Source: Paraburkholderia sp. Tr-20389 (lineage in GTDB: Bacteria > Pseudomonadota > Gammaproteobacteria > Burkholderiales > Burkholderiaceae). Taken from it: a DNA stretch of 64,000 nt. The notes under the pieces were generated by a model. That model was not told where the DNA came from. It made no database searches and saw nothing but the letters and a program-made list of their open reading frames with translations. Of this stretch, positions 1-64,000 are shown in pieces; within the stretch, counting starts at the first letter, position 1, and each line of letters starts with the position of its first letter. The DNA lies in assembly GCF_017104565.1 (NCBI RefSeq), contig NZ_JAAGPD010000038.1, positions 1 to 64,000 of the forward strand, in the 5' to 3' direction. The position numbers were made by a program, and so were the translations under genes.

Positions 1-154
1 GAGCGGCTCAAGCAACTTATCAACGAAAAACGGCCCGGGCGCTCTTGCGCTCGGGCCGTCAAGTCCAGACCGTTTCGTTATACCGTTCGAGTCCTCAAAA
101 GAGACCTTAACTGAACGGCATTAGGGCTTCGGCCCCGTTTTCTATTTTCGAGGG
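1..154. other. Intergenic end of window, no gene seen
   Basis: No convincing coding frame. It holds the minus-strand terminator at 26-58 and a small UUCG-type hairpin at 124-135 (GGGC, loop TTCG, GCCC) followed on the plus strand by CGTTTTCTATTTT. The second hairpin would terminate plus-strand transcription, but no plus-strand gene is visible before it, so its role is unclear. Confidence 0.5.
26..58 (-). terminator. Rho-independent terminator after anmK
   Basis: Read on the minus strand, a 12-bp GC-rich stem with one G-U pair (arms 31-42 and 47-58, loop 43-46) is followed by five T residues (A run at 26-30 on the plus strand). It lies about 100 nt beyond the anmK stop and is the likely end of that transcript. 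Confidence 0.8.
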
Positions 155-1291
155 TCAACGCGGATAGATCGCGCCGAGCACGCGTGCGTCGGCGGCGCCC
201 GTTACCGACGGCAGATTCCCGGGTTCGCGTGCGACGCAGCGCATGGCAAGCCACGCGAATGCCAGCGGCTCGACCTGATGCGGCGGCACGCCGAGCGCCT
301 CGGTCGTCAGGACGGGAACGCCACTGCAGCCGCTGTCGGCAAGCGCACTCTGCAGTGCGTTCATGATCTCCGGATTGCGCGCGCCGCCGCCGCATACATA
401 GACGGCCTTGCAGTCGGGTGCATGGCGTTCGATCTCGCGTGCGACGGTCACGGCCGTCAGCGCGACCAAGGTCGCCTGGACGTCTGCGGGACTGACGTCG
501 GCGAAACCTTGCAGCTTTGCGTCGAGCCACTCCGGATTGAACAGGTCGCGCCCCGTGCTTTTGGGCGGCTGCGCCTCGAAAAACGGCTCGTCGAGGAACG
601 CGTTCAGGAGCGGGCGATGCACCTGGCCCGTCGCGGCAAACTGACCGTTCTCGTCGAACGGTTTGCGCAGATGCCGGTGCGCCCATTCGTCCAGCAGCGC
701 GTTCGCAGGGCCGCAATCGAAGCCCCGCACGGCGCCGTTCGCCGACAGAACCGTGATGTTGCTGATTCCGCCGAGGTTACAGACCACGCGCGTCTCGTTC
801 TTCGCGCCGAACACCGTCGCATGGAACGCGGGTACGAGCGGCGCGCCCTGGCCGCCCGCCGCGACATCGCGGCTGCGGAAATCGGCGATCACATCGATAT
901 GGGTCATTTCCGCGAGCAGCGCGGGGTTGTTGATCTGCCGCGTATAACCCTTTTCAGGCCGATGCCGCACCGTTTGACCGTGCACGCCGATGGCGCGGAC
1001 GTCGGCGGCGGACAGATTGCCCGCGCGCAACAGCTCGTGGCAGCACACCGTGTAACGAGCGGCCAATGCATTGGCGGCCAGCGCCTCGCGCTCGATTTCG
1101 TTGTCGCCGGGCTGCTGAAGGCTGAACAGCGCGTCGCGCAGGCCTTCGGAAAAGCCCACGAACGCCTGAGATCGCACGACGGGCGCCTTGCCCGCTGCAA
1201 ACTCGACCGCGACACCGTCCACGCCGTCCATGCTCGTTCCCGACATCAGCCCGAAGTACACGCCGTCTGCCTTGTTGCCTGTGTTGTCCAC
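155..1291 (-). CDS. anmK: Anhydro-N-acetylmuramic acid kinase
   Basis: Phosphorylates 1,6-anhydro-MurNAc with cleavage of the anhydro ring to give MurNAc-6-phosphate, a cytoplasmic step of peptidoglycan recycling. The N-terminal [13 protein letters not shown] motif is the family signature, and the [21 protein letters not shown] and [18 protein letters not shown] blocks are typical of AnmK. I chose the GTG at 1291, which has AGGAG five nt upstream and gives 378 aa, close to the 369 aa of the E. coli enzyme. An in-frame ATG at 1327 would add 12 unconserved residues and lacks a ribosome site. The gene is divergent from tyrS and shares with it an intergenic region holding an 18-bp palindrome. Identification is firm; the start choice is inference. 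Confidence 0.95.
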
Positions 1292-1370
1292 GTTTGCTCC
1301 TGTAGCGCTGTCGCACGCCTCGTGCATGCCGTTGACGGGGATTGTCGCTCAACGTCGAGTTGCATCACAA

Positions 1371-1388
1371 CCTGGCCGGTCGGCCAGG
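1371..1388. repeat. Intergenic palindrome CCTGGCCG-GT-CGGCCAGG (copy A)
   Basis: Perfect 8-bp arms around a 2-bp centre, between divergent anmK and tyrS. Toward anmK a TTGTGA / 18 bp / GACAAT promoter-like pair (-10 at 1341-1346) abuts it. Toward tyrS a GACAAT at 1411-1416 lies 22 bp away. Related copies are at 5111, 13179 and 49157. Confidence 0.6.
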
Positions 1389-1512
1389 GTGCGCGGCCAC
1401 AGGAAATGCGGACAATACGTGTCGACCCAGTTCCAGACGTTTGCAGAGAGTTGAGGGCGCAATGCGCCGCAACTATGGGACAATCTCTCTTTTTGCGATC
1501 TCCCGTTCCAGC

Positions 1513-2760
1513 ATGAGCACCGAGTCCACCGCCAAGCCCAATTCCACCTTCCCGATCACCGACGAAGTCCGCCACGCGCTCGAAGTCACGAAGCGCGGCG
1601 TCGACGAACTGCTGATCGAAGAGGAGTTCGCGCAAAAGCTCGCGAAGAGCGCGGCCACGGGCACGCCGCTGCGCATCAAGCTCGGTCTCGATCCGACGGC
1701 GCCCGACATCCACATCGGCCACACCGTCGTGCTGAACAAGATGCGCCAGTTGCAGGATCTCGGCCACACGGTGATCTTCCTGATCGGCGATTTCACCTCG
1801 CTGATCGGTGATCCGTCCGGCCGCAACGCGACACGCCCGCCGCTCACGCGCGAGCAGATCGAATCGAACGCGAAGACATACTTCGAGCAGGCCGCGCTCG
1901 TGCTCGATCGCGCGAAGACGGAAATCCGCTACAACAGCGAATGGTCGATGCCGCTCGGCGCCGACGGCATGATCAAGCTCGCGTCGCGCTACACGGTCGC
2001 GCGCATTCTGGAACGCGAAGACTTCACGAAGCGTTTCCAGAGCGGCGTGCCCATCTCGATCCACGAATTCCTGTACCCGCTGATGCAGGGCTACGATTCC
2101 GTGGCGCTGAATGCCGACCTCGAACTCGGCGGCACGGACCAGAAGTTCAACCTGCTGGTCGGCCGTGAACTGCAGAAGCAGTACGGCCAGGAACAGCAGT
2201 GCATTCTGACGATGCCGCTGCTCGAAGGTCTGGACGGCGTCGAAAAGATGTCGAAGTCGAAGGGCAACTACGTCGGTATCAGCGAAAAGCCGAATGACAT
2301 GTTCGGCAAGCTGATGAGCATCTCCGACGTGCTGATGTGGCGTTACTTCGAACTGCTGTCGTTCCGTCCGATGACGGAAATCGAGGGCTTCAAGCGCGAA
2401 ATCGAAGGCGGACGCAATCCGCGCGACTTCAAGGTGTTGCTCGCGCAGGAAATCGTCGCGCGCTTCCATTCGCAGGGTGATGCCGAGCGGGCACTCGAAG
2501 ACTTCAACCACCGCGCGAAGGGCGGTGTGCCTGACGACATTCCGTCGGTGACGCTCGCAGGTGCGCCGCTCGCTATCGGCCAACTGCTGAAGCAGGCGGG
2601 CCTCGTGCCGTCGACGAGCGAAGCGCTGCGCAACATCGAACAGGGCGGCGTGAAGATCGACGGCGCAACCGTGTCGGACAAGGGCCTGAAGGTTGAGGCG
2701 GGCGAGTTCGTCGTGCAGGTCGGCAAGCGTCGTTTTGCGCGTGTCACGCTGACGGCATGA
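1513..2760 (+). CDS. tyrS: Tyrosyl-tRNA synthetase (TyrZ-like subtype)
   Basis: Class Ic aminoacyl-tRNA synthetase that charges tRNA-Tyr; 415 aa from the ATG at 1513. The HIGH signature is at residues 67-70 ([11 protein letters not shown]). The second signature is KMSKS at residues 245-249, which marks the TyrZ-type subgroup rather than the KFGKT form of E. coli TyrS. A C-terminal S4 RNA-binding domain covers about residues 350-415. An upstream in-frame extension to 1342 is not conserved-looking and is rejected. Followed at 43 nt by dtd, which proofreads D-Tyr-tRNA(Tyr), a functionally sensible neighbour. Its upstream region contains palindrome copy A and two GACAAT boxes. Confidence 0.97.
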
Positions 2761-2803
2761 TGGTCTGTCAGCCTGTGCTAGCGCCACGAGGGGCGCGCGT
2801 CGC

Positions 2804-3262
2804 ATGATCGCGCTGATTCAACGCGTGCGGCGCGCCGAAGTGCGCGTCGGCGATCGCGTGACGGGTGCAATCGACGCGGGCCTGCTTGCGCTGGTCTGCG
2901 CCGAGCGCGGTGACACCGATGCAGTCGCCGACAAGCTGCTCGCGAAGGTGCTCGGCTACCGCGTATTCAGCGACGCCGCGGGCAAGATGAATCTGCCCGT
3001 ACAGAACATCGACGGCACGGGGCGCGCGGGCGGTTTGCTGCTCGTGTCGCAGTTCACGCTGGCCGCCGACACGAACAGCGGCCTGCGCCCTAGCTTCACG
3101 CCGGCTGCGCCGCCCGACGAGGGCAAGCGGCTGTTCGACTACTTCGTGGCGGCCGCGCGCGCGAAGCATGCCATCGTCGAAACGGGCGAGTTCGGCGCGG
3201 ACATGCAGGTGTCGCTCGTCAATGACGGCCCGGTGACGTTCTGGCTGCAGACACGCGCGTAA
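2804..3262 (+). CDS. dtd: D-aminoacyl-tRNA deacylase
   Basis: Hydrolyses D-aminoacyl-tRNAs (D-Tyr-tRNA and others) and Gly-tRNA(Ala), protecting translation from D-amino acids. It is 152 aa, slightly longer than the usual 145. The catalytic SQFTL motif is at residues 82-86 and the cross-subunit Gly-Pro motif (NDGPVTFWL) is at residues 140-148, close to the C-terminus. These two motifs together define DTD. It lies 43 nt after tyrS on the same strand, probably in one transcript with tyrS and the phosphatase that follows. Confidence 0.96.
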
Positions 3263-3286
3263 CTTCCGTTTTCCTGTTCCGAATTC

Positions 3287-3958
3287 ATGGCGACACAAGT
3301 TCTCTTCATCCGACACGGCGAAACCGACTGGAACCGCATCAAGCGGATTCAAGGGCACATCGATATCCCGCTCGCCGCGAGCGGCGTCGAACAGGCCCAG
3401 CGGCTCGCCGAGCGGTTTGGGCGCGAGGCGCATGACGGCGCGCGGCTCGACGCGATCTATTCGAGCGATCTGATGCGTGCGCAGCAAACGGCGCAGCCTT
3501 TCGCGGATGTGCTCGGGCTGTCGCTGCAACTCAGGGAAGGCCTGCGCGAACGCAATTACGGCGCGTTCCAGGGCCATGACAGCGACGAAATCTCGCTGCG
3601 CTTTCCCGACGAATACGCGCAGTGGCAAACGCGCGATCCCGGCTTCTCACCACCTGAGGGAGAGTCGCAGCGCGTGTTCTATCACCGCGTGTTGCATGCG
3701 CTCGAGCCGATCGTTGCCGCGCATCCGGACGGACGGATTGCTGTCGTCGCGCATGGTGGCGTACTGGATTGCGTGTATCGCTTCGCCAACGGTCGATCGC
3801 TGGATGCGCCGCGCAACTATCAGTTGCTGAACACCAGCGTCAATATCGTTGATTTCGATAACGGCCGCGCGACGGTCGTGTCGTGGGCCGACGTCATGCA
3901 TCTTGGTGGCCACGCCGAAGACGACAGCTTCAAGAAGACACCCGAAGCCGAGCGTTGA
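3287..3958 (+). CDS. Histidine phosphatase family protein (phosphoglycerate-mutase-like)
   Basis: 223-aa branch-1 histidine phosphatase. The phospho-accepting histidine is in the N-terminal RHG motif (FIRHGETDWN, His10). The second catalytic histidine is in VVAHGGVLD, and the acid Glu lies in LRERNYGAFQG. The fold covers GpmB-like phosphatases, CobC and others, so the substrate cannot be read from sequence. True cofactor-dependent phosphoglycerate mutase is unlikely because the typical GpmA insertions are absent. It follows dtd by 24 nt and probably ends the tyrS-dtd transcript; the next gene, ruvB, converges on it. Confidence 0.85.
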   Translation: MATQVLFIRHGETDWNRIKRIQGHIDIPLAASGVEQAQRLAERFGREAHDGARLDAIYSSDLMRAQQTAQPFADVLGLSLQLREGLRERNYGAFQGHDSDEISLRFPDEYAQWQTRDPGFSPPEGESQRVFYHRVLHALEPIVAAHPDGRIAVVAHGGVLDCVYRFANGRSLDAPRNYQLLNTSVNIVDFDNGRATVVSWADVMHLGGHAEDDSFKKTPEAER

Positions 3959-4010
3959 GTTCGATCGACGCGGCGACATCGAACGCCGCGTGTCCTATCT
4001 TAAGAGCCAC

Positions 4011-5075
4011 TCAGTTCGGCTCAGAATCCCACAGATTACGAACAGGACTTGCCGAGTCAGGTGCGGCAAGCCCGAAGTGCCGATACGTCAACAGCGTGGC
4101 GACCCGTCCACGCGGCGTGCGTTGCAGAAAGCCCTGCTGGATCAGATACGGCTCGAGCACATCTTCGATCGTGTCGCGCTCCTCACCGATTGCCGCCGCC
4201 AGATTGTCGACGCCGACAGGACCGCCATCGAACTTGTGCAGGATCGCTTCGAGCAGCTTGCGGTCCATCAGATCGAAACCGACGGGATCGACGTCGAGCA
4301 TTTTCAGCGCGGCATCGGCGACCTTCGCGGTGATATTGCCGTCCGCCTTCACTTCGGCGTAATCGCGGACGCGGCGTAGCAGCCGGTTCGCGATACGCGG
4401 TGTGCCGCGCGAGCGCTTCGCGATTTCCAGTGCGCCTTCCGGATGGATCTGCGCGCCCAGCAGCGAAGCCGACCGGCTCACGATCCGGGCCAGCTCTTCC
4501 GCGTTATAAAACTCCAGCCGCGCGACGATGCCGAAACGGTCGCGCAACGGGTTGGTGAGCATGCCCGCGCGCGTCGTGGCGCCGACCAGCGTGAACGGTT
4601 GCAGATCGAGCTTCACGCTTCGTGCCGCAGGACCTTCGCCGATCATGATGTCGATCTGATAATCCTCGAGCGCCGGATACAGGATTTCCTCGACGACGGG
4701 CGACAGCCGGTGAATCTCGTCGATGAAGAGAACGTCGTTGGCTTCGAGATTGGTCAGAAGCGCTGCGAGATCGCCCGCGCGCTCAAGCACCGGACCGGAG
4801 GTTTGCCGCAGATTCACGCCCATTTCGCGCGCGATGATGTGCGCGAGCGTGGTCTTGCCGAGGCCCGGAGGACCGAACAGCAACACGTGATCCAGCGATT
4901 CCGAGCGGCGCCTGGCCGCCTCGATGAAAATTTCCAGCTGGCCGCGCACCTTTTCCTGGCCGACGTATTCGTCGAGCTGACGCGGGCGCAACGCGCGCTC
5001 GAACGCTTCCTCGTTCGGCGACACAGGCGTGGCGGCGATGATGCGTTCGGCGGCGAGTTTGTCGTGTTCGATCAT
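4011..5075 (-). CDS. ruvB: Holliday junction branch-migration ATPase RuvB
   Basis: Hexameric AAA+ motor that, with RuvA, drives branch migration of Holliday junctions. 354 aa. Walker A (GPPGLGKTT) is at residues 68-76, Walker B (DEIHRL) at 120-125, the sensor/arginine-finger block [18 protein letters not shown] follows, and a winged-helix DNA-binding C-terminus ends in [18 protein letters not shown]. The N-terminus [12 protein letters not shown] matches the family start. No Shine-Dalgarno precedes the ATG; instead a TACAAT box lies six nt upstream, so the mRNA may be leaderless. ruvA lies 109 nt upstream on the same strand with two palindromes in the gap. Confidence 0.98.
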
Positions 5076-5081
5076 GCGGGC

Positions 5082-5126
5082 ATTGTACCGCGCGCGGCCC
5101 GCCGGAAGATCTGGCCGAACGGCCAG
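5082..5126 (-). promoter_or_regulatory. Putative ruvB promoter with palindrome copy B
   Basis: A TACAAT -10 box (5082-5087) ends six nt before the ruvB ATG. The CTGGCCG-AA-CGGCCAG palindrome at 5111-5126 lies exactly 23 bp upstream of the -10, that is just beyond where a -35 hexamer would be. The -35 itself (ATCTTC) is poor, which would suit an activator-dependent promoter. Confidence 0.45.
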
Positions 5127-5140
5127 GGTGTCTTGCAGGA

Positions 5141-5170
5141 AACGGCATGCGAAGCTTCATGCATGCCGTT
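5141..5170. repeat. Perfect inverted repeat in the ruvA-ruvB gap
   Basis: Ten-bp arms AACGGCATGC and GCATGCCGTT flank a 10-bp loop that is itself largely palindromic (GAAGCTTC). It begins 15 nt after the ruvA stop on the minus strand and is followed there by only three T residues, so it is a poor intrinsic terminator. It could stabilise the ruvA mRNA end or attenuate readthrough into ruvB. Confidence 0.5.
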
Positions 5171-5184
5171 TGCCGAGCGCCAAT

Positions 5185-5766
5185 TCAGGCCTTCGACAGC
5201 GCCTTCAACGCGAGTTTGATGCCCTCGGAAACGCCCGTGCCGGCCGGCACGTTCTTGATGGCTGCCAGCGCTTCTTTTTCGGAGTAACCCAATGCCAGCA
5301 ATGCATTCAGGATGTCGGAAGCATGATCGGACTGCGACGCGGCGCCCGCCATCGCGCCGAGGTCGGCGCCGAGCTTGCCCTTCAGTTCGAGCAGGAGCCG
5401 CTCCGCCGTCTTCTTGCCGATGCCCGGCACCCGCGTGAGGCGTGCGGCGTCCTGCATCGTCACTGTCTGCGACAGTTCCTGCACGCTCATCCCCGACAGC
5501 ACGGCCAGCGCCATGCGCGCGCCGATACCCGTGATCTTTAACAACTCGCGAAACGTCGAACGCTCTTGCGGCGTGAGAAAGCCATACAGCAGATGTGCGT
5601 CTTCGCGCACGATCATCTGCGTGAGCAGCACGACCTTCTCCCCCGTTCCGGGCAGGTTGTAGAACGTGCTCATCGGCACGTCGACTTCATAACCGACACC
5701 ATTGCAGTCGATCAGCAGGTGAGGCGGATTCTTTTCCAGCAGGACGCCGGCGATGCGACCGATCAT
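5185..5766 (-). CDS. ruvA: Holliday junction DNA-binding protein RuvA
   Basis: Tetrameric protein that binds four-way junctions and loads RuvB; 193 aa. The N-terminal OB fold starts [12 protein letters not shown]. The middle tandem helix-hairpin-helix motifs are at [18 protein letters not shown] and [23 protein letters not shown]. The C-terminal three-helix domain III (about 145-193: [24 protein letters not shown]) contacts RuvB. It is on the minus strand upstream of ruvB and divergent from the LysE-family gene. The usual adjacent ruvC lies on the far side of that gene. Confidence 0.98.
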
Positions 5767-5930
5767 GGCGGGTTCTATCGAAAGGGAAAGCGCGAGTGTA
5801 GCGCAGGGCAGAGGGCTTTCGTACGTCGCTTCTGACGAAGTGGGAGAGCGGCTGATTGACCCGGCTTCCCACGCTCCCTACACTGAGATCCCTTTTGGAC
5901 GTTCCATAACCAGCCCAAAAGGAGTCTTCG

Positions 5931-6563
5931 ATGCTCAGTCTCACCACGCTCGCGCTGTTTTCAGGCGCGTGTCTCGCGCTCACTGCCACGCCCGGTCCCG
6001 ATATGTTGCTGATTGCCTCTCGCAGCGTGAGCCAAGGGAGGACTGCGGGTTTCGCGTCGCTTGCCGGGATTCTGGCTGGAACGTACTGCCATGCACTCGC
6101 CGCAGCGTTCGGCCTGTCACAGCTCTTTGTTGCCGCACCGATGGCCTACGACATCGTACGCTTCACCGGGGCGGCCTATCTGCTCTATCTCGCATGGAAG
6201 ACGTTCCGCTCGCAGGGCACAGTGCTGGCGCCGGATGCGTCGATGCGGCGCTTTCCCATTGGCCGAATTTTCAGGCAGGGCTTGTTCACGAACCTGCTCA
6301 ATCCGAAGGTTGCGCTGTTCGTGCTCGCCCTGTTTCCGCAGTTCGTGAAACCGGAGGCGGGATCGGTTGCTGTGCAGATCATGCTGCTTGCGACCGTGCT
6401 TAACGTGATTGGCTTCGTCGTGAACGGCAGCGTGATTCTGCTTGCCAGCAAATTGAGCCGAAAGCTGACCGGCGGCAAAAACCCGTCGCGCTGGCCACAG
6501 TATTTGCTTGGTTCGGTGTTTGCGGGCCTGGCGTGTCGACTGGCATTAGCAGGACAACGCTGA
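5931..6563 (+). CDS. LysE/RhtB-family amino acid exporter
   Basis: 210-aa inner-membrane protein with about six hydrophobic segments. The N-terminus carries the RhtB-type block TPGPDMLLIASRSVSQGRTAGFASLAGILAGTY in pieces, and the middle has GAAYLLYLAWKTFRS and FRQGLFTNLLNPKVALFVLALFPQFV, all characteristic of the superfamily. It is predicted to export an amino acid or homoserine-lactone-like solute; the substrate is not readable. The gene faces opposite to its neighbours, lying between ruvA and ruvC, and its stop is 13 nt from the ruvC stop. A GGAG-like site (AAAAGGAG) precedes the ATG. Confidence 0.88.
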   Translation: MLSLTTLALFSGACLALTATPGPDMLLIASRSVSQGRTAGFASLAGILAGTYCHALAAAFGLSQLFVAAPMAYDIVRFTGAAYLLYLAWKTFRSQGTVLAPDASMRRFPIGRIFRQGLFTNLLNPKVALFVLALFPQFVKPEAGSVAVQIMLLATVLNVIGFVVNGSVILLASKLSRKLTGGKNPSRWPQYLLGSVFAGLACRLALAGQR

Positions 6564-6576
6564 CGCCGAACGCGTC

Positions 6577-7119
6577 CTAACCCACCAACCGTCCGCGACG
6601 CACCCGCAAGCCCTTCTTCGCAAGCGCCGGCGCAATGCCGCCCAGCGTGCTCAAGGTGCCGCCGCCATGTGCATGGCAGATCGCCATGCCGAGCGCGTCG
6701 GCGGCATCTGTCGACGGAATGCCCGACAGGCACAGCAGCCGCACGACCATCTGCTGCATCTGCTCCTTGGTCGCGCGTCCGTAGCCGACCACGGCCTGCT
6801 TCAGTTGCAGCGCGGTGTATTCGGCAACGGGCACGCCGCCCGACACCAGTCCGCAAATTGCCGCGCCGCGTGCCTGGCCGAGCAATAGCGTCGACTGCGG
6901 ATTGACGTTGACGAACACCTTCTCGATCGCGGACTGGTCGGGCGCATGCTGGCGAATCAGCGTCGAAATGCCCTCGAAGATCGTGCCGAGGCGCGTCGGC
7001 AGATCGGCGTCGGCGGTCTTGATGACGCCGCTCGTTACGTAAGTCAGTTGATGGCCGGACTGATCGATCACGCCGAAGCCAGTCACGCGCAAGCCAGGGT
7101 CGATGCCGAGAATTCTCAT
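6577..7119 (-). CDS. ruvC: Holliday junction endonuclease RuvC
   Basis: Dimeric RNase-H-fold nuclease that resolves Holliday junctions made and moved by RuvAB; 180 aa. The first catalytic Asp is Asp7 ([14 protein letters not shown]). The second acidic residue is in [13 protein letters not shown], and the paired Asp residues are in [16 protein letters not shown]. Length and motifs are normal. It lies 118 nt downstream of purH with a strong terminator in between, so it probably has its own promoter. It converges with the LysE-family gene that separates it from ruvA. Confidence 0.98.
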
Positions 7120-7180
7120 AAGTGCCGTGCGTATTCAGTGCCTGCGATACTACAACGGCACAACGTGAAACGTGAAATGC

Positions 7181-7217
7181 AAAACGGCCCGGCAGTTGCA
7201 AACTGCCGGGCCGTTTC
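7181..7217 (-). terminator. Strong terminator between purH and ruvC
   Basis: Perfect 13-bp stem (7185-7197 with 7201-7213) and a 3-nt loop. On the minus strand it is followed by TTTTGC, so it should end the dusB-fis-purH transcript just after purH and insulate ruvC. The plus-strand side also has three T residues. Confidence 0.85.
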
Positions 7218-7237
7218 GAAAGAAGCAGAACAGCCGA

Positions 7238-8803
7238 TCAGTGGCGGAAGTGGCGTACGCCCGTCACGACCATTGCGATGTTGTGCTCGTCGGCGGCGGC
7301 GATCACTTCGTCGTCGCGCATCGAGCCGCCCGGCTGGATCACGCACGTTGCGCCCGCGTTCACGACCACGTCGAGGCCGTCGCGGAACGGGAAGAACGCA
7401 TCCGATGCCACCGCCGTGCCCGACAGCGTCAGGCCAGCGTTCTGCGCCTTGATGCTTGCGATGCGCGCCGAGTCCACACGGCTCATCTGGCCGGCGCCCA
7501 CGCCCATCGTCATGCCGTTCGCGCAGAACACGATCGCGTTCGACTTCACAAACTTCGCCACGCGCCATGCGAACAGCAGGTCGTCCATTTCCTTCGGCGT
7601 GGGGTGACGCTTCGTGACGACGCGCAGTTCGTGCGGCTGCACGTTCTTGGCATCGAGCGATTGCACCAGCAGACCGCCGCCCACGCGCTTCAGATCGAAC
7701 GCATTGTGGCCTTCACCCAGCGCGATTTCGAGCAGACGCACGTTCTGCTTGGCCGCGAACAGCTGCTTTGCCGCTTCGCTGAACGACGGCGCGATCAGCA
7801 CTTCGACGAACTGCTTCGCGACAGCCTGCGCAGCCGTTTCGTCGACTTCACGGTTGAACGCGATGATGCCGCCGAACGCCGAGGTCGGGTCGGTCTGGAA
7901 CGCCTTCGAATACGCTTCGTGCGGGTTCGCGCCGACTGCCACGCCGCACGGGTTCGCGTGCTTGATGATCACGCAGGCGGGCGCGTCGAACGTCTTCACG
8001 CATTCCCACGCGGCATCCGAGTCGGCGATGTTGTTGTACGACAGTTCCTTGCCCTGCAGCTGACGATAGTTCGCGAGCGCGCCGGCGGGCACCGCGATGT
8101 CGCGATAGAACGCGGCGCTCTGGTGCGGGTTCTCGCCGTAGCGCAGGTCCTGCACCTTTTCGAACGCCATGTTCAGCGTGACCGGATACGTGTTGCGGTC
8201 GCGGTGCTGCAGTTGTTCCGTGAGGCTGGTCAGGTAGTTCGTGATCGCGCCGTCGTACTGCGCGGTGTGCGCGAACACCTTGGTCGCGAGGCGGAAGTTC
8301 GTCTTGTAACCGACCGCGTTGCCATTGGCGCGCATTTCATCGAGCACGGTCGCGTAGTCGGCCGGATCGACCACGACGGTCACGTCGCGATGATTCTTCG
8401 CCGCCGAACGCAGCATGGTCGGGCCGCCGATATCGATGTTCTCGATCGCGTCTTCCAGCGTGCATTCTTCCTTCGACACGGTCTGCACGAACGGATACAG
8501 GTTCACGACGAGCAGGTCGATGGTCGGAATGTCATGCTTTTCGAGCGCGGCCATGTGTTCGGGCAGATCGCGGCGGGCGAGGATGCCGCCGTGCACCTTC
8601 GGGTGCAGCGTCTTCACGCGCCCATCCAGCATTTCCGGAAAGCCCGTGTAGTCGGCCACTTCGGTAACGGGAAGGCCGGCGTCCGCGAGCAGTTTCGCGG
8701 TGCCGCCCGTCGACAGGATCTTGACGCCGAGGTCCGACAGCGATTTCGCGAAATCGACGATGCCGGACTTGTCGGAAACGGAGATGAGCGCTTGCTTGAT
8801 CAT
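7238..8803 (-). CDS. purH: Bifunctional AICAR formyltransferase / IMP cyclohydrolase
   Basis: Catalyses the last two steps of de novo IMP synthesis: formylation of AICAR and ring closure of FAICAR. 521 aa from the ATG at 8803 ([20 protein letters not shown]). The N-terminal MGS-like cyclohydrolase domain (about 1-150) has STGGTAKLL and [17 protein letters not shown]. The C-terminal formyltransferase domain carries the catalytic Lys-His in [13 protein letters not shown] and ends [16 protein letters not shown]. The longer frame to 8977 runs into fis and is rejected. It lies 44 nt after fis, probably in the dusB-fis operon. Confidence 0.98.
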
Positions 8804-8847
8804 GATGGGAACAAATAGCCGATGAAAGGCGTGGCAGGGCGCCGAAA

Positions 8848-9081
8848 CTACAGCAGGCCGTGCTGTTGCAGTTTCTTGCGCAGCGTATTGCGGTTGATGC
8901 CGAGATACTCGGCTGCCAGCGACTGGTTGCCGCCGGCCTGCTCGAGCACCACCTCGAGCAGCGGTTTTTCGACGCACGAAATCACCATGTCGTAAACGTC
9001 GTGCGGATTGGAGCCGTCGAGATCCTGGAAGTACATCCCCAGGCTATCGCGGACACATTGTTCGATATTGTGCTTGCTCAT
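8848..9081 (-). CDS. fis: DNA-binding protein Fis
   Basis: Small nucleoid-associated, DNA-bending helix-turn-helix protein, 77 aa (E. coli Fis has 98; beta-proteobacterial forms are shorter at the N-terminus). The C-terminal HTH is clear: [18 protein letters not shown] followed by [16 protein letters not shown]. The start codon overlaps the dusB stop by four nt (ATGA), giving translational coupling in the classical dusB-fis arrangement. It activates rRNA promoters and affects supercoiling in relatives; targets here are unknown. Confidence 0.96.
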
Positions 9082-10151
9082 GCTGCTAGTCGGTCGGTTT
9101 GATCCTGCTCACCGTTGTTGTTGACTTCGTTGTCGACGTACACGAGGCGGTCCGAGATCGCCTTCTGCGCGTCGAAGAACTCATTGACGGCGAGCAGTTG
9201 TTCGCGCGTCGTGTCCAGCGTATTCATGCGGTGCCGGAACACGTTGGCGCCGGAAAGGCCGCGAGTGTACCAGCCGATGTGCTTGCGCGCAGTGCGAACA
9301 CCCGTAAATTCGCCGTAGAACGCGTAGTGATCCTCCAGGTGCTCGTTCATCACCTGCTGGATCTCGTCGATACGGGGCGCTTCCATCAGTTCGCCCGTCT
9401 GCAGGAAATACTCGATCTCGCGGAAGAGCCAGGGGCGCCCCTGCGCCGCGCGGCCGATCATGATCGCGTCCGCGCCCGTTGCGGCGAGCACCGCGCGCGC
9501 CTTCTGCGGCGACGTGATGTCACCGTTCGCGACCACGGGAATGTTCACCGCGGCCTTCACGGCAGCGATCGTTTCGTACTCCGCTTCGCCGTGATACAGG
9601 TCGGCGCGCGTGCGGCCGTGCACGGTCAGCATCGAAATGCCGGCGCTTTCGGCGAGCCGCGCAACATTCAGCGCATTCTTGTTCTCGCGATTCCAGCCTG
9701 TGCGGATTTTCAGCGTGACGGGCACGGCGTCCGGTCCGACGCCAACCGCGTTCACCACCGCTTCGACGATGCGCTGCACGAGCGGCTCGTTCTGCAGCAG
9801 CGCGGAACCTGCCGCGACATTGCAGACCTTTTTGGCCGGGCAGCCCATGTTGATGTCGATGATCTGCGCGCCGTTCTCGACGTTGTAACGCGCGGCTTCC
9901 GCCATCATCTGCGGATCGGCGCCGGCGATCTGCACCGCGATCGGTTCGACCTCGCCCGTGTGATTGGCGCGGCGCATCGTCTTTTCGCTTTTCCACAGCT
10001 GCGCGTTCGACGCGACCATCTCCGATACCGCGTAGCCCGCGCCCATGCGCTTGCAGAGCTGACGGAACGGCCGGTCGGTCACGCCTGCCATCGGGGCGAC
10101 GAACAGGTTGTTGCGTAGTGTGTGGGAGCCGAGAGTGGGCATGGCGGACAT
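9078..10151 (-). CDS. dusB: tRNA-dihydrouridine synthase DusB
   Basis: FMN-dependent reductase that makes dihydrouridine in tRNA. About 357 aa from the ATG at 10151 (MSAMPTLGSH); the ATG at 10142 is also possible, and the longer frame to 10226 is unlikely. FMN-binding TIM-barrel motifs are visible: VAPMAGVTDRPFR near the start, the catalytic cysteine in DINMGCPAKKVCN, KIRTGWN, VHGRTR, and NGDITSPQKAR followed by GADAIMIGRAAQGRPWLF. First gene of the dusB-fis-purH operon, overlapping fis by four nt. Confidence 0.96.
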   Translation of the reverse strand: MSAMPTLGSHTLRNNLFVAPMAGVTDRPFRQLCKRMGAGYAVSEMVASNAQLWKSEKTMRRANHTGEVEPIAVQIAGADPQMMAEAARYNVENGAQIIDINMGCPAKKVCNVAAGSALLQNEPLVQRIVEAVVNAVGVGPDAVPVTLKIRTGWNRENKNALNVARLAESAGISMLTVHGRTRADLYHGEAEYETIAAVKAAVNIPVVANGDITSPQKARAVLAATGADAIMIGRAAQGRPWLFREIEYFLQTGELMEAPRIDEIQQVMNEHLEDHYAFYGEFTGVRTARKHIGWYTRGLSGANVFRHRMNTLDTTREQLLAVNEFFDAQKAISDRLVYVDNEVNNNGEQDQTDRLAA

Positions 10152-10287
10152 CGGCGGCGAGCGTCGGGTGCGCTGAAAATGTGGAATTCGCGCACCGCAC
10201 GTACCGCAAAATACGAGGGAAAACATCTATTTTAGCGTTAACGGGCTAGCCCCAGACGGAACCGCGTCTGAGGTAACTCATTAAATC

Positions 10288-10315
10288 TTCTATGAAAGTG
10301 TCCGCGCTCATAGAA
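10288..10315. repeat. 8-bp inverted repeat upstream of dusB
   Basis: TTCTATGA (10288-10295) and TCATAGAA (10308-10315) with a 12-bp spacer, between the ubiH-like stop and dusB. AT-rich against a GC-rich background and about 140 bp upstream of the dusB start. It could be an operator, or a hairpin in the ubiH 3' region; no T-tract follows. A CTAAAAT box closer to dusB (around 10230-10240) is a candidate -10. Confidence 0.35.
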
Positions 10316-10347
10316 CGGCGGCCACTTTATCGTGATGTCGCCAGGCG

Positions 10348-11568
10348 CTAGCGACGTTGCCCGAACATCATCTGCCGCGCCAGCGCGGTCTTCAACGGTG
10401 GCGCGAATTCGAGCGCAGTGAGGGCCAGGCCGCGCAGCGTCGCGAGCGGCGGGAAGTCGATTGTGAACAGGCGGGCGAGCGTATCGGTGGCGCCGATCGT
10501 CATGCGCCGGTCGAGCGCGCGGCGTTGCGCGAAGGCGTTCAGCGCCGTGCGGGTCGCGCCATAGTGCGAGAGCGCGTCGGCGAGTGCGTGGGCATCGCGC
10601 AGGCCGAGGTTCAGACCCTGGCCCGCGACGGGATGCAACGTCTGTGCCGCATTGCCGATCGCGACGACGTTGCCTTTGACGAGCGTATCGACGGTATTCA
10701 GCCCGAGCGGGAACGCGGCACGTCCCTTGATCTGCACGAAGCGGCCCATCCGGTCGCCGAACTCGGCGCCCAGTTCGCGCAGGAAATCTTCGTCCGACAA
10801 CTGCGCGCGGCGCGCCGCTTCTTGCGGCGCGCAGCACCAGACCAGCGCGTAGTCCGCGCCGCGCACGCCGCCTGTCGGCAGGAGGGCAATCGGACCTTGC
10901 GACGTGAAACGCTCCCATGCCACATGCGGTTGGGGCGAGGACAGCGTCACTGTACCGACGAGCGCCGTTTGCCCGTAGTCACGCGTTTCGCCCGAGCCCG
11001 CCTGCTGCTCGCCGAACAGGCCGCCTTCGGCGTTCACCAGAACGCGCGTGCGCAGCGTGCGCGTGACGTGCGCGCTTTCGATCGGCAGCAGCACGCCGTC
11101 GTCTTCGAGTTGCTGCGGGGCTTGCGCTCGGGTCGACTTGAACCAGTGCACGGGCGTCGCGCGCACGGACTCGGCGAGCGCATGCACGATCGAGCCGTAG
11201 CGCAGCACATACCCGAGCGCGGGCAGACCATGCTCCGCGTGATCGATCACGGTGCGCCCGAAATGGCCGCGCTGCGACACGTGGATGCGCTGGATTGCGG
11301 TCGCGTCGGACGGCCAGCTTAGCGGCTCGAGGATCATCCGGCTGCCTTGCGACACGGCGATCGCGCGCGGATCGGCAATCGAATCTTCGGGCTCGCGCGC
11401 GTCGATCAGCGCGACACTCAGCTTCTGCGTCGCGCTGCGCCGCGTGAGCCAGCCGGCGAGGGCGAGACCGACGGGCCCCGCGCCGACGATCGTCACGTCG
11501 TAGTCGTAGGGCTGCGTATTCGACGGGACTAGCGGCGCGTCGGCAACCGGCTGTGGGACTTCGTTCAT
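10348..11568 (-). CDS. UbiH/UbiF/Coq6-family FAD monooxygenase of ubiquinone biosynthesis
   Basis: 406-aa class A flavoprotein hydroxylase. The N-terminal Rossmann motif VTIVGAGPVGLALAGWL is at about residues 26-42, followed by ALIDAREP. The second FAD motif lies in VVAIGNAAQTLHPVAGQGLNLGLRDAHALA, the COQ6/UbiH signature. It should hydroxylate the ubiquinone ring (C5, C6 or C8); which position cannot be decided because UbiH, UbiI and UbiF are close relatives. It follows pepP by 23 nt, the same pairing as E. coli pepP-ubiH, which favours UbiH. No clear terminator follows. Confidence 0.88.
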   Translation of the reverse strand: MNEVPQPVADAPLVPSNTQPYDYDVTIVGAGPVGLALAGWLTRRSATQKLSVALIDAREPEDSIADPRAIAVSQGSRMILEPLSWPSDATAIQRIHVSQRGHFGRTVIDHAEHGLPALGYVLRYGSIVHALAESVRATPVHWFKSTRAQAPQQLEDDGVLLPIESAHVTRTLRTRVLVNAEGGLFGEQQAGSGETRDYGQTALVGTVTLSSPQPHVAWERFTSQGPIALLPTGGVRGADYALVWCCAPQEAARRAQLSDEDFLRELGAEFGDRMGRFVQIKGRAAFPLGLNTVDTLVKGNVVAIGNAAQTLHPVAGQGLNLGLRDAHALADALSHYGATRTALNAFAQRRALDRRMTIGATDTLARLFTIDFPPLATLRGLALTALEFAPPLKTALARQMMFGQRR

Positions 11569-11591
11569 CTTCTTTTCTGTTCCTTGCGCGC

Positions 11592-12983
11592 TCAGGCCGC
11601 GCCCGTCGTCTGCGCGTCCTGCATCAACGCTTCAATTTCGTCCGCGTCGACGGGCACGTCACGCGTGATCAGTTCGCAGCCCGTAGCCGTGACGATCGCG
11701 TCGTCCTCGATGCGGATGCCGATGTTCCAGTACTGTTCGGGCACGTCGTCCGCCGCTCGGATGTAGAGGCCCGGTTCGATCGTCAGCGTCATGCCCGGTT
11801 TCAGCGTGCGCCAGGGCAGCGCGCCGTGTTCGTCGGCGGGCACGCCGCGCTCGCGATAGTCGCCTGCATCGTGTACGTCCATGCCGAGCCAATGACCCGT
11901 GCGATGCATGTAGAAACGCGCGTACGCGCGTTCTTCGATCGCTTCGTCGACGCTCGCGAACAGGTCGCGATTCAGGATGCCCGTGTCGAGCAGCCCTTGC
12001 GCGAGTACGCGCACGGCAGCCTGATGCGGCGCGTCGAAGCTCGCGCCGGCTTTTGTCGCGTCGATCGCGGCTTGCTGCGCGGCCAGCACGATGTCGTAGA
12101 TTTCGCGCTGCGCAGGCGTGAAGCGGCCGTTAGCGGGGAAGGTGCGCGTGATGTCGGACGCGTAGCCGTCGAGTTCGCACGCCGCATCGATCAGGATCAG
12201 GTCGCCGTCCTGCGCGGCTGCGTTGCCGGCCGGGTAGTGCAGCACGCACGCGTTCGCACCCGCAGCCACGATCGAGCCATAAGCGGGCGCCTGCGCGCCA
12301 TGCTTGCGGAACGTGTAGAGCAGTTCGGCCTCGAGTTCGTATTCGCGCACGCCGGGGCGGCACGCGGCCATCGCGCGACGGTGCGCCTGCGCGGAGATCG
12401 CGGCGGCGCGGCGCATGATCGCCAGTTCGTGCTCGTCTTTCACGAGCCGCATCTCGTCGAGCAACGGCACGAGGTCATGCACGGCCGAAGGCGCGAGCAC
12501 GCCGCTTCTGCCCTGCATGCGCACGGCGTCGAGCCATTGACGCACCTTGCCGTCGAACTGTTCCGAAGCGCCGAGCGCATAGTGCAGCGCCGGCTTGTCG
12601 GCGATGATGCGCGGCAGTTGCGTGTCGATGTCGTCGAACGCAAAGGCGGCGTCGAAACCGAAGGCTTCGCGCGCACCGTCGGGACCGAAACGGAAGCCTT
12701 CCCACGTTTCGCGCTCCGCGTTCTTCGCGCGGCAGAACAGGACCGCGGCAGGCTCGTTCTGTTTCGCGCTCGCGTCCAGCACGAGCATCGCCTCGGGTTC
12801 GGTGAAGCCCGTCAGATAGTAGAAGTAGCTGTCGTGCCGGTACGGATAATCGGCGTCCCGGTTGCGCAGCGCTTCGGGCGCGGTCGGAACGATTGCGACG
12901 CCGCCGCCCGCAGCGCGCAGCGCATCGAGCACGCGCGCGCGGCGCTGACGGTAGAGGTCGATAGCCGGAGTCAGATCGGTCAT
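11592..12983 (-). CDS. pepP: Xaa-Pro aminopeptidase P
   Basis: Dimetal M24B peptidase that removes N-terminal residues preceding proline; 463 aa from the ATG at 12983 (MTDLTPAIDLYRQRR). The N-terminal domain carries DSYFYYLTGFTEPEAML. The metal ligands of the pita-bread fold are visible: two Asp in DAACELDGYASDITRTF, His in HRTGHWLGMDVHDAG, and Glu in MTLTIEPGLYI and IGIRIEDDAIVT. A longer frame to 13310 is not conserved and is rejected. Probably one transcript with the ubiH-like gene downstream. A TACAAT box lies at 13075-13080. Confidence 0.95.
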   Translation of the reverse strand: MTDLTPAIDLYRQRRARVLDALRAAGGGVAIVPTAPEALRNRDADYPYRHDSYFYYLTGFTEPEAMLVLDASAKQNEPAAVLFCRAKNAERETWEGFRFGPDGAREAFGFDAAFAFDDIDTQLPRIIADKPALHYALGASEQFDGKVRQWLDAVRMQGRSGVLAPSAVHDLVPLLDEMRLVKDEHELAIMRRAAAISAQAHRRAMAACRPGVREYELEAELLYTFRKHGAQAPAYGSIVAAGANACVLHYPAGNAAAQDGDLILIDAACELDGYASDITRTFPANGRFTPAQREIYDIVLAAQQAAIDATKAGASFDAPHQAAVRVLAQGLLDTGILNRDLFASVDEAIEERAYARFYMHRTGHWLGMDVHDAGDYRERGVPADEHGALPWRTLKPGMTLTIEPGLYIRAADDVPEQYWNIGIRIEDDAIVTATGCELITRDVPVDADEIEALMQDAQTTGAA

Positions 12984-13347
12984 GAGTTCGGTCGGCGGTT
13001 CATCGTGCGAGGTGGACGGCGGCGCGGCAGGCAAGGTCGTTCGCCGCGAGGCAATGATGCGATTTAATGCTGCGATTGTATCGCCCAACGGAAAATCGTT
13101 TCGGGCTCGCCGCCTGGCCGCCCGTGCCGCGCCAGTCGTCCCGGGCCATGCGCTTGCGGGCGATTCGCCATCGCCATGCCTGGCCATCAGGCCAGGTAGA
13201 CCATCGCGCCGACGACCGGCATTGTTGCAATCTGTCGACAGCCGTACGCGCTTCGAATGCGAAGCAAGGCCCGCATTGCACGGAAAAGCCTCCAACACCC
13301 GCCAACGCACGTATACTTTCGGCCAATTTCAATCGAGGCAGGATGTA
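12984..13347. other. Divergent intergenic region pepP / GST
   Basis: About 364 bp without a gene. It holds palindrome copy C (13179-13196), a TACAAT box toward pepP at 13075-13080 and a TATACT box toward the glutathione transferase at 13312-13317. Reading frames here are extensions of flanking genes without family similarity. Confidence 0.5.
13179..13196. repeat. Intergenic palindrome CCTGGCC-ATCA-GGCCAGG (copy C)
   Basis: Seven-bp perfect arms with a 4-bp centre, same arms as copies A, B and D. Unlike those copies no good -10 box lies 22-24 bp away on either side. Confidence 0.5.
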
Positions 13348-13956
13348 ATGAAACTCATCGGTTCGCTGTCGAGCCCGTTTGTCCGCAAGGCGCGGATCGT
13401 GCTCGCCGAAAAGAAAATCGACTATAAGTTCGAACTGGAAAACGTCTGGGCCGACGATACGGCCATCCACGACTTCAATCCGATCGGCAAGGTGCCGTGT
13501 CTGGTGATGGAAGACGGCGCCGCCGTGTTCGATTCGCGCGTGATCTGCGAATATGTCGACACGCTGTCGCCCGTGTGCAAGCTCGTGCCGCAATCGGGCC
13601 GCGAGCGCGTCGAGGTGCGTTGCTGGGAAGCGCTCGCGGACGGCATCATGGATGCCGCCGTGCTGATCCGTCTGGAAGGCGTGCTACGCGAGGAAGCGCA
13701 TCGCAGCGCATCGTGGGTCGCGCGTCAGCAGCACAAGATCGACGATGGCCTGACCGCGATGGCGCAAGGTCTCGCCGCGAAGACCTGGTGCGCGGGCAAC
13801 CACTACACGCTCGCCGACGTCGCCGTCGGTTGCGCGCTGAGCTACCTGGACTTCCGCATGCCGCAACTGAACTGGCGCGAACTGCATCCGAATCTCGACA
13901 AGTACTACCAGAAGCTGTCGCAGCGCCCGTCGTTCATCGACACCGCATTGACCTGA
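13348..13956 (+). CDS. Glutathione S-transferase family protein
   Basis: 202-aa soluble GST. The N-terminal thioredoxin-like domain (about 1-78) has SPFVRKARIVLAEKKIDY, the cis-Pro motif IGKVPCLVMEDG and the glutathione-contacting FDSRVICEYVD. The all-helical C-terminal domain follows, with NHYTLADVAVGCALSYLDFR as the usual N-capping box. It resembles E. coli YfcG/YibF-like GSTs; YibF is the nearest by eye. Substrate unknown. The ATG at 13348 follows a GGCAGGATGTA site. A terminator follows 115 nt after the stop. Confidence 0.88.
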   Translation: MKLIGSLSSPFVRKARIVLAEKKIDYKFELENVWADDTAIHDFNPIGKVPCLVMEDGAAVFDSRVICEYVDTLSPVCKLVPQSGRERVEVRCWEALADGIMDAAVLIRLEGVLREEAHRSASWVARQQHKIDDGLTAMAQGLAAKTWCAGNHYTLADVAVGCALSYLDFRMPQLNWRELHPNLDKYYQKLSQRPSFIDTALT

Positions 13957-14070
13957 GCGGCGCCCACGATTCATCGCGCATCGAAACGCCGCGCGAGTGT
14001 CGCCGTGGCCCGACGGGAGTGTCAAGAAAGCTTACGTTTTCCCCGAGAATTCCTTTCTATGTGCTAAAAA

Positions 14071-14099
14071 AGCGCCTGCCCGTCAGGCGCTTTTCTTTT
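14071..14099 (+). terminator. Terminator after GST gene
   Basis: 8-bp stem AGCGCCTG/CAGGCGCT (14071-14078 with 14084-14091), 5-nt loop, then TTTCTTTTG. Preceded by an A run, so it may work weakly in both directions. Confidence 0.85.
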
Positions 14100-14151
14100 G
14101 AGCGTCTGTGCGGAACCGACCACCGATACCATCCGTCAAGGGACGTTCGCC

Positions 14152-14907
14152 ATGAAAACGATCCGCGTTGCTCTCGTTGCCGCCGCGTGCGGCGTGCTTG
14201 CCGCCTGTTCGGGGATGAGCCTCGACCCCAATTCGCTCGTGCAGTCGGGCACGCAGGCCGTGCAGGCCGCATCGCTCACCGACACCGACGTGCGCACGCT
14301 GTCCGACAAGTCCTGCGCGCAGCTCGACTCGGAGAACCAGATCGCGCCCGCCGGCAGCGCGTACACGAAGCGCCTGAACAAGATCGCGGCTCAGCTCGGC
14401 GACAACATCAACGGCGTGCCCGTCAACTACAAGGTCTACATCACCAAGGATGTCAACGCGTGGGCGATGGCGAACGGCTGCGTGCGCGTCTACAGCGGTC
14501 TGATGGACATGATGACGGACGACGAAGTGCGCGGCGTCGTCGGTCACGAGATGGGTCACGTCGCGCTAGGTCACACGAAGAAGGCGATGCAGGTTGCCTA
14601 CGCGACGTCGGCGGTGCGCTCGGTGGCGTCGTCGGCGGGCGGCATCACGGGTGCGATTTCGGCGTCGCAGCTTGGCGACTTCTCCGAGAAGCTGATCAAC
14701 GCGCAGTTCTCGCAGACGCAGGAATCGGCAGCCGACGACTATTCGTTCGATATCCAGAAGAAGAAAGGCCAGGACCCGTCGGGACTCGTCACCGCGTTCC
14801 AGAAACTCGCGAAGCTCGACGGCGGCAAGTCGAGCATGCTGAGTTCGCATCCGGCGTCGGCGGCGCGTGCGCAGCATATCCAGCAGCGGATCGCGTCGAA
14901 CAAATAA
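14152..14907 (+). CDS. M48-family metallopeptidase lipoprotein (LoiP/YggG-like)
   Basis: 251-aa zinc peptidase. The N-terminus MKTIRVALVAAACGVLAACSG is a lipoprotein signal with lipobox LAAC (Cys19), so it should be membrane-anchored in the periplasm. The zinc motif HEMGH is in GVVGHEMGHVALGHTKKA at about residues 141-148, with the third ligand Glu in SQTQESAADDYSFDI. Length and layout match E. coli LoiP, a quality-control protease of the outer membrane. Start at the ATG 14152 with AAGGGAC upstream; the frame upstream to 14098 lies within the preceding terminator. It ends before a strong terminator. Confidence 0.9.
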   Translation: MKTIRVALVAAACGVLAACSGMSLDPNSLVQSGTQAVQAASLTDTDVRTLSDKSCAQLDSENQIAPAGSAYTKRLNKIAAQLGDNINGVPVNYKVYITKDVNAWAMANGCVRVYSGLMDMMTDDEVRGVVGHEMGHVALGHTKKAMQVAYATSAVRSVASSAGGITGAISASQLGDFSEKLINAQFSQTQESAADDYSFDIQKKKGQDPSGLVTAFQKLAKLDGGKSSMLSSHPASAARAQHIQQRIASNK

Positions 14908-14928
14908 CGTAGCATCGTCCAAAACAAA

Positions 14929-14963
14929 ACGCGCGCTGGATTTCAGGTCCAGTGCGCGTTTTT
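14929..14963 (+). terminator. Terminator after M48 lipoprotein gene
   Basis: 12-bp stem with one G-T pair (14929-14940 with 14948-14959), 7-nt loop, followed by TTTTC. It lies 22 nt after the stop and faces the convergent glutamate-synthase-like gene. Confidence 0.88.
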
Positions 14964-14988
14964 CATTGCACTTCGGAATCAACCACGG

Positions 14989-16602
14989 TTATGCAGCAAC
15001 CGATTCTTCGAGTATCGGCGCAAACGAATCGCTGCGAGCCACCGGCCACCACTTTTCATAGAGCGTATAGCGGTAGCGGCCGTTGAGCAGGTCGTCGGGT
15101 TCCAGGTACTTCAGCAGATCCGACATCAGCCGCACTTCATACGACGACACGCGCCGCACGATGTGATGCGCGCGCAGATCGGCGGGATGGCGCAGGCCTG
15201 CCGCCTGGACGATTTCCTGCAGCGCGTGCAGCGTGTTGTGATGGAAGTTGAACACGCGGTCCGACTTGTCGGTGACGATCAGCGCGCGCTGGCGTACAGG
15301 GTCTTGCGTCGCGACGCCCGTCGGGCAGCGGCCCGTGTGACACGTCTGCGCCTGAATGCAGCCGACGGCGAACATGAAGCCGCGTGCCGCGTTCACCCAG
15401 TCCGCGCCGATGGCGAGCGTCTTCGCGATATCGAACGCGGTGATCATCTTGCCGCTCGCGCCGATGCGGATCCTGTCGCGCAGTCCGATGCCGACCAGCG
15501 TGTTGTGCACGAGCAGCAGTCCTTCCTGCAGCGGCACGCCGATGTGATCGGTGAATTCGAGCGGCGCGGCGCCCGTGCCGCCTTCCGCGCCGTCGACGAC
15601 GATGAAGTCGGGCAGGATGCCCGTTTCCAGCATCGCTTTGGCGATGCCGAAGAATTCCCACGGATGGCCGATGCACAGCTTGAAGCCCGTCGGCTTCCCG
15701 CCCGACAGGTTGCGCAGTCGATCGACGAATTCGAGCAGCCCGCGCGGCGTCGAGAACTCCGAGTGCGTCGCGGGCGAGATGCAGTCGCGGCCCATCGGCA
15801 CGCCGCGCGTTTCGGCGATTTCCGGTGTGATCTTCGCCGCGGGCAGCACGCCGCCGTGGCCCGGCTTCGCGCCTTGCGACAGTTTCACTTCGATCATCTT
15901 CACCTGCGGCTCGCTCGCCTGCTTCGCGAACTTGTCGGGGTTGAACGTGCCGTCGTCGTTGCGGCAGCCGAAGTAGCCCGACGCGATTTCCCAGATGATG
16001 TCGCCGCCATGCTCGCGGTGATACTTCGACATCGAGCCTTCGCCGGTGTCGTGCGCGAAGTTGCCCTTTTTCGCACCGAGGTTCAGCGCGCGGATCGCGT
16101 TCGCGGACAGCGAGCCGAAGCTCATTGCCGAGACGTTGAAGATCGACATCGAATACGGCTTCGCGCGGTTCGCGCCGACGACGATGCGGAAATCGTGGCC
16201 GTCGAGTTTCGTCGGCGAGAGCGAGTGGCTGATGAATTCGTGGCCCGTCGCTTTCACGTCGATTTCCGTGCCGTACGGACGGCTGTCGACTTCGTTCTTG
16301 GCGCGTTGATAGACGATGCTGCGCTGTGCGCGGGAGAACGGCCTTTCTTCCGTGTCGTCTTCGACGAAATACTGGCGGATCTCAGGCCGGATGAACTCGA
16401 ACAGGAAGCGCAGATGGCCCCAGAGCGGATAGTTGCGCAGGATCGCGTGGCGCTCCTGCGTCAGATCGTAGGCGCCGAGCGCGACCAGCAGCACGGGCAC
16501 GATGATCCACAGCCATGCGATGTGACCGGTTGCCGCGAGCGCGGCGCAGGCCGCGAGCAGCAGGATGGCACTCCACATCGCCAGATAACGTCGAGAAAAC
16601 AT
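14989..16602 (-). CDS. Membrane-anchored FMN-binding glutamate synthase-like protein
   Basis: 537 aa from the ATG at 16602 (MFSRRYLAMW). Two hydrophobic segments lie in residues 7-45, then a domain homologous to the FMN/Fe-S synthase domain of the GOGAT large subunit (GltB). The motifs SAMSFGSLSANAIRALNLGAKKG (in part), VKLSQGAKPGHGG, VVDGAEGGTGAAPLEF and the cysteine cluster CIQAQTCHTGRCPTGVATQD are visible. No glutaminase domain is present, so it cannot itself use glutamine. Such stand-alone proteins are common in proteobacteria and their reaction is not established. A 13-residue longer start at 16641 is possible. Upstream lies the 49-bp hairpin array. Confidence 0.85.
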   Translation of the reverse strand: MFSRRYLAMWSAILLLAACAALAATGHIAWLWIIVPVLLVALGAYDLTQERHAILRNYPLWGHLRFLFEFIRPEIRQYFVEDDTEERPFSRAQRSIVYQRAKNEVDSRPYGTEIDVKATGHEFISHSLSPTKLDGHDFRIVVGANRAKPYSMSIFNVSAMSFGSLSANAIRALNLGAKKGNFAHDTGEGSMSKYHREHGGDIIWEIASGYFGCRNDDGTFNPDKFAKQASEPQVKMIEVKLSQGAKPGHGGVLPAAKITPEIAETRGVPMGRDCISPATHSEFSTPRGLLEFVDRLRNLSGGKPTGFKLCIGHPWEFFGIAKAMLETGILPDFIVVDGAEGGTGAAPLEFTDHIGVPLQEGLLLVHNTLVGIGLRDRIRIGASGKMITAFDIAKTLAIGADWVNAARGFMFAVGCIQAQTCHTGRCPTGVATQDPVRQRALIVTDKSDRVFNFHHNTLHALQEIVQAAGLRHPADLRAHHIVRRVSSYEVRLMSDLLKYLEPDDLLNGRYRYTLYEKWWPVARSDSFAPILEESVAA

Positions 16603-16828
16603 GACAACTCCATTGCGGTGATTTCCACGCAGCGGGAGCATCCGGCGCGGCTGGCGTCGGGTCTTCTCGCGAAAACGGCGGGCGTCCGTGGGGATGGATC
16701 GCGCTGCGAGTTGGTACGGCGGGTTGTCTTCGCGCGGCCGCGCATCGATTTGTTGTTACGTCGTAAAGCCTGGTCGGCGGGACAACCGTGCCCGGAAGAT
16801 ACAACGAAGCGCAAATCGGTGCAGCGAT

Positions 16829-17123
16829 GTCGACCGGAGTTGGCGCTTCAGCGCCTACTCCGGTCCCACGCAGAGCGGTCGACCGGAGTTGGCGCTTTAG
16901 CGCCTGCTCCGGTCCCATGCAGAGCGGTCGACGGGAGTTGGCGCTTCAGCCCCTGCTCGCGTCCCACGCAGAGCGGTCGACGCGAGTTGGCGCTTCAGCC
17001 CCTGCTCGTGTCCCACGCAAAGCGGTCGACGCGAGTTGGCGCTTCAGCCCCTACTCGCGTCCCACGCAGAGCGGTCGACGAGCGTGGGCGCTTCAGCGCC
17101 TGCTCGCGTCAATCCCCACGCTC
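16829..17123. repeat. 49-bp tandem hairpin repeat array, 5.7 units
   Basis: Five full 49-bp units start at 16829, 16878, 16927, 16976 and 17025, with a diverged sixth from 17074. Each unit folds as an outer 9-bp arm (GACCGGAGT with ACTCCGGTC in unit 1), a mismatch, an inner GGCGCT/AGCGCC arm, and a 2-nt loop. In unit 5 both outer arms change together to GACGCGAGT/ACTCGCGTC. The linker is CCACGCAGAGCGGTC-like. The last unit is capped by GAGCGTGGG (17080-17088) and CCCACGCTC (17115-17123), directly after the mnmA stop. It fills the gap between mnmA and the glutamate-synthase-like gene. Confidence 0.9.
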
Positions 17124-17124
17124 T

Positions 17125-18279
17125 TCAGCGCGCCGTCAGCAGTGCCGCTTTCTGAGGTTGCCGCGCCACCGGCTGTGCAGTCGCCGCGTGCTCGATGATG
17201 CCGCCGCCGAGGCAAACATCGCCATCGTAGAGCACGGCCGATTGCCCCGGCGTGACAGCCCATTGGGCGTCGGCGAAATGAAGGGAGAAGAGGGCGTTCG
17301 GGTCCGCGCCTGCGCCCGCCGCGTCGAACGTGCACGCGGCATCCGCCTGGCGATAGCGCGTCTTGGCCGCGCACGCGTGGCCCACTTCGGGCGCGTGTCC
17401 GGCGACCCAGCTCGTGTTGCCCGCCGTGAGCGTATGGCTCAGCAGCCACGGGTGATCGTGGCCCTGCGCGACATACAGCGTGTTCGACTCGATGTCCTTG
17501 CCCGCGACGAACCACGGCTCGCCGCTGCCGTCCTTGCTGCCGCCAAGGCCGATGCCCTTGCGCTGCCCGAACGTATAGAACGCGAGACCGATGTGCTCGC
17601 CGACCGTCTTGCCGTCGGTGGTTTTCATCGGGCCGGGTTTGGTCGGCAGATAGCGGTTCAGAAAGTCGCGGAACGGCCGCTCGCCGATGAAGCAGATCCC
17701 CGTCGAGTCTTTCTTCTTTGCGTTCGGCAGCCCGATCTGTTCGGCGATCTCGCGCACCTTCGTCTTCGGAATTTCGCCGAGCGGGAAAAGCGTCTTCGAC
17801 AGCTGCGCCTGATTCAGCCGGTGCAGGAAGTACGACTGATCTTTGGTGTGATCGAGCGCCTTGAGCAGCTCGAAACGGCCGTCGACTTCGCGCACGCGCG
17901 CGTAGTGGCCCGTCGCGATGGTTTCCGCGCCGAGCGACATCGCGTGGTCGAGGAACGCCTTGAACTTGATCTCGGCGTTGCACAGCACGTCCGGGTTCGG
18001 CGTGCGGCCCGCCGAGTATTCGCGCAGGAATTCGGCGAACACGCGGTCCTTGTATTCGGCGGCGAAGTTCACCGCTTCGACGTCGATACCGATCAGGTCG
18101 GCGACGGAGACGACGTCGATCCAGTCCTGACGCGTCGAACAGTATTCGCTGTCGTCGTCGTCTTCCCAGTTCTTCATGAACAGGCCGACGACGTCGTAAC
18201 CCTGTTCCTTCAGCAGCCATGCCGTAACGGACGAATCGACGCCGCCCGACATGCCTACCACTACTCGTTGTTTGCTCAT
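17125..18279 (-). CDS. mnmA: tRNA-specific 2-thiouridylase MnmA
   Basis: Adenylates and thiolates U34 of Lys, Glu and Gln tRNAs, taking sulfur from a relay. 384 aa from the ATG at 18279 ([17 protein letters not shown]). The PP-loop ATP motif GMSGGVDSS is at residues 9-17. The catalytic cysteines are in [12 protein letters not shown] and [13 protein letters not shown]. Normal length. Upstream frame to 18399 is not conserved. nudJ lies 43 nt upstream on the same strand, a pairing also seen in E. coli. The 3' side runs straight into the tandem hairpin array, which may define its mRNA end. Confidence 0.98.
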
Positions 18280-18322
18280 TTGAATCTGCCTGACTGCTTT
18301 CTTTCGTGCGTTGACACGCGTT

Positions 18323-18820
18323 CTATCGGGAGGGCCCGACCGAATGCGTTTGCACGAAGTCGAGCGGGAAACGCCGGCCTGCGAGGTAGTCGTCGACACA
18401 TTGCATCACGAGCGGCGTGCGATGCCGGTCGGGACAGGCGCGCAGTTCGTCGGCGCTCATCCATACGGTGCGGACGATGTCGGGATCGAGCGCGCGGCCT
18501 TCGGCGGGTTCGCTGTCCGTCTTGCCGCAATACGTGAAGCGCAGATACGTCACGCCGTCCTGCGGGCCGTCGACTGTCTCGGGCCGGCTGAAATGCGTCA
18601 TGTACACGCCGACCAGCGCCGTGGGCGCGAAGGTCTGCGCTGTTTCTTCGAGCGCTTCGCGGATGACAGCTTGCGTCAGCGTTTCGCCCGCCTCCAGATG
18701 CCCGGCGGGCTGGTTCAGACGCAGCCCGGCGGCCGTGTGTTCTTCGACCAGCAGGAAGCGTCCGTCGCGTTCGACGACGGCCGCCACCGTGACATGCGGA
18801 GCCCAAGTTTCCGGTTTCAT
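18323..18820 (-). CDS. nudJ: Nudix hydrolase NudJ (phosphatase)
   Basis: 165-aa Nudix protein. The Nudix box is [22 protein letters not shown], beginning at about residue 40; the final glycine of the consensus is replaced by Ala. The flanking [10 protein letters not shown]-like context ([12 protein letters not shown]) and N-terminal [20 protein letters not shown] resemble E. coli NudJ, which hydrolyses HMP pyrophosphate, thiamine pyrophosphate and nucleoside di/triphosphates. The placement directly upstream of mnmA, as in E. coli, supports the assignment. Start ATG at 18820. Confidence 0.88.
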
Positions 18821-19108
18821 GGGACGGCATTTTACCGTTTATGGGCAGGGCTTGCCGGTGCCGGCGAAGAACGGGGCGGCCCCCTTAGCACATATCGATG
18901 AAAAAGGCACGGGAAGACACAAGGATCGTGTTCCTGAATACCGGGATCGTTACCAATTTCGATCCGCCCCTAGACTTCGGTTAAAGTGGACCTCGTGGCT
19001 GAAGCCCCAGCCGTGCGTAGCCGTTGCACTTGCCTTTTTGCATTGCCGGCGTTGCCCTTCGTCGGCGATTCCAGATTTTCATAACAGGATGGTCGAGGAG
19101 GATTTACG

Positions 19109-20251
19109 ATGCACATCGGAGTGCCAGCCGAGACGCGGCCGTACGAAACACGCGTCGCCGCGACGCCCGAGACGGTCAAGAAGTACGTGTCGCAGGGCCA
19201 CAGGGTTAGCGTACAGCGCGGCGCAGGGACGGCCGCGAGTTATCTGGACGACGCGTACGCAGCTGCGGGCGCAGAGCTCGTCGATGCGCCGGCCGCATTC
19301 GGCGCAGAGCTCGTTCTCAAGGTTCAAAGCCCGACCGATTCAGAACTCCCGCTTCTCAAACGCGGGTCGGTACTGGTCGGCATGCTCGAGCCGTTTAATG
19401 CTGAAAACGCATCGAAGCTAGCAACTGCAGGCATCACTGCGTTCGCGCTCGAAGCCGCGCCGCGCACGACGCGCGCGCAAAGCCTCGACGTACTGTCGTC
19501 TCAAGCCAACATTGCGGGTTACAAAGCGGTGCTGCTCGCCGCCGATCTTTACCCGCGCTTCATGCCGATGCTGATGACGGCTGCGGGCACGGTGAAAGCC
19601 GCGCGCGTGCTGATTCTCGGCGCGGGCGTGGCGGGCTTGCAGGCGATTGCGACTGCAAAGCGCCTCGGCGCCGTGATCGAAGCCTCCGACGTGCGGCCTG
19701 CTGTAAAAGAGCAGATCGAATCGCTCGGTGCGAAATTCCTCGATGTGCCTTACGAAACCGATGAGGAGCGCGAAGCAGCGCAAGGCGTCGGCGGCTACGC
19801 GCGGCCGATGCCGCCTTCGTGGCTCACGCGCCAGTCGGCGCTCGTCCACGAGCGCGCGAAGCAGGCGGACGTGATCATCTCGACCGCGCTGATTCCGGGC
19901 CGTCCCGCGCCGACGCTGCTGTCCGTCGAAACCGTGCAGGCGATGAAGCCGGGCTCCGTGGTGATCGACCTCGCTGCCGGACGCGGGCCGGAGTACGAAG
20001 GCCAGCGCGGCGGCAACTGTCCGCTGACGGAAGCGGACAAGGTCGTCTCCAAGCATGGCGTGACGATCGCGGGCTATACGAATCTCGCGTCGATGGTCGC
20101 GTCGGATGCTTCGGCGCTGTACGCGCGCAATCTGCTGGACTTCATGAAGCTGATCGTCACGAAGGAAGGCACGCTCAATATCGATCTCGCGGACGACATC
20201 GTCGCGGCCACGCTGCTGGCGCGCGACGGCGAAGTCACGCGCAAGGCATAA
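19109..20251 (+). CDS. pntAA: NAD(P) transhydrogenase subunit alpha part 1
   Basis: NAD(H)-binding domain I of proton-translocating transhydrogenase, which moves hydride between NADH and NADP+ using the proton gradient and so supplies NADPH. 380 aa. N-terminal [21 protein letters not shown] is the alanine-dehydrogenase/PNT signature. The NAD-binding glycine motif is [24 protein letters not shown], followed by [17 protein letters not shown]. It ends soon after domain I, so the membrane part is separate (pntAB). A strong GAGGAG site at 19095-19100 precedes the ATG. First gene of a three-gene operon. Confidence 0.96.
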
Positions 20252-20268
20252 GACATAGGAGACGGGTG

Positions 20269-20592
20269 ATGGAAGTCATCAACCATACCGTGATCAATCT
20301 GATCATATTCGTGCTGGCGATCTACGTCGGCTACCACGTCGTCTGGAATGTGACGCCCGCGTTGCACACGCCGCTGATGGCCGTGACGAACGCGATTTCG
20401 GCGATCGTGATCGTCGGCGCGATGCTCGCGGCAGGCCTTACCGTCGGCGGCACCGGCAAGTTCTTCGGCACGGTTGCTGTCGCGCTTGCCGCCGTGAACG
20501 TATTCGGCGGCTTCCTCGTGACGAGGCGAATGCTGGAGATGTTCAAGAAGAAGGAACCGAAGAAGATTGCTGGTCCGAAGGAGGGTGCGTAA
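20269..20592 (+). CDS. pntAB: NAD(P) transhydrogenase subunit alpha part 2
   Basis: 107-aa membrane segment of transhydrogenase domain II, with three predicted helices (about residues 5-25, 38-55 and 62-85). The sequence [27 protein letters not shown] is the usual PntA C-terminal membrane block, including the conserved [13 protein letters not shown]-type stretch. The tail is basic and cytoplasmic ([17 protein letters not shown]). It begins 17 nt after pntAA and its TAA is immediately followed by the pntB ATG, so the three subunits should be co-translated. Confidence 0.95.
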
Positions 20593-22044
20593 ATGAGCCT
20601 GAACGTCGTTACGCTCCTCTATCTGATCGCCTCCGTCTGCTTTATTCAGGCACTCAAGGGGCTGTCCAATCCGAAGACCGCGCGAACGGGTAACTTGTTC
20701 GGCATGGTCGGCATGGCGATCGCGATTCTGACGACCGTCGCGCTGATCGCGAAGCAGGCGGCCGCGCTCGGCTCGAATCTGTCGCTGGGTCTGTCGCTCG
20801 TGTTCGTTGCGCTGATTGTCGGCGGCGGGATTGGCGCATTCGTTGCCGCGCGCGTCGAGATGACGAAGATGCCGGAACTGGTCGCGGCGATGCACTCGCT
20901 GATCGGTATGGCGGCTGTGTGTATCGCTTATGCGGTGGTCTCGGAGCCGGCTGCATTCGGACTGGGTGCTGAAGAGGGCATCCCTGGCTTCCTGCCGTAC
21001 GGCAACCGGATCGAACTGTTCATCGGCACGTTCGTCGGTGCGATTACCTTCAGTGGTTCGGTGATCGCGTTCGGCAAGCTGTCGGGCAAGTACAAGTTCC
21101 GGCTGTTCCAGGGCGCGCCTGTGGTCTACGCGGGTCAGCATCTGATCAACCTGCTGCTCGCGATCGCGATGATCGGCTTCGGCGTGATCTTCTTCCTCAC
21201 GCAATCGTGGCTGCCGTTCATCATCATGACGCTGATCGCGTTTGCGCTGGGCGTGCTGATCATCATCCCGATCGGCGGGGCGGACATGCCGGTGGTCGTG
21301 TCGATGTTGAACTCGTACTCGGGCTGGGCGGCGGCGGGCATCGGCTTCTCGCTGAACAACGCGATGCTGATCATTGCCGGTTCGCTGGTCGGCTCGTCCG
21401 GTGCGATCCTGTCGTACATCATGTGCAAGGCGATGAACCGTTCGTTCTTCAACGTGATTCTCGGTGGCTTTGGTGGTGAGGCTACGGCGGCGACGGCAGG
21501 CGGCTCGGGTGAACAGAAGCCGGTGAAGTCGGGTTCGGCGGAAGATGCGTCGTTCATGCTCGGCAATGCCGAGACGGTCGTGATCGTGCCGGGTTATGGT
21601 CTGGCCGTTGCCCGCGCCCAGCATGCGCTGAAGGAACTCACCGACAAGCTGGTCGAGAAGGGCATCGACGTGAAGTATGCGATTCACCCTGTCGCGGGAC
21701 GGATGCCGGGTCACATGAACGTGCTGCTGGCGGAAGCCGAAGTGCCGTATGAGATCGTCCATGAGATGGAGGACATCAACGGCGAGTTCGGTCAGGTCGA
21801 CGTCGTGCTGGTGCTGGGCGCGAACGACGTGGTGAATCCGGCGGCGAAGACCGATCCGAAGTCGCCGATCGCGGGGATGCCGATTATCGAGGCGTACAAG
21901 GCCCGCACGGTGATCGTCAACAAGCGCTCGATGGCGGCGGGGTATGCCGGGCTCGACAACGATCTCTTCTACATGGACAAGACCATGATGGTGTTTGGCG
22001 ATGCCAAGAAGGTGATCGAGGAAATGGTCAAGTCCGTCGATTGA
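20593..22044 (+). CDS. pntB: NAD(P) transhydrogenase subunit beta
   Basis: 483-aa subunit holding the rest of membrane domain II (about eight or nine helices in residues 1-270) and the NADP(H)-binding domain III at the C-terminus. Recognisable pieces are VGAITFSGSVIAFGKLSG, GGADMPVVVSMLNSYSGWAAAGIGF, and in domain III VVIVPGYGLAVARAQHAL, KYAIHPVAGRMPGHMNVLLAEA and VNKRSMAAGYAGLDN. The ATG directly abuts the pntAB stop codon. Normal length. No clear intrinsic terminator before the convergent FAD gene. Confidence 0.97.
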   Translation: MSLNVVTLLYLIASVCFIQALKGLSNPKTARTGNLFGMVGMAIAILTTVALIAKQAAALGSNLSLGLSLVFVALIVGGGIGAFVAARVEMTKMPELVAAMHSLIGMAAVCIAYAVVSEPAAFGLGAEEGIPGFLPYGNRIELFIGTFVGAITFSGSVIAFGKLSGKYKFRLFQGAPVVYAGQHLINLLLAIAMIGFGVIFFLTQSWLPFIIMTLIAFALGVLIIIPIGGADMPVVVSMLNSYSGWAAAGIGFSLNNAMLIIAGSLVGSSGAILSYIMCKAMNRSFFNVILGGFGGEATAATAGGSGEQKPVKSGSAEDASFMLGNAETVVIVPGYGLAVARAQHALKELTDKLVEKGIDVKYAIHPVAGRMPGHMNVLLAEAEVPYEIVHEMEDINGEFGQVDVVLVLGANDVVNPAAKTDPKSPIAGMPIIEAYKARTVIVNKRSMAAGYAGLDNDLFYMDKTMMVFGDAKKVIEEMVKSVD

Positions 22045-22139
22045 GGTGTTGGGCTTTGCTTTCCGCGACGCTGGTCAGGTTCTTCACCGGCGTCGCGGGC
22101 ATGGGTTTGTCGGGCGTCGTCAGCCCGATTTCCGTACAT

Positions 22140-23762
22140 TCAGGGCGTTTGCGCCGACGTCAGGTTGAGCGCCAACGCTTGCGCGACTTCGATGCCGTCG
22201 ATGGCCGCCGAATAGATACCGCCCGCATACCCGGCACCCTCTCCTGCCGGATACAGACCTTCTACGTTCATGCTCTGGTAATCGTCCCGGCGTCGGATCC
22301 GGAGCGGTGACGACGTGCGCGTCTCCACGCCTGTGAGCACGGCATCGTGCATCGCGAAGCCGGCGATCTTCTTGTCCAGTTGGGGCAGCGCTTCACGGAT
22401 GGCTTCGATCACGTAGTCGGGCAGCGCAGTGCTGAGATCGGTCGGGTGCACACCCGGCTTGTATGACGGCACCACGGAGCCAAGCGACGTCGACGGCCGG
22501 CCGGCGATAAAGTCACCGACCAGTTGGCCGGGCGCGTGGTAGTTGCCGCCACCGAGTTCGAACGCACGCTCCTCCCATTTTCGCTGGAACGCAATGCCAG
22601 CCAGCGGACCGCCCGGATAGTCGTCCGGCGTGATGCCGACGACGATGCCCGCATTCGCGTTGCGCTCGGCCCGCGAATACTGGCTCATGCCATTGGTGAC
22701 GACGCGGCCGGGTTCAGAGGTCGCCGCGACCACCGTGCCGCCGGGGCACATGCAAAAGCTATAGACCGCCCGTCCATTGTTGGCGTGATGGACCACCTTG
22801 TAGTCGGCCGCGCCGAGTTGCTTGTGGCCCGCAAACTTGCCGAAACGGCTGCGATCGATCAGCCCCTGCGGATGTTCAATGCGAAAACCCAGTGAAAACG
22901 GCTTGGCTTCCATATATACACCGCGATCGTGCAGCATCTGGAAAGTGTCGCGGGCGCTATGGCCCACTGCCAGCACGACGTGGTCGCACCGAAGCGTTTC
23001 ACCGGTCGAGAGCTTGAGCGAGCGCACCTTGCCCTGATCGATTTCGATGTCTTCGACTCGCGTTTCGAAGCGCACTTCGCCACCCAGCTCGTGAATGGTG
23101 GCGCGCATTTTTTCCACCATGCTGACGAGGCGGAACGTGCCGATGTGCGGCCGGCTCAGATACAGGATGTCTTCCGGTGCGCCCGCCTTGACGAATTCTT
23201 CGAGCACCTTGCGGCCATAGTGGTTCGGATCCTTGATCTGGCTGTACAGCTTGCCGTCGGAAAACGTTCCGGCGCCGCCTTCGCCGAACTGCACGTTGGA
23301 TTCAGGGTTGAGCACGGACTTGCGCCACAGGCCAAAGGTGTCCTTGGTGCGCTCACGCACGGCCTTGCCACGCTCGAGAATGATGGGGCGGAACCCCATC
23401 TGCGCGAGGATCAGTCCCGCAAACAGTCCGCACGGTCCCATCCCGATCACCACCGGACGCGGCCGGGTGGTGTGCTCAGGTGCCTTTGCGACGAAGCGGT
23501 ATGTCATGTCCGGTGTCACCCCGCAATGCGGCGTGCCGGCGAGTCGCGTGCGTGCGGTCGCTTCGTCCTTGACTTCGACGTCGACGATATACGTCAACTT
23601 GATATCGGAACGCTTGCGTGCATCGTGCGCACGGCGGAATACGGTGTAACGGACGATCCCCTCTGCCGCCACGCCGAGATCCGCGAGGCGTGCGCGAACC
23701 GCGGCGTCGAGATCGCTGTCGGCATGGTCGAGAGGGAGTTTGACTTCGCTTAAACGTAACAT
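22140..23762 (-). CDS. NAD(P)/FAD-dependent protein of the COG2509 type
   Basis: 540-aa soluble flavoprotein of the uncharacterised FAD-dependent dehydrogenase family. An N-terminal ferredoxin-like region (1-100; MLRLSEVKLPLDH, YTVFRRAHDARKRSDIKLTYIVD) precedes the dinucleotide motif PVVIGMGPCGLFAGLILAQMGF at about residues 108-130. NVQFGEGGAGTFSDGKLYSQIKD and the C-terminal YPAGEGAGYAGGIYSAAIDGIEVA are family signatures, the latter closing the FAD site. The reaction is not known. Start at the ATG 23762; a longer frame to 23912 is rejected. It converges with pntB. Confidence 0.88.
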   Translation of the reverse strand: MLRLSEVKLPLDHADSDLDAAVRARLADLGVAAEGIVRYTVFRRAHDARKRSDIKLTYIVDVEVKDEATARTRLAGTPHCGVTPDMTYRFVAKAPEHTTRPRPVVIGMGPCGLFAGLILAQMGFRPIILERGKAVRERTKDTFGLWRKSVLNPESNVQFGEGGAGTFSDGKLYSQIKDPNHYGRKVLEEFVKAGAPEDILYLSRPHIGTFRLVSMVEKMRATIHELGGEVRFETRVEDIEIDQGKVRSLKLSTGETLRCDHVVLAVGHSARDTFQMLHDRGVYMEAKPFSLGFRIEHPQGLIDRSRFGKFAGHKQLGAADYKVVHHANNGRAVYSFCMCPGGTVVAATSEPGRVVTNGMSQYSRAERNANAGIVVGITPDDYPGGPLAGIAFQRKWEERAFELGGGNYHAPGQLVGDFIAGRPSTSLGSVVPSYKPGVHPTDLSTALPDYVIEAIREALPQLDKKIAGFAMHDAVLTGVETRTSSPLRIRRRDDYQSMNVEGLYPAGEGAGYAGGIYSAAIDGIEVAQALALNLTSAQTP

Positions 23763-23853
23763 GGGTGCCAAAGTACAGTCGCCACGGGAATCGTGGTCAA
23801 TCCCGTATTTTATAGGTACAGCGGCTTTTCGAAGCGAAAGGCGCCGCACGCCC

Positions 23854-24540
23854 TCAGCGCGGTTTGACGCCAATACTCCGCATGAAATCCGCAAGCCTTC
23901 TCCCCTCGACATCGGGAAAAGCCTCGAGCACCGCTAGCTCATCCATATTCGCAAGCGCAAAGTGGCGAAAATCCTCCCGCAGCTCGCACCACGCGCCGAG
24001 CGTAAACCGCGCCCCCCAATAAGCTAGCGCTAGCGGCCAAACCCGCCGCTGCGTCGCGGCGCCATGCTTGTCCTGATACGCAAAGCTCACGATATGCCGC
24101 GTATCGATCGCGCGATGCAGCGTATCCACAATCGCCGACACGTTTCCATCGACATGAAACGACGGCGCAAAGAATGCCAGCCGGTCGATGGTCGCGCGCT
24201 TGTCAGCGGGCATCGCCGAAGCAATCTTCGCCAGCGCGCCGCGCGCGCCCGCCGCCATGCTCTCGCCGCCCCACGATTCGACCATCCGCGCACCGGCCGC
24301 CAGTGCCATCAGTTCTTCGGCGGTAAAGGTCAAAGGCGGCAGGCTCGCGCTGCGGCTCAAGCGGTAGCCGATGCCCGCTTCGCCCTCGATCGGCACGCCC
24401 GACAGTTGCAGATCCTGCACATCGCGATACACGGTACGCAACGATACGTGCAGCCAGTCCGCCAGTTGCTGCGCGGTCGTCAGGCGCCGGCCGCGCAGCA
24501 GTTCGGCAATCTGGAACAGGCGATCGGCGCGTCGCGTCAT
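23854..24540 (-). CDS. HTH/WYL-domain transcriptional regulator (YafY-like)
   Basis: 228 aa from the ATG at 24540 (MTRRADRLFQIAELLR). An N-terminal winged HTH of the HTH_11/DeoR type (RRLTTAQQLADWLHVSLRTVYRDVQDLQLSGVPI in pieces, residues 15-50) is followed by a linker GEAGIGYRLS and a WYL-type ligand-sensing domain (about 120-200). It probably regulates itself and the VOC-family gene that lies 83 nt upstream on the same strand. Ligand unknown. The longer frame to 24594 is less likely. Confidence 0.85.
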   Translation of the reverse strand: MTRRADRLFQIAELLRGRRLTTAQQLADWLHVSLRTVYRDVQDLQLSGVPIEGEAGIGYRLSRSASLPPLTFTAEELMALAAGARMVESWGGESMAAGARGALAKIASAMPADKRATIDRLAFFAPSFHVDGNVSAIVDTLHRAIDTRHIVSFAYQDKHGAATQRRVWPLALAYWGARFTLGAWCELREDFRHFALANMDELAVLEAFPDVEGRRLADFMRSIGVKPR

Positions 24541-24623
24541 CGTGGGAGTCTCGCGGAAGTACACGGGGAATCTCCCGCGATGATAGCGCCGCACGACGTG
24601 CCCCTGTCACACCGGCGATGCCT

Positions 24624-25007
24624 TCAGCCGTTGGTCTTCGAATGCAGGCCGATGCGGTTGCCTTCCGTGTCGGTGAAAAAGCCGATCCAGCCGATGTCGT
24701 TCGGCAACTGCACGGCGGGCCCTTCGACCTTGCCGCCCGCGCGCTTCACGCGTTCGAGCGTCGCATCGACGGTGGGTCGAGCGTTCAGATAGATCACCGT
24801 ACCCGTCGCCGAAGGCTCCAGCGTCGAACTCTTCACGATGCTGCCGCCCGTCGACGGCTCGTCGTAGTTGAAAATCGCCATCGGCACGCCGAAGTCCTCG
24901 CGGCGTAGCTGCGTGTCGAGCGCGGCTTCATAGAAACGGACGGCGCGATCGAAATCGATGGACGGAATTTCGAACCAGGCGATTGCGCGGTTGAGTTGTG
25001 CGGACAT
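24624..25007 (-). CDS. VOC family (glyoxalase/bleomycin-resistance fold) protein
   Basis: 127 aa from the ATG at 25007, which follows AGGAGAACGTC on the minus strand. One or two beta-alpha-beta-beta-beta modules: AIAWFEIPSIDFDRAVRFYEAAL at the N-terminus, then VIYLNARPTVDATLERVKRAGGKVEGPAV and GWIGFFTDTEGNRIGLHSKT. The Glu/His metal ligands of true glyoxalases are only partly evident, so the activity is open. Pairing with a YafY-type regulator is common for such genes. The longer frame to 25073 includes the ribosome site and is rejected. Confidence 0.85.
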   Translation of the reverse strand: MSAQLNRAIAWFEIPSIDFDRAVRFYEAALDTQLRREDFGVPMAIFNYDEPSTGGSIVKSSTLEPSATGTVIYLNARPTVDATLERVKRAGGKVEGPAVQLPNDIGWIGFFTDTEGNRIGLHSKTNG

Positions 25008-25113
25008 GACGTTCTCCTGTTGGTGGTTGTCGCCGGATGGCGTAGGAGAAGTGTGCGGGCGGGCTACTGACAACGTTCTGTCAGTAGCGTTGGCTCAGCC
25101 GCAAACGCGCGGG

Positions 25114-25142
25114 CAATAAAAAAGCGGGCATCGCGCCCGCTT
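25114..25142 (-). terminator. Terminator after the rRNA methyltransferase gene
   Basis: Stem AAGCGGGC/GCCCGCTT (25122-25129 with 25135-25142), 5-nt loop. On the minus strand it is followed by TTTTTATT, ending transcription 24 nt after the methyltransferase stop. Confidence 0.85.
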
Positions 25143-25165
25143 CTTCATCCGAACAGGAAATCGGC

Positions 25166-26446
25166 TTACGCCTTCGGCTCATCCGCCGCCGGTCGTTGCC
25201 GCACGCTGCCCGCGATCAGATCGAAGCGGAACAGGCGGCATTCGAGCGCGCCGTTATACAGCGGGGTCTTGGCCGACTCGCGCAGGCGCAGTTGCCCCGG
25301 CAGCTTGCGATCCGACGTCAGCACGAACGCGTGCCAGCCGGTAAAGCGCTTCTTCAGCGCATCGCCGAAGGACTGGAAGAACTCGGTCATGTCCGGCGTA
25401 TCCGTTTCCGCACGCCGGAAGCCGCCTTCTTCGCGCCCCGTGTTGCGGATCTCGCCGCGCGGACCGCGCCCGCGCACTTCGATCCGCTCGCCATACGGCG
25501 GATTCGCGACGAGGATGCCCGCTTCGCTCACGGGCGGCATCATGTTGCGCGCATCGATCTGCTTCAGCGGCAGCGCCGGGAAGCCGGCACGCTCGAAGTT
25601 TGCGCGCGCCTTCTCGAGCATGTTGTCGGAGATGTCGCTGCCGAAGATCAGCAGATCGCCGCGGCCCGCGCGCGCCGCGCGCTTCGCGTCCTGCGCGGCG
25701 ACCTTCAGCGTCTGCCACGCGGACACGTCGTATTGCTTGAACTTCTCGAAGGCGAAGCGCCGGTCGACGCCCGGTGCAATGCTCAGCGCGACCTGCGCCG
25801 CTTCCGCGAGGAACGTGCCGCTGCCGCACATCGGGTCGTACAGCGGCGTGCCCGGCGTCCAGCCCGTCAGCCGCAGAATGCCCGCCGCGAGATTCTCGCG
25901 CAGCGGCGCCGCACCCTTGTCCAGACGCCAGCCGCGCTTGAACAGCGGCTCGCCGGATGTGTCGAGATACAGCGTGCAGTCGGTGGCCGTCAGGAATGCG
26001 AACACGCGCACGTCGGGCGCGCCCGTGTCGATGCTCGGACGCGCGCCCGTCTTGTCGCGCAGACGGTCGCAGATCGCGTCCTTCACGCGCAGCGTCGCGA
26101 ATTCGAGGCTGCGCAGCGGCGACTTGATTGCCGTGACGTCGACGCGCAGCGTCTCGTTCGCCGAGAACCACTGCTCCCAGCGCTGTTCGAGCGCGAGCCC
26201 GAAGATGTCCTGCTCGTTGCGATACGGACGATGCGCGATCTTCAGCAGCACACGGCTCGCGATCCGCGAATGCAGGTTGGCGGCCATGCCGGCTGCCCAA
26301 TCGCCCTTGAAGTGCACGCCGCCGGGCACTTGCGCGCCGGCGGTGAACGGCTTGCCTTTCAGATGACGCGCGGCGATCTCGGCGAGTTCGGCGGCGAGCG
26401 CGGCTTCAAGGCCGCGCGGGCAGGGGATGAAAAATTCGAAGGACAT
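25166..26446 (-). CDS. rlmL: THUMP-domain class I rRNA methyltransferase (RlmL-like)
   Basis: 426 aa. N-terminal ferredoxin-like plus THUMP RNA-binding region (1-165; MSFEFFIPCPRGLEAALAAEL, FKGDWAAGMAANLHSRIASRVLL), then a Rossmann methyltransferase domain with the SAM motif YDPMCGSGTFLAEAAQVAL at about 215 and the catalytic NPPY in ILVANPPYGER. It should form m2G2445 in 23S rRNA. E. coli RlmKL is a 702-aa fusion; the RlmK half (m7G2069) is absent here. The insertion RGRGPRGEIRNTGREEGGFRRAE near residue 320 is unusual. Symbol by homology only. Confidence 0.85.
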   Translation of the reverse strand: MSFEFFIPCPRGLEAALAAELAEIAARHLKGKPFTAGAQVPGGVHFKGDWAAGMAANLHSRIASRVLLKIAHRPYRNEQDIFGLALEQRWEQWFSANETLRVDVTAIKSPLRSLEFATLRVKDAICDRLRDKTGARPSIDTGAPDVRVFAFLTATDCTLYLDTSGEPLFKRGWRLDKGAAPLRENLAAGILRLTGWTPGTPLYDPMCGSGTFLAEAAQVALSIAPGVDRRFAFEKFKQYDVSAWQTLKVAAQDAKRAARAGRGDLLIFGSDISDNMLEKARANFERAGFPALPLKQIDARNMMPPVSEAGILVANPPYGERIEVRGRGPRGEIRNTGREEGGFRRAETDTPDMTEFFQSFGDALKKRFTGWHAFVLTSDRKLPGQLRLRESAKTPLYNGALECRLFRFDLIAGSVRQRPAADEPKA

Positions 26447-26587
26447 GGAGATTGCCGCAAAGGCGTTGATTAAGGCGACATTGTACGCGGTCGCCTTGCC
26501 GTGCCCTGCGGCAGGTCGTTCACACGCGGGTCGACGTGTCTGCCTGACGCGTGCCGGACGCCTGGCCTAAGCGCGGCCCCGTGCGGA

Positions 26588-27298
26588 TCAGCCCTTCGTC
26601 GCCGACGCGGATACGGGCGCTGCCGCCGGCCCCGTCGTCGCTGCCGGGCACGTCACGGTCGCGCCGCGAGTCGGCGCGGCCGCCAGATTGCGCACGGCGG
26701 CGCCGATCTCCGTGGAAATCTGCTGCACCGCGCGCCGATGTCCGTCGGCAATCGCGTCGTAACCGCCCGAGACAGTCTCGCCAACCACGCTGCGGCATGT
26801 CAGCACGGCCTGCGTGCGCACCGCGCGCACGCTCCACACGGCGTCGATCAGCGTGCGCGAACCGGGCCACGACTCGAAGCGCTGCACGTTCACGCTGACG
26901 CGATAGACGGGCACGCGGTCGGGATACGGCGAGCCGTACACGTCGATCGTGCCCAGTTGCTGCGTGAGCGAACTGGACAGTGCGCGGCGGATTTCGTCGC
27001 CGGGCAGCGACGCCCAGCGCTCCTGTTCGAGCACCTGGACCTGAGTCGGCCCCGTCTGCACGACGAGCTGGTTTTTCGCCACTTGCGGCGGCACGTCGAC
27101 GGGCGGCACTTCGATCAGGAACGCCGGGTTGCTCGCGGTGCGCACGGAATCGGGCGATGCATCGCCTGCCGACAGCGTGTAGAAGTGGCTCGGCGGCGAC
27201 GAGCACGCGGCCAGTGCGGCAAGCAGTACGCCTGATAGCGCAACGGAAAGCGCGCGCACGCTAGCGTGCATCGTTCGGGGGACGCGTGCGAACGTCAT
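26588..27298 (-). CDS. pqiC: PqiC-like outer-membrane lipoprotein
   Basis: 236-aa ABC-type transport auxiliary lipoprotein (YmbA/PqiC family). The signal peptide ends in the lipobox LAAC (Cys about 32; ALSGVLLAALAACSSPPSHFYTL), and the HFYTLS after the cysteine is the family signature. It anchors in the outer membrane and docks the PqiB tunnel. Its ATG overlaps the pqiB stop by four nt (ATGA), which fixes the start at 27298 rather than the internal ATG. Last gene of the pqi operon. The C-terminal SASATKG tail is low complexity. Confidence 0.9.
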   Translation of the reverse strand: MTFARVPRTMHASVRALSVALSGVLLAALAACSSPPSHFYTLSAGDASPDSVRTASNPAFLIEVPPVDVPPQVAKNQLVVQTGPTQVQVLEQERWASLPGDEIRRALSSSLTQQLGTIDVYGSPYPDRVPVYRVSVNVQRFESWPGSRTLIDAVWSVRAVRTQAVLTCRSVVGETVSGGYDAIADGHRRAVQQISTEIGAAVRNLAAAPTRGATVTCPAATTGPAAAPVSASATKG

Positions 27299-28929
27299 GG
27301 CTTGTCTCCTGATTTACCGCGCAGCAGCGATTCGGGGTGGCGTTCGAGATAGTCCGACAGCGCGTTCAGCGATTGCAGCGTGCGCGTCAGTTCCTGCAGC
27401 GCCTGATGCACGTCGGATTGCAGCGGCGAGTCCTGCTGCAGCGTCGCTTCCGCCGAACCGAAGGTCTGCTTCGCCGCCGCCAGCGTGTCGCGCGCCTGCG
27501 GCAACACTTCCTTGTCGAGCTGCGAGAAGAGATGGTCGGCGTTCTTCAACGCGGTGTTGAGGTTGTTGCCGATCTGGTCGAACGGCACCTGATCGAGTTT
27601 CTTCGCGATATCGGCGATCTGCAGTTGCAGTTCGTCGAGCGAGTTCGGAATGGTCGGCAGTTCGATCGGGTCGCGCGAGATGTCCACGGTTGCCTGCGGC
27701 GCTTTCGGGAACAGGTCGATCGCGACGTACAGCTGACCCGTCAGCAGATTGCCTGTGCGCAACTGGCCGCGCAGGCCGTGCTTGACGAGCGCGAGCAGCA
27801 TCCGGTGGCTTTCGTCGGTGCCCGAATCCGGCACGGGTTGACCGCGCGAACGGCGGCGCAGGCGATCGGGGTAGAGATCCATCGTGACGGGCATGTTGAA
27901 GTTCTTCGTCTGCGGATCGAACTCGACGCCGATGTTGGTCACCTGCCCCAGCACGATGCCGCGGAAGTCGACGGGCGCGCCGACGGACAGGCCGCGCAGC
28001 GACTGGTTGAAGTTCATCACGACGCGCACCGGCTCGCCGTCGGGCTCGCGCATCGCGTCGGCTTCGTCAGAACCGAGCCGGAACGTCATGTTGTTCGGCG
28101 CCTGCACGCCGACGGCCTGTCCCGGTGGCGACTGGAACGCGAGTCCGCCGACGATCACCGTCGCGAGCGACTGCGTGTTCAGCTTGAAGCCGCTCGAATC
28201 GAGCCGCACGTCGACACCGCTCGCGTGCCACCAGCGCGAATTCGTGCCGACGTACTGGTCGAACGGCGCGCTGACGAACACCTGCAGCGTGACGCCCGTG
28301 CCGTCCTTGTCGAGCGAGAAGCCCGTGACCTGGCCGACCTGCACACGCCGGTAGAACACCGGCGAGCCGATGTCGATCGAGCCGAGCGATTCGCCGCGCA
28401 GCGTGAACTGGCGGCCCTTCTGGTCGACGGTGACGGCGGGCGGCGATTCGAGGCCGACGAACTGCGTCTGTGTTTCCGTCGAACGGCCGCCGTCCACGCC
28501 GATGTACGCCCCCGACAACAGCGTGCCGAGCCCCGATACGCCGCTTGCGCCGATACGCGGACGCACGACCCAGAAGCGACTGTCCTTCACCGCGAAGTCT
28601 TCGGCTTCTTTAGTCAGCTGCACTTCGACGTTCACGCGCGAGTGATTCTTCGCGAGCTTGATCGTCTTGACGAAGCCGATGTCGACGTCCTTGTATTTGA
28701 CCTTCGTCTTGCCCGGTTCGAGCCCTTCGGCGCTGATGAAGCTGATGTTGATGGTCGGCCCTTTCTCGAGCACCGACTTCACAACGAGGCTGACGCCGAT
28801 CAGCGCCGCGATCAGCGGAATCACCCAGACGAGCGAAGGCAGCCAGCCCCGTTTCGTGACGATCTCGGGCTCGGGCGGCTCGTTGTTCGGCGCGCTGGAG
28901 GGCGGCGTCGGCGCTTTGGGGCTATTCAT
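27295..28929 (-). CDS. pqiB: Intermembrane transport protein PqiB (MCE domains)
   Basis: 544 aa. One transmembrane helix near the N-terminus (LPSLVWVIPLIAALIGVSLVV, residues 30-50) followed by three MCE/MlaD modules (about 55-150, 165-275, 295-400; for example GPTINISFISAEGLEPGKTKVKYKDVDIG in part) and a helical C-terminus (about 430-520) that forms the needle. The E. coli homologue makes a periplasm-spanning channel for lipids between the two membranes. The start overlaps the pqiA C-half gene by eight nt. Length agrees with E. coli PqiB (546 aa). Confidence 0.95.
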   Translation of the reverse strand: MNSPKAPTPPSSAPNNEPPEPEIVTKRGWLPSLVWVIPLIAALIGVSLVVKSVLEKGPTINISFISAEGLEPGKTKVKYKDVDIGFVKTIKLAKNHSRVNVEVQLTKEAEDFAVKDSRFWVVRPRIGASGVSGLGTLLSGAYIGVDGGRSTETQTQFVGLESPPAVTVDQKGRQFTLRGESLGSIDIGSPVFYRRVQVGQVTGFSLDKDGTGVTLQVFVSAPFDQYVGTNSRWWHASGVDVRLDSSGFKLNTQSLATVIVGGLAFQSPPGQAVGVQAPNNMTFRLGSDEADAMREPDGEPVRVVMNFNQSLRGLSVGAPVDFRGIVLGQVTNIGVEFDPQTKNFNMPVTMDLYPDRLRRRSRGQPVPDSGTDESHRMLLALVKHGLRGQLRTGNLLTGQLYVAIDLFPKAPQATVDISRDPIELPTIPNSLDELQLQIADIAKKLDQVPFDQIGNNLNTALKNADHLFSQLDKEVLPQARDTLAAAKQTFGSAEATLQQDSPLQSDVHQALQELTRTLQSLNALSDYLERHPESLLRGKSGDKP

Positions 28930-29602
28930 GTTTCGGGTCCTGAGGTTTGGCGGCTCTCGGCTTGTGTGCGGCGGCGCCGTCCTGGTCTTTGTCCACGTCG
29001 TCCCAGATCAGGCGTGGATCGAATTGCATCGAGGCGATCATCGTGAGAATCACGACGGAGCCGAACGCGAGCGCGCCCGGTCCCGCCGTGATGACGGCCA
29101 GCGATTTGAAGCGCACCAGCGCCACCGTCAGCGTGATGACGAAGATGTCGAGCATCGACCAGCGTCCGATGCGTTCGACGATCCGGTACAGCTTCGTGCG
29201 TTCGAGCGGCCGCCATCTCGAGTGGCGCTGTGCCGTGCAGGTCAGCAGCGCGAGCACCGAGAGCTTGAGCATCGGCACGAGAATACTGGCGATGAACACG
29301 ATCATCGCGAGCGGCCAGTCGCCCGAGGTCCAGAAGTAGACGACGCCGCTCATGATCGTGTCGTCCTCCGCGCCGAGCAGCGACGACGTATGCATCACGG
29401 GCAGCAGGTTCGCGGGAATGTAGAGCACGGCCGCCGCGATCAGCAGCGCCCACGTGCGCATCAGGCTGTCCGGATTGCGCCGGTGCATGATCGCGCCGCA
29501 GCGCGTGCAGCGTTGCGGCTCCTTCGAGCGCACGCGTGGCTGCACGCGCGAACACGCGTGACAGGCGATCAGACCGGCGCGCGAGGCCGTCGTGTATTTC
29601 AT
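28922..29602 (-). CDS. pqiA: PqiA-type membrane protein, second half
   Basis: 226 aa, corresponding to the C-terminal half of E. coli PqiA (417 aa). The cytoplasmic N-terminus has two CxxC pairs (IACHACSRV and RCTRCGAIM), a rubredoxin-like metal site, then four hydrophobic segments including TWALLIAAAVLYIPANLLPVM and GSVVILTMIASMQFDPRLIWDD. Inner-membrane partner of PqiB. It overlaps pqiB by eight nt and is preceded at seven nt by the first-half gene. Clearly a separate intact gene, not a frameshift product: both halves have full zinc sites and starts. Confidence 0.9.
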   Translation of the reverse strand: MKYTTASRAGLIACHACSRVQPRVRSKEPQRCTRCGAIMHRRNPDSLMRTWALLIAAAVLYIPANLLPVMHTSSLLGAEDDTIMSGVVYFWTSGDWPLAMIVFIASILVPMLKLSVLALLTCTAQRHSRWRPLERTKLYRIVERIGRWSMLDIFVITLTVALVRFKSLAVITAGPGALAFGSVVILTMIASMQFDPRLIWDDVDKDQDGAAAHKPRAAKPQDPKHE

Positions 29603-29609
29603 CGGCCTG

Positions 29610-30347
29610 TCATCCCCGGTGCGGTGCGGCGGGACCGTCGATGCCCGGCGCGCCCGTACTGGGCTCGCCGTTATCGCTGTCGTGTGAATCTTGAGCGCGC
29701 GCTTCTTCTTCGCGCGCGTGCCGTTCGCGGCGCGCCTGCAGCACGTTCAGCCCTTCGGCGACGTCCCACAGCGTGCGCGGATCGAACGTGACGACCACGA
29801 CGAACATCAGGGTCAGCGCGCCGAACGCGAACATCGCGGCTTCGGGAATCACGCGCGCGAGACTCACCATTTTCACCATCGTCACGAGTACGCCGAGCAT
29901 GAACACTTCGATCATGCCCCACGGTCGCACGAATTGAATGGCGCGCAGCATGGGGTTGAAGAAGGGCGGCACGATGCCCGCGCGGATCGGCAGAAGCAGA
30001 TAGAGCAGCGCGAGCAGTTCGGTGAGCGGAAAGAGGAAAGTCGAGCAGAACACCATCATCGCGACGACCTGCATGTTCTCGTCCCACAGCGCGACGATGG
30101 CGCCGAGCAGACTGGTCTGCGACGTGATGCCGTTGGTTTCCAGTTCGACGATCGGAAAGCCCTGCGCGATCAGAAACGTGATCAGTGCGGAGACCGTCAT
30201 GGCCGTGATGCCGTCCAGCCGACCCGATGCGCTCCAGTACAGCATGGCGCCGCAGCGCTGGCAGCGCGCGATGCGTCCGCGTCCAAGGCGCGGTTTCTGG
30301 AACAGCGCGTCGCATTCGTGGCAGGCAATCAGATGGTCATGGTCCAT
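29610..30347 (-). CDS. pqiA: PqiA-type membrane protein, first half
   Basis: 245 aa, matching the N-terminal half of E. coli PqiA. It has its own pair of CxxC motifs (LIACHECDALF and RCQRCGAML) and four transmembrane helices (TAMTVSALITFLIAQGFPIVEL; VVAMMVFCSTFLFPLTELLALLYLL in part; MFAFGALTLMFVVVVTFDPRTLWD). First gene of the operon pqiA1-pqiA2-pqiB-pqiC; the spacing to the next gene is seven nt. The C-terminal tail is acidic/polar and low complexity. No recognisable Shine-Dalgarno precedes the ATG at 30347. Confidence 0.9.
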   Translation of the reverse strand: MDHDHLIACHECDALFQKPRLGRGRIARCQRCGAMLYWSASGRLDGITAMTVSALITFLIAQGFPIVELETNGITSQTSLLGAIVALWDENMQVVAMMVFCSTFLFPLTELLALLYLLLPIRAGIVPPFFNPMLRAIQFVRPWGMIEVFMLGVLVTMVKMVSLARVIPEAAMFAFGALTLMFVVVVTFDPRTLWDVAEGLNVLQARRERHAREEEARAQDSHDSDNGEPSTGAPGIDGPAAPHRG

Positions 30348-30714
30348 GCAGGCGATCGGGATACGGGAAGCGATGTTGTCGTCGTGTTTGTCGTCGGCGT
30401 ATTACAGCGTGTTACGCAAGGGCGTTCATGCACGTTGAAAGCGCGTGCGCGTCGCGGCCTGGCGCAATAGTATCAAAGCTCGCTACCGCGACGTCGTACA
30501 GGTAGGTGCACGTAAGCCCGTCGGCGGAGACGGCGCGATCCGCACATTTCTGTGGGCCTTGTCTGACAGAGGTGGCACGCACGGGTTCGGTCGGCGGTAG
30601 CAATTTCCGAACCGCGTCCGAACCGCGCGCAAAGGCGTCAGCCGGTTGCCGCTGCTTGCGGTACGATTAGCGCCGCGCAAGCCGTTGGCGCCGATACCGG
30701 ATGCGAGGGGAATA
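30348..30714. other. Divergent intergenic region pqiA / cytochrome b561
   Basis: About 367 bp. A 63-codon minus-strand frame at 30412-30603 has no ribosome site and no recognisable family, so I do not call it. The region must hold both promoters; no strong -35/-10 pair or operator stands out by eye. Confidence 0.4.
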
Positions 30715-31335
30715 ATGACATCGCCCGGGTCGTTTAACGTTTATGTCGACGTCGGTCCTGTCATGGCACATACCTCTTCGTTTCATTCGTTCTCCTCGCG
30801 CGGCTCGTCCTATACCTCGACGGCCATCGCGCTGCATTGGCTCATCGCGCTTCTGATCGTCTGCGGTTTCGCGCTCGGCTGGGTGATGACGGACATCCCC
30901 GGCTTCACGCCGACCAAGCTCAAATACTTCTCGTGGCACAAGTGGATCGGCGTGACCGTGTTCGCGCTCGTCATCATCCGCATCTTGTGGCGGGCGACGC
31001 ACACCGTGCCGCCGATGCCCTCGCATATGCCCGCGTGGCAGCGCGGCGTCGCACATTTGACGCACTTCCTGCTTTACGTGCTGATGGTCGCGATTCCCGT
31101 GTCGGGCTATCTGTACAGTTCGGCCGCCAACGTGCCCGTCGTCTATCTCGGGCTTGTGCCGCTGCCGCGTCTGATCGCACCCGATCCGCATCTGAAGGAA
31201 CTGTTGAAGGGCGTCCACATCACGCTCAACTACACGCTGCTCGTGCTGGTCGGGCTGCATGTCGTTGCGGCGCTCAAGCATCAGATTGTCGATCGCGACG
31301 GCTTGCTGTCGCGCATGATCCCTTTCCTCAAATAA
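30715..31335 (+). CDS. Cytochrome b561 family protein (YceJ-like)
   Basis: Four-helix inner-membrane haem b protein, 206 aa from the ATG at 30715, which has GAGGGG five nt upstream. The ATG at 30763 would give 190 aa but lacks a ribosome site. Haem-ligand histidines are in ALHWLIALLIVCGFALG, SWHKWIGVTVFALVI, HLTHFLLYVLMVAIPVSGY and GLHVVAALKHQ, the Ni/Fe-hydrogenase-b-type pattern. It may pass electrons between quinol and the periplasm. Directly followed (8 nt) by two yceI genes, as in the E. coli yceJ-yceI pair. Confidence 0.88.
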   Translation: MTSPGSFNVYVDVGPVMAHTSSFHSFSSRGSSYTSTAIALHWLIALLIVCGFALGWVMTDIPGFTPTKLKYFSWHKWIGVTVFALVIIRILWRATHTVPPMPSHMPAWQRGVAHLTHFLLYVLMVAIPVSGYLYSSAANVPVVYLGLVPLPRLIAPDPHLKELLKGVHITLNYTLLVLVGLHVVAALKHQIVDRDGLLSRMIPFLK

Positions 31336-31343
31336 GGACAAAC

Positions 31344-31907
31344 ATGAAGGTATCGTTCTACCGCTATATGCTCGCTGCGTTCGCGGCGGCGTCGCTGGCT
31401 GCGTCGGGCGCCGCGTTCGCGCAGGTCGACATGGGCAAGAGCACGGTCACGGCGATCTCGAAGCAGATGAACGTGCCCGTCGAAGGCAAGTTCAACAAGT
31501 TCACCGCGCAGATCGCGTTCGACGCGTCGAAGCCGGCAGCGGGCACCGCGCAGGTCACGGTCGACACGTCGAGCTACGATCTCGGCGACGAAAGCTACAA
31601 CGAACAGGTGCGCGGCAAGGAATGGTTCGATTCGAAGACCTACCCGACGGCGACCTTCGTTTCCACTGCGATTGCGCCCGCAGGCAACAACCAGTTCAAG
31701 GTGACGGGCAAGCTGACCATGAAGGGCAAGTCGCAGACGGTGGTCGTGCCCGTCACGGTGACGAGGCAGGGCGCTGCGCAGGTCTATGACGGCGCGGTAA
31801 CCGTCAAGCGCTCGCAGTTCGATATCGGCACGGGCGAGTGGAAAGATACGTCGGTGGTCGCGGACGACGTGACGATCAAGTTCCATATCGTCGCCGCAAG
31901 CAAGTGA
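31344..31907 (+). CDS. YceI family periplasmic lipocalin-like protein (1)
   Basis: 187 aa. A cleavable signal peptide ([19 protein letters not shown], cut near residue 26) and an eight-stranded YceI barrel that binds polyisoprenoids such as ubiquinone-8 in relatives. Family pieces: [64 protein letters not shown] and [26 protein letters not shown] precedes the ATG. It lies 8 nt after the cytochrome gene and is paralogous to the next gene, with which it shares a transcript. Confidence 0.92.
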
Positions 31908-31950
31908 TCCGTGGATTCGTAGCAGTCAGGCAGACAGAAAGGAGAATGAA

Positions 31951-32529
31951 TTGAAACCGATGCTTTTGATTGTGGCTGGCGCGCTGGCGTCGTCGATGGC
32001 GGCGGGCGCATTCGCCGCCGATACCTATCAGCTCGATCCGACTCACACGTATCCGAGCTTCGAGGCGGATCACATGGGCGGCGTGTCGACGTGGCGCGGC
32101 AAGTTCACGAAAAGCTCCGGCACGGTGACGCTCGACCGCGCGGCGAAGACGGGCAGCGTCGAGGTCACGGTCGATACGTCGTCGGTCCAGATCGGCAATA
32201 CGAAGCTCGAAGAGCATCTGCGCTCGCCTGATTTCTTCGACGTCGCGAAGTATCCGACGGCGACCTACAAGGGCACGGCGATCAAGTTCGACGGCGACAC
32301 GCCCGTTGCCGTCGACGGACAGCTCACGATGAAGGGCGTCACGAAACCGGTGAATCTGAAAATCGAGTCGTTCAAATGCATCCAGCATCCCGTGCTGAAG
32401 CGCGAGGTGTGCGGCGTGGAGGCGACGGGCGAATTCAACCGTGCGGACTTCGGCATGGACTTCGGCACGAAATACGGCTTCAGCATGAAGACCGTGCTGC
32501 ATATTCAGGCTGAAGGGATCAAGCAGTAA
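31951..32529 (+). CDS. YceI family periplasmic lipocalin-like protein (2), TTG start
   Basis: 192 aa; signal peptide [20 protein letters not shown], then the YceI barrel ([69 protein letters not shown]). The best start is TTG at 31951, seven nt downstream of GGAG at 31941. An ATG between them (31946) reads ATG-AAT-TGA, a two-codon ORF that overlaps the TTG. The next in-frame ATG at 31960 is too far from the ribosome site. Followed by a terminator. Probably partners the preceding cytochrome and YceI protein in quinone handling. Confidence 0.92.
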
Positions 32530-32560
32530 GCATCGGGCGGCCAGCATCGCGTGCCGAGCA

Positions 32561-32598
32561 AACCGCTCCGTTCGCCCTGCGACGGAGCGGTTTTTTAT
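32561..32598 (+). terminator. Terminator after second yceI
   Basis: 11-bp stem AACCGCTCCGT/ACGGAGCGGTT (32561-32571 with 32582-32592), 10-nt loop, then TTTTATT. Confidence 0.9.
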
Positions 32599-32768
32599 TG
32601 GCGTCAGAACCTGGCGCTTTCACTGCTCGTGCAGACTTATTTTTTGGTTCATAGTGGACGCCGACGCCGGATCGGTTGTGCGCGCATCGAATCCGGCGAA
32701 AAGACAGGACCGGGCGATTCTTCGCGATCGTCACGATAACGACTACCGCGCGCACCTGGAGATCCACA

Positions 32769-34046
32769 ATGAGTTCAACGATAGCCGCGAACACGGCGCA
32801 GCGCCGTTCCGATACGTGGCGCACGGTGGTGGCCGCGTCGATCGGCAATGCGCTGGAATGGTTCGACCTGGTCGTCTATGGCTTTTTCGCCGTCGTCATC
32901 TCGAAGCTGTTCTTTCCGGCGGGCAACGAGACCGTCTCTCTTCTGCTGACGCTCGGCACGTTCGGCGTGTCGTTCTTCATGCGGCCGCTGGGCGCGATCG
33001 TGCTCGGTGCGTATGCCGACCGGGCAGGGCGCAAGGCCGCGCTGACGCTCTCCATTCTGCTGATGATGATGGGCACGCTGATTATCGCCGTGTTGCCGAC
33101 GTATCAGTCGATCGGCCTTGCGGCGCCGCTGATTCTCGTCGTCGCGCGTCTGATGCAAGGGTTCTCGGCAGGGGGCGAATTCGGCAGCGCGACGGCTTTT
33201 CTCGCCGAGCACGTGCCGGGGCGGCGCGGCTATTTCGCCAGCTGGCAGATCGCGAGCCAGGGCCTGACCACCTTGCTTGCCGCGTTGTTCGGCGCCGTGT
33301 TGACGAGCCAGTTGTCGCCCGAGCAACTGAACGCGTGGGGCTGGCGCGTGCCGTTTTTCTTCGGCCTGCTGATCGGGCCCGTCGCGTGGTACATCCGCAC
33401 GAAACTCGACGAAACGCCGGAATTCCTCGCCGCCGAAACCACGCAAACGCCGCTTCGCGATACCTTCGCGAGTCAGAAGACGCGGCTCTTCATCGGCATG
33501 GGGATCGTCGTGCTCGGCACGGTGGCGACGTATCTGGTGCTGTTCATGCCGACGTATGCGATCAAGCAGTTGAAGCTCGCGCCGTCCGTGGCGTTCACCG
33601 CGATTTCGCTGGTCGGCGTGATCCAGCTGGTGTGTTCGCCGATCGTCGGACATCTGTCCGATCGTCACGGACGCGTGCGCATCATGCTCGTGCCCGCCGT
33701 GCTGCTGTTCCTGCTGATCTGTCCGGCCTTCTCGTATCTCGTCGCGCATCCGACGTTCGGCACGCTGCTGGCGATGCAGATCGTGCTCGGCGTTCTGATG
33801 ACGAGTTACTTCGGCGCGCTGCCCGGTCTGTTGTCGGAAATCTTCCCCGTGCAGACGCGCACGACGGGCATGTCGCTCGCCTATAACATCGCGGTGACGA
33901 TCTTCGGCGGCTTCGGGCCATTCATCATCGCGTGGCTGATCGACGCGACGGGTTCGAAAATCGCGCCGAGCTTCTATCTGATGCTCGCGGCCGTGGTGAG
34001 CGTGATCGCGCTGATTGCGGCGCGACGCAAGCTCGGTTTCAGGTGA
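32769..34046 (+). CDS. MFS metabolite:H+ symporter (MHS family)
   Basis: 425-aa, 12-helix transporter. The N-terminal ASIGNALEWFDLVVYGFFAVVISKLFFP and the loop LGAYADRAGRKAALTLSI (GxxxDRxGRR motif) with RLMQGFSAGGEFGSATAFLAEH identify the metabolite:proton symporter family that includes citrate, ProP-like and KgtP carriers. Substrate unclear; dicarboxylate or citrate is plausible. The ATG at 32769 follows CTGGAGAT; the frame upstream to 32676 is not conserved. It stands alone between two terminators. Confidence 0.88.
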   Translation: MSSTIAANTAQRRSDTWRTVVAASIGNALEWFDLVVYGFFAVVISKLFFPAGNETVSLLLTLGTFGVSFFMRPLGAIVLGAYADRAGRKAALTLSILLMMMGTLIIAVLPTYQSIGLAAPLILVVARLMQGFSAGGEFGSATAFLAEHVPGRRGYFASWQIASQGLTTLLAALFGAVLTSQLSPEQLNAWGWRVPFFFGLLIGPVAWYIRTKLDETPEFLAAETTQTPLRDTFASQKTRLFIGMGIVVLGTVATYLVLFMPTYAIKQLKLAPSVAFTAISLVGVIQLVCSPIVGHLSDRHGRVRIMLVPAVLLFLLICPAFSYLVAHPTFGTLLAMQIVLGVLMTSYFGALPGLLSEIFPVQTRTTGMSLAYNIAVTIFGGFGPFIIAWLIDATGSKIAPSFYLMLAAVVSVIALIAARRKLGFR

Positions 34047-34077
34047 TGCCTTCCACGTTTGTGACGAGGTAAACAAC

Positions 34078-34110
34078 AAAGGCCGGTTCGATTGAACCGG
34101 CCTTTGCTTT
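34078..34110. terminator. Bidirectional terminator between MFS gene and secF
   Basis: 12-bp perfect stem AAAGGCCGGTTC/GAACCGGCCTTT (34078-34089 with 34094-34105), 4-nt loop, T-rich on both strands. It serves both convergent genes. Confidence 0.9.
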
Positions 34111-34142
34111 GCGTTGCTTCAGATCCTGTCAGACGCTGACGA

Positions 34143-35093
34143 TCAAACCTGCGCGCCTGCGTTGGGATCGTTCGGATCGTGGCTTTCCTTCTTTTCCTTC
34201 AGCAGATCCTCGCGCTTCACGCCGAACCACATCGCCAGCGCTGCCGCGACGAACACCGACGAGTAGATACCGAACAGGATACCGACCGTCAGCGCGAGCG
34301 CGAAGTAGTGCAGCGTCGGGCCGCCGAACAGGAACATCGACAGCACCATCATCTGCGTACAGCCGTGCGTGATGATGGTACGCGACATCGTGCTCGTGAT
34401 CGCGTGGTTGATCACTTCCATCACGCTCATCTTGCGTTCGCGACGGAAGGTTTCGCGAATCCGGTCGAAGATAACCACGGATTCGTTCACCGAGTAGCCG
34501 AGCACGGCAAGCACCGCCGCCAGCACCGACAGCGAGAACTCCCACTGGAAGAACGCGAAGAAGCCGAGAATGATCACGACGTCGTGCAGGTTGGCGATCA
34601 CGCCCGCGACCGCGTACTTCCATTCGAAGCGGAAGGACAGATAGATCACGATGCCCGCGACCACGCACGCGAGCGCGAGCAGGCCGTCGGTGGCGAGTTC
34701 CTTGCCGACTTGCGGTCCGACGAACTCGACGCGCTGCAGCTTCGCATTCGCGTCCTGGCCTTTCAGCGAGGCCATCACCTGATCGCTCTGCTGCGCCGAC
34801 GTCAGGCCCTGCTTGAGCGGCAGACGGATCAGCACGTCGCGCGAGGTGCCGAAGTTCTGCACCTGAGCGTCGCCGTAGCCGATCTTGGTCAGCGTGTCGC
34901 GCACGGGTTCAAGCGGTACTGCGCCCGGATACTGCACTTCGATCACGGTGCCGCCCGTGAATTCGACGGACAGATGCAGCCCGCGATGCAGCAGGAAAAA
35001 CACGGCGGCGATGAACGTCAGCAGCGAGATCGCGTTGAAGACCAACGCGCGCTGCATGAACGGAATGTCTTTACGGATGCGGAAAAATTCCAT
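34143..35093 (-). CDS. secF: Protein translocase subunit SecF
   Basis: 316-aa RND-like membrane protein that, with SecD and YajC, uses the proton gradient to help export through SecYEG. Six helices with the large first periplasmic loop. Signature pieces are SVEFTGGTVIEVQY (residues 42-55), FEWKYAVAGVIANLHDVVIILGFFAF, and LGYSVNESVVIFDRIRETFRRERK. It starts 17 nt after secD. The C-terminal tail is short and charged. Last gene of the queA-tgt-yajC-secD-secF cluster. Confidence 0.97.
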   Translation of the reverse strand: MEFFRIRKDIPFMQRALVFNAISLLTFIAAVFFLLHRGLHLSVEFTGGTVIEVQYPGAVPLEPVRDTLTKIGYGDAQVQNFGTSRDVLIRLPLKQGLTSAQQSDQVMASLKGQDANAKLQRVEFVGPQVGKELATDGLLALACVVAGIVIYLSFRFEWKYAVAGVIANLHDVVIILGFFAFFQWEFSLSVLAAVLAVLGYSVNESVVIFDRIRETFRRERKMSVMEVINHAITSTMSRTIITHGCTQMMVLSMFLFGGPTLHYFALALTVGILFGIYSSVFVAAALAMWFGVKREDLLKEKKESHDPNDPNAGAQV

Positions 35094-35110
35094 GTTCTCT
35101 TTCTCCGGAC

Positions 35111-37156
35111 TCAGCGGGTCGAACCCGGCTTGTTCGTGCCACCCGGCGTGTTGCGGTTGCGCAGCGTCGGTTTGCCCGCGCGAGCTTGCGCTCCCGCCTG
35201 CGCCTTGGTCTTCGGCTTCGCTGCCTTGGTCGCGGCGATCTGCGCAGCCGTGTCGGTCTGTTCGTCGGCGTTGTCGAGGTAAGCCGTCGCGCCTTCAACC
35301 GCTGCGGGCTTCCACACCTGGCCGATCGCAAGCGATTGCAGCTTCTTCTTGCCGCCGTACCACACGTTCACAAGACCACGCGAGAAGAACACGGCCGAGA
35401 ACATCGACGTCATGATGCCGATACAGTGCACGACGGCAAAGCCGCGCACCGGGCCGGAGCCGAACGCGAGCAGCGCGAGGCCGGCGATCAGGGTGGTCAC
35501 GTTCGAGTCGAGAATCGTCGCCCATGCATGCGCGTAGCCGTTCTGGATGGCCAGTTGCGGCGGCGCGCCGTTGCGCAGTTCTTCACGCACACGCTCGTTG
35601 ATCAGCACGTTCGCGTCGATGGCCATACCGAGCGCCAGCGCGATAGCGGCAATACCCGGCAAGGTGAGCGTGGCCTGCAGCATCGACAGGACCGCGATCA
35701 GCAGCAGCAGGTTCACCGACAGCGCGATCATCGAGATCAGGCCGAACAGCATGTAGTACGCGATCATGAAGGCCGCGATCGCGATAAAGCCGTACACGAC
35801 GGAATCGAAGCCCTTCTTGATGTTGTCCGCGCCGAGGCTCGGGCCGATCGTACGTTCTTCGATGATGTCCATCGGTGCCGCGAGCGAACCGGCGCGCAAC
35901 AGCAGCGCGAGGTCGGTTGCCGCTTGCGGGGTCGGCTGGCCCGTGATCTGGAAGCGGTCGCCCAGTTCCGACTGGATCGTCGCGACCGTCAGCACTTCGC
36001 CCTTGCCCTTTTCGAACAGCACCATCGCCATCGGCTTGCCGATGTTGTCGCGCGACACGCTGCGCACCGCGCGGCCGCCTGCCGAATCGAGACGGATGTT
36101 GACGGACGGACGCTGATGCTCGTCGAAGCCCGCCGACGCGTCGATGATGCGGTCGCCCGTGAAGATCACGGCCTTGCGCAGCAGCACGGGTACGGCATTG
36201 CCTTGCGTGAACAGTTCGTCGCCTGCCGGAACAGGGTCGGACGGATTCGGATGCAGGCCGTTCGGATCGGCGAGGCGCGCTTCGAGCGTCGCCGTACGGC
36301 CGATGATGTCCTTCGCCTTCGCCGTGTCCTGCACGCCCGGCAGTTCGACGACGATGCGGTCGGAGCCTTGCTGCTGGATGACGGGTTCGGCCACGCCGAG
36401 CTCGTTGACCCGGTTATGCAGCGTCGTGATGTTCTGCTTGAGCGCTGCGTCTTCGACCGTCTTCTGTACGGCAGGCGTGAACGTGCCCACCGCCTGGAAG
36501 CCGCCGCTCGGATTCGGCTGCGTCGCCCACTGGAGTTCGGTGACGCCCGTGGTCAGCTGCTTGCGCGCCGTTTCCGCGACGTCCTGATCGGCGAAATTGA
36601 TGACGACCGACTGGCCGACGCGGTTCACGCCGCCATCGCGGATGCCCTTGTCGCGCAGCAGCGTGCGCGCATCCGATGCGTCGGAATCCAGTTTCTTGTT
36701 GAGCGCGCCTGCCATGTCGACTTGCAGCAGGAAGTGCACGCCGCCGCGCAGGTCGAGACCGAGGTACATGGGCAGCGCGTGCAGCGCGGTCAGCCAGTGC
36801 GGCGACGCGCTTTGCAGGTTCAGCGCCACGATGAACTGCGGATCGGTCGGGTCGCTGTTGAGCGACTTTTGCAGCAGATCCTTCACGCGCAGTTGCGTGT
36901 CGGTGTCTTTCAGACGCACGCGGATGTTCGCGTTCTGCGTCGAGTTGTCGAACGTGACGTCGTCGGGCTTGATCTGGCTGGATGCGAGCGCCGCTTCGAC
37001 CTGCGACAGCGTGGTCGAATCGAGCTTCACCGTTGCCTTGCCGCTCGACACCTGCACCGCCGGCGCTTCGCCGAAGAAATTGGGCAGCGTGTACACGAGG
37101 CCGATGACCAGCGCCACCAGCATCACGGCATACTTCCAGAGGGGGTAACGATTCAT
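35111..37156 (-). CDS. secD: Protein translocase subunit SecD
   Basis: 681 aa from the ATG at 37156 (MNRYPLWKYAVML). First helix at residues 8-26, then the large periplasmic P1 domain with GLDLRGGVHFLLQVD, and the five C-terminal helices including TIGPSLGADNIKKGFDSVVYGFIAIAAF (in part) and GMAIDANVLINERVREELRNG, the RND-type D-containing motif. A Lys/Arg/Ala/Gly-rich tail of about 35 residues after the last helix (KTKAQAGAQARAGKPTLRNR and onward) is longer than usual. A structured 73-nt intergenic element separates it from yajC. Confidence 0.97.
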   Translation of the reverse strand: MNRYPLWKYAVMLVALVIGLVYTLPNFFGEAPAVQVSSGKATVKLDSTTLSQVEAALASSQIKPDDVTFDNSTQNANIRVRLKDTDTQLRVKDLLQKSLNSDPTDPQFIVALNLQSASPHWLTALHALPMYLGLDLRGGVHFLLQVDMAGALNKKLDSDASDARTLLRDKGIRDGGVNRVGQSVVINFADQDVAETARKQLTTGVTELQWATQPNPSGGFQAVGTFTPAVQKTVEDAALKQNITTLHNRVNELGVAEPVIQQQGSDRIVVELPGVQDTAKAKDIIGRTATLEARLADPNGLHPNPSDPVPAGDELFTQGNAVPVLLRKAVIFTGDRIIDASAGFDEHQRPSVNIRLDSAGGRAVRSVSRDNIGKPMAMVLFEKGKGEVLTVATIQSELGDRFQITGQPTPQAATDLALLLRAGSLAAPMDIIEERTIGPSLGADNIKKGFDSVVYGFIAIAAFMIAYYMLFGLISMIALSVNLLLLIAVLSMLQATLTLPGIAAIALALGMAIDANVLINERVREELRNGAPPQLAIQNGYAHAWATILDSNVTTLIAGLALLAFGSGPVRGFAVVHCIGIMTSMFSAVFFSRGLVNVWYGGKKKLQSLAIGQVWKPAAVEGATAYLDNADEQTDTAAQIAATKAAKPKTKAQAGAQARAGKPTLRNRNTPGGTNKPGSTR

Positions 37157-37191
37157 GGAGTGGTCCAACGGGAGGTTGGCTTGAAAGCGAT

Positions 37192-37264
37192 GCGTCCGGC
37201 GATGAGCGCGGCGAGCGGAAGCGTCGGATGGAGATTCCGCTCGGCGCGAGGCCGCGCCGGACGC
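37192..37264. repeat. Nested inverted repeats between yajC and secD
   Basis: An outer 10-bp arm GCGTCCGGCG/CGCCGGACGC (37192-37201, 37255-37264) encloses an inner 9-bp arm CGAGCGGAA/TTCCGCTCG (37212-37220, 37235-37243). There is no T-tract, so it is not a simple terminator. In the mRNA it would form a long hairpin ending 36 nt before the secD start. Confidence 0.6.
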
Positions 37265-37277
37265 AAGAGAGCAGGCC

Positions 37278-37607
37278 TTACAGCGACTTCAGGGTGCCCT
37301 TCGGCAGAATGGTCGTGACGGAGGCCTTCTGCACGGTGATTTCGGTGCCTTCTGCGATTTCGACCCCAACGTAGGCTTCGCCGACCTTCGTCACCTTGCC
37401 GACGATGCCGCCGTTCGTCACCACTTCATCGCCCTTGGCCATGGCGGAAAGCATGTTGCGGTGTTCCTTCTGGCGCTTCATTTGCGGGCGAATCATGATG
37501 AAGTACAGCACCGCGAACATCAGAATCAGCGGCAGGAAGCTCATCAGGCTCGATTCGGCGCCACCTGCTGCACTGCCTTGCGCGAAGGCATTGGAAATGA
37601 ACGACAC
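37278..37607 (-). CDS. yajC: Sec translocon accessory subunit YajC
   Basis: 109-aa single-helix membrane protein. The helix SFLPLILMFAVLYFIMIRPQMKRQKEH ends with the conserved RPQxKRxKEH motif at about residues 40-50, followed by a small cytoplasmic domain (GDEVVTNGGIVGKVTKVGEAYVGVEIAEG). It associates with SecDF. It lies between tgt and secD on the same strand, the normal order. RBS AACGGAGAGACC precedes the ATG at 37607. Confidence 0.97.
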   Translation of the reverse strand: MSFISNAFAQGSAAGGAESSLMSFLPLILMFAVLYFIMIRPQMKRQKEHRNMLSAMAKGDEVVTNGGIVGKVTKVGEAYVGVEIAEGTEITVQKASVTTILPKGTLKSL

Positions 37608-37798
37608 GTTGGTCTCTCCGTTATAACAATCGAAAAAAATCAGCCGGTTATTCTACCACTGGCCATTTACGGGACGGCACCCGGAACGGGTTTTCCTGAC
37701 GGGCGGTCAAGGGCTTTGGGCACCGATCCGAAAGTTAATTGTAATGTCTGGCGCGCTATGTGGGAGGCTCGCTTGTCACGAGCCTTCCGGCGCCGCGT

Positions 37799-40255
<2,457 letters not shown>

Positions 40256-40370
40256 TCACGAGCGGCTATGATTGCGGGACATTGCCGCGGCGGCCCGGCG
40301 TGCGCACACAACTCATGCGCGCACTGGCCGCAAAACTTCTGAAGCCGATATTGTACTTGCGAAGCGACTC

Positions 40371-42593
40371 ATGCCTTTGTCCGATACCCGTTCACCCCTC
40401 GACACCGACGACGACAGCGCCCCGACGAAGCGCCGCGCCGCGCGGAGCAAGGCGGACACGGACGCGGCTGCGCCCGGGTTGAAAGACGCGCCACAAGGCG
40501 CAAAAAAGCCCGCCGCAAAGAAGCCCACGCTCGCCAAAACGGCCGACAAGCTCGCCAAGCTAGGCCTCACGCGCGATATCGATCTCGTGCTGCATCTGCC
40601 CATGCGCTACGAGGACGAAACCTCGCTGACGCCGATCGGCGAACTGCTGCCCGGCGGTATCGCGCAGACGGAAGGCGTCGTGTACGACAACGAAATCGCG
40701 TACCGGCCGCGCCGCCAGCTGCTTGTGAAAATGCGCGACGAAGCAGGCGACGAACTGATCCTGCGCTTCCTCAATTTCTACGGCTCGCAGGTCAAGCAGA
40801 TGTCGGTGGGTGTGCGGCTGCGCGTGCGCGGCGACGTGCGCGGCGGCTTCTTCGGGATGGAGATGGTGCATCCGGCCGTTCGTGCCGTCGATGAAGACAC
40901 GCCGCTGCCGCAAGCGCTCACGCCTGTTTATCCGAGGACGGCGGGCGTGTCGCAGGCCTATCTGCGCAAGGCGATCGACAACGCGCTCGCGCGCACGTCG
41001 CTGCCGGAACTGCTGCCGGAGCCTATCGAGCGGCAATATCTGCGGCCGCTCGAAGTCCCGGCGCTGATGGACGCGGTGCGGACGTTGCATCATCCGAATT
41101 CGCATTCGGACGAGACGGCGCTGATCGACGGCACGCATCCCGCGTGGACGCGCATCAAGTTCGAGGAACTGCTCGCGCAGCAACTGTCGCTCAAGCGCGC
41201 GCACGAGGAACGCCGCACCCGCGCCGCGCCCGCGATGCCGCGCCGCGCCGATGCGGACGAGACATCGCTGGTCGCGCGTCTGCTGGCAACGCTGCCGTTC
41301 TCGCTGACGGGCGCACAGCAACGCGTGTGCGGTGAAATCGCGCAGGATCTGACGCAGCCGCATCCGATGCAGCGCCTGTTGCAGGGCGACGTCGGCAGCG
41401 GCAAGACGGTTGTCGCGGCACTCGCGGCCGCGCAGGCGATCGACGCCGGTTATCAGGCGGCGATGATGGCGCCGACCGAAATTCTCGCCGAACAGCACGC
41501 GCGCAAGCTGCGCGGGTGGCTGGAGCCGCTCGGCGTGACGGTCGCGTGGCTCGCGGGCAGTCTCAAGACCAAGGAAAAGCGCAGCGCGATCGAAGCGGCC
41601 GCGCTCGGCACCGCGCAACTCGTGATCGGCACGCACGCGATCATCCAGGACGCGGTCGAGTTCGCGCGGCTCGGCCTCGTGATCGTCGACGAGCAGCATC
41701 GCTTCGGCGTCGCGCAGCGGCTTGCGCTGCGCGCCAAGGCTCAAAATGCCGCCGATGGCGCGCGCGATTTCCAGCCGCATCAGCTGATGATGTCGGCCAC
41801 GCCGATTCCGCGCACGCTCGCGATGACGTATTACGCTGACCTCGAGGTCTCGACAATCGACGAACTGCCGCCCGGCCGTACGCCGATCCTGACCAAGCTC
41901 GTGTCCGACGGGCGCCGCGACGAAGTGATCGGCCGCGTGCGCGAGGCGGCGCTGACGGGGCGGCAGGTGTACTGGGTGTGTCCGCTGATCGAGGAAAGCG
42001 AGACGCTGCAGTTGCAGACGGCCGTCGAAACCTACGAAACGCTCGTTGCCGCGCTGCCGGAGCTGAAGGTCGGGCTCGTGCACGGACGCCTCACGCCCGT
42101 CGAAAAAGCGACCGTGATGGACGCGTTCAGCCGCAACGAAGTGCAGCTGCTGGTCGCGACGACGGTGATCGAAGTGGGCGTCGACGTGCCGAACGCGTCG
42201 CTGATGGTGATCGAGCACGCGGAGCGCTTCGGGTTGGCTCAGTTGCATCAGTTGCGCGGACGGGTGGGGCGCGGCAGCGCGGCCTCCGTGTGCGTGCTGC
42301 TGTACACCGGACCATTGTCGATGACGGCGCGCGCGCGCCTGCAAACGATGCGCGAAACCACCGACGGCTTCGAAATCGCGCGTCGCGACCTCGAAATCCG
42401 CGGTCCCGGCGAGTTTCTCGGCGCGCGGCAGTCGGGCGCCGCGATGCTGCGGTTCGCCGATCTCGAAAACGACGGCTGGCTGATCGAGCCGGCGCGTGAA
42501 GCGGCGGCGACGCTGCTCGCGCAGTATCCGAATGTCGTCACGCAACATCTTTTGCGCTGGCTGAATACGCGCGAGCAATATCTGAAAGCCTGA
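40371..42593 (+). CDS. recG: ATP-dependent DNA helicase RecG
   Basis: Branched-DNA translocase that regresses stalled forks and processes R-loops; 740 aa from the first in-frame ATG (40371). An unconserved, charged N-terminal stretch of about 60 residues precedes the wedge/OB domain (RYEDETSLTPIGELLPGG). Helicase motifs: Walker A QGDVGSGKTVVA, DEQH box in VIVDEQHRFGVAQR, MSATPIPRTLAMTYY, and motif VI in HQLRGRVGRG. The TRG-type C-terminus IRGPGEFLGARQSG is present. A TTG at 40272 would add 33 residues; no ribosome site decides between them. Confidence 0.96.
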   Translation: MPLSDTRSPLDTDDDSAPTKRRAARSKADTDAAAPGLKDAPQGAKKPAAKKPTLAKTADKLAKLGLTRDIDLVLHLPMRYEDETSLTPIGELLPGGIAQTEGVVYDNEIAYRPRRQLLVKMRDEAGDELILRFLNFYGSQVKQMSVGVRLRVRGDVRGGFFGMEMVHPAVRAVDEDTPLPQALTPVYPRTAGVSQAYLRKAIDNALARTSLPELLPEPIERQYLRPLEVPALMDAVRTLHHPNSHSDETALIDGTHPAWTRIKFEELLAQQLSLKRAHEERRTRAAPAMPRRADADETSLVARLLATLPFSLTGAQQRVCGEIAQDLTQPHPMQRLLQGDVGSGKTVVAALAAAQAIDAGYQAAMMAPTEILAEQHARKLRGWLEPLGVTVAWLAGSLKTKEKRSAIEAAALGTAQLVIGTHAIIQDAVEFARLGLVIVDEQHRFGVAQRLALRAKAQNAADGARDFQPHQLMMSATPIPRTLAMTYYADLEVSTIDELPPGRTPILTKLVSDGRRDEVIGRVREAALTGRQVYWVCPLIEESETLQLQTAVETYETLVAALPELKVGLVHGRLTPVEKATVMDAFSRNEVQLLVATTVIEVGVDVPNASLMVIEHAERFGLAQLHQLRGRVGRGSAASVCVLLYTGPLSMTARARLQTMRETTDGFEIARRDLEIRGPGEFLGARQSGAAMLRFADLENDGWLIEPAREAAATLLAQYPNVVTQHLLRWLNTREQYLKA

Positions 42594-42666
42594 TGAAATC
42601 TCGTGCAAGGGAGTGCTTCGCGCTGCAGCATGCCTGGTTCGGCTTGAAGGTTGGCCAATTGGCCCC

Positions 42667-42694
42667 ATAGGTGTATAACAGAAACCTATCGAAT
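42667..42694 (+). promoter_or_regulatory. Candidate OxyR autoregulatory site and oxyR promoter
   Basis: ATAGGT, 11 bp, ACCTAT (42667-42672, 42684-42689) is a LysR-type T-N11-A palindrome with the ATAG/CTAT tetramers known from OxyR sites. It covers a TATAAC -10 box (42674-42679) and continues into CTATCGAAT (42686-42694), a 9-mer repeated upstream of katA. Position over the -10, 23-50 nt before the oxyR start, suits autorepression. Confidence 0.5.
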
Positions 42695-42716
42695 CTATCG
42701 CCCTGATTGGTCCCCA

Positions 42717-43676
42717 ATGACCCTCACTGAACTAAAGTACATTGTCGCGGTAGCGCGCGAGCGCCATTTCGGCCGCGCGGCAGAAGCGTGTTTCGTGAGC
42801 CAGCCGACGTTGTCGGTCGCGATCAAGAAGCTCGAGGACGAGCTGAACGTACAGATTTTCGAGCGCGGCACGAGCGAAGTCAGCGTCACGCCGATTGGCG
42901 AGCAGATCGTCACCCAGGCGCAGCGCGTGCTCGAACAGACGCTCGCCATCAAGGAGATCGCCAAGCAGGGCAAGGATCCGCTGGTCGGGCCGCTGCGCCT
43001 CGGCGTGATTTACACGATCGGGCCGTACCTGCTGCCCACGCTCGTCAAGCAGATGATCAAGCGCGTTCCGCAGATGCCGCTGATGCTGCAGGAAAACTAC
43101 ACGCTCAAGCTGATCGAACTGCTGAAGCAGGGCGAAATCGACGTCGCGATCATGGCGCTGCCGTTTCCGGAAACCGGCTTGATGCTGCGTCCGCTGTACG
43201 ACGAGCCGTTCGTCGTCGCGCTGCCGTCGGGCCATGCGTGGGAGTCGCGCAACAAGATCGATCCGGGCGACCTGAAGCAGGAAACCATGCTGCTGCTCGG
43301 CAGCGGCCATTGCTTCCGCGATCACGTGCTCGGCGTGTGTCCGGAACTGATGCGCTTCTCGCAGAACGCCGACGGCATCCAGAAGACCTTCGAGGGATCG
43401 TCGCTGGAAACGATCCGGCATATGGTCGCGAGCGGCGTCGGCATTACGGTGCTGCCGCGCATGTCGGTGCACGAAGTGAAGCCGCACGCGGGCGGCGTCG
43501 ATTCCGGCCTGCTCAGCTACGTGCCGTTCGACGATCCCGTGCCGGATCGCCGCGTCGTGCTGGCCTGGCGCAAGAGCTTCACGCGGATGCCCGCCATCGA
43601 CGCGATCTGCGATGCGATCGCCGCCTGCGATCTGCCGGGCGTGAAGAAGCTCGATCTGCCCGCCGCCGTCAACTGA
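42717..43676 (+). CDS. oxyR: Peroxide-sensing LysR-type regulator OxyR
   Basis: 319 aa from the ATG at 42717 (MTLTELKYIVAVARERHFG). Winged HTH at residues 1-60 (HFGRAAEACFVSQPTLSVAIKKLE in part), then the regulatory domain. The redox pair is Cys-x8-Cys in GHCFRDHVLGVCPEL at about residues 199 and 208, the positions used by E. coli OxyR, so it should sense H2O2 by disulfide formation. The upstream 22 codons to 42651 overlap the likely promoter and are rejected. katA and dps, classical OxyR targets, follow on the same strand. Confidence 0.96.
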   Translation: MTLTELKYIVAVARERHFGRAAEACFVSQPTLSVAIKKLEDELNVQIFERGTSEVSVTPIGEQIVTQAQRVLEQTLAIKEIAKQGKDPLVGPLRLGVIYTIGPYLLPTLVKQMIKRVPQMPLMLQENYTLKLIELLKQGEIDVAIMALPFPETGLMLRPLYDEPFVVALPSGHAWESRNKIDPGDLKQETMLLLGSGHCFRDHVLGVCPELMRFSQNADGIQKTFEGSSLETIRHMVASGVGITVLPRMSVHEVKPHAGGVDSGLLSYVPFDDPVPDRRVVLAWRKSFTRMPAIDAICDAIAACDLPGVKKLDLPAAVN

Positions 43677-43752
43677 ACGCTGTTCCTAAAGGCGCATCGA
43701 CAGCCTGCTCGCTGTTGATGCGCCGCCCGCCGCCTTCTGCATGAGGCGGCGC

Positions 43753-43794
43753 CTATCGAATATATAAAATTAATCAAATCGCGCAATTCGATAG
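43753..43794 (+). promoter_or_regulatory. Inverted repeat CTATCGAAT-N24-ATTCGATAG upstream of katA
   Basis: Perfect 9-bp arms at 43753-43761 and 43786-43794 in an AT-rich stretch. The left arm is identical to the 9-mer in the oxyR promoter. ATAG/CTAT elements of this kind make up OxyR sites, so this is a candidate OxyR-controlled promoter for the 43-aa ORF and katA. Confidence 0.5.
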
Positions 43795-43854
43795 TTTTTA
43801 ATAAGATTTCCTCCATGGGTCCCCGCGATCCACCACTACACACCGGAGGAAATC

Positions 43855-43986
43855 ATGCAGCCGTCCACGTCTTCGCTGTTCCCGTCAGTTTCCTCGTCAT
43901 CGCAGCAACCGGCTGCCGCTAGCAGCGCGTCCAGCTTCAGAACGGTTGCGTTTTCACTGCTCGTCGACCGCGCGCTGTCCGCCTGA
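43855..43986 (+). CDS. Putative 43-aa small protein between oxyR and katA
   Basis: ATG at 43855 is preceded by an excellent ribosome site, GGAGGA at 43845-43850, four nt upstream. The product begins [18 protein letters not shown], continues with a short Ala/Ser-rich part, and ends [11 protein letters not shown]. It is Ser/Ala-rich (about half of residues), with no signal peptide or cysteine and only a weakly hydrophobic C-terminal patch. It lies between the candidate OxyR site and katA (76 nt before the katA ATG) on the same strand. I do not recognise a family. It could be a small stress protein or a translated leader; the strong ribosome site is the main support. Confidence 0.5.
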
Positions 43987-44062
43987 ACGCGCCCACGCTG
44001 TTCACCGAATCGAATCCATCCCACGCTACGACCGCAACTCAAGCATCACCCGGAGAAGAACT

Positions 44063-45517
44063 ATGTCTGAACGCAATCTCACCACCGCCTCGGGCGCACC
44101 TGTCGCCGACAACCAGAATTCGCTGACGGCGGGCCCACGCGGCCCCGTCGCGCTGCAGGACGTGTGGCTGATCGAAAAGCTCGCTCACTTCGACCGCGAA
44201 GTGATTCCTGAGCGCCGCGTTCACGCGAAGGGTTCGGGCGCGTTCGGCATGCTCAAGGTGACGCACGACATCTCGCGCTACACGAAGGCGAAGGTGTTCT
44301 CGCAAGTGGGCAAGGAAACGCCGCTCTTCATGCGCTTTTCGACGGTGGCGGGCGAGCGCGGTGCCGCCGACGCCGAGCGCGACGTGCGCGGCTTCTCGAT
44401 CAAGTTCTATACGGAAGAGGGCAACTGGGACGTGGTGGGCAACAACACGCCCGTGTTCTTCATCCGCGATCCGCTGAAGTTTCCCGACTTCATTCACACG
44501 CAAAAGCGCGATCCGTACACGAACATGCGCAGCGCGACGAACGCGTGGGATTTCTTCTCGCGACACCCCGAGTCGCTGCATCAGGTGACGATCGTGATGA
44601 GCGATCGCGGCATTCCGAAGAATTACCGCCAGATGCATGGTTTCGGCTCGCACACGTTCTCGTTCATCAACGCGAATGACGAGCGCTTCTGGGTCAAGTT
44701 TCATTTCAAGTCGATGCAGGGCATCGAAAACTACACCGACGAAGAAGCCGCGCAAGTGGTCGCGCGCGACCGTGAAAGCGCGCAGCGCGATCTGGTCGAA
44801 TCGATCGACGGCGGCGAATTTCCGAAATGGCGCTTCCAGATCCAGGTGATGCCCGAACAGGATGCAGCGGCGTACCGCTACAACCCGTTCGATATCACGA
44901 AGGTCTGGCCGTACAAGGACTATCCGCTGATCGACGTCGGTGTGATCGAGTTGAACCGCAACGCGCAGAACTATTTCGCGGATGTCGAGCAGGCCGCATT
45001 TACGCCGGCGAACGTGGTGCCGGGCATTGGCTTCTCGCCGGACCGTCTGTTGCAAGGACGGCTGTTCTCGTACGGTGACACGCAGCGCTATCGTCTCGGC
45101 GTGAATCACCATCTGATTCCCGTGAACGCGTCGCGCGCGCCGAACGTGCGCTCGTTCCATCGCGATGGCGGCATGCGCGTCGACGGCAATCTCGGCGGCA
45201 ATGTGAACTACGAGCCGAACCGTTTCGGCGACTTCGCGCAGGACCGTAATGCGATCGAGCCGCCGCTCGCGGCAGGCAATGTCGATCACTACAACCATCG
45301 CGAGGACGAGGACTACTACAGTCAGCCTGCGGCGCTGTTCAGGATTTTCGACAGCGCGCAGCGCGAGCGGCTGTTTGGCAACATCGCGCGAGCGATCGAC
45401 GGCGTGCCCGCCGATATCGTCGCGCGACAGATTGAGCACTTCCGCAAGATCGATCCGGCGTATGCGGACGGCGTGATCGCGGCAATCGAGGCGCTCGCGA
45501 AAGCGAAGGCGAAGTAA
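44063..45517 (+). CDS. katA: Monofunctional haem catalase KatA (small subunit)
   Basis: Dismutates H2O2; 484 aa, the length of clade 3 catalases. Start at the ATG 44063 with CGGAGAAGAAC upstream. The distal His lies in [16 protein letters not shown] (about residue 55), Asn in [15 protein letters not shown], and the proximal Tyr haem ligand in [14 protein letters not shown] (about residue 338). NADPH-site and tetramer regions look intact. No signal peptide, so cytoplasmic. Downstream of oxyR; expected to be OxyR-induced. A perfect GC hairpin follows the stop. Confidence 0.97.
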
Positions 45518-45528
45518 CGTTTGGGATT

Positions 45529-45552
45529 GCAGACGGCGGCTGCGCCGTCTGC
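45529..45552 (+). terminator. Hairpin after katA without T-tract
   Basis: Perfect 10-bp stem GCAGACGGCG/CGCCGTCTGC with loop GCTG, beginning 12 nt after the katA stop. The following bases (GTGAGCAG) lack a U-tract, so it more likely protects the katA mRNA end or partly terminates than acts as a full terminator. Confidence 0.5.
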
Positions 45553-45613
45553 GTGAGCAGTCAGGCTGGACAGGACGGGAGCGACGCGCTCTCGTCGGCA
45601 AAGGAGAAAGATC

Positions 45614-45805
45614 ATGGTTCAGATGGTGATGAACGCAGTCGGCTATCACGCCGGCAATGAAGCAGGCAATGAGACAGGCAACGCGGGCAGCGTCGCGCAA
45701 CAGGTGCGGACTCCCATGCTTTTCCAGAAGCTCGTTGGGTTCGCGATTCTCGGCAGTGGCTATGTGGCGATCGTCGCAACGCTGGTGCACGCCGTCGGCG
45801 GATGA
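45614..45805 (+). CDS. Putative 63-aa single-helix membrane protein
   Basis: ATG at 45614 with AAGGAGAAAGATC immediately upstream, a strong ribosome site. The N-terminal half is Gly/Asn/Ala-rich with a degenerate GNExGNxxGN repeat (HAGNEAGNETGNAG); the C-terminal half is one hydrophobic helix (LVGFAILGSGYVAIVATLVHAV) ending VGG. The charge pattern suggests N-in or N-out single spanning; no signal cleavage site. It lies 96 nt after katA and before dps, all on one strand. I do not recognise a family. Small membrane proteins with peroxide-response genes are plausible but unproven. Confidence 0.6.
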   Translation: MVQMVMNAVGYHAGNEAGNETGNAGSVAQQVRTPMLFQKLVGFAILGSGYVAIVATLVHAVGG

Positions 45806-45980
45806 CGAACCGCACGTATGGGGCCATGCGTGATTTGCGGGTCACGGGTAGCGAGGCGCAGGGTCGCGCGAACGCAAATGTGTTCCAGGCTACACTGGCG
45901 GGCGTTCGAGCGTTGAACGATTGCACACGCGCAGTTCCGGGCAAGCAGACCGGTTCGAATCACTCTTAAAAGGAGTCATC

Positions 45981-46469
45981 ATGGCCAAGAAAGAAGCCGT
46001 ACCGCACGTCAACATTGGTATCAGCGACAAGGATCGCAAGAAGATCGCAGAAGGTCTCTCGCGTCTTCTCGCGGACACGTACACGCTTTATCTGAAGACC
46101 CATAACTTCCACTGGAACGTCACGGGTCCGATGTTCAACACGCTGCATCTGATGTTCGAGACGCAGTACACGGAACTCGCGATGGCCGTCGACCTGATCG
46201 CCGAGCGCATCCGTGCGCTGGGCGTCGCTGCGCCCGGCAGCTACAAGGAATTCGCGAAGCTGTCGTCGATCGCCGAAGCGGACGGCGTGCCCGCCGCCGA
46301 AGACATGATCCGCCAGCTGGTGGAAGGCCAGGAAGCCGTGGTGCGCACCGCGCGCGCGATCTTCCCGGTGACGGACGCGGCCCACGACGAGCCGACGGCC
46401 GACCTGCTGACGCAACGCATGCAGACGCACGAAAAGAACGCGTGGATGCTGCGTTCGATGCTGGCGTAA
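45981..46469 (+). CDS. dps: Dps family DNA-binding ferritin-like protein
   Basis: 162-aa dodecameric iron-storage and DNA-protection protein. The inter-subunit ferroxidase site is in [27 protein letters not shown] (in part; His at about residues 38 and 50, Asp/Glu further on). The Lys-rich N-terminus ([21 protein letters not shown]) may bind DNA. AAAAGGAG lies eight nt upstream of the ATG at 45981. Usually part of the OxyR regulon with katA, which fits this cluster. Terminator follows. Confidence 0.96.
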
Positions 46470-46513
46470 TCGGTGCAACGGCGTAGGCAAAATGCCTGCG
46501 CTGCGTCGCCGAT

Positions 46514-46557
46514 GAAAAAAGCCCGACAGTGAAGCCTGTCGGGCTTTTTGTTTTTTT
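46514..46557 (+). terminator. Terminator after dps
   Basis: 9-bp stem GCCCGACAG/CTGTCGGGC (46521-46529 with 46536-46544) flanked by A6 and TTTTTGTTTTTTT; strong in the plus direction and possibly bidirectional. Confidence 0.92.
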
Positions 46558-46628
46558 GCCTGCGCGTCAGAAGGGGACGGTCACGCGCGCTGTTCTAAAA
46601 TAGCGGGATCGAATCTACGCGCACCGCC

Positions 46629-47492
46629 ATGTTCGCCCGACTCCCGCTCTATCTGCGCCTTGTCCGCATGGACAAGCCGATCGGCAGCCTGCTGCTGCTA
46701 TGGCCGACGCTCAACGCGTTGTGGATTGCCTCGGACGGTCATCCGTCGTTGTCGTTGCTGCTGATCTTCGCGATCGGCACGATTCTGATGCGCTCCGCCG
46801 GCTGCGCGATCAACGACTATGCCGACCGCGACTTCGACCGCTATGTGAAGCGCACCGAAAACCGGCCGATCACGTCGGGCAAGATCAAGGCATGGGAAGC
46901 TGTGGCGCTGGCAGCGGGGCTGTCGCTGATCGCGTTCCTGCTGATTCTGCCGCTCAATACGTTGACGAAAGAGTTGTCGGTAGCGGCGCTGTTCGTTGCG
47001 GGCACGTATCCGTTCACGAAGCGCTTCTTCGCGATTCCGCAGGCGTATCTGGGCATCGCGTTCGGCTTCGGCATTCCGATGGCGTTCGCCGCCGTGCAGA
47101 ATCAGGTGCCGCTGCTCGCGTGGGTGATGCTGATTGCCAATGTGTTCTGGTCGGTCGCGTACGACACCGAATACGCGATGGTCGATCGCGATGACGACAT
47201 CAAGATCGGTATCCGTACGTCCGCATTGACGTTCGGCCGCTTCGACGTGCTCGCGATCATGCTCTGCTATGCGATGACGCTCGGTATCTACGTCGGCATC
47301 GGTTTTGCGCTGGGCTTCGGCGTGCTGTACTGGATCGGGCTGGCTGCAGCGGCGGGCTGCGCCGTCTATCACTACACGCTGATCAAGGACCGCGAGCGCA
47401 TGCCGTGCTTCGCGGCGTTCCGGCACAACAACTGGCTGGGCGGCGCGCTGTTCGCGGGTATCGCCGCGCATTACGCCGCGCAGGCGTTCTGA
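46629..47492 (+). CDS. ubiA: 4-hydroxybenzoate octaprenyltransferase
   Basis: Integral-membrane prenyltransferase that joins the polyprenyl tail to 4-hydroxybenzoate in ubiquinone synthesis; 287 aa, about nine helices. The two Asp-rich Mg-diphosphate motifs are [15 protein letters not shown] (residues 61-75) and [16 protein letters not shown] (about 179-194). The N-terminus [23 protein letters not shown] is the family signature. A TAAAAT box near 46600 is a candidate -10. It converges on proC. Confidence 0.96.
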
Positions 47493-47564
47493 ATCTTCAT
47501 TGGTCGGCGCGACGAAGCACGGCTGTCGCATGCTTCGTCCGCCGATCTACTTCAGCAAGCGACA

Positions 47565-48380
47565 TCACTGCTTGCCGAATTCCTCTCCCATTTCACGTGC
47601 ACGTGCATCCGCGGCCAACGCGCCGCGCACGATCGCGTCCTTCACACCTTGCGCATCGAACGATGCCAGGGCAGCTGCCGTCGTGCCGCCCTTCGACGTC
47701 ACGCGCTCGCGCAGCACGCTCGCCGGTTCACCGGACTGCGCGGCGAGCTGCGCCGCGCCCGTGAACGTGGCGACTGCCAGCGCACGGCCTTGCTCGTCGT
47801 CCATGCCGAGTTGCCGCGCCGCTTCCTGCATGGCCTCGATGAAGTAGAACACGTAGGCCGGGCCGCTGCCCGAGATCGCGGTGACGGCATCGATCTTCGC
47901 TTCGTCGTCGAACCATACCGTTTGCCCGACTGCGCCGAGCACCTGCGAGGCCAGATCGCGACCCGCTGTGTCGACGCCTTCGGTCGCAACGAGGCCCGTC
48001 ACGCCCATGCCGATCAGCGCCGGCGTGTTCGGCATCGTGCGCACGAGCCGCGCATGGCCACCGAGCCAGCGCGACAGGTCTGCGCTGCGAATGCCAGCGA
48101 CGATGCTGATGACGAGCTGCGAAGCCGTCAGATGCGGCGCGAGCGCCGCAGCGACGTCTTTCACGATCTGCGGCTTTACCGCGAGCACGACGGCATCGAA
48201 CGATTTCAGCGACGCACCCGCCGAAGCGCTTGTGCCGATGCCGAACTGCTGCTCATTGCGCTTGCGCGCGTCTTCGTTGGGATCGATCGCGAGGATATCG
48301 GCCGGCGCGACGCCGCGCTTGATCATTCCGCCGATGAGCGCGGCGGCCATATTGCCGCCGCCGATGAAGGCAATTTTCAT
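47565..48380 (-). CDS. proC: Pyrroline-5-carboxylate reductase
   Basis: Last step of proline synthesis, NAD(P)H-dependent; 271 aa. The N-terminal dinucleotide fold MKIAFIGGGNMAAALIGGM is at residues 1-19. The C-terminal dimerisation and active-site helix has ITAISGSGPAYVFYFIEAMQEAARQLGM and the signature VTSKGGTTAAALASFDAQGV. It lies 14 nt downstream of yggS, a widespread yggS-proC coupling tied to PLP and proline metabolism. Confidence 0.97.
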   Translation of the reverse strand: MKIAFIGGGNMAAALIGGMIKRGVAPADILAIDPNEDARKRNEQQFGIGTSASAGASLKSFDAVVLAVKPQIVKDVAAALAPHLTASQLVISIVAGIRSADLSRWLGGHARLVRTMPNTPALIGMGVTGLVATEGVDTAGRDLASQVLGAVGQTVWFDDEAKIDAVTAISGSGPAYVFYFIEAMQEAARQLGMDDEQGRALAVATFTGAAQLAAQSGEPASVLRERVTSKGGTTAAALASFDAQGVKDAIVRGALAADARAREMGEEFGKQ

Positions 48381-48394
48381 GATGTTCGGAAGGT

Positions 48395-49093
48395 TCAGTG
48401 AGAGTAATCGCGGGCGCCGAAGATTGCCGTGCCGACGCGTACGATAGTCGCGCCTTCAAGTACGGCTGCTTCGAGATCGCCCGACATGCCCATCGACAGC
48501 GTGTCGAGTTCGAGGCCTTGCGCACGCAGCTTTTCGAACAGCTCGCGCAACGCGCGATGCGGCACGCGCTGCTGTTCGACGTCGCCCGCCGGTTCGGGAA
48601 TCGCCATCAGGCCGCGCAGACGCAACCTGGGAAGCGCAGCGACCTGGCGCGCCACGTCGACGGCTTCGTCCGGCGTGACGCCGCTCTTCGAGGCTTCGCC
48701 GCTGATGTTGACCTGCAGGCATACATTGAGCGCGGGCAGCGCATCCGGCCGCTGCTCCGACAAACGCTGGGCGATCTTCAGCCGGTCGACGGAATGCACC
48801 CAGTCGAAATGCTCGGCGACTGGGCGCGTCTTGTTCGATTGCAGCGGCCCGATGAAATGCCAGACGAGCGAGGCGCGCAGATCGGACAGCGCCTCGATTT
48901 TCGTCAGCGCTTCCTGCACGTAGTTTTCGCCGAATGCACGCTGCCCCGCGGCATGCGCGGCGCGAACGTCTTCGGCGGGGAATGTCTTCGAGACGGCAAG
49001 AAGCGCAATGGAGCCAGCGTCGCGGCCCGCGACCTGCGCGGCGAGGGCGATGCGCTGATGCACTGCGTCGAGATTGTGAGCGAGGTCGGGCAT
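48395..49093 (-). CDS. yggS: YggS/PLPBP-type PLP homeostasis protein
   Basis: 232-aa single-domain TIM-barrel protein that binds pyridoxal phosphate without known catalytic activity and buffers PLP supply. The PLP lysine lies in IALLAVSKTFPAEDVRAAHAAGQRAFGENYVQEA (in part; Lys about 37), with WHFIGPLQSNKTR and LSMGMSGDLEAAV as further signatures. Start ATG at 49093; a frame to 49297 covers the promoter and is rejected. A perfect TATAAT box lies 35 nt upstream and palindrome D beyond it. Forms an operon with proC. Confidence 0.95.
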   Translation of the reverse strand: MPDLAHNLDAVHQRIALAAQVAGRDAGSIALLAVSKTFPAEDVRAAHAAGQRAFGENYVQEALTKIEALSDLRASLVWHFIGPLQSNKTRPVAEHFDWVHSVDRLKIAQRLSEQRPDALPALNVCLQVNISGEASKSGVTPDEAVDVARQVAALPRLRLRGLMAIPEPAGDVEQQRVPHRALRELFEKLRAQGLELDTLSMGMSGDLEAAVLEGATIVRVGTAIFGARDYSH

Positions 49094-49127
49094 GAAGCGA
49101 GTACCGAGGCGAGGGGCGACGATTCGA

Positions 49128-49174
49128 ATTATACGGACGCCGCCCTCGCGCCACGACCTGGCCGATCGGCCAGG
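49128..49174 (-). promoter_or_regulatory. yggS promoter with palindrome copy D
   Basis: A consensus TATAAT (49128-49133, minus strand) lies 23 bp from the 18-bp full palindrome CCTGGCCGATCGGCCAGG (49157-49174). The hexamer at the -35 position (TCGTGG) is poor. Same geometry as at ruvB and nearly that at anmK. Confidence 0.5.
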
Positions 49175-49208
49175 TTGTGCACGAGCGTGCCGCAAGCGAT
49201 GCTTCCGG

Positions 49209-50435
49209 TCAGGACGCGAGCATGTGCTCGACGAGTTCGACCCAATGCACGACAGGCATGGAGGTGCCGCTTTGCAGATGCGCGATACAACCCACATTCG
49301 CGGACACGACGATCTGTGGCTCCTGTGCCTTCAGCTTTTCCAGCTTCTGGTTGCGCAATGCGTACGAGAGCGCGGGCTGCGTGAGCGAATAGGTGCCGGC
49401 GGAGCCGCAGCACAGATGGCTGTCGGCGGGGAGCCTGACTTCGATGCCAAGTGCGGTCAGAAGATGCTCGACCTTGCCGCGTATCTGCTGGCCATGCTGC
49501 AACGTGCAAGGCGGGTGATACGCAACCGTATGAATCGCGCGGCGACGTGTGAGCGGCGTCAGCGCTTCTTCGAAGTCCGGCAGGATTTCGCTGATGTCGC
49601 GCGTCAGTTCGACGATCCGCTTCGCCTTCTCCGCGTAAGCCGGGTCGTTGCGCATCAGGTGCGCATACTCCTTCACTGTTGCGCCGCAGCCGGACGCATT
49701 CATTACGATCGCTTCCGCACCTTGCTCGACATGCGGCCACCACGCGTCGATGTTCTGGCGCACGTCGTCGAGGGCCTCGTCGTTGTAGCCGAGATGCAGG
49801 CGGATCGCGCCGCAACAACCCGCTTCCGGCGCGATCACCGTCTGAATGCCGAGCGCGTCCAGCACGCGTGCCGTCGCAATGTTGACGTTCGGCATCATGG
49901 AAGGCTGTACACACCCTGCGAGCATCAGCATCTTGCGCGAATGCGTGGCCGTCGGCCATTCGAGCTGGCGCTGACGTTGCGGAACCTTGTCGCGCAGCTT
50001 CTTCGGCAACAGCGGGCGGAAATGCTGGCCGAGCCGCATCGCGGGCGTGAACAGCGTGGCGTTCGGCACGAAGCTCGCGAGCACGCGGCGCATCAGACGC
50101 TGGCCGAGCGGGCGCGGCACTTTCTCTTCGGTGAGCTTGCGGCCTATCTCAACGAGCTTGCCGTACTGCACGCCGGACGGGCAGGTGGATTCGCAATTGC
50201 GGCAGGTCAGGCAACGATCCAGATGCAACTGCGTGCTGCGCGTGACGGGCGTGCCTTCCACCATCTGCTTGATCAGATAGATGCGTCCGCGCGGCCCGTC
50301 GAGTTCGTCGCCGAGCAGTTGATAGGTCGGGCAAGTGGCCGTGCAGAAGCCGCAATGCACGCATTTGCGCAGGATGGCGTCGGCTTCGTCACCGTCCGGT
50401 GTGTTGCGAATGAAGTCGGCGAGATTGGTTTGCAT
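49209..50435 (-). CDS. glcF: Glycolate oxidase iron-sulfur subunit
   Basis: 408 aa. Two [4Fe-4S] motifs near the N-terminus (CVHCGFCTATCPTY, residues 25-38, and CLTCRNCESTCPSGV, about 75-89), then two CCG domains with cysteine clusters AGCCGAIR and LCCGSAGTYS. It carries electrons from GlcD/GlcE to the quinone pool. It follows glcE by seven nt. Together glcD-glcE-glcF form the membrane-linked enzyme that oxidises glycolate to glyoxylate. Palindrome D lies just after the stop. Confidence 0.96.
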   Translation of the reverse strand: MQTNLADFIRNTPDGDEADAILRKCVHCGFCTATCPTYQLLGDELDGPRGRIYLIKQMVEGTPVTRSTQLHLDRCLTCRNCESTCPSGVQYGKLVEIGRKLTEEKVPRPLGQRLMRRVLASFVPNATLFTPAMRLGQHFRPLLPKKLRDKVPQRQRQLEWPTATHSRKMLMLAGCVQPSMMPNVNIATARVLDALGIQTVIAPEAGCCGAIRLHLGYNDEALDDVRQNIDAWWPHVEQGAEAIVMNASGCGATVKEYAHLMRNDPAYAEKAKRIVELTRDISEILPDFEEALTPLTRRRAIHTVAYHPPCTLQHGQQIRGKVEHLLTALGIEVRLPADSHLCCGSAGTYSLTQPALSYALRNQKLEKLKAQEPQIVVSANVGCIAHLQSGTSMPVVHWVELVEHMLAS

Positions 50436-50442
50436 CGCGCGC

Positions 50443-51531
50443 TCAGAAGTCGGGGTACAGCCGGCCGCGGTTGAAGATGCGGGCCGGGTCGAAAGCTGCC
50501 TTCAGGCCACGATGGATCTTCATCAGCGGGGCAGGCAGAGGCGTGAACACGCCTGCGCCACGGTCATAGCCGTGGCCGGTTCGGAAGATGGTCGCGTGGC
50601 CGCCCGCCTGTTTCGCGCTGATGCGTACGGTTTGCGCGTCGGCGTCGGTGATCCACCAGCGTTGTGCGCCGCCCCATTCCATCAGCTGCGCACCGGGCAA
50701 TTGCAGGGGCTCGGTGATGGTCGGCAGCGCGAGCCGCCAGAGCGCGGACTTCGGCGCAATGGCCGCGAAGAACGGGTCGGTCTGTTCGCGCAGACCTGCC
50801 CAGAAGCGTTCGGCTTCCACCGCGTCGACCACTTCGCCGCCCAGCGACGTTCGCGCCGATTTGACGGCTGCCTCGGCGCCGCCCAGCCGCACGGCGAGCG
50901 TGCCGTGGCGCCAGGCGCTGCCCGTGATGGGCAGCGGGCGGCCGCCCCATTCGTTGAGCTTGCGCACGGCATCGGTGCCGTTCATATCGAACTTGAGCGT
51001 CGCTTCCGCCTTCGGACGTGGCAGCACCTTGACGGACAGTTCGAGGATCAGGCCAAGCGTGCCCAGCGAGCCGGCCATCAGCCGGGACACGTCGTAGCCA
51101 GCGACGTTCTTCACGACCTGGCCGCCGAACGTCAATACCTGCCCCTGGCCGTTCATGACGACGGCGCCGAGCACGAAGTCGCGCGGCGAGCCCGCCGAAT
51201 GTCGGCGCGGTCCGGCGATGCCTGCTGCAATGCAGCCGCCGAACGTCGCTTGAGGGCCGAAATGAGGCGGCTCGAAGGCGAGCATCTGATCGTGTTCGGC
51301 GAGCGCCGCTTCGATTTCGAGGAGCGGCGTACCGGCGCGCGCCGTAATGACCAGCTCCGCGGGATCGTACGCGATGATGCCGCGGTGCGCGCGCGTGTCG
51401 AGGACCTCACCTTGCAATGACTGGCCGTACCAGTCCTTCGTGCCGCCGCCACGGATGCGGATCGGCTGCTCCGCGGCCGTGGCCGCACGAACCCGTTCCG
51501 ACCACGCGGCGACGATGTCGTCCTCTTTCAT
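50443..51531 (-). CDS. glcE: Glycolate oxidase FAD-binding subunit GlcE
   Basis: 362 aa from the ATG at 51531 (MKEDDIVAAWSERVR). PCMH-type FAD-binding half (IRIRGGGTKDWYG, TFGGCIAAGIAGPRRHSAGSPRDFVLGA in part, VVKNVAGYDVSRLMAGSLGTLG), with a divergent substrate domain, typical of GlcE, which is a smaller relative of GlcD. A longer frame to 51678 is not conserved. Between glcD and glcF, completing the oxidase. Confidence 0.95.
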   Translation of the reverse strand: MKEDDIVAAWSERVRAATAAEQPIRIRGGGTKDWYGQSLQGEVLDTRAHRGIIAYDPAELVITARAGTPLLEIEAALAEHDQMLAFEPPHFGPQATFGGCIAAGIAGPRRHSAGSPRDFVLGAVVMNGQGQVLTFGGQVVKNVAGYDVSRLMAGSLGTLGLILELSVKVLPRPKAEATLKFDMNGTDAVRKLNEWGGRPLPITGSAWRHGTLAVRLGGAEAAVKSARTSLGGEVVDAVEAERFWAGLREQTDPFFAAIAPKSALWRLALPTITEPLQLPGAQLMEWGGAQRWWITDADAQTVRISAKQAGGHATIFRTGHGYDRGAGVFTPLPAPLMKIHRGLKAAFDPARIFNRGRLYPDF

Positions 51532-51693
51532 GGTGCGTTGCTTCGTTGTAGTGCGTTCGATTGTACCGAGGCAAGCCGCGCTCGCAACCCGGTTCAGACC
51601 CGTATCGAAGGTATTGCTGCTTTTATGCGTTATGACGACGCAACGACGACGCAAGCGCCATGCAGCCGGGTGCCGCATGGCGCTATGCCATAT

Positions 51694-53199
51694 TCAGAAG
51701 CGCGGCAGTTCCGGGTGAGGCAGCAGGCCGCCTCGCACATGCATCTTTCCGTACTCGGCACAGCGGGCGCGCGTCGGAATGCCTTTGTCGGGGTTGAGCA
51801 GACAGGCGGGATCGAACGCGCGCTTGACCGCGTGGAACGCGTCGCGCTCTTCCGGCGAAAACTGCACGCACATCGAATTGATTTTCTCGATGCCTACGCC
51901 ATGTTCGCCCGTCACCGTGCCGCCCAGCTCGACGCACGTTTCGAGAATGTCGCAGCCGAAGGCCTCGGCGCGATGCCACTCGTCGAGGTCGTTGCCGTTG
52001 AAGAGGATCAGCGGATGCATATTGCCGTCACCCGCATGGAACACGTTGATGCAGCGCAGGTTGTACTTCTTTTCCATTTCTTCGATACGCGCGAGTAGCG
52101 GGCCGATGCTGCGGCGCGGCACCGTTCCGTCCATGCAGTAGTAGTCGGGTGAGATGCGGCCGGCGGCCGGAAACGCGTTCTTGCGGCCCGACCAGAAACG
52201 CAGGCGCTCGGCTTCCGTGCGTGAGATCTGGATGCGCGTCGCGCCGTGCTCGCGCAACACGGCCGTCATGCGGACGATTTCCTCGCTGACTTCTTCGGGC
52301 GTACCGTCCGATTCGCACAGCAGAATGGCGGCCGCGTCGAGGTCGTAGCCGGCGTTCACGAATTCCTCGACGGCACGCGTGGCCGGCTTGTCCATCATCT
52401 CGAGTCCGGCCGGGATGATGCCCGCGGCAATGATGCCCGCGACGGCATCGCCGCCTTTCACGACGTCGTCGAAGCTCGCCATGATGACCTGCGAGGCCTG
52501 CGGCTTCGGAATCAGCTTGACCGTGACTTCTGTGACGATCGCGAACATTCCTTCGCTGCCGATCACGACGGCAAGCAGATCGAGACCCGGCGCGTCCGGA
52601 CTCAGCGACCCGAACTCGACGATTTCGCCTTCCATGGTGATTGCGCGCACGCGCATCACGTTGTGGACGGTCAGACCGTACTTGAGGCAGTGCACGCCGC
52701 CCGAATTTTCGGCGACGTTGCCACCTATCGTGCAGGCGATCTGCGATGAAGGATCGGGCGCGTAGTAAAGGCCATAAGGCGCGGCTGCTTCTGAGATAGA
52801 CAGATTGCGCACGCCCGGCTGGACGGTTGCCGTGCGCGCATACGGATCGACTTCGATGATCTTGCGAAAGCGCGCGAGCGACACGACCACGCCATGACGG
52901 ATCGGCATCGCGCCGCCCGACAGGCTCGTGCCGGCGCCGCGCGGCACGATGGGAACATTCAGCCGGTGGCAGATCTGCACGATGCGCTGCACCTGCGATT
53001 CCGTTTCGGGCAGCGCGACGGCCAGCGGCAGGCGACGATAGGCGGCAAGACCGTCGCATTCGTACGCGACGGTATCTTCTTCGCGATACAACAGGCAATG
53101 CGTTGGCAGTACGGCCATCAACGCCTGCACGACTTCGCGCTGACGCTGCGCGAGCATCTCGGGCGACAGCTCAGGGGACAGCTCGCCGGGTGCGTTCAT
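51694..53199 (-). CDS. glcD: Glycolate oxidase FAD-linked subunit GlcD
   Basis: 501 aa. VAO/PCMH-fold flavoprotein: VPIVPRGAGTSLSGGAMPIRHGVVVSLARF in part (FAD pyrophosphate loop near residue 95), GGNVAENSGGVHCLKYG, VIGSEGMFAIVTEVTVKLIPKP, and in the C-terminal domain NVFHAGDGNMHPLI and GTVTGEHGVGIEKI with the catalytic His residues. Catalytic subunit of glycolate oxidase. RBS GGAGGAGACATTCC precedes the ATG at 53199. The gap to glcE (162 nt) shows no clear signal. Confidence 0.96.
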   Translation of the reverse strand: MNAPGELSPELSPEMLAQRQREVVQALMAVLPTHCLLYREEDTVAYECDGLAAYRRLPLAVALPETESQVQRIVQICHRLNVPIVPRGAGTSLSGGAMPIRHGVVVSLARFRKIIEVDPYARTATVQPGVRNLSISEAAAPYGLYYAPDPSSQIACTIGGNVAENSGGVHCLKYGLTVHNVMRVRAITMEGEIVEFGSLSPDAPGLDLLAVVIGSEGMFAIVTEVTVKLIPKPQASQVIMASFDDVVKGGDAVAGIIAAGIIPAGLEMMDKPATRAVEEFVNAGYDLDAAAILLCESDGTPEEVSEEIVRMTAVLREHGATRIQISRTEAERLRFWSGRKNAFPAAGRISPDYYCMDGTVPRRSIGPLLARIEEMEKKYNLRCINVFHAGDGNMHPLILFNGNDLDEWHRAEAFGCDILETCVELGGTVTGEHGVGIEKINSMCVQFSPEERDAFHAVKRAFDPACLLNPDKGIPTRARCAEYGKMHVRGGLLPHPELPRF

Positions 53200-53263
53200 G
53201 GAATGTCTCCTCCTTGGACGGCCACGCGCGTCGTTGCGCAGCGCGGCCGGACATACGGTTACG

Positions 53264-54679
53264 CTATGCCGCCCACGTAAAGATCTTGCCTGGATTCATC
53301 AGGTTGCGCGGATCGAGCGAATGCTTGATGGAACGCATCACGTCGACTGCGACTGGGCCATGCTCTTCAAGCAGGAAGCCCATCTTGTGCAAACCCACGC
53401 CATGCTCGCCCGTGCAGGTGCCGTCCATGCGCAGTGCCCGTTGCACGATGCGATGATTCAGGCGCTCCGCTTCCTCCAGTTCGTCCGGCTTGTTCGGGTC
53501 GATCAGCATCGCGACGTGGAAGTTGCCGTCGCCGACGTGTCCGACGATCGGGCAGGGCAGCGGCGAGGTCTTCAGGTCTTCTTCCGTTTCGACCACGCAC
53601 TCTGCAAGCCGCGAGATGGGCACGCAAACGTCGGTGGTGACGGCGCGGCTGCCGGGCTTCAGCTGCAGCATCGCGAAGTAGGCGTTATGACGGGCATTCC
53701 ACAGACGGCTGCGGTCTTCCGGACGCGTCGCCCATTCGAAGCCTTCGCCCTTGTTCTGCGCGGCGATCTCCTGCACGAGCTCGGCCTGTTCCTTCACGCC
53801 GGCTTCCGTGCCGTGGAATTCGAAGAACAGGGTGGGCGCTTCGCGCAAGGTCAGGTTCGAGTGACGGTTGATCGAACGGACGGCGAGCGAATCGACGAAC
53901 TCGACGCGCGCGATCGGCACGCCGATCTGGATGGTTTCGATCACCGCGCGCACGGCGTCGCCCATCGACGGAAAGGTGCACACGGCTGCCGACACCGCTT
54001 CCGGCTGCGGATACAGGCGCACCGTGATTTCGGTGATGACGCCCAGTGTGCCTTCCGAGCCGACGAACAGGCGCGTGAGGTCATAGCCAGCAGACGATTT
54101 GCGTGCGCGTGTGCCTGTGTGGATCACGCGGCCATCGGCCAGCACGACGGTCAGGCCGAGCACGTTTTCGCGCATCGTGCCGTAGCGCACGGCATTCGTG
54201 CCCGACGCGCGTGTCGCCGACATACCACCGATGCTCGCGTCCGCGCCAGGGTCGATCGGGAAGAACAGGCCCGTGTCGCGCAGCGCGTCGTTAAGCTGCT
54301 TGCGCGAGATGCCGGGCTCGACGGTGACCGTCAGATCTTCCGCGTTGATGGACAGCACGCGGTTCATTTCGGAAAGATCGATCGACACGCCGCCTTGTAC
54401 GGCGAGCAGGTGGCCTTCGAGCGAGGAACCGTTGCCGTATGGAATGATGGGCACGTCGTATTGCCCGCACAGCTTGACGATGGCCTGCACGTCCTCGGTG
54501 CTGCGTGCATAGACGACGGCGTCGGGCAGTTGCGGATCGAATGGTGATTCGTCGCGGCCATGATGGGCGCGGACGGCTTCGGATGTGGATACGCGTTCGC
54601 CGAATGCCGACTTGAGCGCAGTGAGAAGTTCAGCAGGAAAAGGGCGGCGCACGGGGGTGGGCGGCACGGGATGGTTCAC
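53264..54679 (-). CDS. FAD-binding oxidoreductase, D-lactate dehydrogenase/GlcD-like
   Basis: 471 aa from a GTG at 54679, chosen because AGGAGA ends five nt upstream; the frame to an upstream ATG at 54721 would bury that ribosome site. PCMH FAD domain: PIIPYGNGSSLEGHLLAVQGGVSIDLS in part, GGMSATRASGTNAVRYGTM, RLFVGSEGTLGVITEITVRLYPQP; C-terminal GHVGDGNFHVAML and GTCTGEHGVGLHKMG. Closest by eye to D-lactate dehydrogenase (cytochrome) or D-2-hydroxyacid dehydrogenases. It is 64 nt upstream of glcD on the same strand, so it may be co-expressed with glycolate oxidase. Confidence 0.88.
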   Translation of the reverse strand: MNHPVPPTPVRRPFPAELLTALKSAFGERVSTSEAVRAHHGRDESPFDPQLPDAVVYARSTEDVQAIVKLCGQYDVPIIPYGNGSSLEGHLLAVQGGVSIDLSEMNRVLSINAEDLTVTVEPGISRKQLNDALRDTGLFFPIDPGADASIGGMSATRASGTNAVRYGTMRENVLGLTVVLADGRVIHTGTRARKSSAGYDLTRLFVGSEGTLGVITEITVRLYPQPEAVSAAVCTFPSMGDAVRAVIETIQIGVPIARVEFVDSLAVRSINRHSNLTLREAPTLFFEFHGTEAGVKEQAELVQEIAAQNKGEGFEWATRPEDRSRLWNARHNAYFAMLQLKPGSRAVTTDVCVPISRLAECVVETEEDLKTSPLPCPIVGHVGDGNFHVAMLIDPNKPDELEEAERLNHRIVQRALRMDGTCTGEHGVGLHKMGFLLEEHGPVAVDVMRSIKHSLDPRNLMNPGKIFTWAA

Positions 54680-54887
54680 CTGCGTCTCCTGATGGCGAAT
54701 GTTCTGATGGTTGATGCCCATTTTACGCCCATCGACGGCCGGCGCGGCGCCATGCTTGCAGGCCGGCAGCCGCAAGCGCGAGGCCTGGCATCCTTATAAT
54801 GGATCGAAGCATGAACGCCATGCCGCGTTATATCCGGATGGATGCATCGCGGACCACTGTGCGGACCACTACGAGGACACGGACATC

Positions 54888-55454
54888 ATGGGCAACCGGT
54901 TGAGCAAGATATCGACGCGCACGGGCGACGACGGCACCACGGGTCTCGGCGACGGCAGCCGGGTGCGCAAGGACGACGCACGGATTGCTGCGATCGGCGA
55001 CGTCGACGAATTGAACTCGAACATCGGCGTGTTGCTGTGCGAAACCTTGTCCGACGAGGTGCGCGCGGCGCTGACGGCAATCCAGCACGATCTGTTCGAT
55101 CTTGGCGGCGAGCTATGCATTCCGGGCCATTCGATGATCGCCGATTCACATCTCGCGCAACTTGATACCTGGCTTGCCGAATACAACGCAACGCTGCCGC
55201 CGCTCAGGGAGTTCATTCTGCCTGCGGGCACGCGCGCAGCGTCGCTTGCACATGTGTGCCGGACGGTTTGCAGGCGCGCGGAACGATCGATTGTCGCGTT
55301 GGGCGCTGTCGATGCGATCAACGAGGCGCCGCGCCGCTACGTGAACCGCCTGTCGGATCTGCTGTTCGTGCTGGCACGCGTGCTGAACCGCATGGACGGC
55401 GGTGGCGACGTGCTGTGGCGCCACGACCGTGGCGCGCAAAAAGAGGATGCGTAA
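54888..55454 (+). CDS. Cob(I)yrinic acid a,c-diamide adenosyltransferase (PduO-type)
   Basis: 188-aa trimeric ATP:cob(I)alamin adenosyltransferase that makes coenzyme B12. N-terminal ATP loop KISTRTGDDGTTGLGDGSRVRKDDARIAAIGDVDELNS in pieces (residues 6-45) and the conserved RAERSIVALG, NEAPRRYVNRLSDLLFVLARVLNR near the C-terminus are diagnostic. Start ATG 54888 with ACGAGGACACGGACATC upstream. It stands alone between the FAD oxidase (divergent) and the higA gene (convergent); no cobalamin riboswitch was seen. Confidence 0.94.
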   Translation: MGNRLSKISTRTGDDGTTGLGDGSRVRKDDARIAAIGDVDELNSNIGVLLCETLSDEVRAALTAIQHDLFDLGGELCIPGHSMIADSHLAQLDTWLAEYNATLPPLREFILPAGTRAASLAHVCRTVCRRAERSIVALGAVDAINEAPRRYVNRLSDLLFVLARVLNRMDGGGDVLWRHDRGAQKEDA

Positions 55455-55487
55455 CGCAACGGAACAGCGTGCACTCCGTGAGGCCGC

Positions 55488-55823
55488 TCACCCGACGGCG
55501 AGCGTGACGGGTTTGCCGATGCGGCTCATCATTTCGACGAGCGTGTCGATGGTGAACTTGGCGGTTTTCTTGTTGACGACGTCCGACACGCGCGGCCGCG
55601 ACACCATGAGGATGTCGGCAGCTTCAGACTGCTTCAGACCATGCTGCTCGATCCATGTGGACAGTTCGGTCATCAATTGTTCCTTGAGAAGCCGGGTGTC
55701 GTTGATCTGCTTCTGAGACGCTGCATGCAGACGCTCTGCTTCCTCTGCCGGGAAGCCCAGCTCGAGAAACAGATTCGCGCCCGGTTTTGTCACATGACGG
55801 ACCTTGGTGTCGATGGTGTTCAT
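55488..55823 (-). CDS. higA: HigA-type antitoxin, XRE family
   Basis: 111 aa. The C-terminal half is a Cro/C1-type HTH (HGLKQSEAADILMVSRPRVSDVVNKKTAKFTIDTLVEMMSRIG in pieces, about residues 62-105); the N-terminal part (GFPAEEAERLHAASQKQ) is likely the toxin-binding segment. The start overlaps the toxin stop by four nt (ATGA). The toxin-first order is typical of higBA. It should repress the operon at the 16-bp palindrome upstream. Most similar to the XRE antitoxins paired with Gp49-like toxins. Confidence 0.88.
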   Translation of the reverse strand: MNTIDTKVRHVTKPGANLFLELGFPAEEAERLHAASQKQINDTRLLKEQLMTELSTWIEQHGLKQSEAADILMVSRPRVSDVVNKKTAKFTIDTLVEMMSRIGKPVTLAVG

Positions 55824-56158
55824 ACGTTCCTCACATTGGCCACGGCGCGGTAGCGCGCCTCGGCGATTTCCCTGTCACGCCGGCTGGTTGCCTGCGATTT
55901 CTTGTCGAAGCAGTGCAGCACATAAACGGCTTCAACGAATTTCGCGACGTACATCACGCGAAAAGCGCCTTCAGGCTCATTGACGCGAATTTCACGCGTA
56001 CCCGCGCCGACGATGTCGAACGCTTTCCAGTTGTCCGGATCGAGACCAGCCTGCACCTTGGCAAGCTGAAAGCCAGCACGACGGCGCGGTTCTTCCGGAA
56101 ACGCAAGCAGATCGTCGTAACTGGAGCCGACCCAGCGAATCTCTTTTTCAAGCTCCAT
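55820..56158 (-). CDS. higB: HigB-type toxin (RelE/Gp49-like)
   Basis: 112 aa; phage-derived Gp49-like (DUF891) RelE-fold toxin, predicted ribosome-dependent mRNA interferase. Visible family pieces: IRWVGSSYDDLLAFPEEPRRRAGFQL in part, GAGTREIRVNEPEGAFRVMYVAKFVEAVYVLHCFDKKSQAT in pieces, ending in the basic ITKxDIExAxxR-like RRDREIAEARYRAV. AAGGGGG lies at a good distance upstream of the ATG. Start and stop overlap with higA indicate coupling. The pair sits between the adenosyltransferase gene and aroG and is the only clearly accessory unit here. Confidence 0.9.
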   Translation of the reverse strand: MELEKEIRWVGSSYDDLLAFPEEPRRRAGFQLAKVQAGLDPDNWKAFDIVGAGTREIRVNEPEGAFRVMYVAKFVEAVYVLHCFDKKSQATSRRDREIAEARYRAVANVRNV

Positions 56159-56171
56159 GAGCCCCCTTCAT

Positions 56172-56207
56172 GTATAAAATTTTATACCTCATTTCTCCGA
56201 TGTTCAA
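56172..56207 (-). promoter_or_regulatory. higBA promoter with perfect 16-bp operator
   Basis: GTATAAAATTTTATAC (56172-56187) is a perfect palindrome 13 nt upstream of the higB ATG. On the minus strand it contains the -10 (TAAAAT, 56179-56184), 17 bp from a TTGAAC -35 (56202-56207). Binding of HigA there would block RNA polymerase. Confidence 0.75.
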
Positions 56208-56282
56208 CGCGTTTGTGCGATCACCGGAACGAGATTCGAAGGTACCGAACGGAAGGGGAAAGTTCGATTCGGCCGAATGGCC

Positions 56283-56311
56283 AAAAAAAAGCCCGGCTGC
56301 GTGAGCCGGGC
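56283..56311 (-). terminator. Terminator after aroG
   Basis: Stem GCCCGGCT/AGCCGGGC (56291-56298 with 56304-56311), 5-nt loop, followed on the minus strand by eight T residues. It lies about 30 nt after the aroG stop. Confidence 0.92.
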
Positions 56312-56342
56312 AAAGTCTGCGTAGAAAGGGAAAGAAGCCGCG

Positions 56343-57416
56343 TCAGTTCCCGCTGCCGCGCGCAACGCGCCGCTGCTTGACGGCATCCGCGAGACCTTCG
56401 AGCACGGCGACGCTGTCGTCCCAGCCGATGCACGCATCGGTGATGCTCTGGCCGTACGTCAGCGCGCAGCCGTCCTGGAGATCCTGGCGGCCCGCGACGA
56501 GGTGCGACTCGACCATCACGCCAACGATGCGTTCGTCACCGGCCGCGATCTGGCGGCCGATGTCGGCGCACACGGGAATCTGATTTTCGTGCTTCTTCGA
56601 GCTGTTCGCGTGGCTCGCGTCGATCATCAGGCGCGCGGCGAGGCCCGCCTTGCCGATGTCGCTGCACGCGGCGTTGACGCTGTCCGCGTCGTAGTTCGGG
56701 GTTTTGCCGCCGCGCAGGATGATGTGGCAATCCTCGTTGCCCGCCGTCGAGACGATGGCCGAATGGCCGCCCTTCGTCACCGACAGGAAATGGTGCGGCT
56801 GCGAGGCGGCCTTGATGGCGTCGACGGCGATCTTCACATTGCCGTCCGTGCCGTTCTTGAAGCCGACGGGGCACGACAGGCCCGACGCGAGTTCGCGATG
56901 CACCTGCGATTCAGTCGTGCGCGCGCCGATCGCACCCCACGAGATCAGATCGGCGATGTATTGCGGGCTGATCATGTCGAGGTACTCGGTGCCCGCGGGG
57001 AGCCCCAGCTCGTTGATCTTCATGAGCAGCTCGCGCGCAGTGCGCAGGCCGTCGTTGATCTTGAAGCTGTTGTCCATGTACGGGTCGTTGATGAGGCCTT
57101 TCCAGCCCACCGTCGTGCGCGGTTTCTCGAAGTACACGCGCATCACGATTTCCAGTTCGCCCGCGAAGCGCTTGCGCTGCTCGATCAGGCGACCCGCGTA
57201 TTCCAGCGCGGCCTTCGTGTCGTGAATCGAGCACGGTCCGACGATGACGATCAGCCGGTCGTCCATGCCGTGCAGAATCCGATGCATCGATTGACGCGCG
57301 TTGAAGATCAGGTCCGACACCTTCTCGTCGCAGGGGAATTCACGGATCAGGTGCGCGGGCGGCGTCAGTTCTTTCAGTTCGCGGATACGGACATCGTCGG
57401 TGTTGTGCGGGGGCAT
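56343..57416 (-). CDS. aroG: 3-deoxy-7-phosphoheptulonate (DAHP) synthase, class I
   Basis: First enzyme of the shikimate pathway: condenses PEP and erythrose-4-phosphate. 357 aa, type I-alpha as in E. coli AroG/F/H. Motifs: metal Cys in IVIVGPCSIHD (about residue 61), KPRTTVGWKGLINDP (about 97-111), GARTTESQVHRELASG, KNGTDG and DASHANSSKKHENQ with the metal His. RBS GAGGAGAAAACC lies directly before the ATG at 57416. It is preceded by a promoter, an aromatic leader peptide and a terminator forming an attenuator (57530-57725). Which aromatic amino acid inhibits the enzyme is not readable from sequence. tldD lies upstream with its own terminator. Confidence 0.97.
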   Translation of the reverse strand: MPPHNTDDVRIRELKELTPPAHLIREFPCDEKVSDLIFNARQSMHRILHGMDDRLIVIVGPCSIHDTKAALEYAGRLIEQRKRFAGELEIVMRVYFEKPRTTVGWKGLINDPYMDNSFKINDGLRTARELLMKINELGLPAGTEYLDMISPQYIADLISWGAIGARTTESQVHRELASGLSCPVGFKNGTDGNVKIAVDAIKAASQPHHFLSVTKGGHSAIVSTAGNEDCHIILRGGKTPNYDADSVNAACSDIGKAGLAARLMIDASHANSSKKHENQIPVCADIGRQIAAGDERIVGVMVESHLVAGRQDLQDGCALTYGQSITDACIGWDDSVAVLEGLADAVKQRRVARGSGN

Positions 57417-57529
57417 GGTTTTCTCCTCGATTCTTTGTGCGGTTCGGGCGGTTTGCTGCGATTCAACGACGGCGCCGCGGCGAACAGGTCAACAGGCTAA
57501 AAAGGTCAAAATCAAAGTTGTCAGGGGCG

Positions 57530-57562
57530 AAAAAAAACCGCCAGACTCGCTGGCGGTTTTTT
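57530..57562 (-). terminator. Attenuator terminator upstream of aroG
   Basis: On the minus strand CCGCCAG (57550-57556) pairs with CTGGCGG (57538-57544), extended by A-T pairs from AAAAAA to the left and the U-tract to the right, loop CGAGT, then eight T residues (57530-57537). It lies 27 nt after the leader-peptide stop and 114 nt before the aroG ATG. Its 5' arm is also complementary to a segment inside the leader ORF, so it can be disrupted. Confidence 0.88.
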
Positions 57563-57654
57563 CGGGAATTTCAGGTGCCTATGTACGTTCACACCCCTCT
57601 CGATCCGCCAGCGGTCTGAGATGCCCAAAAGAAATAAAAATAAAACTTGGCGGA
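57548..57654 (-). promoter_or_regulatory. Mutually exclusive pairings of the aroG attenuator
   Basis: Segment 1 is TCCGCCA (57648-57654, leader codons 2-4). Segment 2 is CGCTGGCGG, continued by A (57604-57613, leader codons 16-18). Segment 3 is CCGCCAGCG (57548-57556), the left arm of the terminator. Segments 1:2 pair over 7 bp, 2:3 over 9 bp, 3:4 form the terminator. The aromatic codons lie between 1 and 2. A ribosome stalled there masks 1 and frees 2 to sequester 3 (readthrough); a ribosome that reaches the stop covers 2 and lets 3:4 terminate. Confidence 0.82.
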
Positions 57655-57657
57655 CAT
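57589..57657 (-). CDS. Aromatic leader peptide of aroG (attenuator)
   Basis: 22-codon ORF on the minus strand starting ATG (57655-57657) and stopping TGA (57589-57591). The peptide begins MSAKFYFYFFWASQ; residues 5-11 are Phe-Tyr-Phe-Tyr-Phe-Phe-Trp, encoded TTT TAT TTT TAT TTC TTT TGG. The ORF begins about 30 nt after the predicted transcription start. No strong Shine-Dalgarno is seen; a TTG nine codons... eight codons upstream in frame would add two more Phe residues but also lacks one. Seven contiguous aromatic codons before a terminator and DAHP synthase are the hallmark of a regulatory leader, like pheL, pheM or trpL. Confidence 0.85.
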   Translation of the reverse strand: MSAKFYFYFFWASQTAGGSRGV

Positions 57658-57695
57658 GGCGAAAAAGGGATGGCTCGTCAAAAAGGTTGATTGGC

Positions 57696-57725
57696 TTTAT
57701 AACCCGAGGTTTGCTCGGCTGGCAA
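57696..57725 (-). promoter_or_regulatory. Predicted sigma-70 promoter of the aroG leader
   Basis: TTGCCA (-35, 57720-57725) and TATAAA (-10, 57696-57701) on the minus strand, 18-bp spacer, each one base from consensus. The start site should fall near 57689, about 30 nt before the leader ATG and just after the tldD terminator. Confidence 0.7.
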
Positions 57726-57737
57726 GCTGGAGGCGCC

Positions 57738-57757
57738 AAAAATGCGGAAAATCCGCA
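57738..57757 (-). terminator. Terminator after tldD
   Basis: On the minus strand TGCGGA-TTT-TCCGCA (57743-57757) is followed by TTTTT (57738-57742). A second 11-bp inverted repeat, CGCACGAATCG/CGATTCGTGCG (57754-57764, 57778-57788), overlaps it by four bases, so the two hairpins exclude each other in part. Confidence 0.75.
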
Positions 57758-57800
57758 CGAATCGACGTTGTCATGCGCGATTCGTGCGTGTGGTGCGAAA

Positions 57801-59267
57801 TCACACCGTGCCGCCGACCGTCATTTTGTCGATGCGCAGCGTCGGCTGGCCGACACCGACGGGCACGCTCTGGCCTTCCTTGCCGCACACGCCGACACCC
57901 GTATCCAGCGACATGTCGTTGCCGATCATGCTCACGAACTTGAGCGATTCGGGGCCGCTGCCGATCAGCGTCGCGCCCTTGACGGGATACGTGATCTTGC
58001 CGTTTTCGATCATGTACGCCTCCGACGCCGAAAACACGAACTTGCCGTTCGTGATGTCGACCTGGCCGCCGCCGAAGTTCACCGCATACAGACCATTCTT
58101 CACCGATTCGATGATTTCCTGCGGATCCTTGTCGCCGTTGAGCATGTACGTGTTGGTCATGCGCGGCATCGGCAGCGCGGCGTACGATTCGCGGCGCGCG
58201 TTGCCCGTCACGGGCATCTTCATCAGGCGTGCGTTCAGCGTGTCCTGGATATAACCCTTCAGGATGCCGTCTTCGATCAGCGTCGTGCACTGCGTCGGGT
58301 TGCCTTCGTCGTCGATGTTCAGCGATCCGCGGCGGTTCGGCAGCGTGCCGTCGTCGACCACCGTCACGCCCTTGGCAGCGACCTGCTCGCCGATGCGCCC
58401 CGCGAATGCCGACGAGCCCTTGCGGTTGAAGTCGCCTTCGAGGCCGTGGCCGATCGCTTCGTGCAGCAGCACGCCGGGCCAGCCCGGTCCGAGCACGACG
58501 GTCATCGCGCCGGCGGGCGCCGGACGAGCGTCGAGATTGACGAGCGCCGCGTGCACCGCGTCATCGACGTATTTCGACAGGATGTCGTCAGTGAAATAGC
58601 CGTAGTCGAAGCGTCCGCCGCCGCCGCCGCTGCCGATTTCGCGGCGGCCGTTCTGCTCGGCGATCACCGTCACGGACACGCGCACGAGCGGCCGGATGTC
58701 CGCGGCCAGCGCACCGTCGCTGCGCGCGACCAGCACGACGTCGTATTCGCCCGCGAGGCCCGCCATCACCTGCGTGATGCGCGGATCGCGGCTGCGCGCC
58801 ATCTGCTCGATGCGTTCCAGCAGCTTGACCTTGGCGGTCGCGTCGAGCGAATGCAGCGGATCGGACGGCAGATACAGATCGCGCCCGGACACGCCCGTCA
58901 GCGTCGAAGCCGCCTTGATCTTCTGCTTGCCGCCGCCCGCCTTCGCGATGGCGCGCGTGGCGATGGCCGCCTGGCGGATCGCTTCGGGCGACAGGTCGTC
59001 CGAATACGCGAACGCCGTGCGGTCGCCCGACACGGCGCGCACGCCGACGCCCTGGTCGATGCTGAAGCTGCCCGACTTGACGATGCCTTCCTCGAGGCTC
59101 CACGCTTCGCTGCGCGTGGTCTGGAAGTAGAGGTCGGCGTAATCGACGCGATGCGTAAAGATTTCGGCGAGCGTGCGGGTCAGCACGGCTTCGTCGAGGC
59201 CATAGGGCGTGAGCAGCACGTCTTTGGCCGTCGCGAGATTACGGATGCTGGGTTCGATGATGTTCAT
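57801..59267 (-). CDS. tldD: Metalloprotease TldD
   Basis: 488-aa subunit of the TldD/TldE (PmbA) zinc protease, which in relatives processes microcins, CcdA and other unfolded peptides. The zinc motif HEAIGH is in [16 protein letters not shown] at about residue 266, and the downstream metal Cys in [17 protein letters not shown] near the C-terminus. [15 protein letters not shown] and GRFDYGYF are also family blocks. Normal length. The partner pmbA/tldE is not in this window. Downstream of the nitrilase-family gene and yhdP on the same strand, the standard beta-proteobacterial order. Confidence 0.96.
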
Positions 59268-59365
59268 GCGAAGTTCGCTCGATTCAGGGTATTCGGTTGG
59301 TGCACGTCGCCTACATGGGTAGCGGCGGCGGCACTTTCAATGCGTGCGATTCAGGTCAAACGCTT

Positions 59366-60214
59366 TCAGCTCAGCACGCGGTGACGCCAGGCCGGCAGGC
59401 TTTGCCGGACTTCGTCGATGCGTGAGCGCTCGATATTGCCCACGACGACGCCCGCGCCTTCGTCGCGCACGTCGATGATTTCGCCCCACGGGTCGATCAG
59501 CATGCTGTGGCCCCACGTGCGCCGACCGTTCTCATGCTTGCCGCCCTGCGCCGCGGCGAGCACGTAGCACTGATTCTCGACGGCCCGCGCGCGCAGCAGC
59601 GTTTCCCAGTGCGCGCGGCCCGTCGTGTACGTGAATGCGGACGGCACGACGATCAGCGCGCAGTCGCCCATGCGCCGGTACAGCTCGGGAAAGCGTAGAT
59701 CGTAGCAGACGGACAGACCCACGCGCCCGAACGGCGCATCGAACGTGCGGACCGTGTCGCCGGGGCGGATCGTGCGCGCTTCGTCGAACGATTCTTCGCC
59801 TTTCTCGAAGTTGAACAGATGGATCTTGTCGTAGCGCGCGGCCTCGTTGCCTTGCGGGTCGAACACGAGCGTCGTGTTCAGCACGCGGGTTTCTTCGGGC
59901 GCCTTCAAAGGCAGCGTGCCGCCGATGATCCAGACCCGATGGCGGCGCGCCGCATCCGCGAGAAAGCGTTGGATCGGGCCGTCGCCGTAGGTTTCGCGCA
60001 CCGTGAGCTTGTCGGTGTCCTTGAAACCCATGAAGCAGAAATACTCGGGCAGCAGCACGAGCTGCGCGCCGTCGGCGGCGGCTTGTGCGATCAGGCGTTC
60101 GGCATCGGCGAGATTGCGGTCGCGATCCGGCGTGCTCACCATCTGCAGCGCGGCGACGCGGAACGGACCAGCGTGGGAAGGGGACTTCGCGGACTGCGTG
60201 TTCAGGTCGCTCAT
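59366..60214 (-). CDS. Carbon-nitrogen hydrolase (Nit1-type amidase)
   Basis: 282-aa nitrilase-superfamily protein. Catalytic triad: Glu in VLLPEYFCFMG (about residue 57), Lys in ARYDKIHLFNFE (about 128), Cys in GLSVCYDLRFPELYR (about 168). The sequence resembles Nit1/YbeM-type deaminated-glutathione amidases, a metabolite-repair function that hydrolyses the amide of deaminated glutathione; the exact substrate is inference. Located between yhdP and tldD, with gaps of about 125 and 98 nt. Confidence 0.9.
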   Translation of the reverse strand: MSDLNTQSAKSPSHAGPFRVAALQMVSTPDRDRNLADAERLIAQAAADGAQLVLLPEYFCFMGFKDTDKLTVRETYGDGPIQRFLADAARRHRVWIIGGTLPLKAPEETRVLNTTLVFDPQGNEAARYDKIHLFNFEKGEESFDEARTIRPGDTVRTFDAPFGRVGLSVCYDLRFPELYRRMGDCALIVVPSAFTYTTGRAHWETLLRARAVENQCYVLAAAQGGKHENGRRTWGHSMLIDPWGEIIDVRDEGAGVVVGNIERSRIDEVRQSLPAWRHRVLS

Positions 60215-60339
60215 AAGCGTTCGAAAGACTCCTGCATAAGCAGTGCGGACAGCGGGTATGGAACAGCGACGGCGGACATCGGGCGCTCGATGCCGCGCTG
60301 CACGGAGCGCGCCGGTTGCCGCCCAGAGCCGAAGTGAAC

Positions 60340-63300
60340 TCAGTTCGGCGCCGCGATGGCGGCCGGCGCGTTCATATTACCGCTATCTCCGTGGACCCGC
60401 TCGACGTGCGGTTTGGCCCACGAACCCGTGATCGAGTAATCGCGCGCGAATGCATGTTCGATCGAATGCGACAGCGCGAGATCGCCGATCAGCGCAGCGA
60501 GCCCCAGCAGCGGATTGATCACGGCCGCCACGACGACGCCCGTGCCCGCGCTGACAGTCGGCACGATATGCACGTTCAGGTTCTGCGTTTCGTGGGCCAG
60601 ATCGACGGTGCCTTTCATTTCGGCGCGCGCGGGCGCCGTCACCATCTCGAAGTTGTTCGTGGAGCCGATGCCGTTCACCACCAGCGCGGTGCCCGTCACG
60701 TGCTCGAACGGCAGGCCTTCGCCGATCACGTCGCGGAAGTTCATCGATGCATAGCGCGCGAGGCTTTGCAGGCTCAGCACGCCAAGCAGCTTCGCGACGC
60801 CGGGATCGACCTTGAGGATCTGGCCGTGCCGCAGGTCGACGGCAAGATTGCCGTTGAGCGTCGGATAGTCCGGCTTGGTGGGGCCGCCGCGCCAGCCGAG
60901 CTTGCCCGACAGCGAGCCTTCGCCCGCCTTGAGCGTGCGCGGCAGGCCGGCGCGCTCGAGCAGCAGGCCGGCGTCCTTGATATCCAGCTTGAAATCGAGT
61001 TCGGTGCTGCGCTCGGCTTCGTCGTCCTGGCTCGGACCATAGTTGCGGCCCGTGCGCCAGTTCGCCGTCGCCTTCAGCACGGCGGCCGGGTTGTTGATTT
61101 CGAGCGAATCGAGTTGCCAGACGGGCGTGCCGTTGTCCTCGAAGTTGTGTGCGCTGACTTCGAGCTTGCCGAAATTGCGCTCGCGTACGATCAGTTCGTT
61201 GACGACGAGATCGATCGACGGAATGTTCTGCGCCGGCTGGTTGATCGCGGGGCCGAGCAGATCGTTTTCAGTGGCGGACGGAATCACGAGCCGCGCGAGC
61301 CGCGCCTGCAGCGTGCCCGGCGAACCCGGCTGCGCCCCAGGCAGCCACGACACGTGACCCGACACCTGGTTCGACGCGATGTTCGCCTGCCACTGCTTGT
61401 CGATGTGCGATGCGCCGACCACCACGCTTTCCCAGTGACGCTTGAGCAGCGTCAGTGTGCCGATGTGGATCGCGAAGCGGTTCGGCAGGAACTGCGCGGC
61501 CGTCGCGCTGGGCGGCACGGGCGCGACACCTTCATTGGCCTTGCGCATCTGCAGGAAGAGGGCGCGCCACGCATCGGCGTCGAGCGCATCAATGTCGACG
61601 GCGGCAATCACGCCTTCCGATGGCAGGTCGGTGGTCCGGTTCACGCCGATCGCGCCGCGCACGACTTCGGGCGGTTGGCCGGGCGTGCGCCGCAACAGAT
61701 ACGTCGCCGCGATCGGGCCGAAGGTGAGGTCGGCGCGTTGCAGGACGTCGCTGTTCGCGCTGTCGCCGCCGCCCGTGGTGGAGCCGCTGTTCGCGACCGC
61801 GCTGCCGCTGCTGCCGATGGTCGGTTGGAAGGTGAAAGCAAGCGGCATTGGCGTGCCGATGGGCTTGTTGAACGGCGCCGGGAAGTTGAGCGCGAGCCCC
61901 GTCAGGTCCGAATGAACGGCGACCTCCGGCAAGCCGCCCTTCGCGCCGTGCACGCTGATGTCATAGGGCGCGGTGCCGTTCATCCGCGTCAGCACCTGCG
62001 CGGGCAGGCCGCGCAGATTCAGGTCGCGCGCCGCGTCGACGGCGAAATGGCCGGACACGTCGAGCGCATAGGCGCCTTTCTGGTTCAGCCCGCCTTTGGC
62101 GTGGATGTCGCCGCCCATGAACTGTCCCGTCAGCCCGTCGATCTGCGCAGTATGGTCGGTGAAGCTGACCTTGCCGCGAAGTTGCGACAGCGGCGGCACG
62201 TTGTCCATCGCAAGCCGGTCGTTCTCGAACGCCAGCGAGCCCTCGACGGCCACGTGCGTCTTCGGCGGCGCGACGCCCGGCGGCGTGGGTGGATTGCGCG
62301 GTACCGTCAGCTTCAGCGCGAGCGCGGCGGGTCCGTCGACGTGCAGTTTTTCCGTCTGGTGTTTCGCCAGCCCGCCGAGCGCACTGTTGTTCACATAGTC
62401 GAGCATGTCGGCGAGCGGCCCATGTCCGTCGCCCGTAATCACGAGGCTCGATGCCCGGTTACCCATGTCGTCGATCTTGCCCGTCACCTTGCCGAGCGCG
62501 ACGCCCTTGTAGTGCGCGCGGTCGACGTCGAAACGCAACAGCTTCTCTTTCAGCTGGAAGGTGCCGTCGATGCCGTCGAGCGCCGGCCACACGTTCGGTA
62601 TGCCGTTCTTCATCGTGCGCGGCGGGTACGGCGACGGATCGAAGCGGCCGCCCTTGAACGGGGCGACGATCCTGAACACGCCCGCACTCGGGTCGCGCGA
62701 GTACGGGAATTTCTCGAGATTGCCGTGAATTTCGATCGTCGCGCCGTGCGACATGCCCGCCTGCAACCCGTGCGTCAGATAGATGCGCAGTCTTTCGCTG
62801 ATGCTGGTCGGCAGGTAGCGTGTGATGCGCGTGACCTGCGCGCGCTCGAAGTCGGCTTTCAGATCGAGCGAGCCGCGCCCGCTGCCGACGTTCGAATAGC
62901 TGGCCGTCGCCCGCGCGGCCGTGTCCGCGTTCGATACCTTCAGTTCCGATACATCGACCTTGAACGCCTTGTGCCGCTGACCGGGTTCTATGGTCGACGC
63001 GATCGTCCACGCGCCCTTGCCGCTCAGGTGATCGAATGTGAGGCGCGGATCGTCGAATACGCCGGGCAGCGTGAGCGCGGCGTTGGACGTGTCGATGGCG
63101 ATGGTGCCGTGTTTTTCGTCGGCATCGACGCTGCCCCACAGATTCTCCACGCCCGGAATGCCCGCGCGCGGGTGATTGCGCGCCGTCAGCCCCGGCGGCG
63201 GTTCCTGCGCGGCGACGCTGATGCCTTGCAGGTCGGCCTTGAAGCGATAGCGGACGATCGGCTCCGCGCCCGGCTCGCGATGTTCCGTGGCCGCTTCGCC

Positions 63301-64000
63301 CGAATCCGGCTTGCCACGTTCGACTTCGATCGTGTAGTTCGCCACGAGTCCGCGCGGGTTGAAGCGCACGAGGCCGTTGAGCAGCCGCTTCGGCAGCGGC
63401 AGCGCGCGGCTGAACTCGGCGAGGATGCCAAGATCGACGCGGTCGCCCGAGATGCTGATCAACTGGCCATGCTGCACGCTCGGCATCCGGTAGCGGCTAG
63501 ACAGCGTGTGCAGCGCGAGAATGCGTGCGACGGGCGTGCCGTCGTCGAGCGGCGGCTGGCCGAGTTCGGCGCGCAGATCGTTGAGATCGAGCGTCCACTC
63601 GTCGCCGTCGTGCGCGACGGCCCACGAAAACTGCGCGACGGGCACATCCAGCTTCGGCTGCGTCGGCTTCACGCGCAGCGCGATGTTGTTGCCCGACGAC
63701 TCGCCCGACGCCGAGCGCACGCGGCCTTGCGAAAACTGCAGCCAGATCTTGTTGGCGACGCGGCCCGCATAGGTTTCAATCGGGAAGTCCATGTAGCGGG
63801 CGAGCATCGGGAGATCCACGGAGCCCGTCGAGATATAGGCTTCGCCCGTCCAGTTGACCGGCTTGCCCATTGCCGCGAGGCGCGCGTGACGGAAGTACGC
63901 GCGGAAGTCGAGCGGCCCGAACAGCACCTTGCCATCGGGCGGCGCCTGCAGCGCGAGCCGGTGATCGTAGCCGTCGCTCAGAATGGCGAGGCGGATGTTC
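60340..64000 (-). CDS. yhdP: YhdP family AsmA-like envelope protein (partial, N-terminus outside)
   Basis: At least 1220 codons, open to the window edge; the reading frame continues through 64000 with LQAPPDGKVLFGPLDFRAYF, so the true start lies beyond. YhdP (TIGR02099/DUF3971) is a very large AsmA-superfamily protein with an N-terminal inner-membrane anchor and a long periplasmic beta groove that moves phospholipids to the outer membrane. The conserved AsmA-like C-terminus is seen: LRHGQILKVDPGVAKLLGVLSLQSLARYASMNFRDVIGEGLPFEHVTG in pieces, and AVINPLLGLAALIGDLALSHSIEHAFARDYSITGSW in pieces. Not a pseudogene; truncation is due to the window. First of the yhdP-nit-tldD series. Confidence 0.93.
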   Translation of the reverse strand, partial: NIRLAILSDGYDHRLALQAPPDGKVLFGPLDFRAYFRHARLAAMGKPVNWTGEAYISTGSVDLPMLARYMDFPIETYAGRVANKIWLQFSQGRVRSASGESSGNNIALRVKPTQPKLDVPVAQFSWAVAHDGDEWTLDLNDLRAELGQPPLDDGTPVARILALHTLSSRYRMPSVQHGQLISISGDRVDLGILAEFSRALPLPKRLLNGLVRFNPRGLVANYTIEVERGKPDSGEAATEHREPGAEPIVRYRFKADLQGISVAAQEPPPGLTARNHPRAGIPGVENLWGSVDADEKHGTIAIDTSNAALTLPGVFDDPRLTFDHLSGKGAWTIASTIEPGQRHKAFKVDVSELKVSNADTAARATASYSNVGSGRGSLDLKADFERAQVTRITRYLPTSISERLRIYLTHGLQAGMSHGATIEIHGNLEKFPYSRDPSAGVFRIVAPFKGGRFDPSPYPPRTMKNGIPNVWPALDGIDGTFQLKEKLLRFDVDRAHYKGVALGKVTGKIDDMGNRASSLVITGDGHGPLADMLDYVNNSALGGLAKHQTEKLHVDGPAALALKLTVPRNPPTPPGVAPPKTHVAVEGSLAFENDRLAMDNVPPLSQLRGKVSFTDHTAQIDGLTGQFMGGDIHAKGGLNQKGAYALDVSGHFAVDAARDLNLRGLPAQVLTRMNGTAPYDISVHGAKGGLPEVAVHSDLTGLALNFPAPFNKPIGTPMPLAFTFQPTIGSSGSAVANSGSTTGGGDSANSDVLQRADLTFGPIAATYLLRRTPGQPPEVVRGAIGVNRTTDLPSEGVIAAVDIDALDADAWRALFLQMRKANEGVAPVPPSATAAQFLPNRFAIHIGTLTLLKRHWESVVVGASHIDKQWQANIASNQVSGHVSWLPGAQPGSPGTLQARLARLVIPSATENDLLGPAINQPAQNIPSIDLVVNELIVRERNFGKLEVSAHNFEDNGTPVWQLDSLEINNPAAVLKATANWRTGRNYGPSQDDEAERSTELDFKLDIKDAGLLLERAGLPRTLKAGEGSLSGKLGWRGGPTKPDYPTLNGNLAVDLRHGQILKVDPGVAKLLGVLSLQSLARYASMNFRDVIGEGLPFEHVTGTALVVNGIGSTNNFEMVTAPARAEMKGTVDLAHETQNLNVHIVPTVSAGTGVVVAAVINPLLGLAALIGDLALSHSIEHAFARDYSITGSWAKPHVERVHGDSGNMNAPAAIAAPN

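Follow-up and report, generated by a model that had tools for sequence, protein, structure and literature searches.

A leader is located between tldD (57801-59267) and aroG (56343-57416) on the minus strand of the window, the 64-kb stretch of DNA analysed here. The downstream gene, aroG, likewise on the minus strand, encodes a DAHP synthase (NF006723 AroG match, 603.6 bits), carries its own AGGAG, and is the presumed target of control. In the direction of transcription, the leader begins with a -35 hexamer TTGCCA (57720-57725), followed after an 18-base spacer by a -10 hexamer TATAAA (57696-57701), which predicts a transcription start around 57688 and hence a short, C/U-rich 5' UTR without a Shine-Dalgarno (SD) sequence (57658-57688). 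The leader ORF of 22 codons, MSAKFYFYFFWASQTAGGSRGV (MSAK-FYFYFFW-ASQTAGGSRGV), occupies 57589-57657, with its ATG at 57657 and its TGA at 57591-57589. Codons 5-11 (57625-57645), referred to as the control codons, read Phe-Tyr-Phe-Tyr-Phe-Phe-Trp, and the aromatic codons are conserved across the aligned leaders.

The same strand contains the elements of two competing helices. Segment 2 (57594-57618), the 5' side of the antiterminator, consists of CAGAC, the core GCTGGCGG (57612-57605), and GAGAGGGG. Segment 3 (57549-57568) consists of TTCCC and CCGCCAGC (57556-57549); the latter is complementary to GCTGGCGG and doubles as the 5' arm of the terminator, so that it is common to both structures. 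The intrinsic terminator (3:4 pairing, 57530-57562) has a 13-bp stem, in which AAAAAACCGCCAG (57562-57550) pairs with CTGGCGGTTTTTT (57544-57532), a 5-nt loop, and a run of eight T (57537-57530) that lies 113 nt from the aroG start codon. A first-pass annotation of this DNA had named the promoter, the 22-codon ORF, the aromatic codons 5-11, and the 8-T terminator, and all of these are present with their coordinates and motifs.

A consensus scan of the locus reported no promoter and no minus-strand terminator, because the -10 hexamer has a final A in place of the T that the scan requires, and because the stem pairs into the T run. The evidence for these two putative elements is conservation rather than the consensus scan. 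Among the 120 leaders described below, TTG[CT] followed after 18-22 nt by TATAA was found within 130 nt 5' of the leader start in 88, compared with 76 of 680 control tiles (130-nt tiles of the same upstream regions, some real sites included); TATAA alone was found within that distance in 95 of the 120, at a median distance of 44 nt. The silence of the consensus scans is what speaks for a chance ORF ahead of an ordinary terminator, with nothing regulated; conservation, codon pattern, covariation, and position of the leader all contradict that explanation, to which we give practically no credence and which we regard as refuted.

Two neighbouring features were observed at this locus. After tldD, a perfect 11-bp inverted repeat, CGCACGAATCG...CGATTCGTGCG (57754-57788), is followed by GATTTT; its arms vary among relatives while their complementarity is kept (judged by eye), and it is probably the tldD terminator. 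Directly 3' of aroG on the minus strand (55488-56158) are a Gp49-like gene (PF05973) and then a gene for an HTH_37 protein, a pair that looks like a HigB/HigA-type toxin-antitoxin module.

Distribution of the leader and its link to aroG

We sampled 40 genomes of relatives, 120 of the family (112 with an AroG match), and 110 of the order (84 with an AroG match), and read 170 upstream regions, namely 30 from the relatives (24 of the family and six others), 80 from the family draw, and 60 from the order draw; by choice, we left out near-duplicates, second copies of AroG, and the most divergent AroG-like matches. An ORF with at least five aromatic codons in eight, within 400 nt of aroG, was present in 121 of the 170 regions, compared with 36 of 1700 shuffles. 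One of the 121, L168, was set aside as a long hydrophobic ORF with no terminator, leaving 120 leaders, of which 97 come from the 104 family regions and 23 from the 66 regions of other Burkholderiales families (12 families). Within the window's genus, the leader is present in all 24 genomes examined first (its own and 23 relatives). The alignment of homologous regions that the first-pass annotation had proposed as a check thus turned out in its favour, with the aromatic ORF in 97 of 104 family regions and covarying 2:3 and 3:4 stems.

The seven family regions without a counted leader are L073, L097, L098, L100, L106, L111, and L112; in L097, L106, and L111 the end of tldD (by eye) is roughly 100 nt or less from aroG. 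L073 (degenerate) and L153 (four aromatic codons of eight) fell below the cut-off and were not counted. L073, from a 1.2-Mb genome, has a decaying leader (MLAKFYFIF) with an imperfect terminator. A decaying leader was also seen in L190, from a record titled Candidatus Burkholderia humilis, where an intact aromatic leader ORF was not found.

The covariance model R1, for which 90 family leaders were the only training set, matched 88 of the 120 family genomes, with one match per genome, and 25 of the 110 genomes of the order draw; as the latter include the window's own, this amounts to 24 of 109 further genomes, in 12 other families. All 88 family matches and all 24 order matches are on the same strand as aroG and 23-185 nt upstream of it. 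These genome searches scored some tens of first-look candidates per genome under strict filters, and may miss weak second copies. No leader was seen at the second DAHP synthase gene in the window's genome (G000:C44, 61% identical), as judged from its upstream region and the R1 search.

In a class-wide draw, R1 matched six of 185 genomes: the window's own, one Burkholderiales genome already seen, two of family f63, and two with no aroG adjoining the match (L177 and L178), which were taken as spurious for that reason. The two f63 leaders (L174 and L176), which belong to another order of the same class, carry SFYFWYYF and RFYRWYYF and have aroG downstream, with AroG proteins 71 and 67% identical to the window's; either horizontal transfer or an old shared trait would account for them.

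Further, a pattern scan of named genomes yielded at least 118 stretches, of which one pass examined 80 and a later one all 118. The titles among the 80 listed include Burkholderia, Paraburkholderia, Caballeronia, Trinickia, Pandoraea, Pararobbsia, Ralstonia, and Cupriavidus, as well as some MAGs assigned to Burkholderiales and two to other phyla. Among the 118 pattern matches listed, 111 are 49-200 nt upstream of aroG, 110 with an aromatic ORF; in three cases the stretch stops 109-156 nt past the pattern with no aroG in it, and two of these three have an aromatic ORF; and four (L201, L221, L281, and L288, including both MAGs from other phyla) lack both aroG and an aromatic ORF.

Conserved codons and helices

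A short ORF rich in codons for the end products of its pathway is a defining feature of trp/phe-type attenuators, and the aroG leader has one. Seven of eight successive codons are aromatic in the window leader, a density reached by only one of 2000 dinucleotide shuffles of 57417-57800. On both strands of the whole window there are five ORFs of up to 45 codons with at least five aromatic codons in eight; three reach five, and the two that reach seven are taken as the TTG- and ATG-start versions of the aroG leader. The in-frame upstream TTG start (seen in L001, L003, L004, L006, and L007) was rejected, as the best ORF of L009 begins at the ATG; it is also disfavoured by the choice of ATG as the start in 119 of 120 leaders, made by an ORF script that prefers ATG.

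With no peptide filter applied to the 90 aligned family leaders, 527 of the 540 cells for codons 5-10 encode Phe, Tyr, or Trp. Nucleotides other than the majority letter occur 10 times at first, 48 times at second, and 134 times at third codon positions, and the second-position changes are mainly Phe/Tyr swaps. (An earlier count on 75 runs chosen by peptide pattern was set aside as biased by that pattern, and the 90-row count was used.) The nucleotides after the run, ATCTC...ACCGCTGGCGGATCGAGAGG, are nearly invariant in the family leaders, while the reading frame behind the run is not: 84 of the 90 leaders read one frame, five (the window's type) a second, and one (L013) a third. This conservation of the codon pattern, together with the variable frame behind it, indicates that the run is kept as codons and the following stretch as RNA. 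In L013 and L202 the frame changes within the run (FYFYFFGIS...) and its Trp is lost, and the ORF of L013 would continue into the terminator; these two may be naturally occurring mutants, for which misregulation is predicted, or may reflect sequencing errors.

The peptides of other families differ yet remain aromatic (e.g., FFTFYFWF, WFFFGFF, and RFFYYFYFF). This bears on whether the terminated leader RNA or the peptide has a further role in trans, as is reported for peTrpL of Sinorhizobium meliloti. A leader peptide acting in trans has been reported (PMC7298713), and Burkholderia cenocepacia makes 82 short 5' UTR transcripts, which are described in the available text as stemming from processing or attenuation (PMC5688073). 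Such a role is nonetheless improbable for the aroG leader, whose peptide is conserved outside the family only as aromatic, and in which the stretch behind the run is read in other frames.

Covariation was assessed in an alignment (A1) of 90 of the 97 family leaders (88 distinct), with the divergent L102, L104, L105, and L107-L110 left out. The 2:3 helix comprises 12 pairs, with 91.7% of cells paired and double changes in five pairs; none of 500 shuffles was as good, and slid versions reached 24-47%. The covariation with segment 3 involves the segment 2 core and GGGG, CAGAC being left out of the count, and the GGCGG:CCGCC core, invariant in A1, is uninformative in this respect. For the 3:4 helix, 99.5% of cells are paired, 12 cells show double changes, and the covariation score exceeds all 500 shuffles; the number of double-change pairs and the pair types show no clear excess (35 and 383 of 500 shuffles as high, respectively). 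The folds in the window are consistent with both helices, with -19.2 kcal/mol (z -5.2) for the terminator, -28.4 kcal/mol (z -3.5) for the segment 2-3 piece, and z -3.0 for the whole leader.

Segment 2 is matched to segment 3 beyond what the terminator needs: in the 110 leaders that have all three segments, base 8 of segment 3 lies outside the terminator stem in 102, and has a partner in segment 2 in 95 and in segment 4 in only eight. (These 110 come from the 121 leaders, 11 being set aside, and, being related, they do not count as independent cases.) A test in which segment 2 was shuffled against segment 3 gave a mixed result, with 14 of 32 leaders having at most 10 of 200 shuffles as good, and of four next-to-core positions tested for 2:3 pairing, none pairs in L030 and one in L027.

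The first-pass annotation had also proposed a 1:2 pairing; 2:3 and 3:4 hold up by covariation, and 1:2 does not, for 85% of its cells are paired in A1 with no covariation beyond shuffles, and the segment 1-2 piece in the window (-19.3 kcal/mol, z 0.04) has no special stability. The trpL attenuator employs such a hairpin. A 1:2 pause or protector hairpin, which is usual in trp and which we do not count as defining, is accordingly not supported for the aroG leader. Present, by comparison, are an intrinsic terminator that separates the ORF from the structural gene, as in trp/phe-type attenuators, and an antiterminator that excludes it, the latter visible in the covariation, with the covering of its 5' side by a finishing ribosome predicted by modelling (see below).

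The terminator was not called by our script in seven leaders, four of the family (L105, L107, L109, and L110) and three outside it (L139, L145, and L156). The four family cases, of genera g37 and g38, have a different leader (e.g., AFYFWYFTRTGG) and a terminator of other sequence; their 2:3 pairing is better than that of most shuffles for L109 and L110 (10 and 20 of 200 as good), but not for L105 and L107. Just 5' of the leader stop, 88 of the 97 family leaders carry GAGAGG (57596-57601, minus strand). In the antiterminator, the final bases of this motif pair with TTCCC; it is also SD-like, and as such might slow the terminating ribosome.

A proposed ribosome-controlled switch and the tRNAs it would read

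The leader ORF starts without an SD sequence. Anti-SD pairing of -6 kcal/mol or better was found in none of 120 leaders, compared with 33 of 360 random positions and 84 of 120 aroG starts (the latter approximate, being set at the first matched residue or a fixed offset), and GGAG precedes one of 120 leader starts and 97 of 120 aroG starts. A ribosome-binding site is a usual trait of attenuators that is therefore missing at this start, and we did not count it as defining because ilvL and thrL of E. coli also score low. Weak pairing is not unique to the aroG leader: ilvL, thrL, and hisL of E. coli have -0.9, -2.4, and -2.9 kcal/mol, respectively. The first two, in which one leader peptide carries codons of several end products, are in this respect like the aroG leader, and differ from it in serving the branched-chain and threonine pathways.

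We modelled the effect of ribosome position in 113 leaders, assuming a footprint of about 32 nt and folding only the RNA present before segment 4. The median probability of the 2:3 helix, P(2:3), was 1.00 for a ribosome stalled on the first aromatic codon or on a middle one, 0.51 on the final one, and 0.16 at the stop codon (1.00, 1.00, 0.39, and 0.00 in the window), with 31 of the 113 leaders remaining above 0.5 even at the stop codon. Among the E. coli controls, trpL and pheL gave the expected pattern (0.90-1.00 stalled, 0.18 at the stop codon), as did thrL at the stop codon (1.00, 1.00, 0.08, and 0.08); for hisL and leuL the model fails at the stop codon (0.96 and 0.81), and ilvL was excluded as no terminator was called there. 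For untranslated RNA, the median P(2:3) was 0.975, with 84 of 113 leaders above 0.5, compared with 0.18 for trpL, 0.19 for pheL, and 0.63 for leuL. The lack of an SD sequence, together with an untranslated RNA that favours 2:3, suggests a default-on device, in which a leader that is not translated would be read through.

Folding of the full-length leader at equilibrium with ribosome masks was rejected as a model for showing no switch, and was replaced by the folding of RNA before segment 4. At full length, the terminator had a probability above 0.5 in 112 of 113 leaders when free, 107 with an early stall, 113 with a stall at the last codon, and 110 at the stop codon. As the terminator wins at equilibrium, the switch must be kinetic, with 2:3 having to form first.

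Comparison of the leaders reveals the parts, the order in which they lie, the conservation of the aromatic codons, the two competing helices, and the link to aroG. On this basis we interpret the leader as a ribosome-mediated transcription attenuator of aroG, similar to those of trp and phe, and assign this interpretation a probability of about 0.9. Transcription from the promoter (57725-57696) would yield a leader RNA of about 160 nt, on which a ribosome would read Phe-Tyr-Phe-Tyr-Phe-Phe-Trp at codons 5-11 of the 22-codon ORF. When charged Phe- or Tyr-tRNA is scarce (in many species also Trp-tRNA), the ribosome would stall at the aromatic codons and leave segment 2, which overlaps the final codons of the ORF, free to pair with segment 3 once that is made; formation of 2:3 would then block the terminator, and aroG would be transcribed. 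When the aromatic tRNAs are charged, the ribosome would get to the stop codon and cover segment 2, so that 3:4 would pair and transcription would end at the T run. Within this scheme, we infer the transcription start, the stalling, the direction and size of the response, and the read-through of an untranslated leader. The first-pass annotation had attributed control of aroG to the charging of aromatic tRNAs by this mechanism, and sequence comparison strongly supports it.

It had further supposed that all three tRNAs are read at once. Phe codons are present in 120 of 120 leaders, Tyr codons in 118, Trp codons in 93, and all three in 92, so this supposition fits well for Phe and Tyr and has to be relaxed for Trp, of which 27 leaders have no codon. 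It could well be that the same attenuator is effectively a sensor of Phe and Tyr with the Trp codon incidental, though we put this a little short of an even chance. The absence of Trp from 27 of 120 leaders, against two for Tyr and none for Phe, points that way, as does the middling P(2:3) for a stall at the last aromatic codon (0.39 in the window, median 0.51), where the modelled ribosome overlaps segment 2. Conversely, 79 of the 97 family leaders retain a Trp codon, as do 14 of the 23 leaders from other families. Of these 79, 45 have Trp as their final aromatic residue and 34 have a further aromatic residue after it, so that Trp often lies within the run. Pooled sensing of Phe and Tyr looks like the rule, with Trp as a frequent addition.

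Relation to known systems and significance

An Rfam search gave the leader no match at gathering score. The family with the highest bit score, RF01859 (Phe_leader), was far below threshold (20.2 bits against a gathering score of 55, E 0.55) and had no match in the genome at E 0.001, and RF00513 (Trp_leader) was below gathering (41 bits), its family model being unmatched in the window's genome. We therefore file the aroG leader as a ribosome-mediated attenuator that falls outside both of the Rfam families tested. Control by a riboswitch that binds a metabolite, or by an attenuator that binds a protein, instead of by the ribosome would fit the strong conservation of segment 2 with its GAGAGG as RNA, and an ORF that has no SD sequence; we nevertheless consider it very improbable, given the lack of an Rfam match at gathering score and an aromatic run conserved codon-wise.

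Ribosome-mediated attenuation has close parallels in enterobacteria. In trpL-trpE of E. coli, as proposed for the aroG leader, the position of the ribosome chooses between 2:3 and 3:4, but its control codons are for Trp only. The pheL-pheA leader likewise combines successive Phe codons with a switch between antiterminator and terminator, and behaves similarly in the model with an early stall or at the stop codon; it differs in controlling pheA rather than a DAHP synthase gene, in reading Phe only, in its better anti-SD pairing (-6.1 kcal/mol), and in an untranslated RNA that favours termination (P(2:3) of 0.19 against a median of 0.975). Proteobacterial attenuators were reportedly surveyed by Vitreschak in 2004.

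The nearest published system is uORFC-13-1, which precedes aroF of Acholeplasma and was proposed as a uORF attenuator with at least one Phe codon and a terminator; in the text available, it comprises 24 sequences, from Acholeplasma and environmental samples only, and has a ribosome-binding site (PMC8632094). Compared by description only, both it and the aroG leader precede a DAHP synthase gene and include a terminator (PMC8632094). Attenuation of aroF-tyrA in E. coli is an old hypothesis (Camakaris 1980, as cited in PMC8632094 and PMC2659441), worded in the latter as an attenuator sensing tyr-tRNA, and regulatory RNAs upstream of aroF and aroH were predicted in Shewanella (PMC2659441). This hypothesis also concerns a DAHP synthase gene, in a bacterium where the described repressors of aroF and aroH are TyrR and TrpR (PMC5343134), regulators whose regulons the same survey, in its accessible part, places in gammaproteobacterial lineages (PMC5343134). 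In the window's genome, searches for the Trp repressor (PF01371) and the TyrR-type helix-turn-helix (TIGR04381) gave no match, E. coli being positive in both, and the contrast with TyrR/TrpR repression drawn in the first-pass annotation gains support from this. Its remark that the leader was undescribed in Burkholderiaceae stands insofar as our literature search found no aroG leader reported for Burkholderiales in the texts available, with the proviso that aroG could be among the 82 UTRs of Table S3 in PMC5688073, and is narrowed by the DAHP synthase leaders proposed elsewhere (PMC8632094).

As a broader proposal, which we advance tentatively and consider somewhat less probable than its contrary, the aroG leader may be an order-wide, default-on device without an SD sequence, present upstream of aroG in 13 of the sampled Burkholderiales families and one family of another order of the same class. 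It would read two to three tRNAs on one leader, and would govern entry to the shikimate pathway, a task that falls to TyrR/TrpR repression in E. coli. Unlike in the trp and phe leaders, the untranslated leader would antiterminate, and only ribosomes that finish the peptide would shut aroG off.

The leader offers a testable answer to the question of how Burkholderia, Paraburkholderia, Caballeronia, Ralstonia, Cupriavidus, Pandoraea, and their relatives may control the first step of aromatic biosynthesis. The leaders form a large, naturally varied set, with or without Trp, in different frames, and with SD-less starts, which is suited to the study of how one peptide integrates several tRNA signals, and the aroG leader is a handle for engineering aromatic production in Burkholderia-type bacteria.
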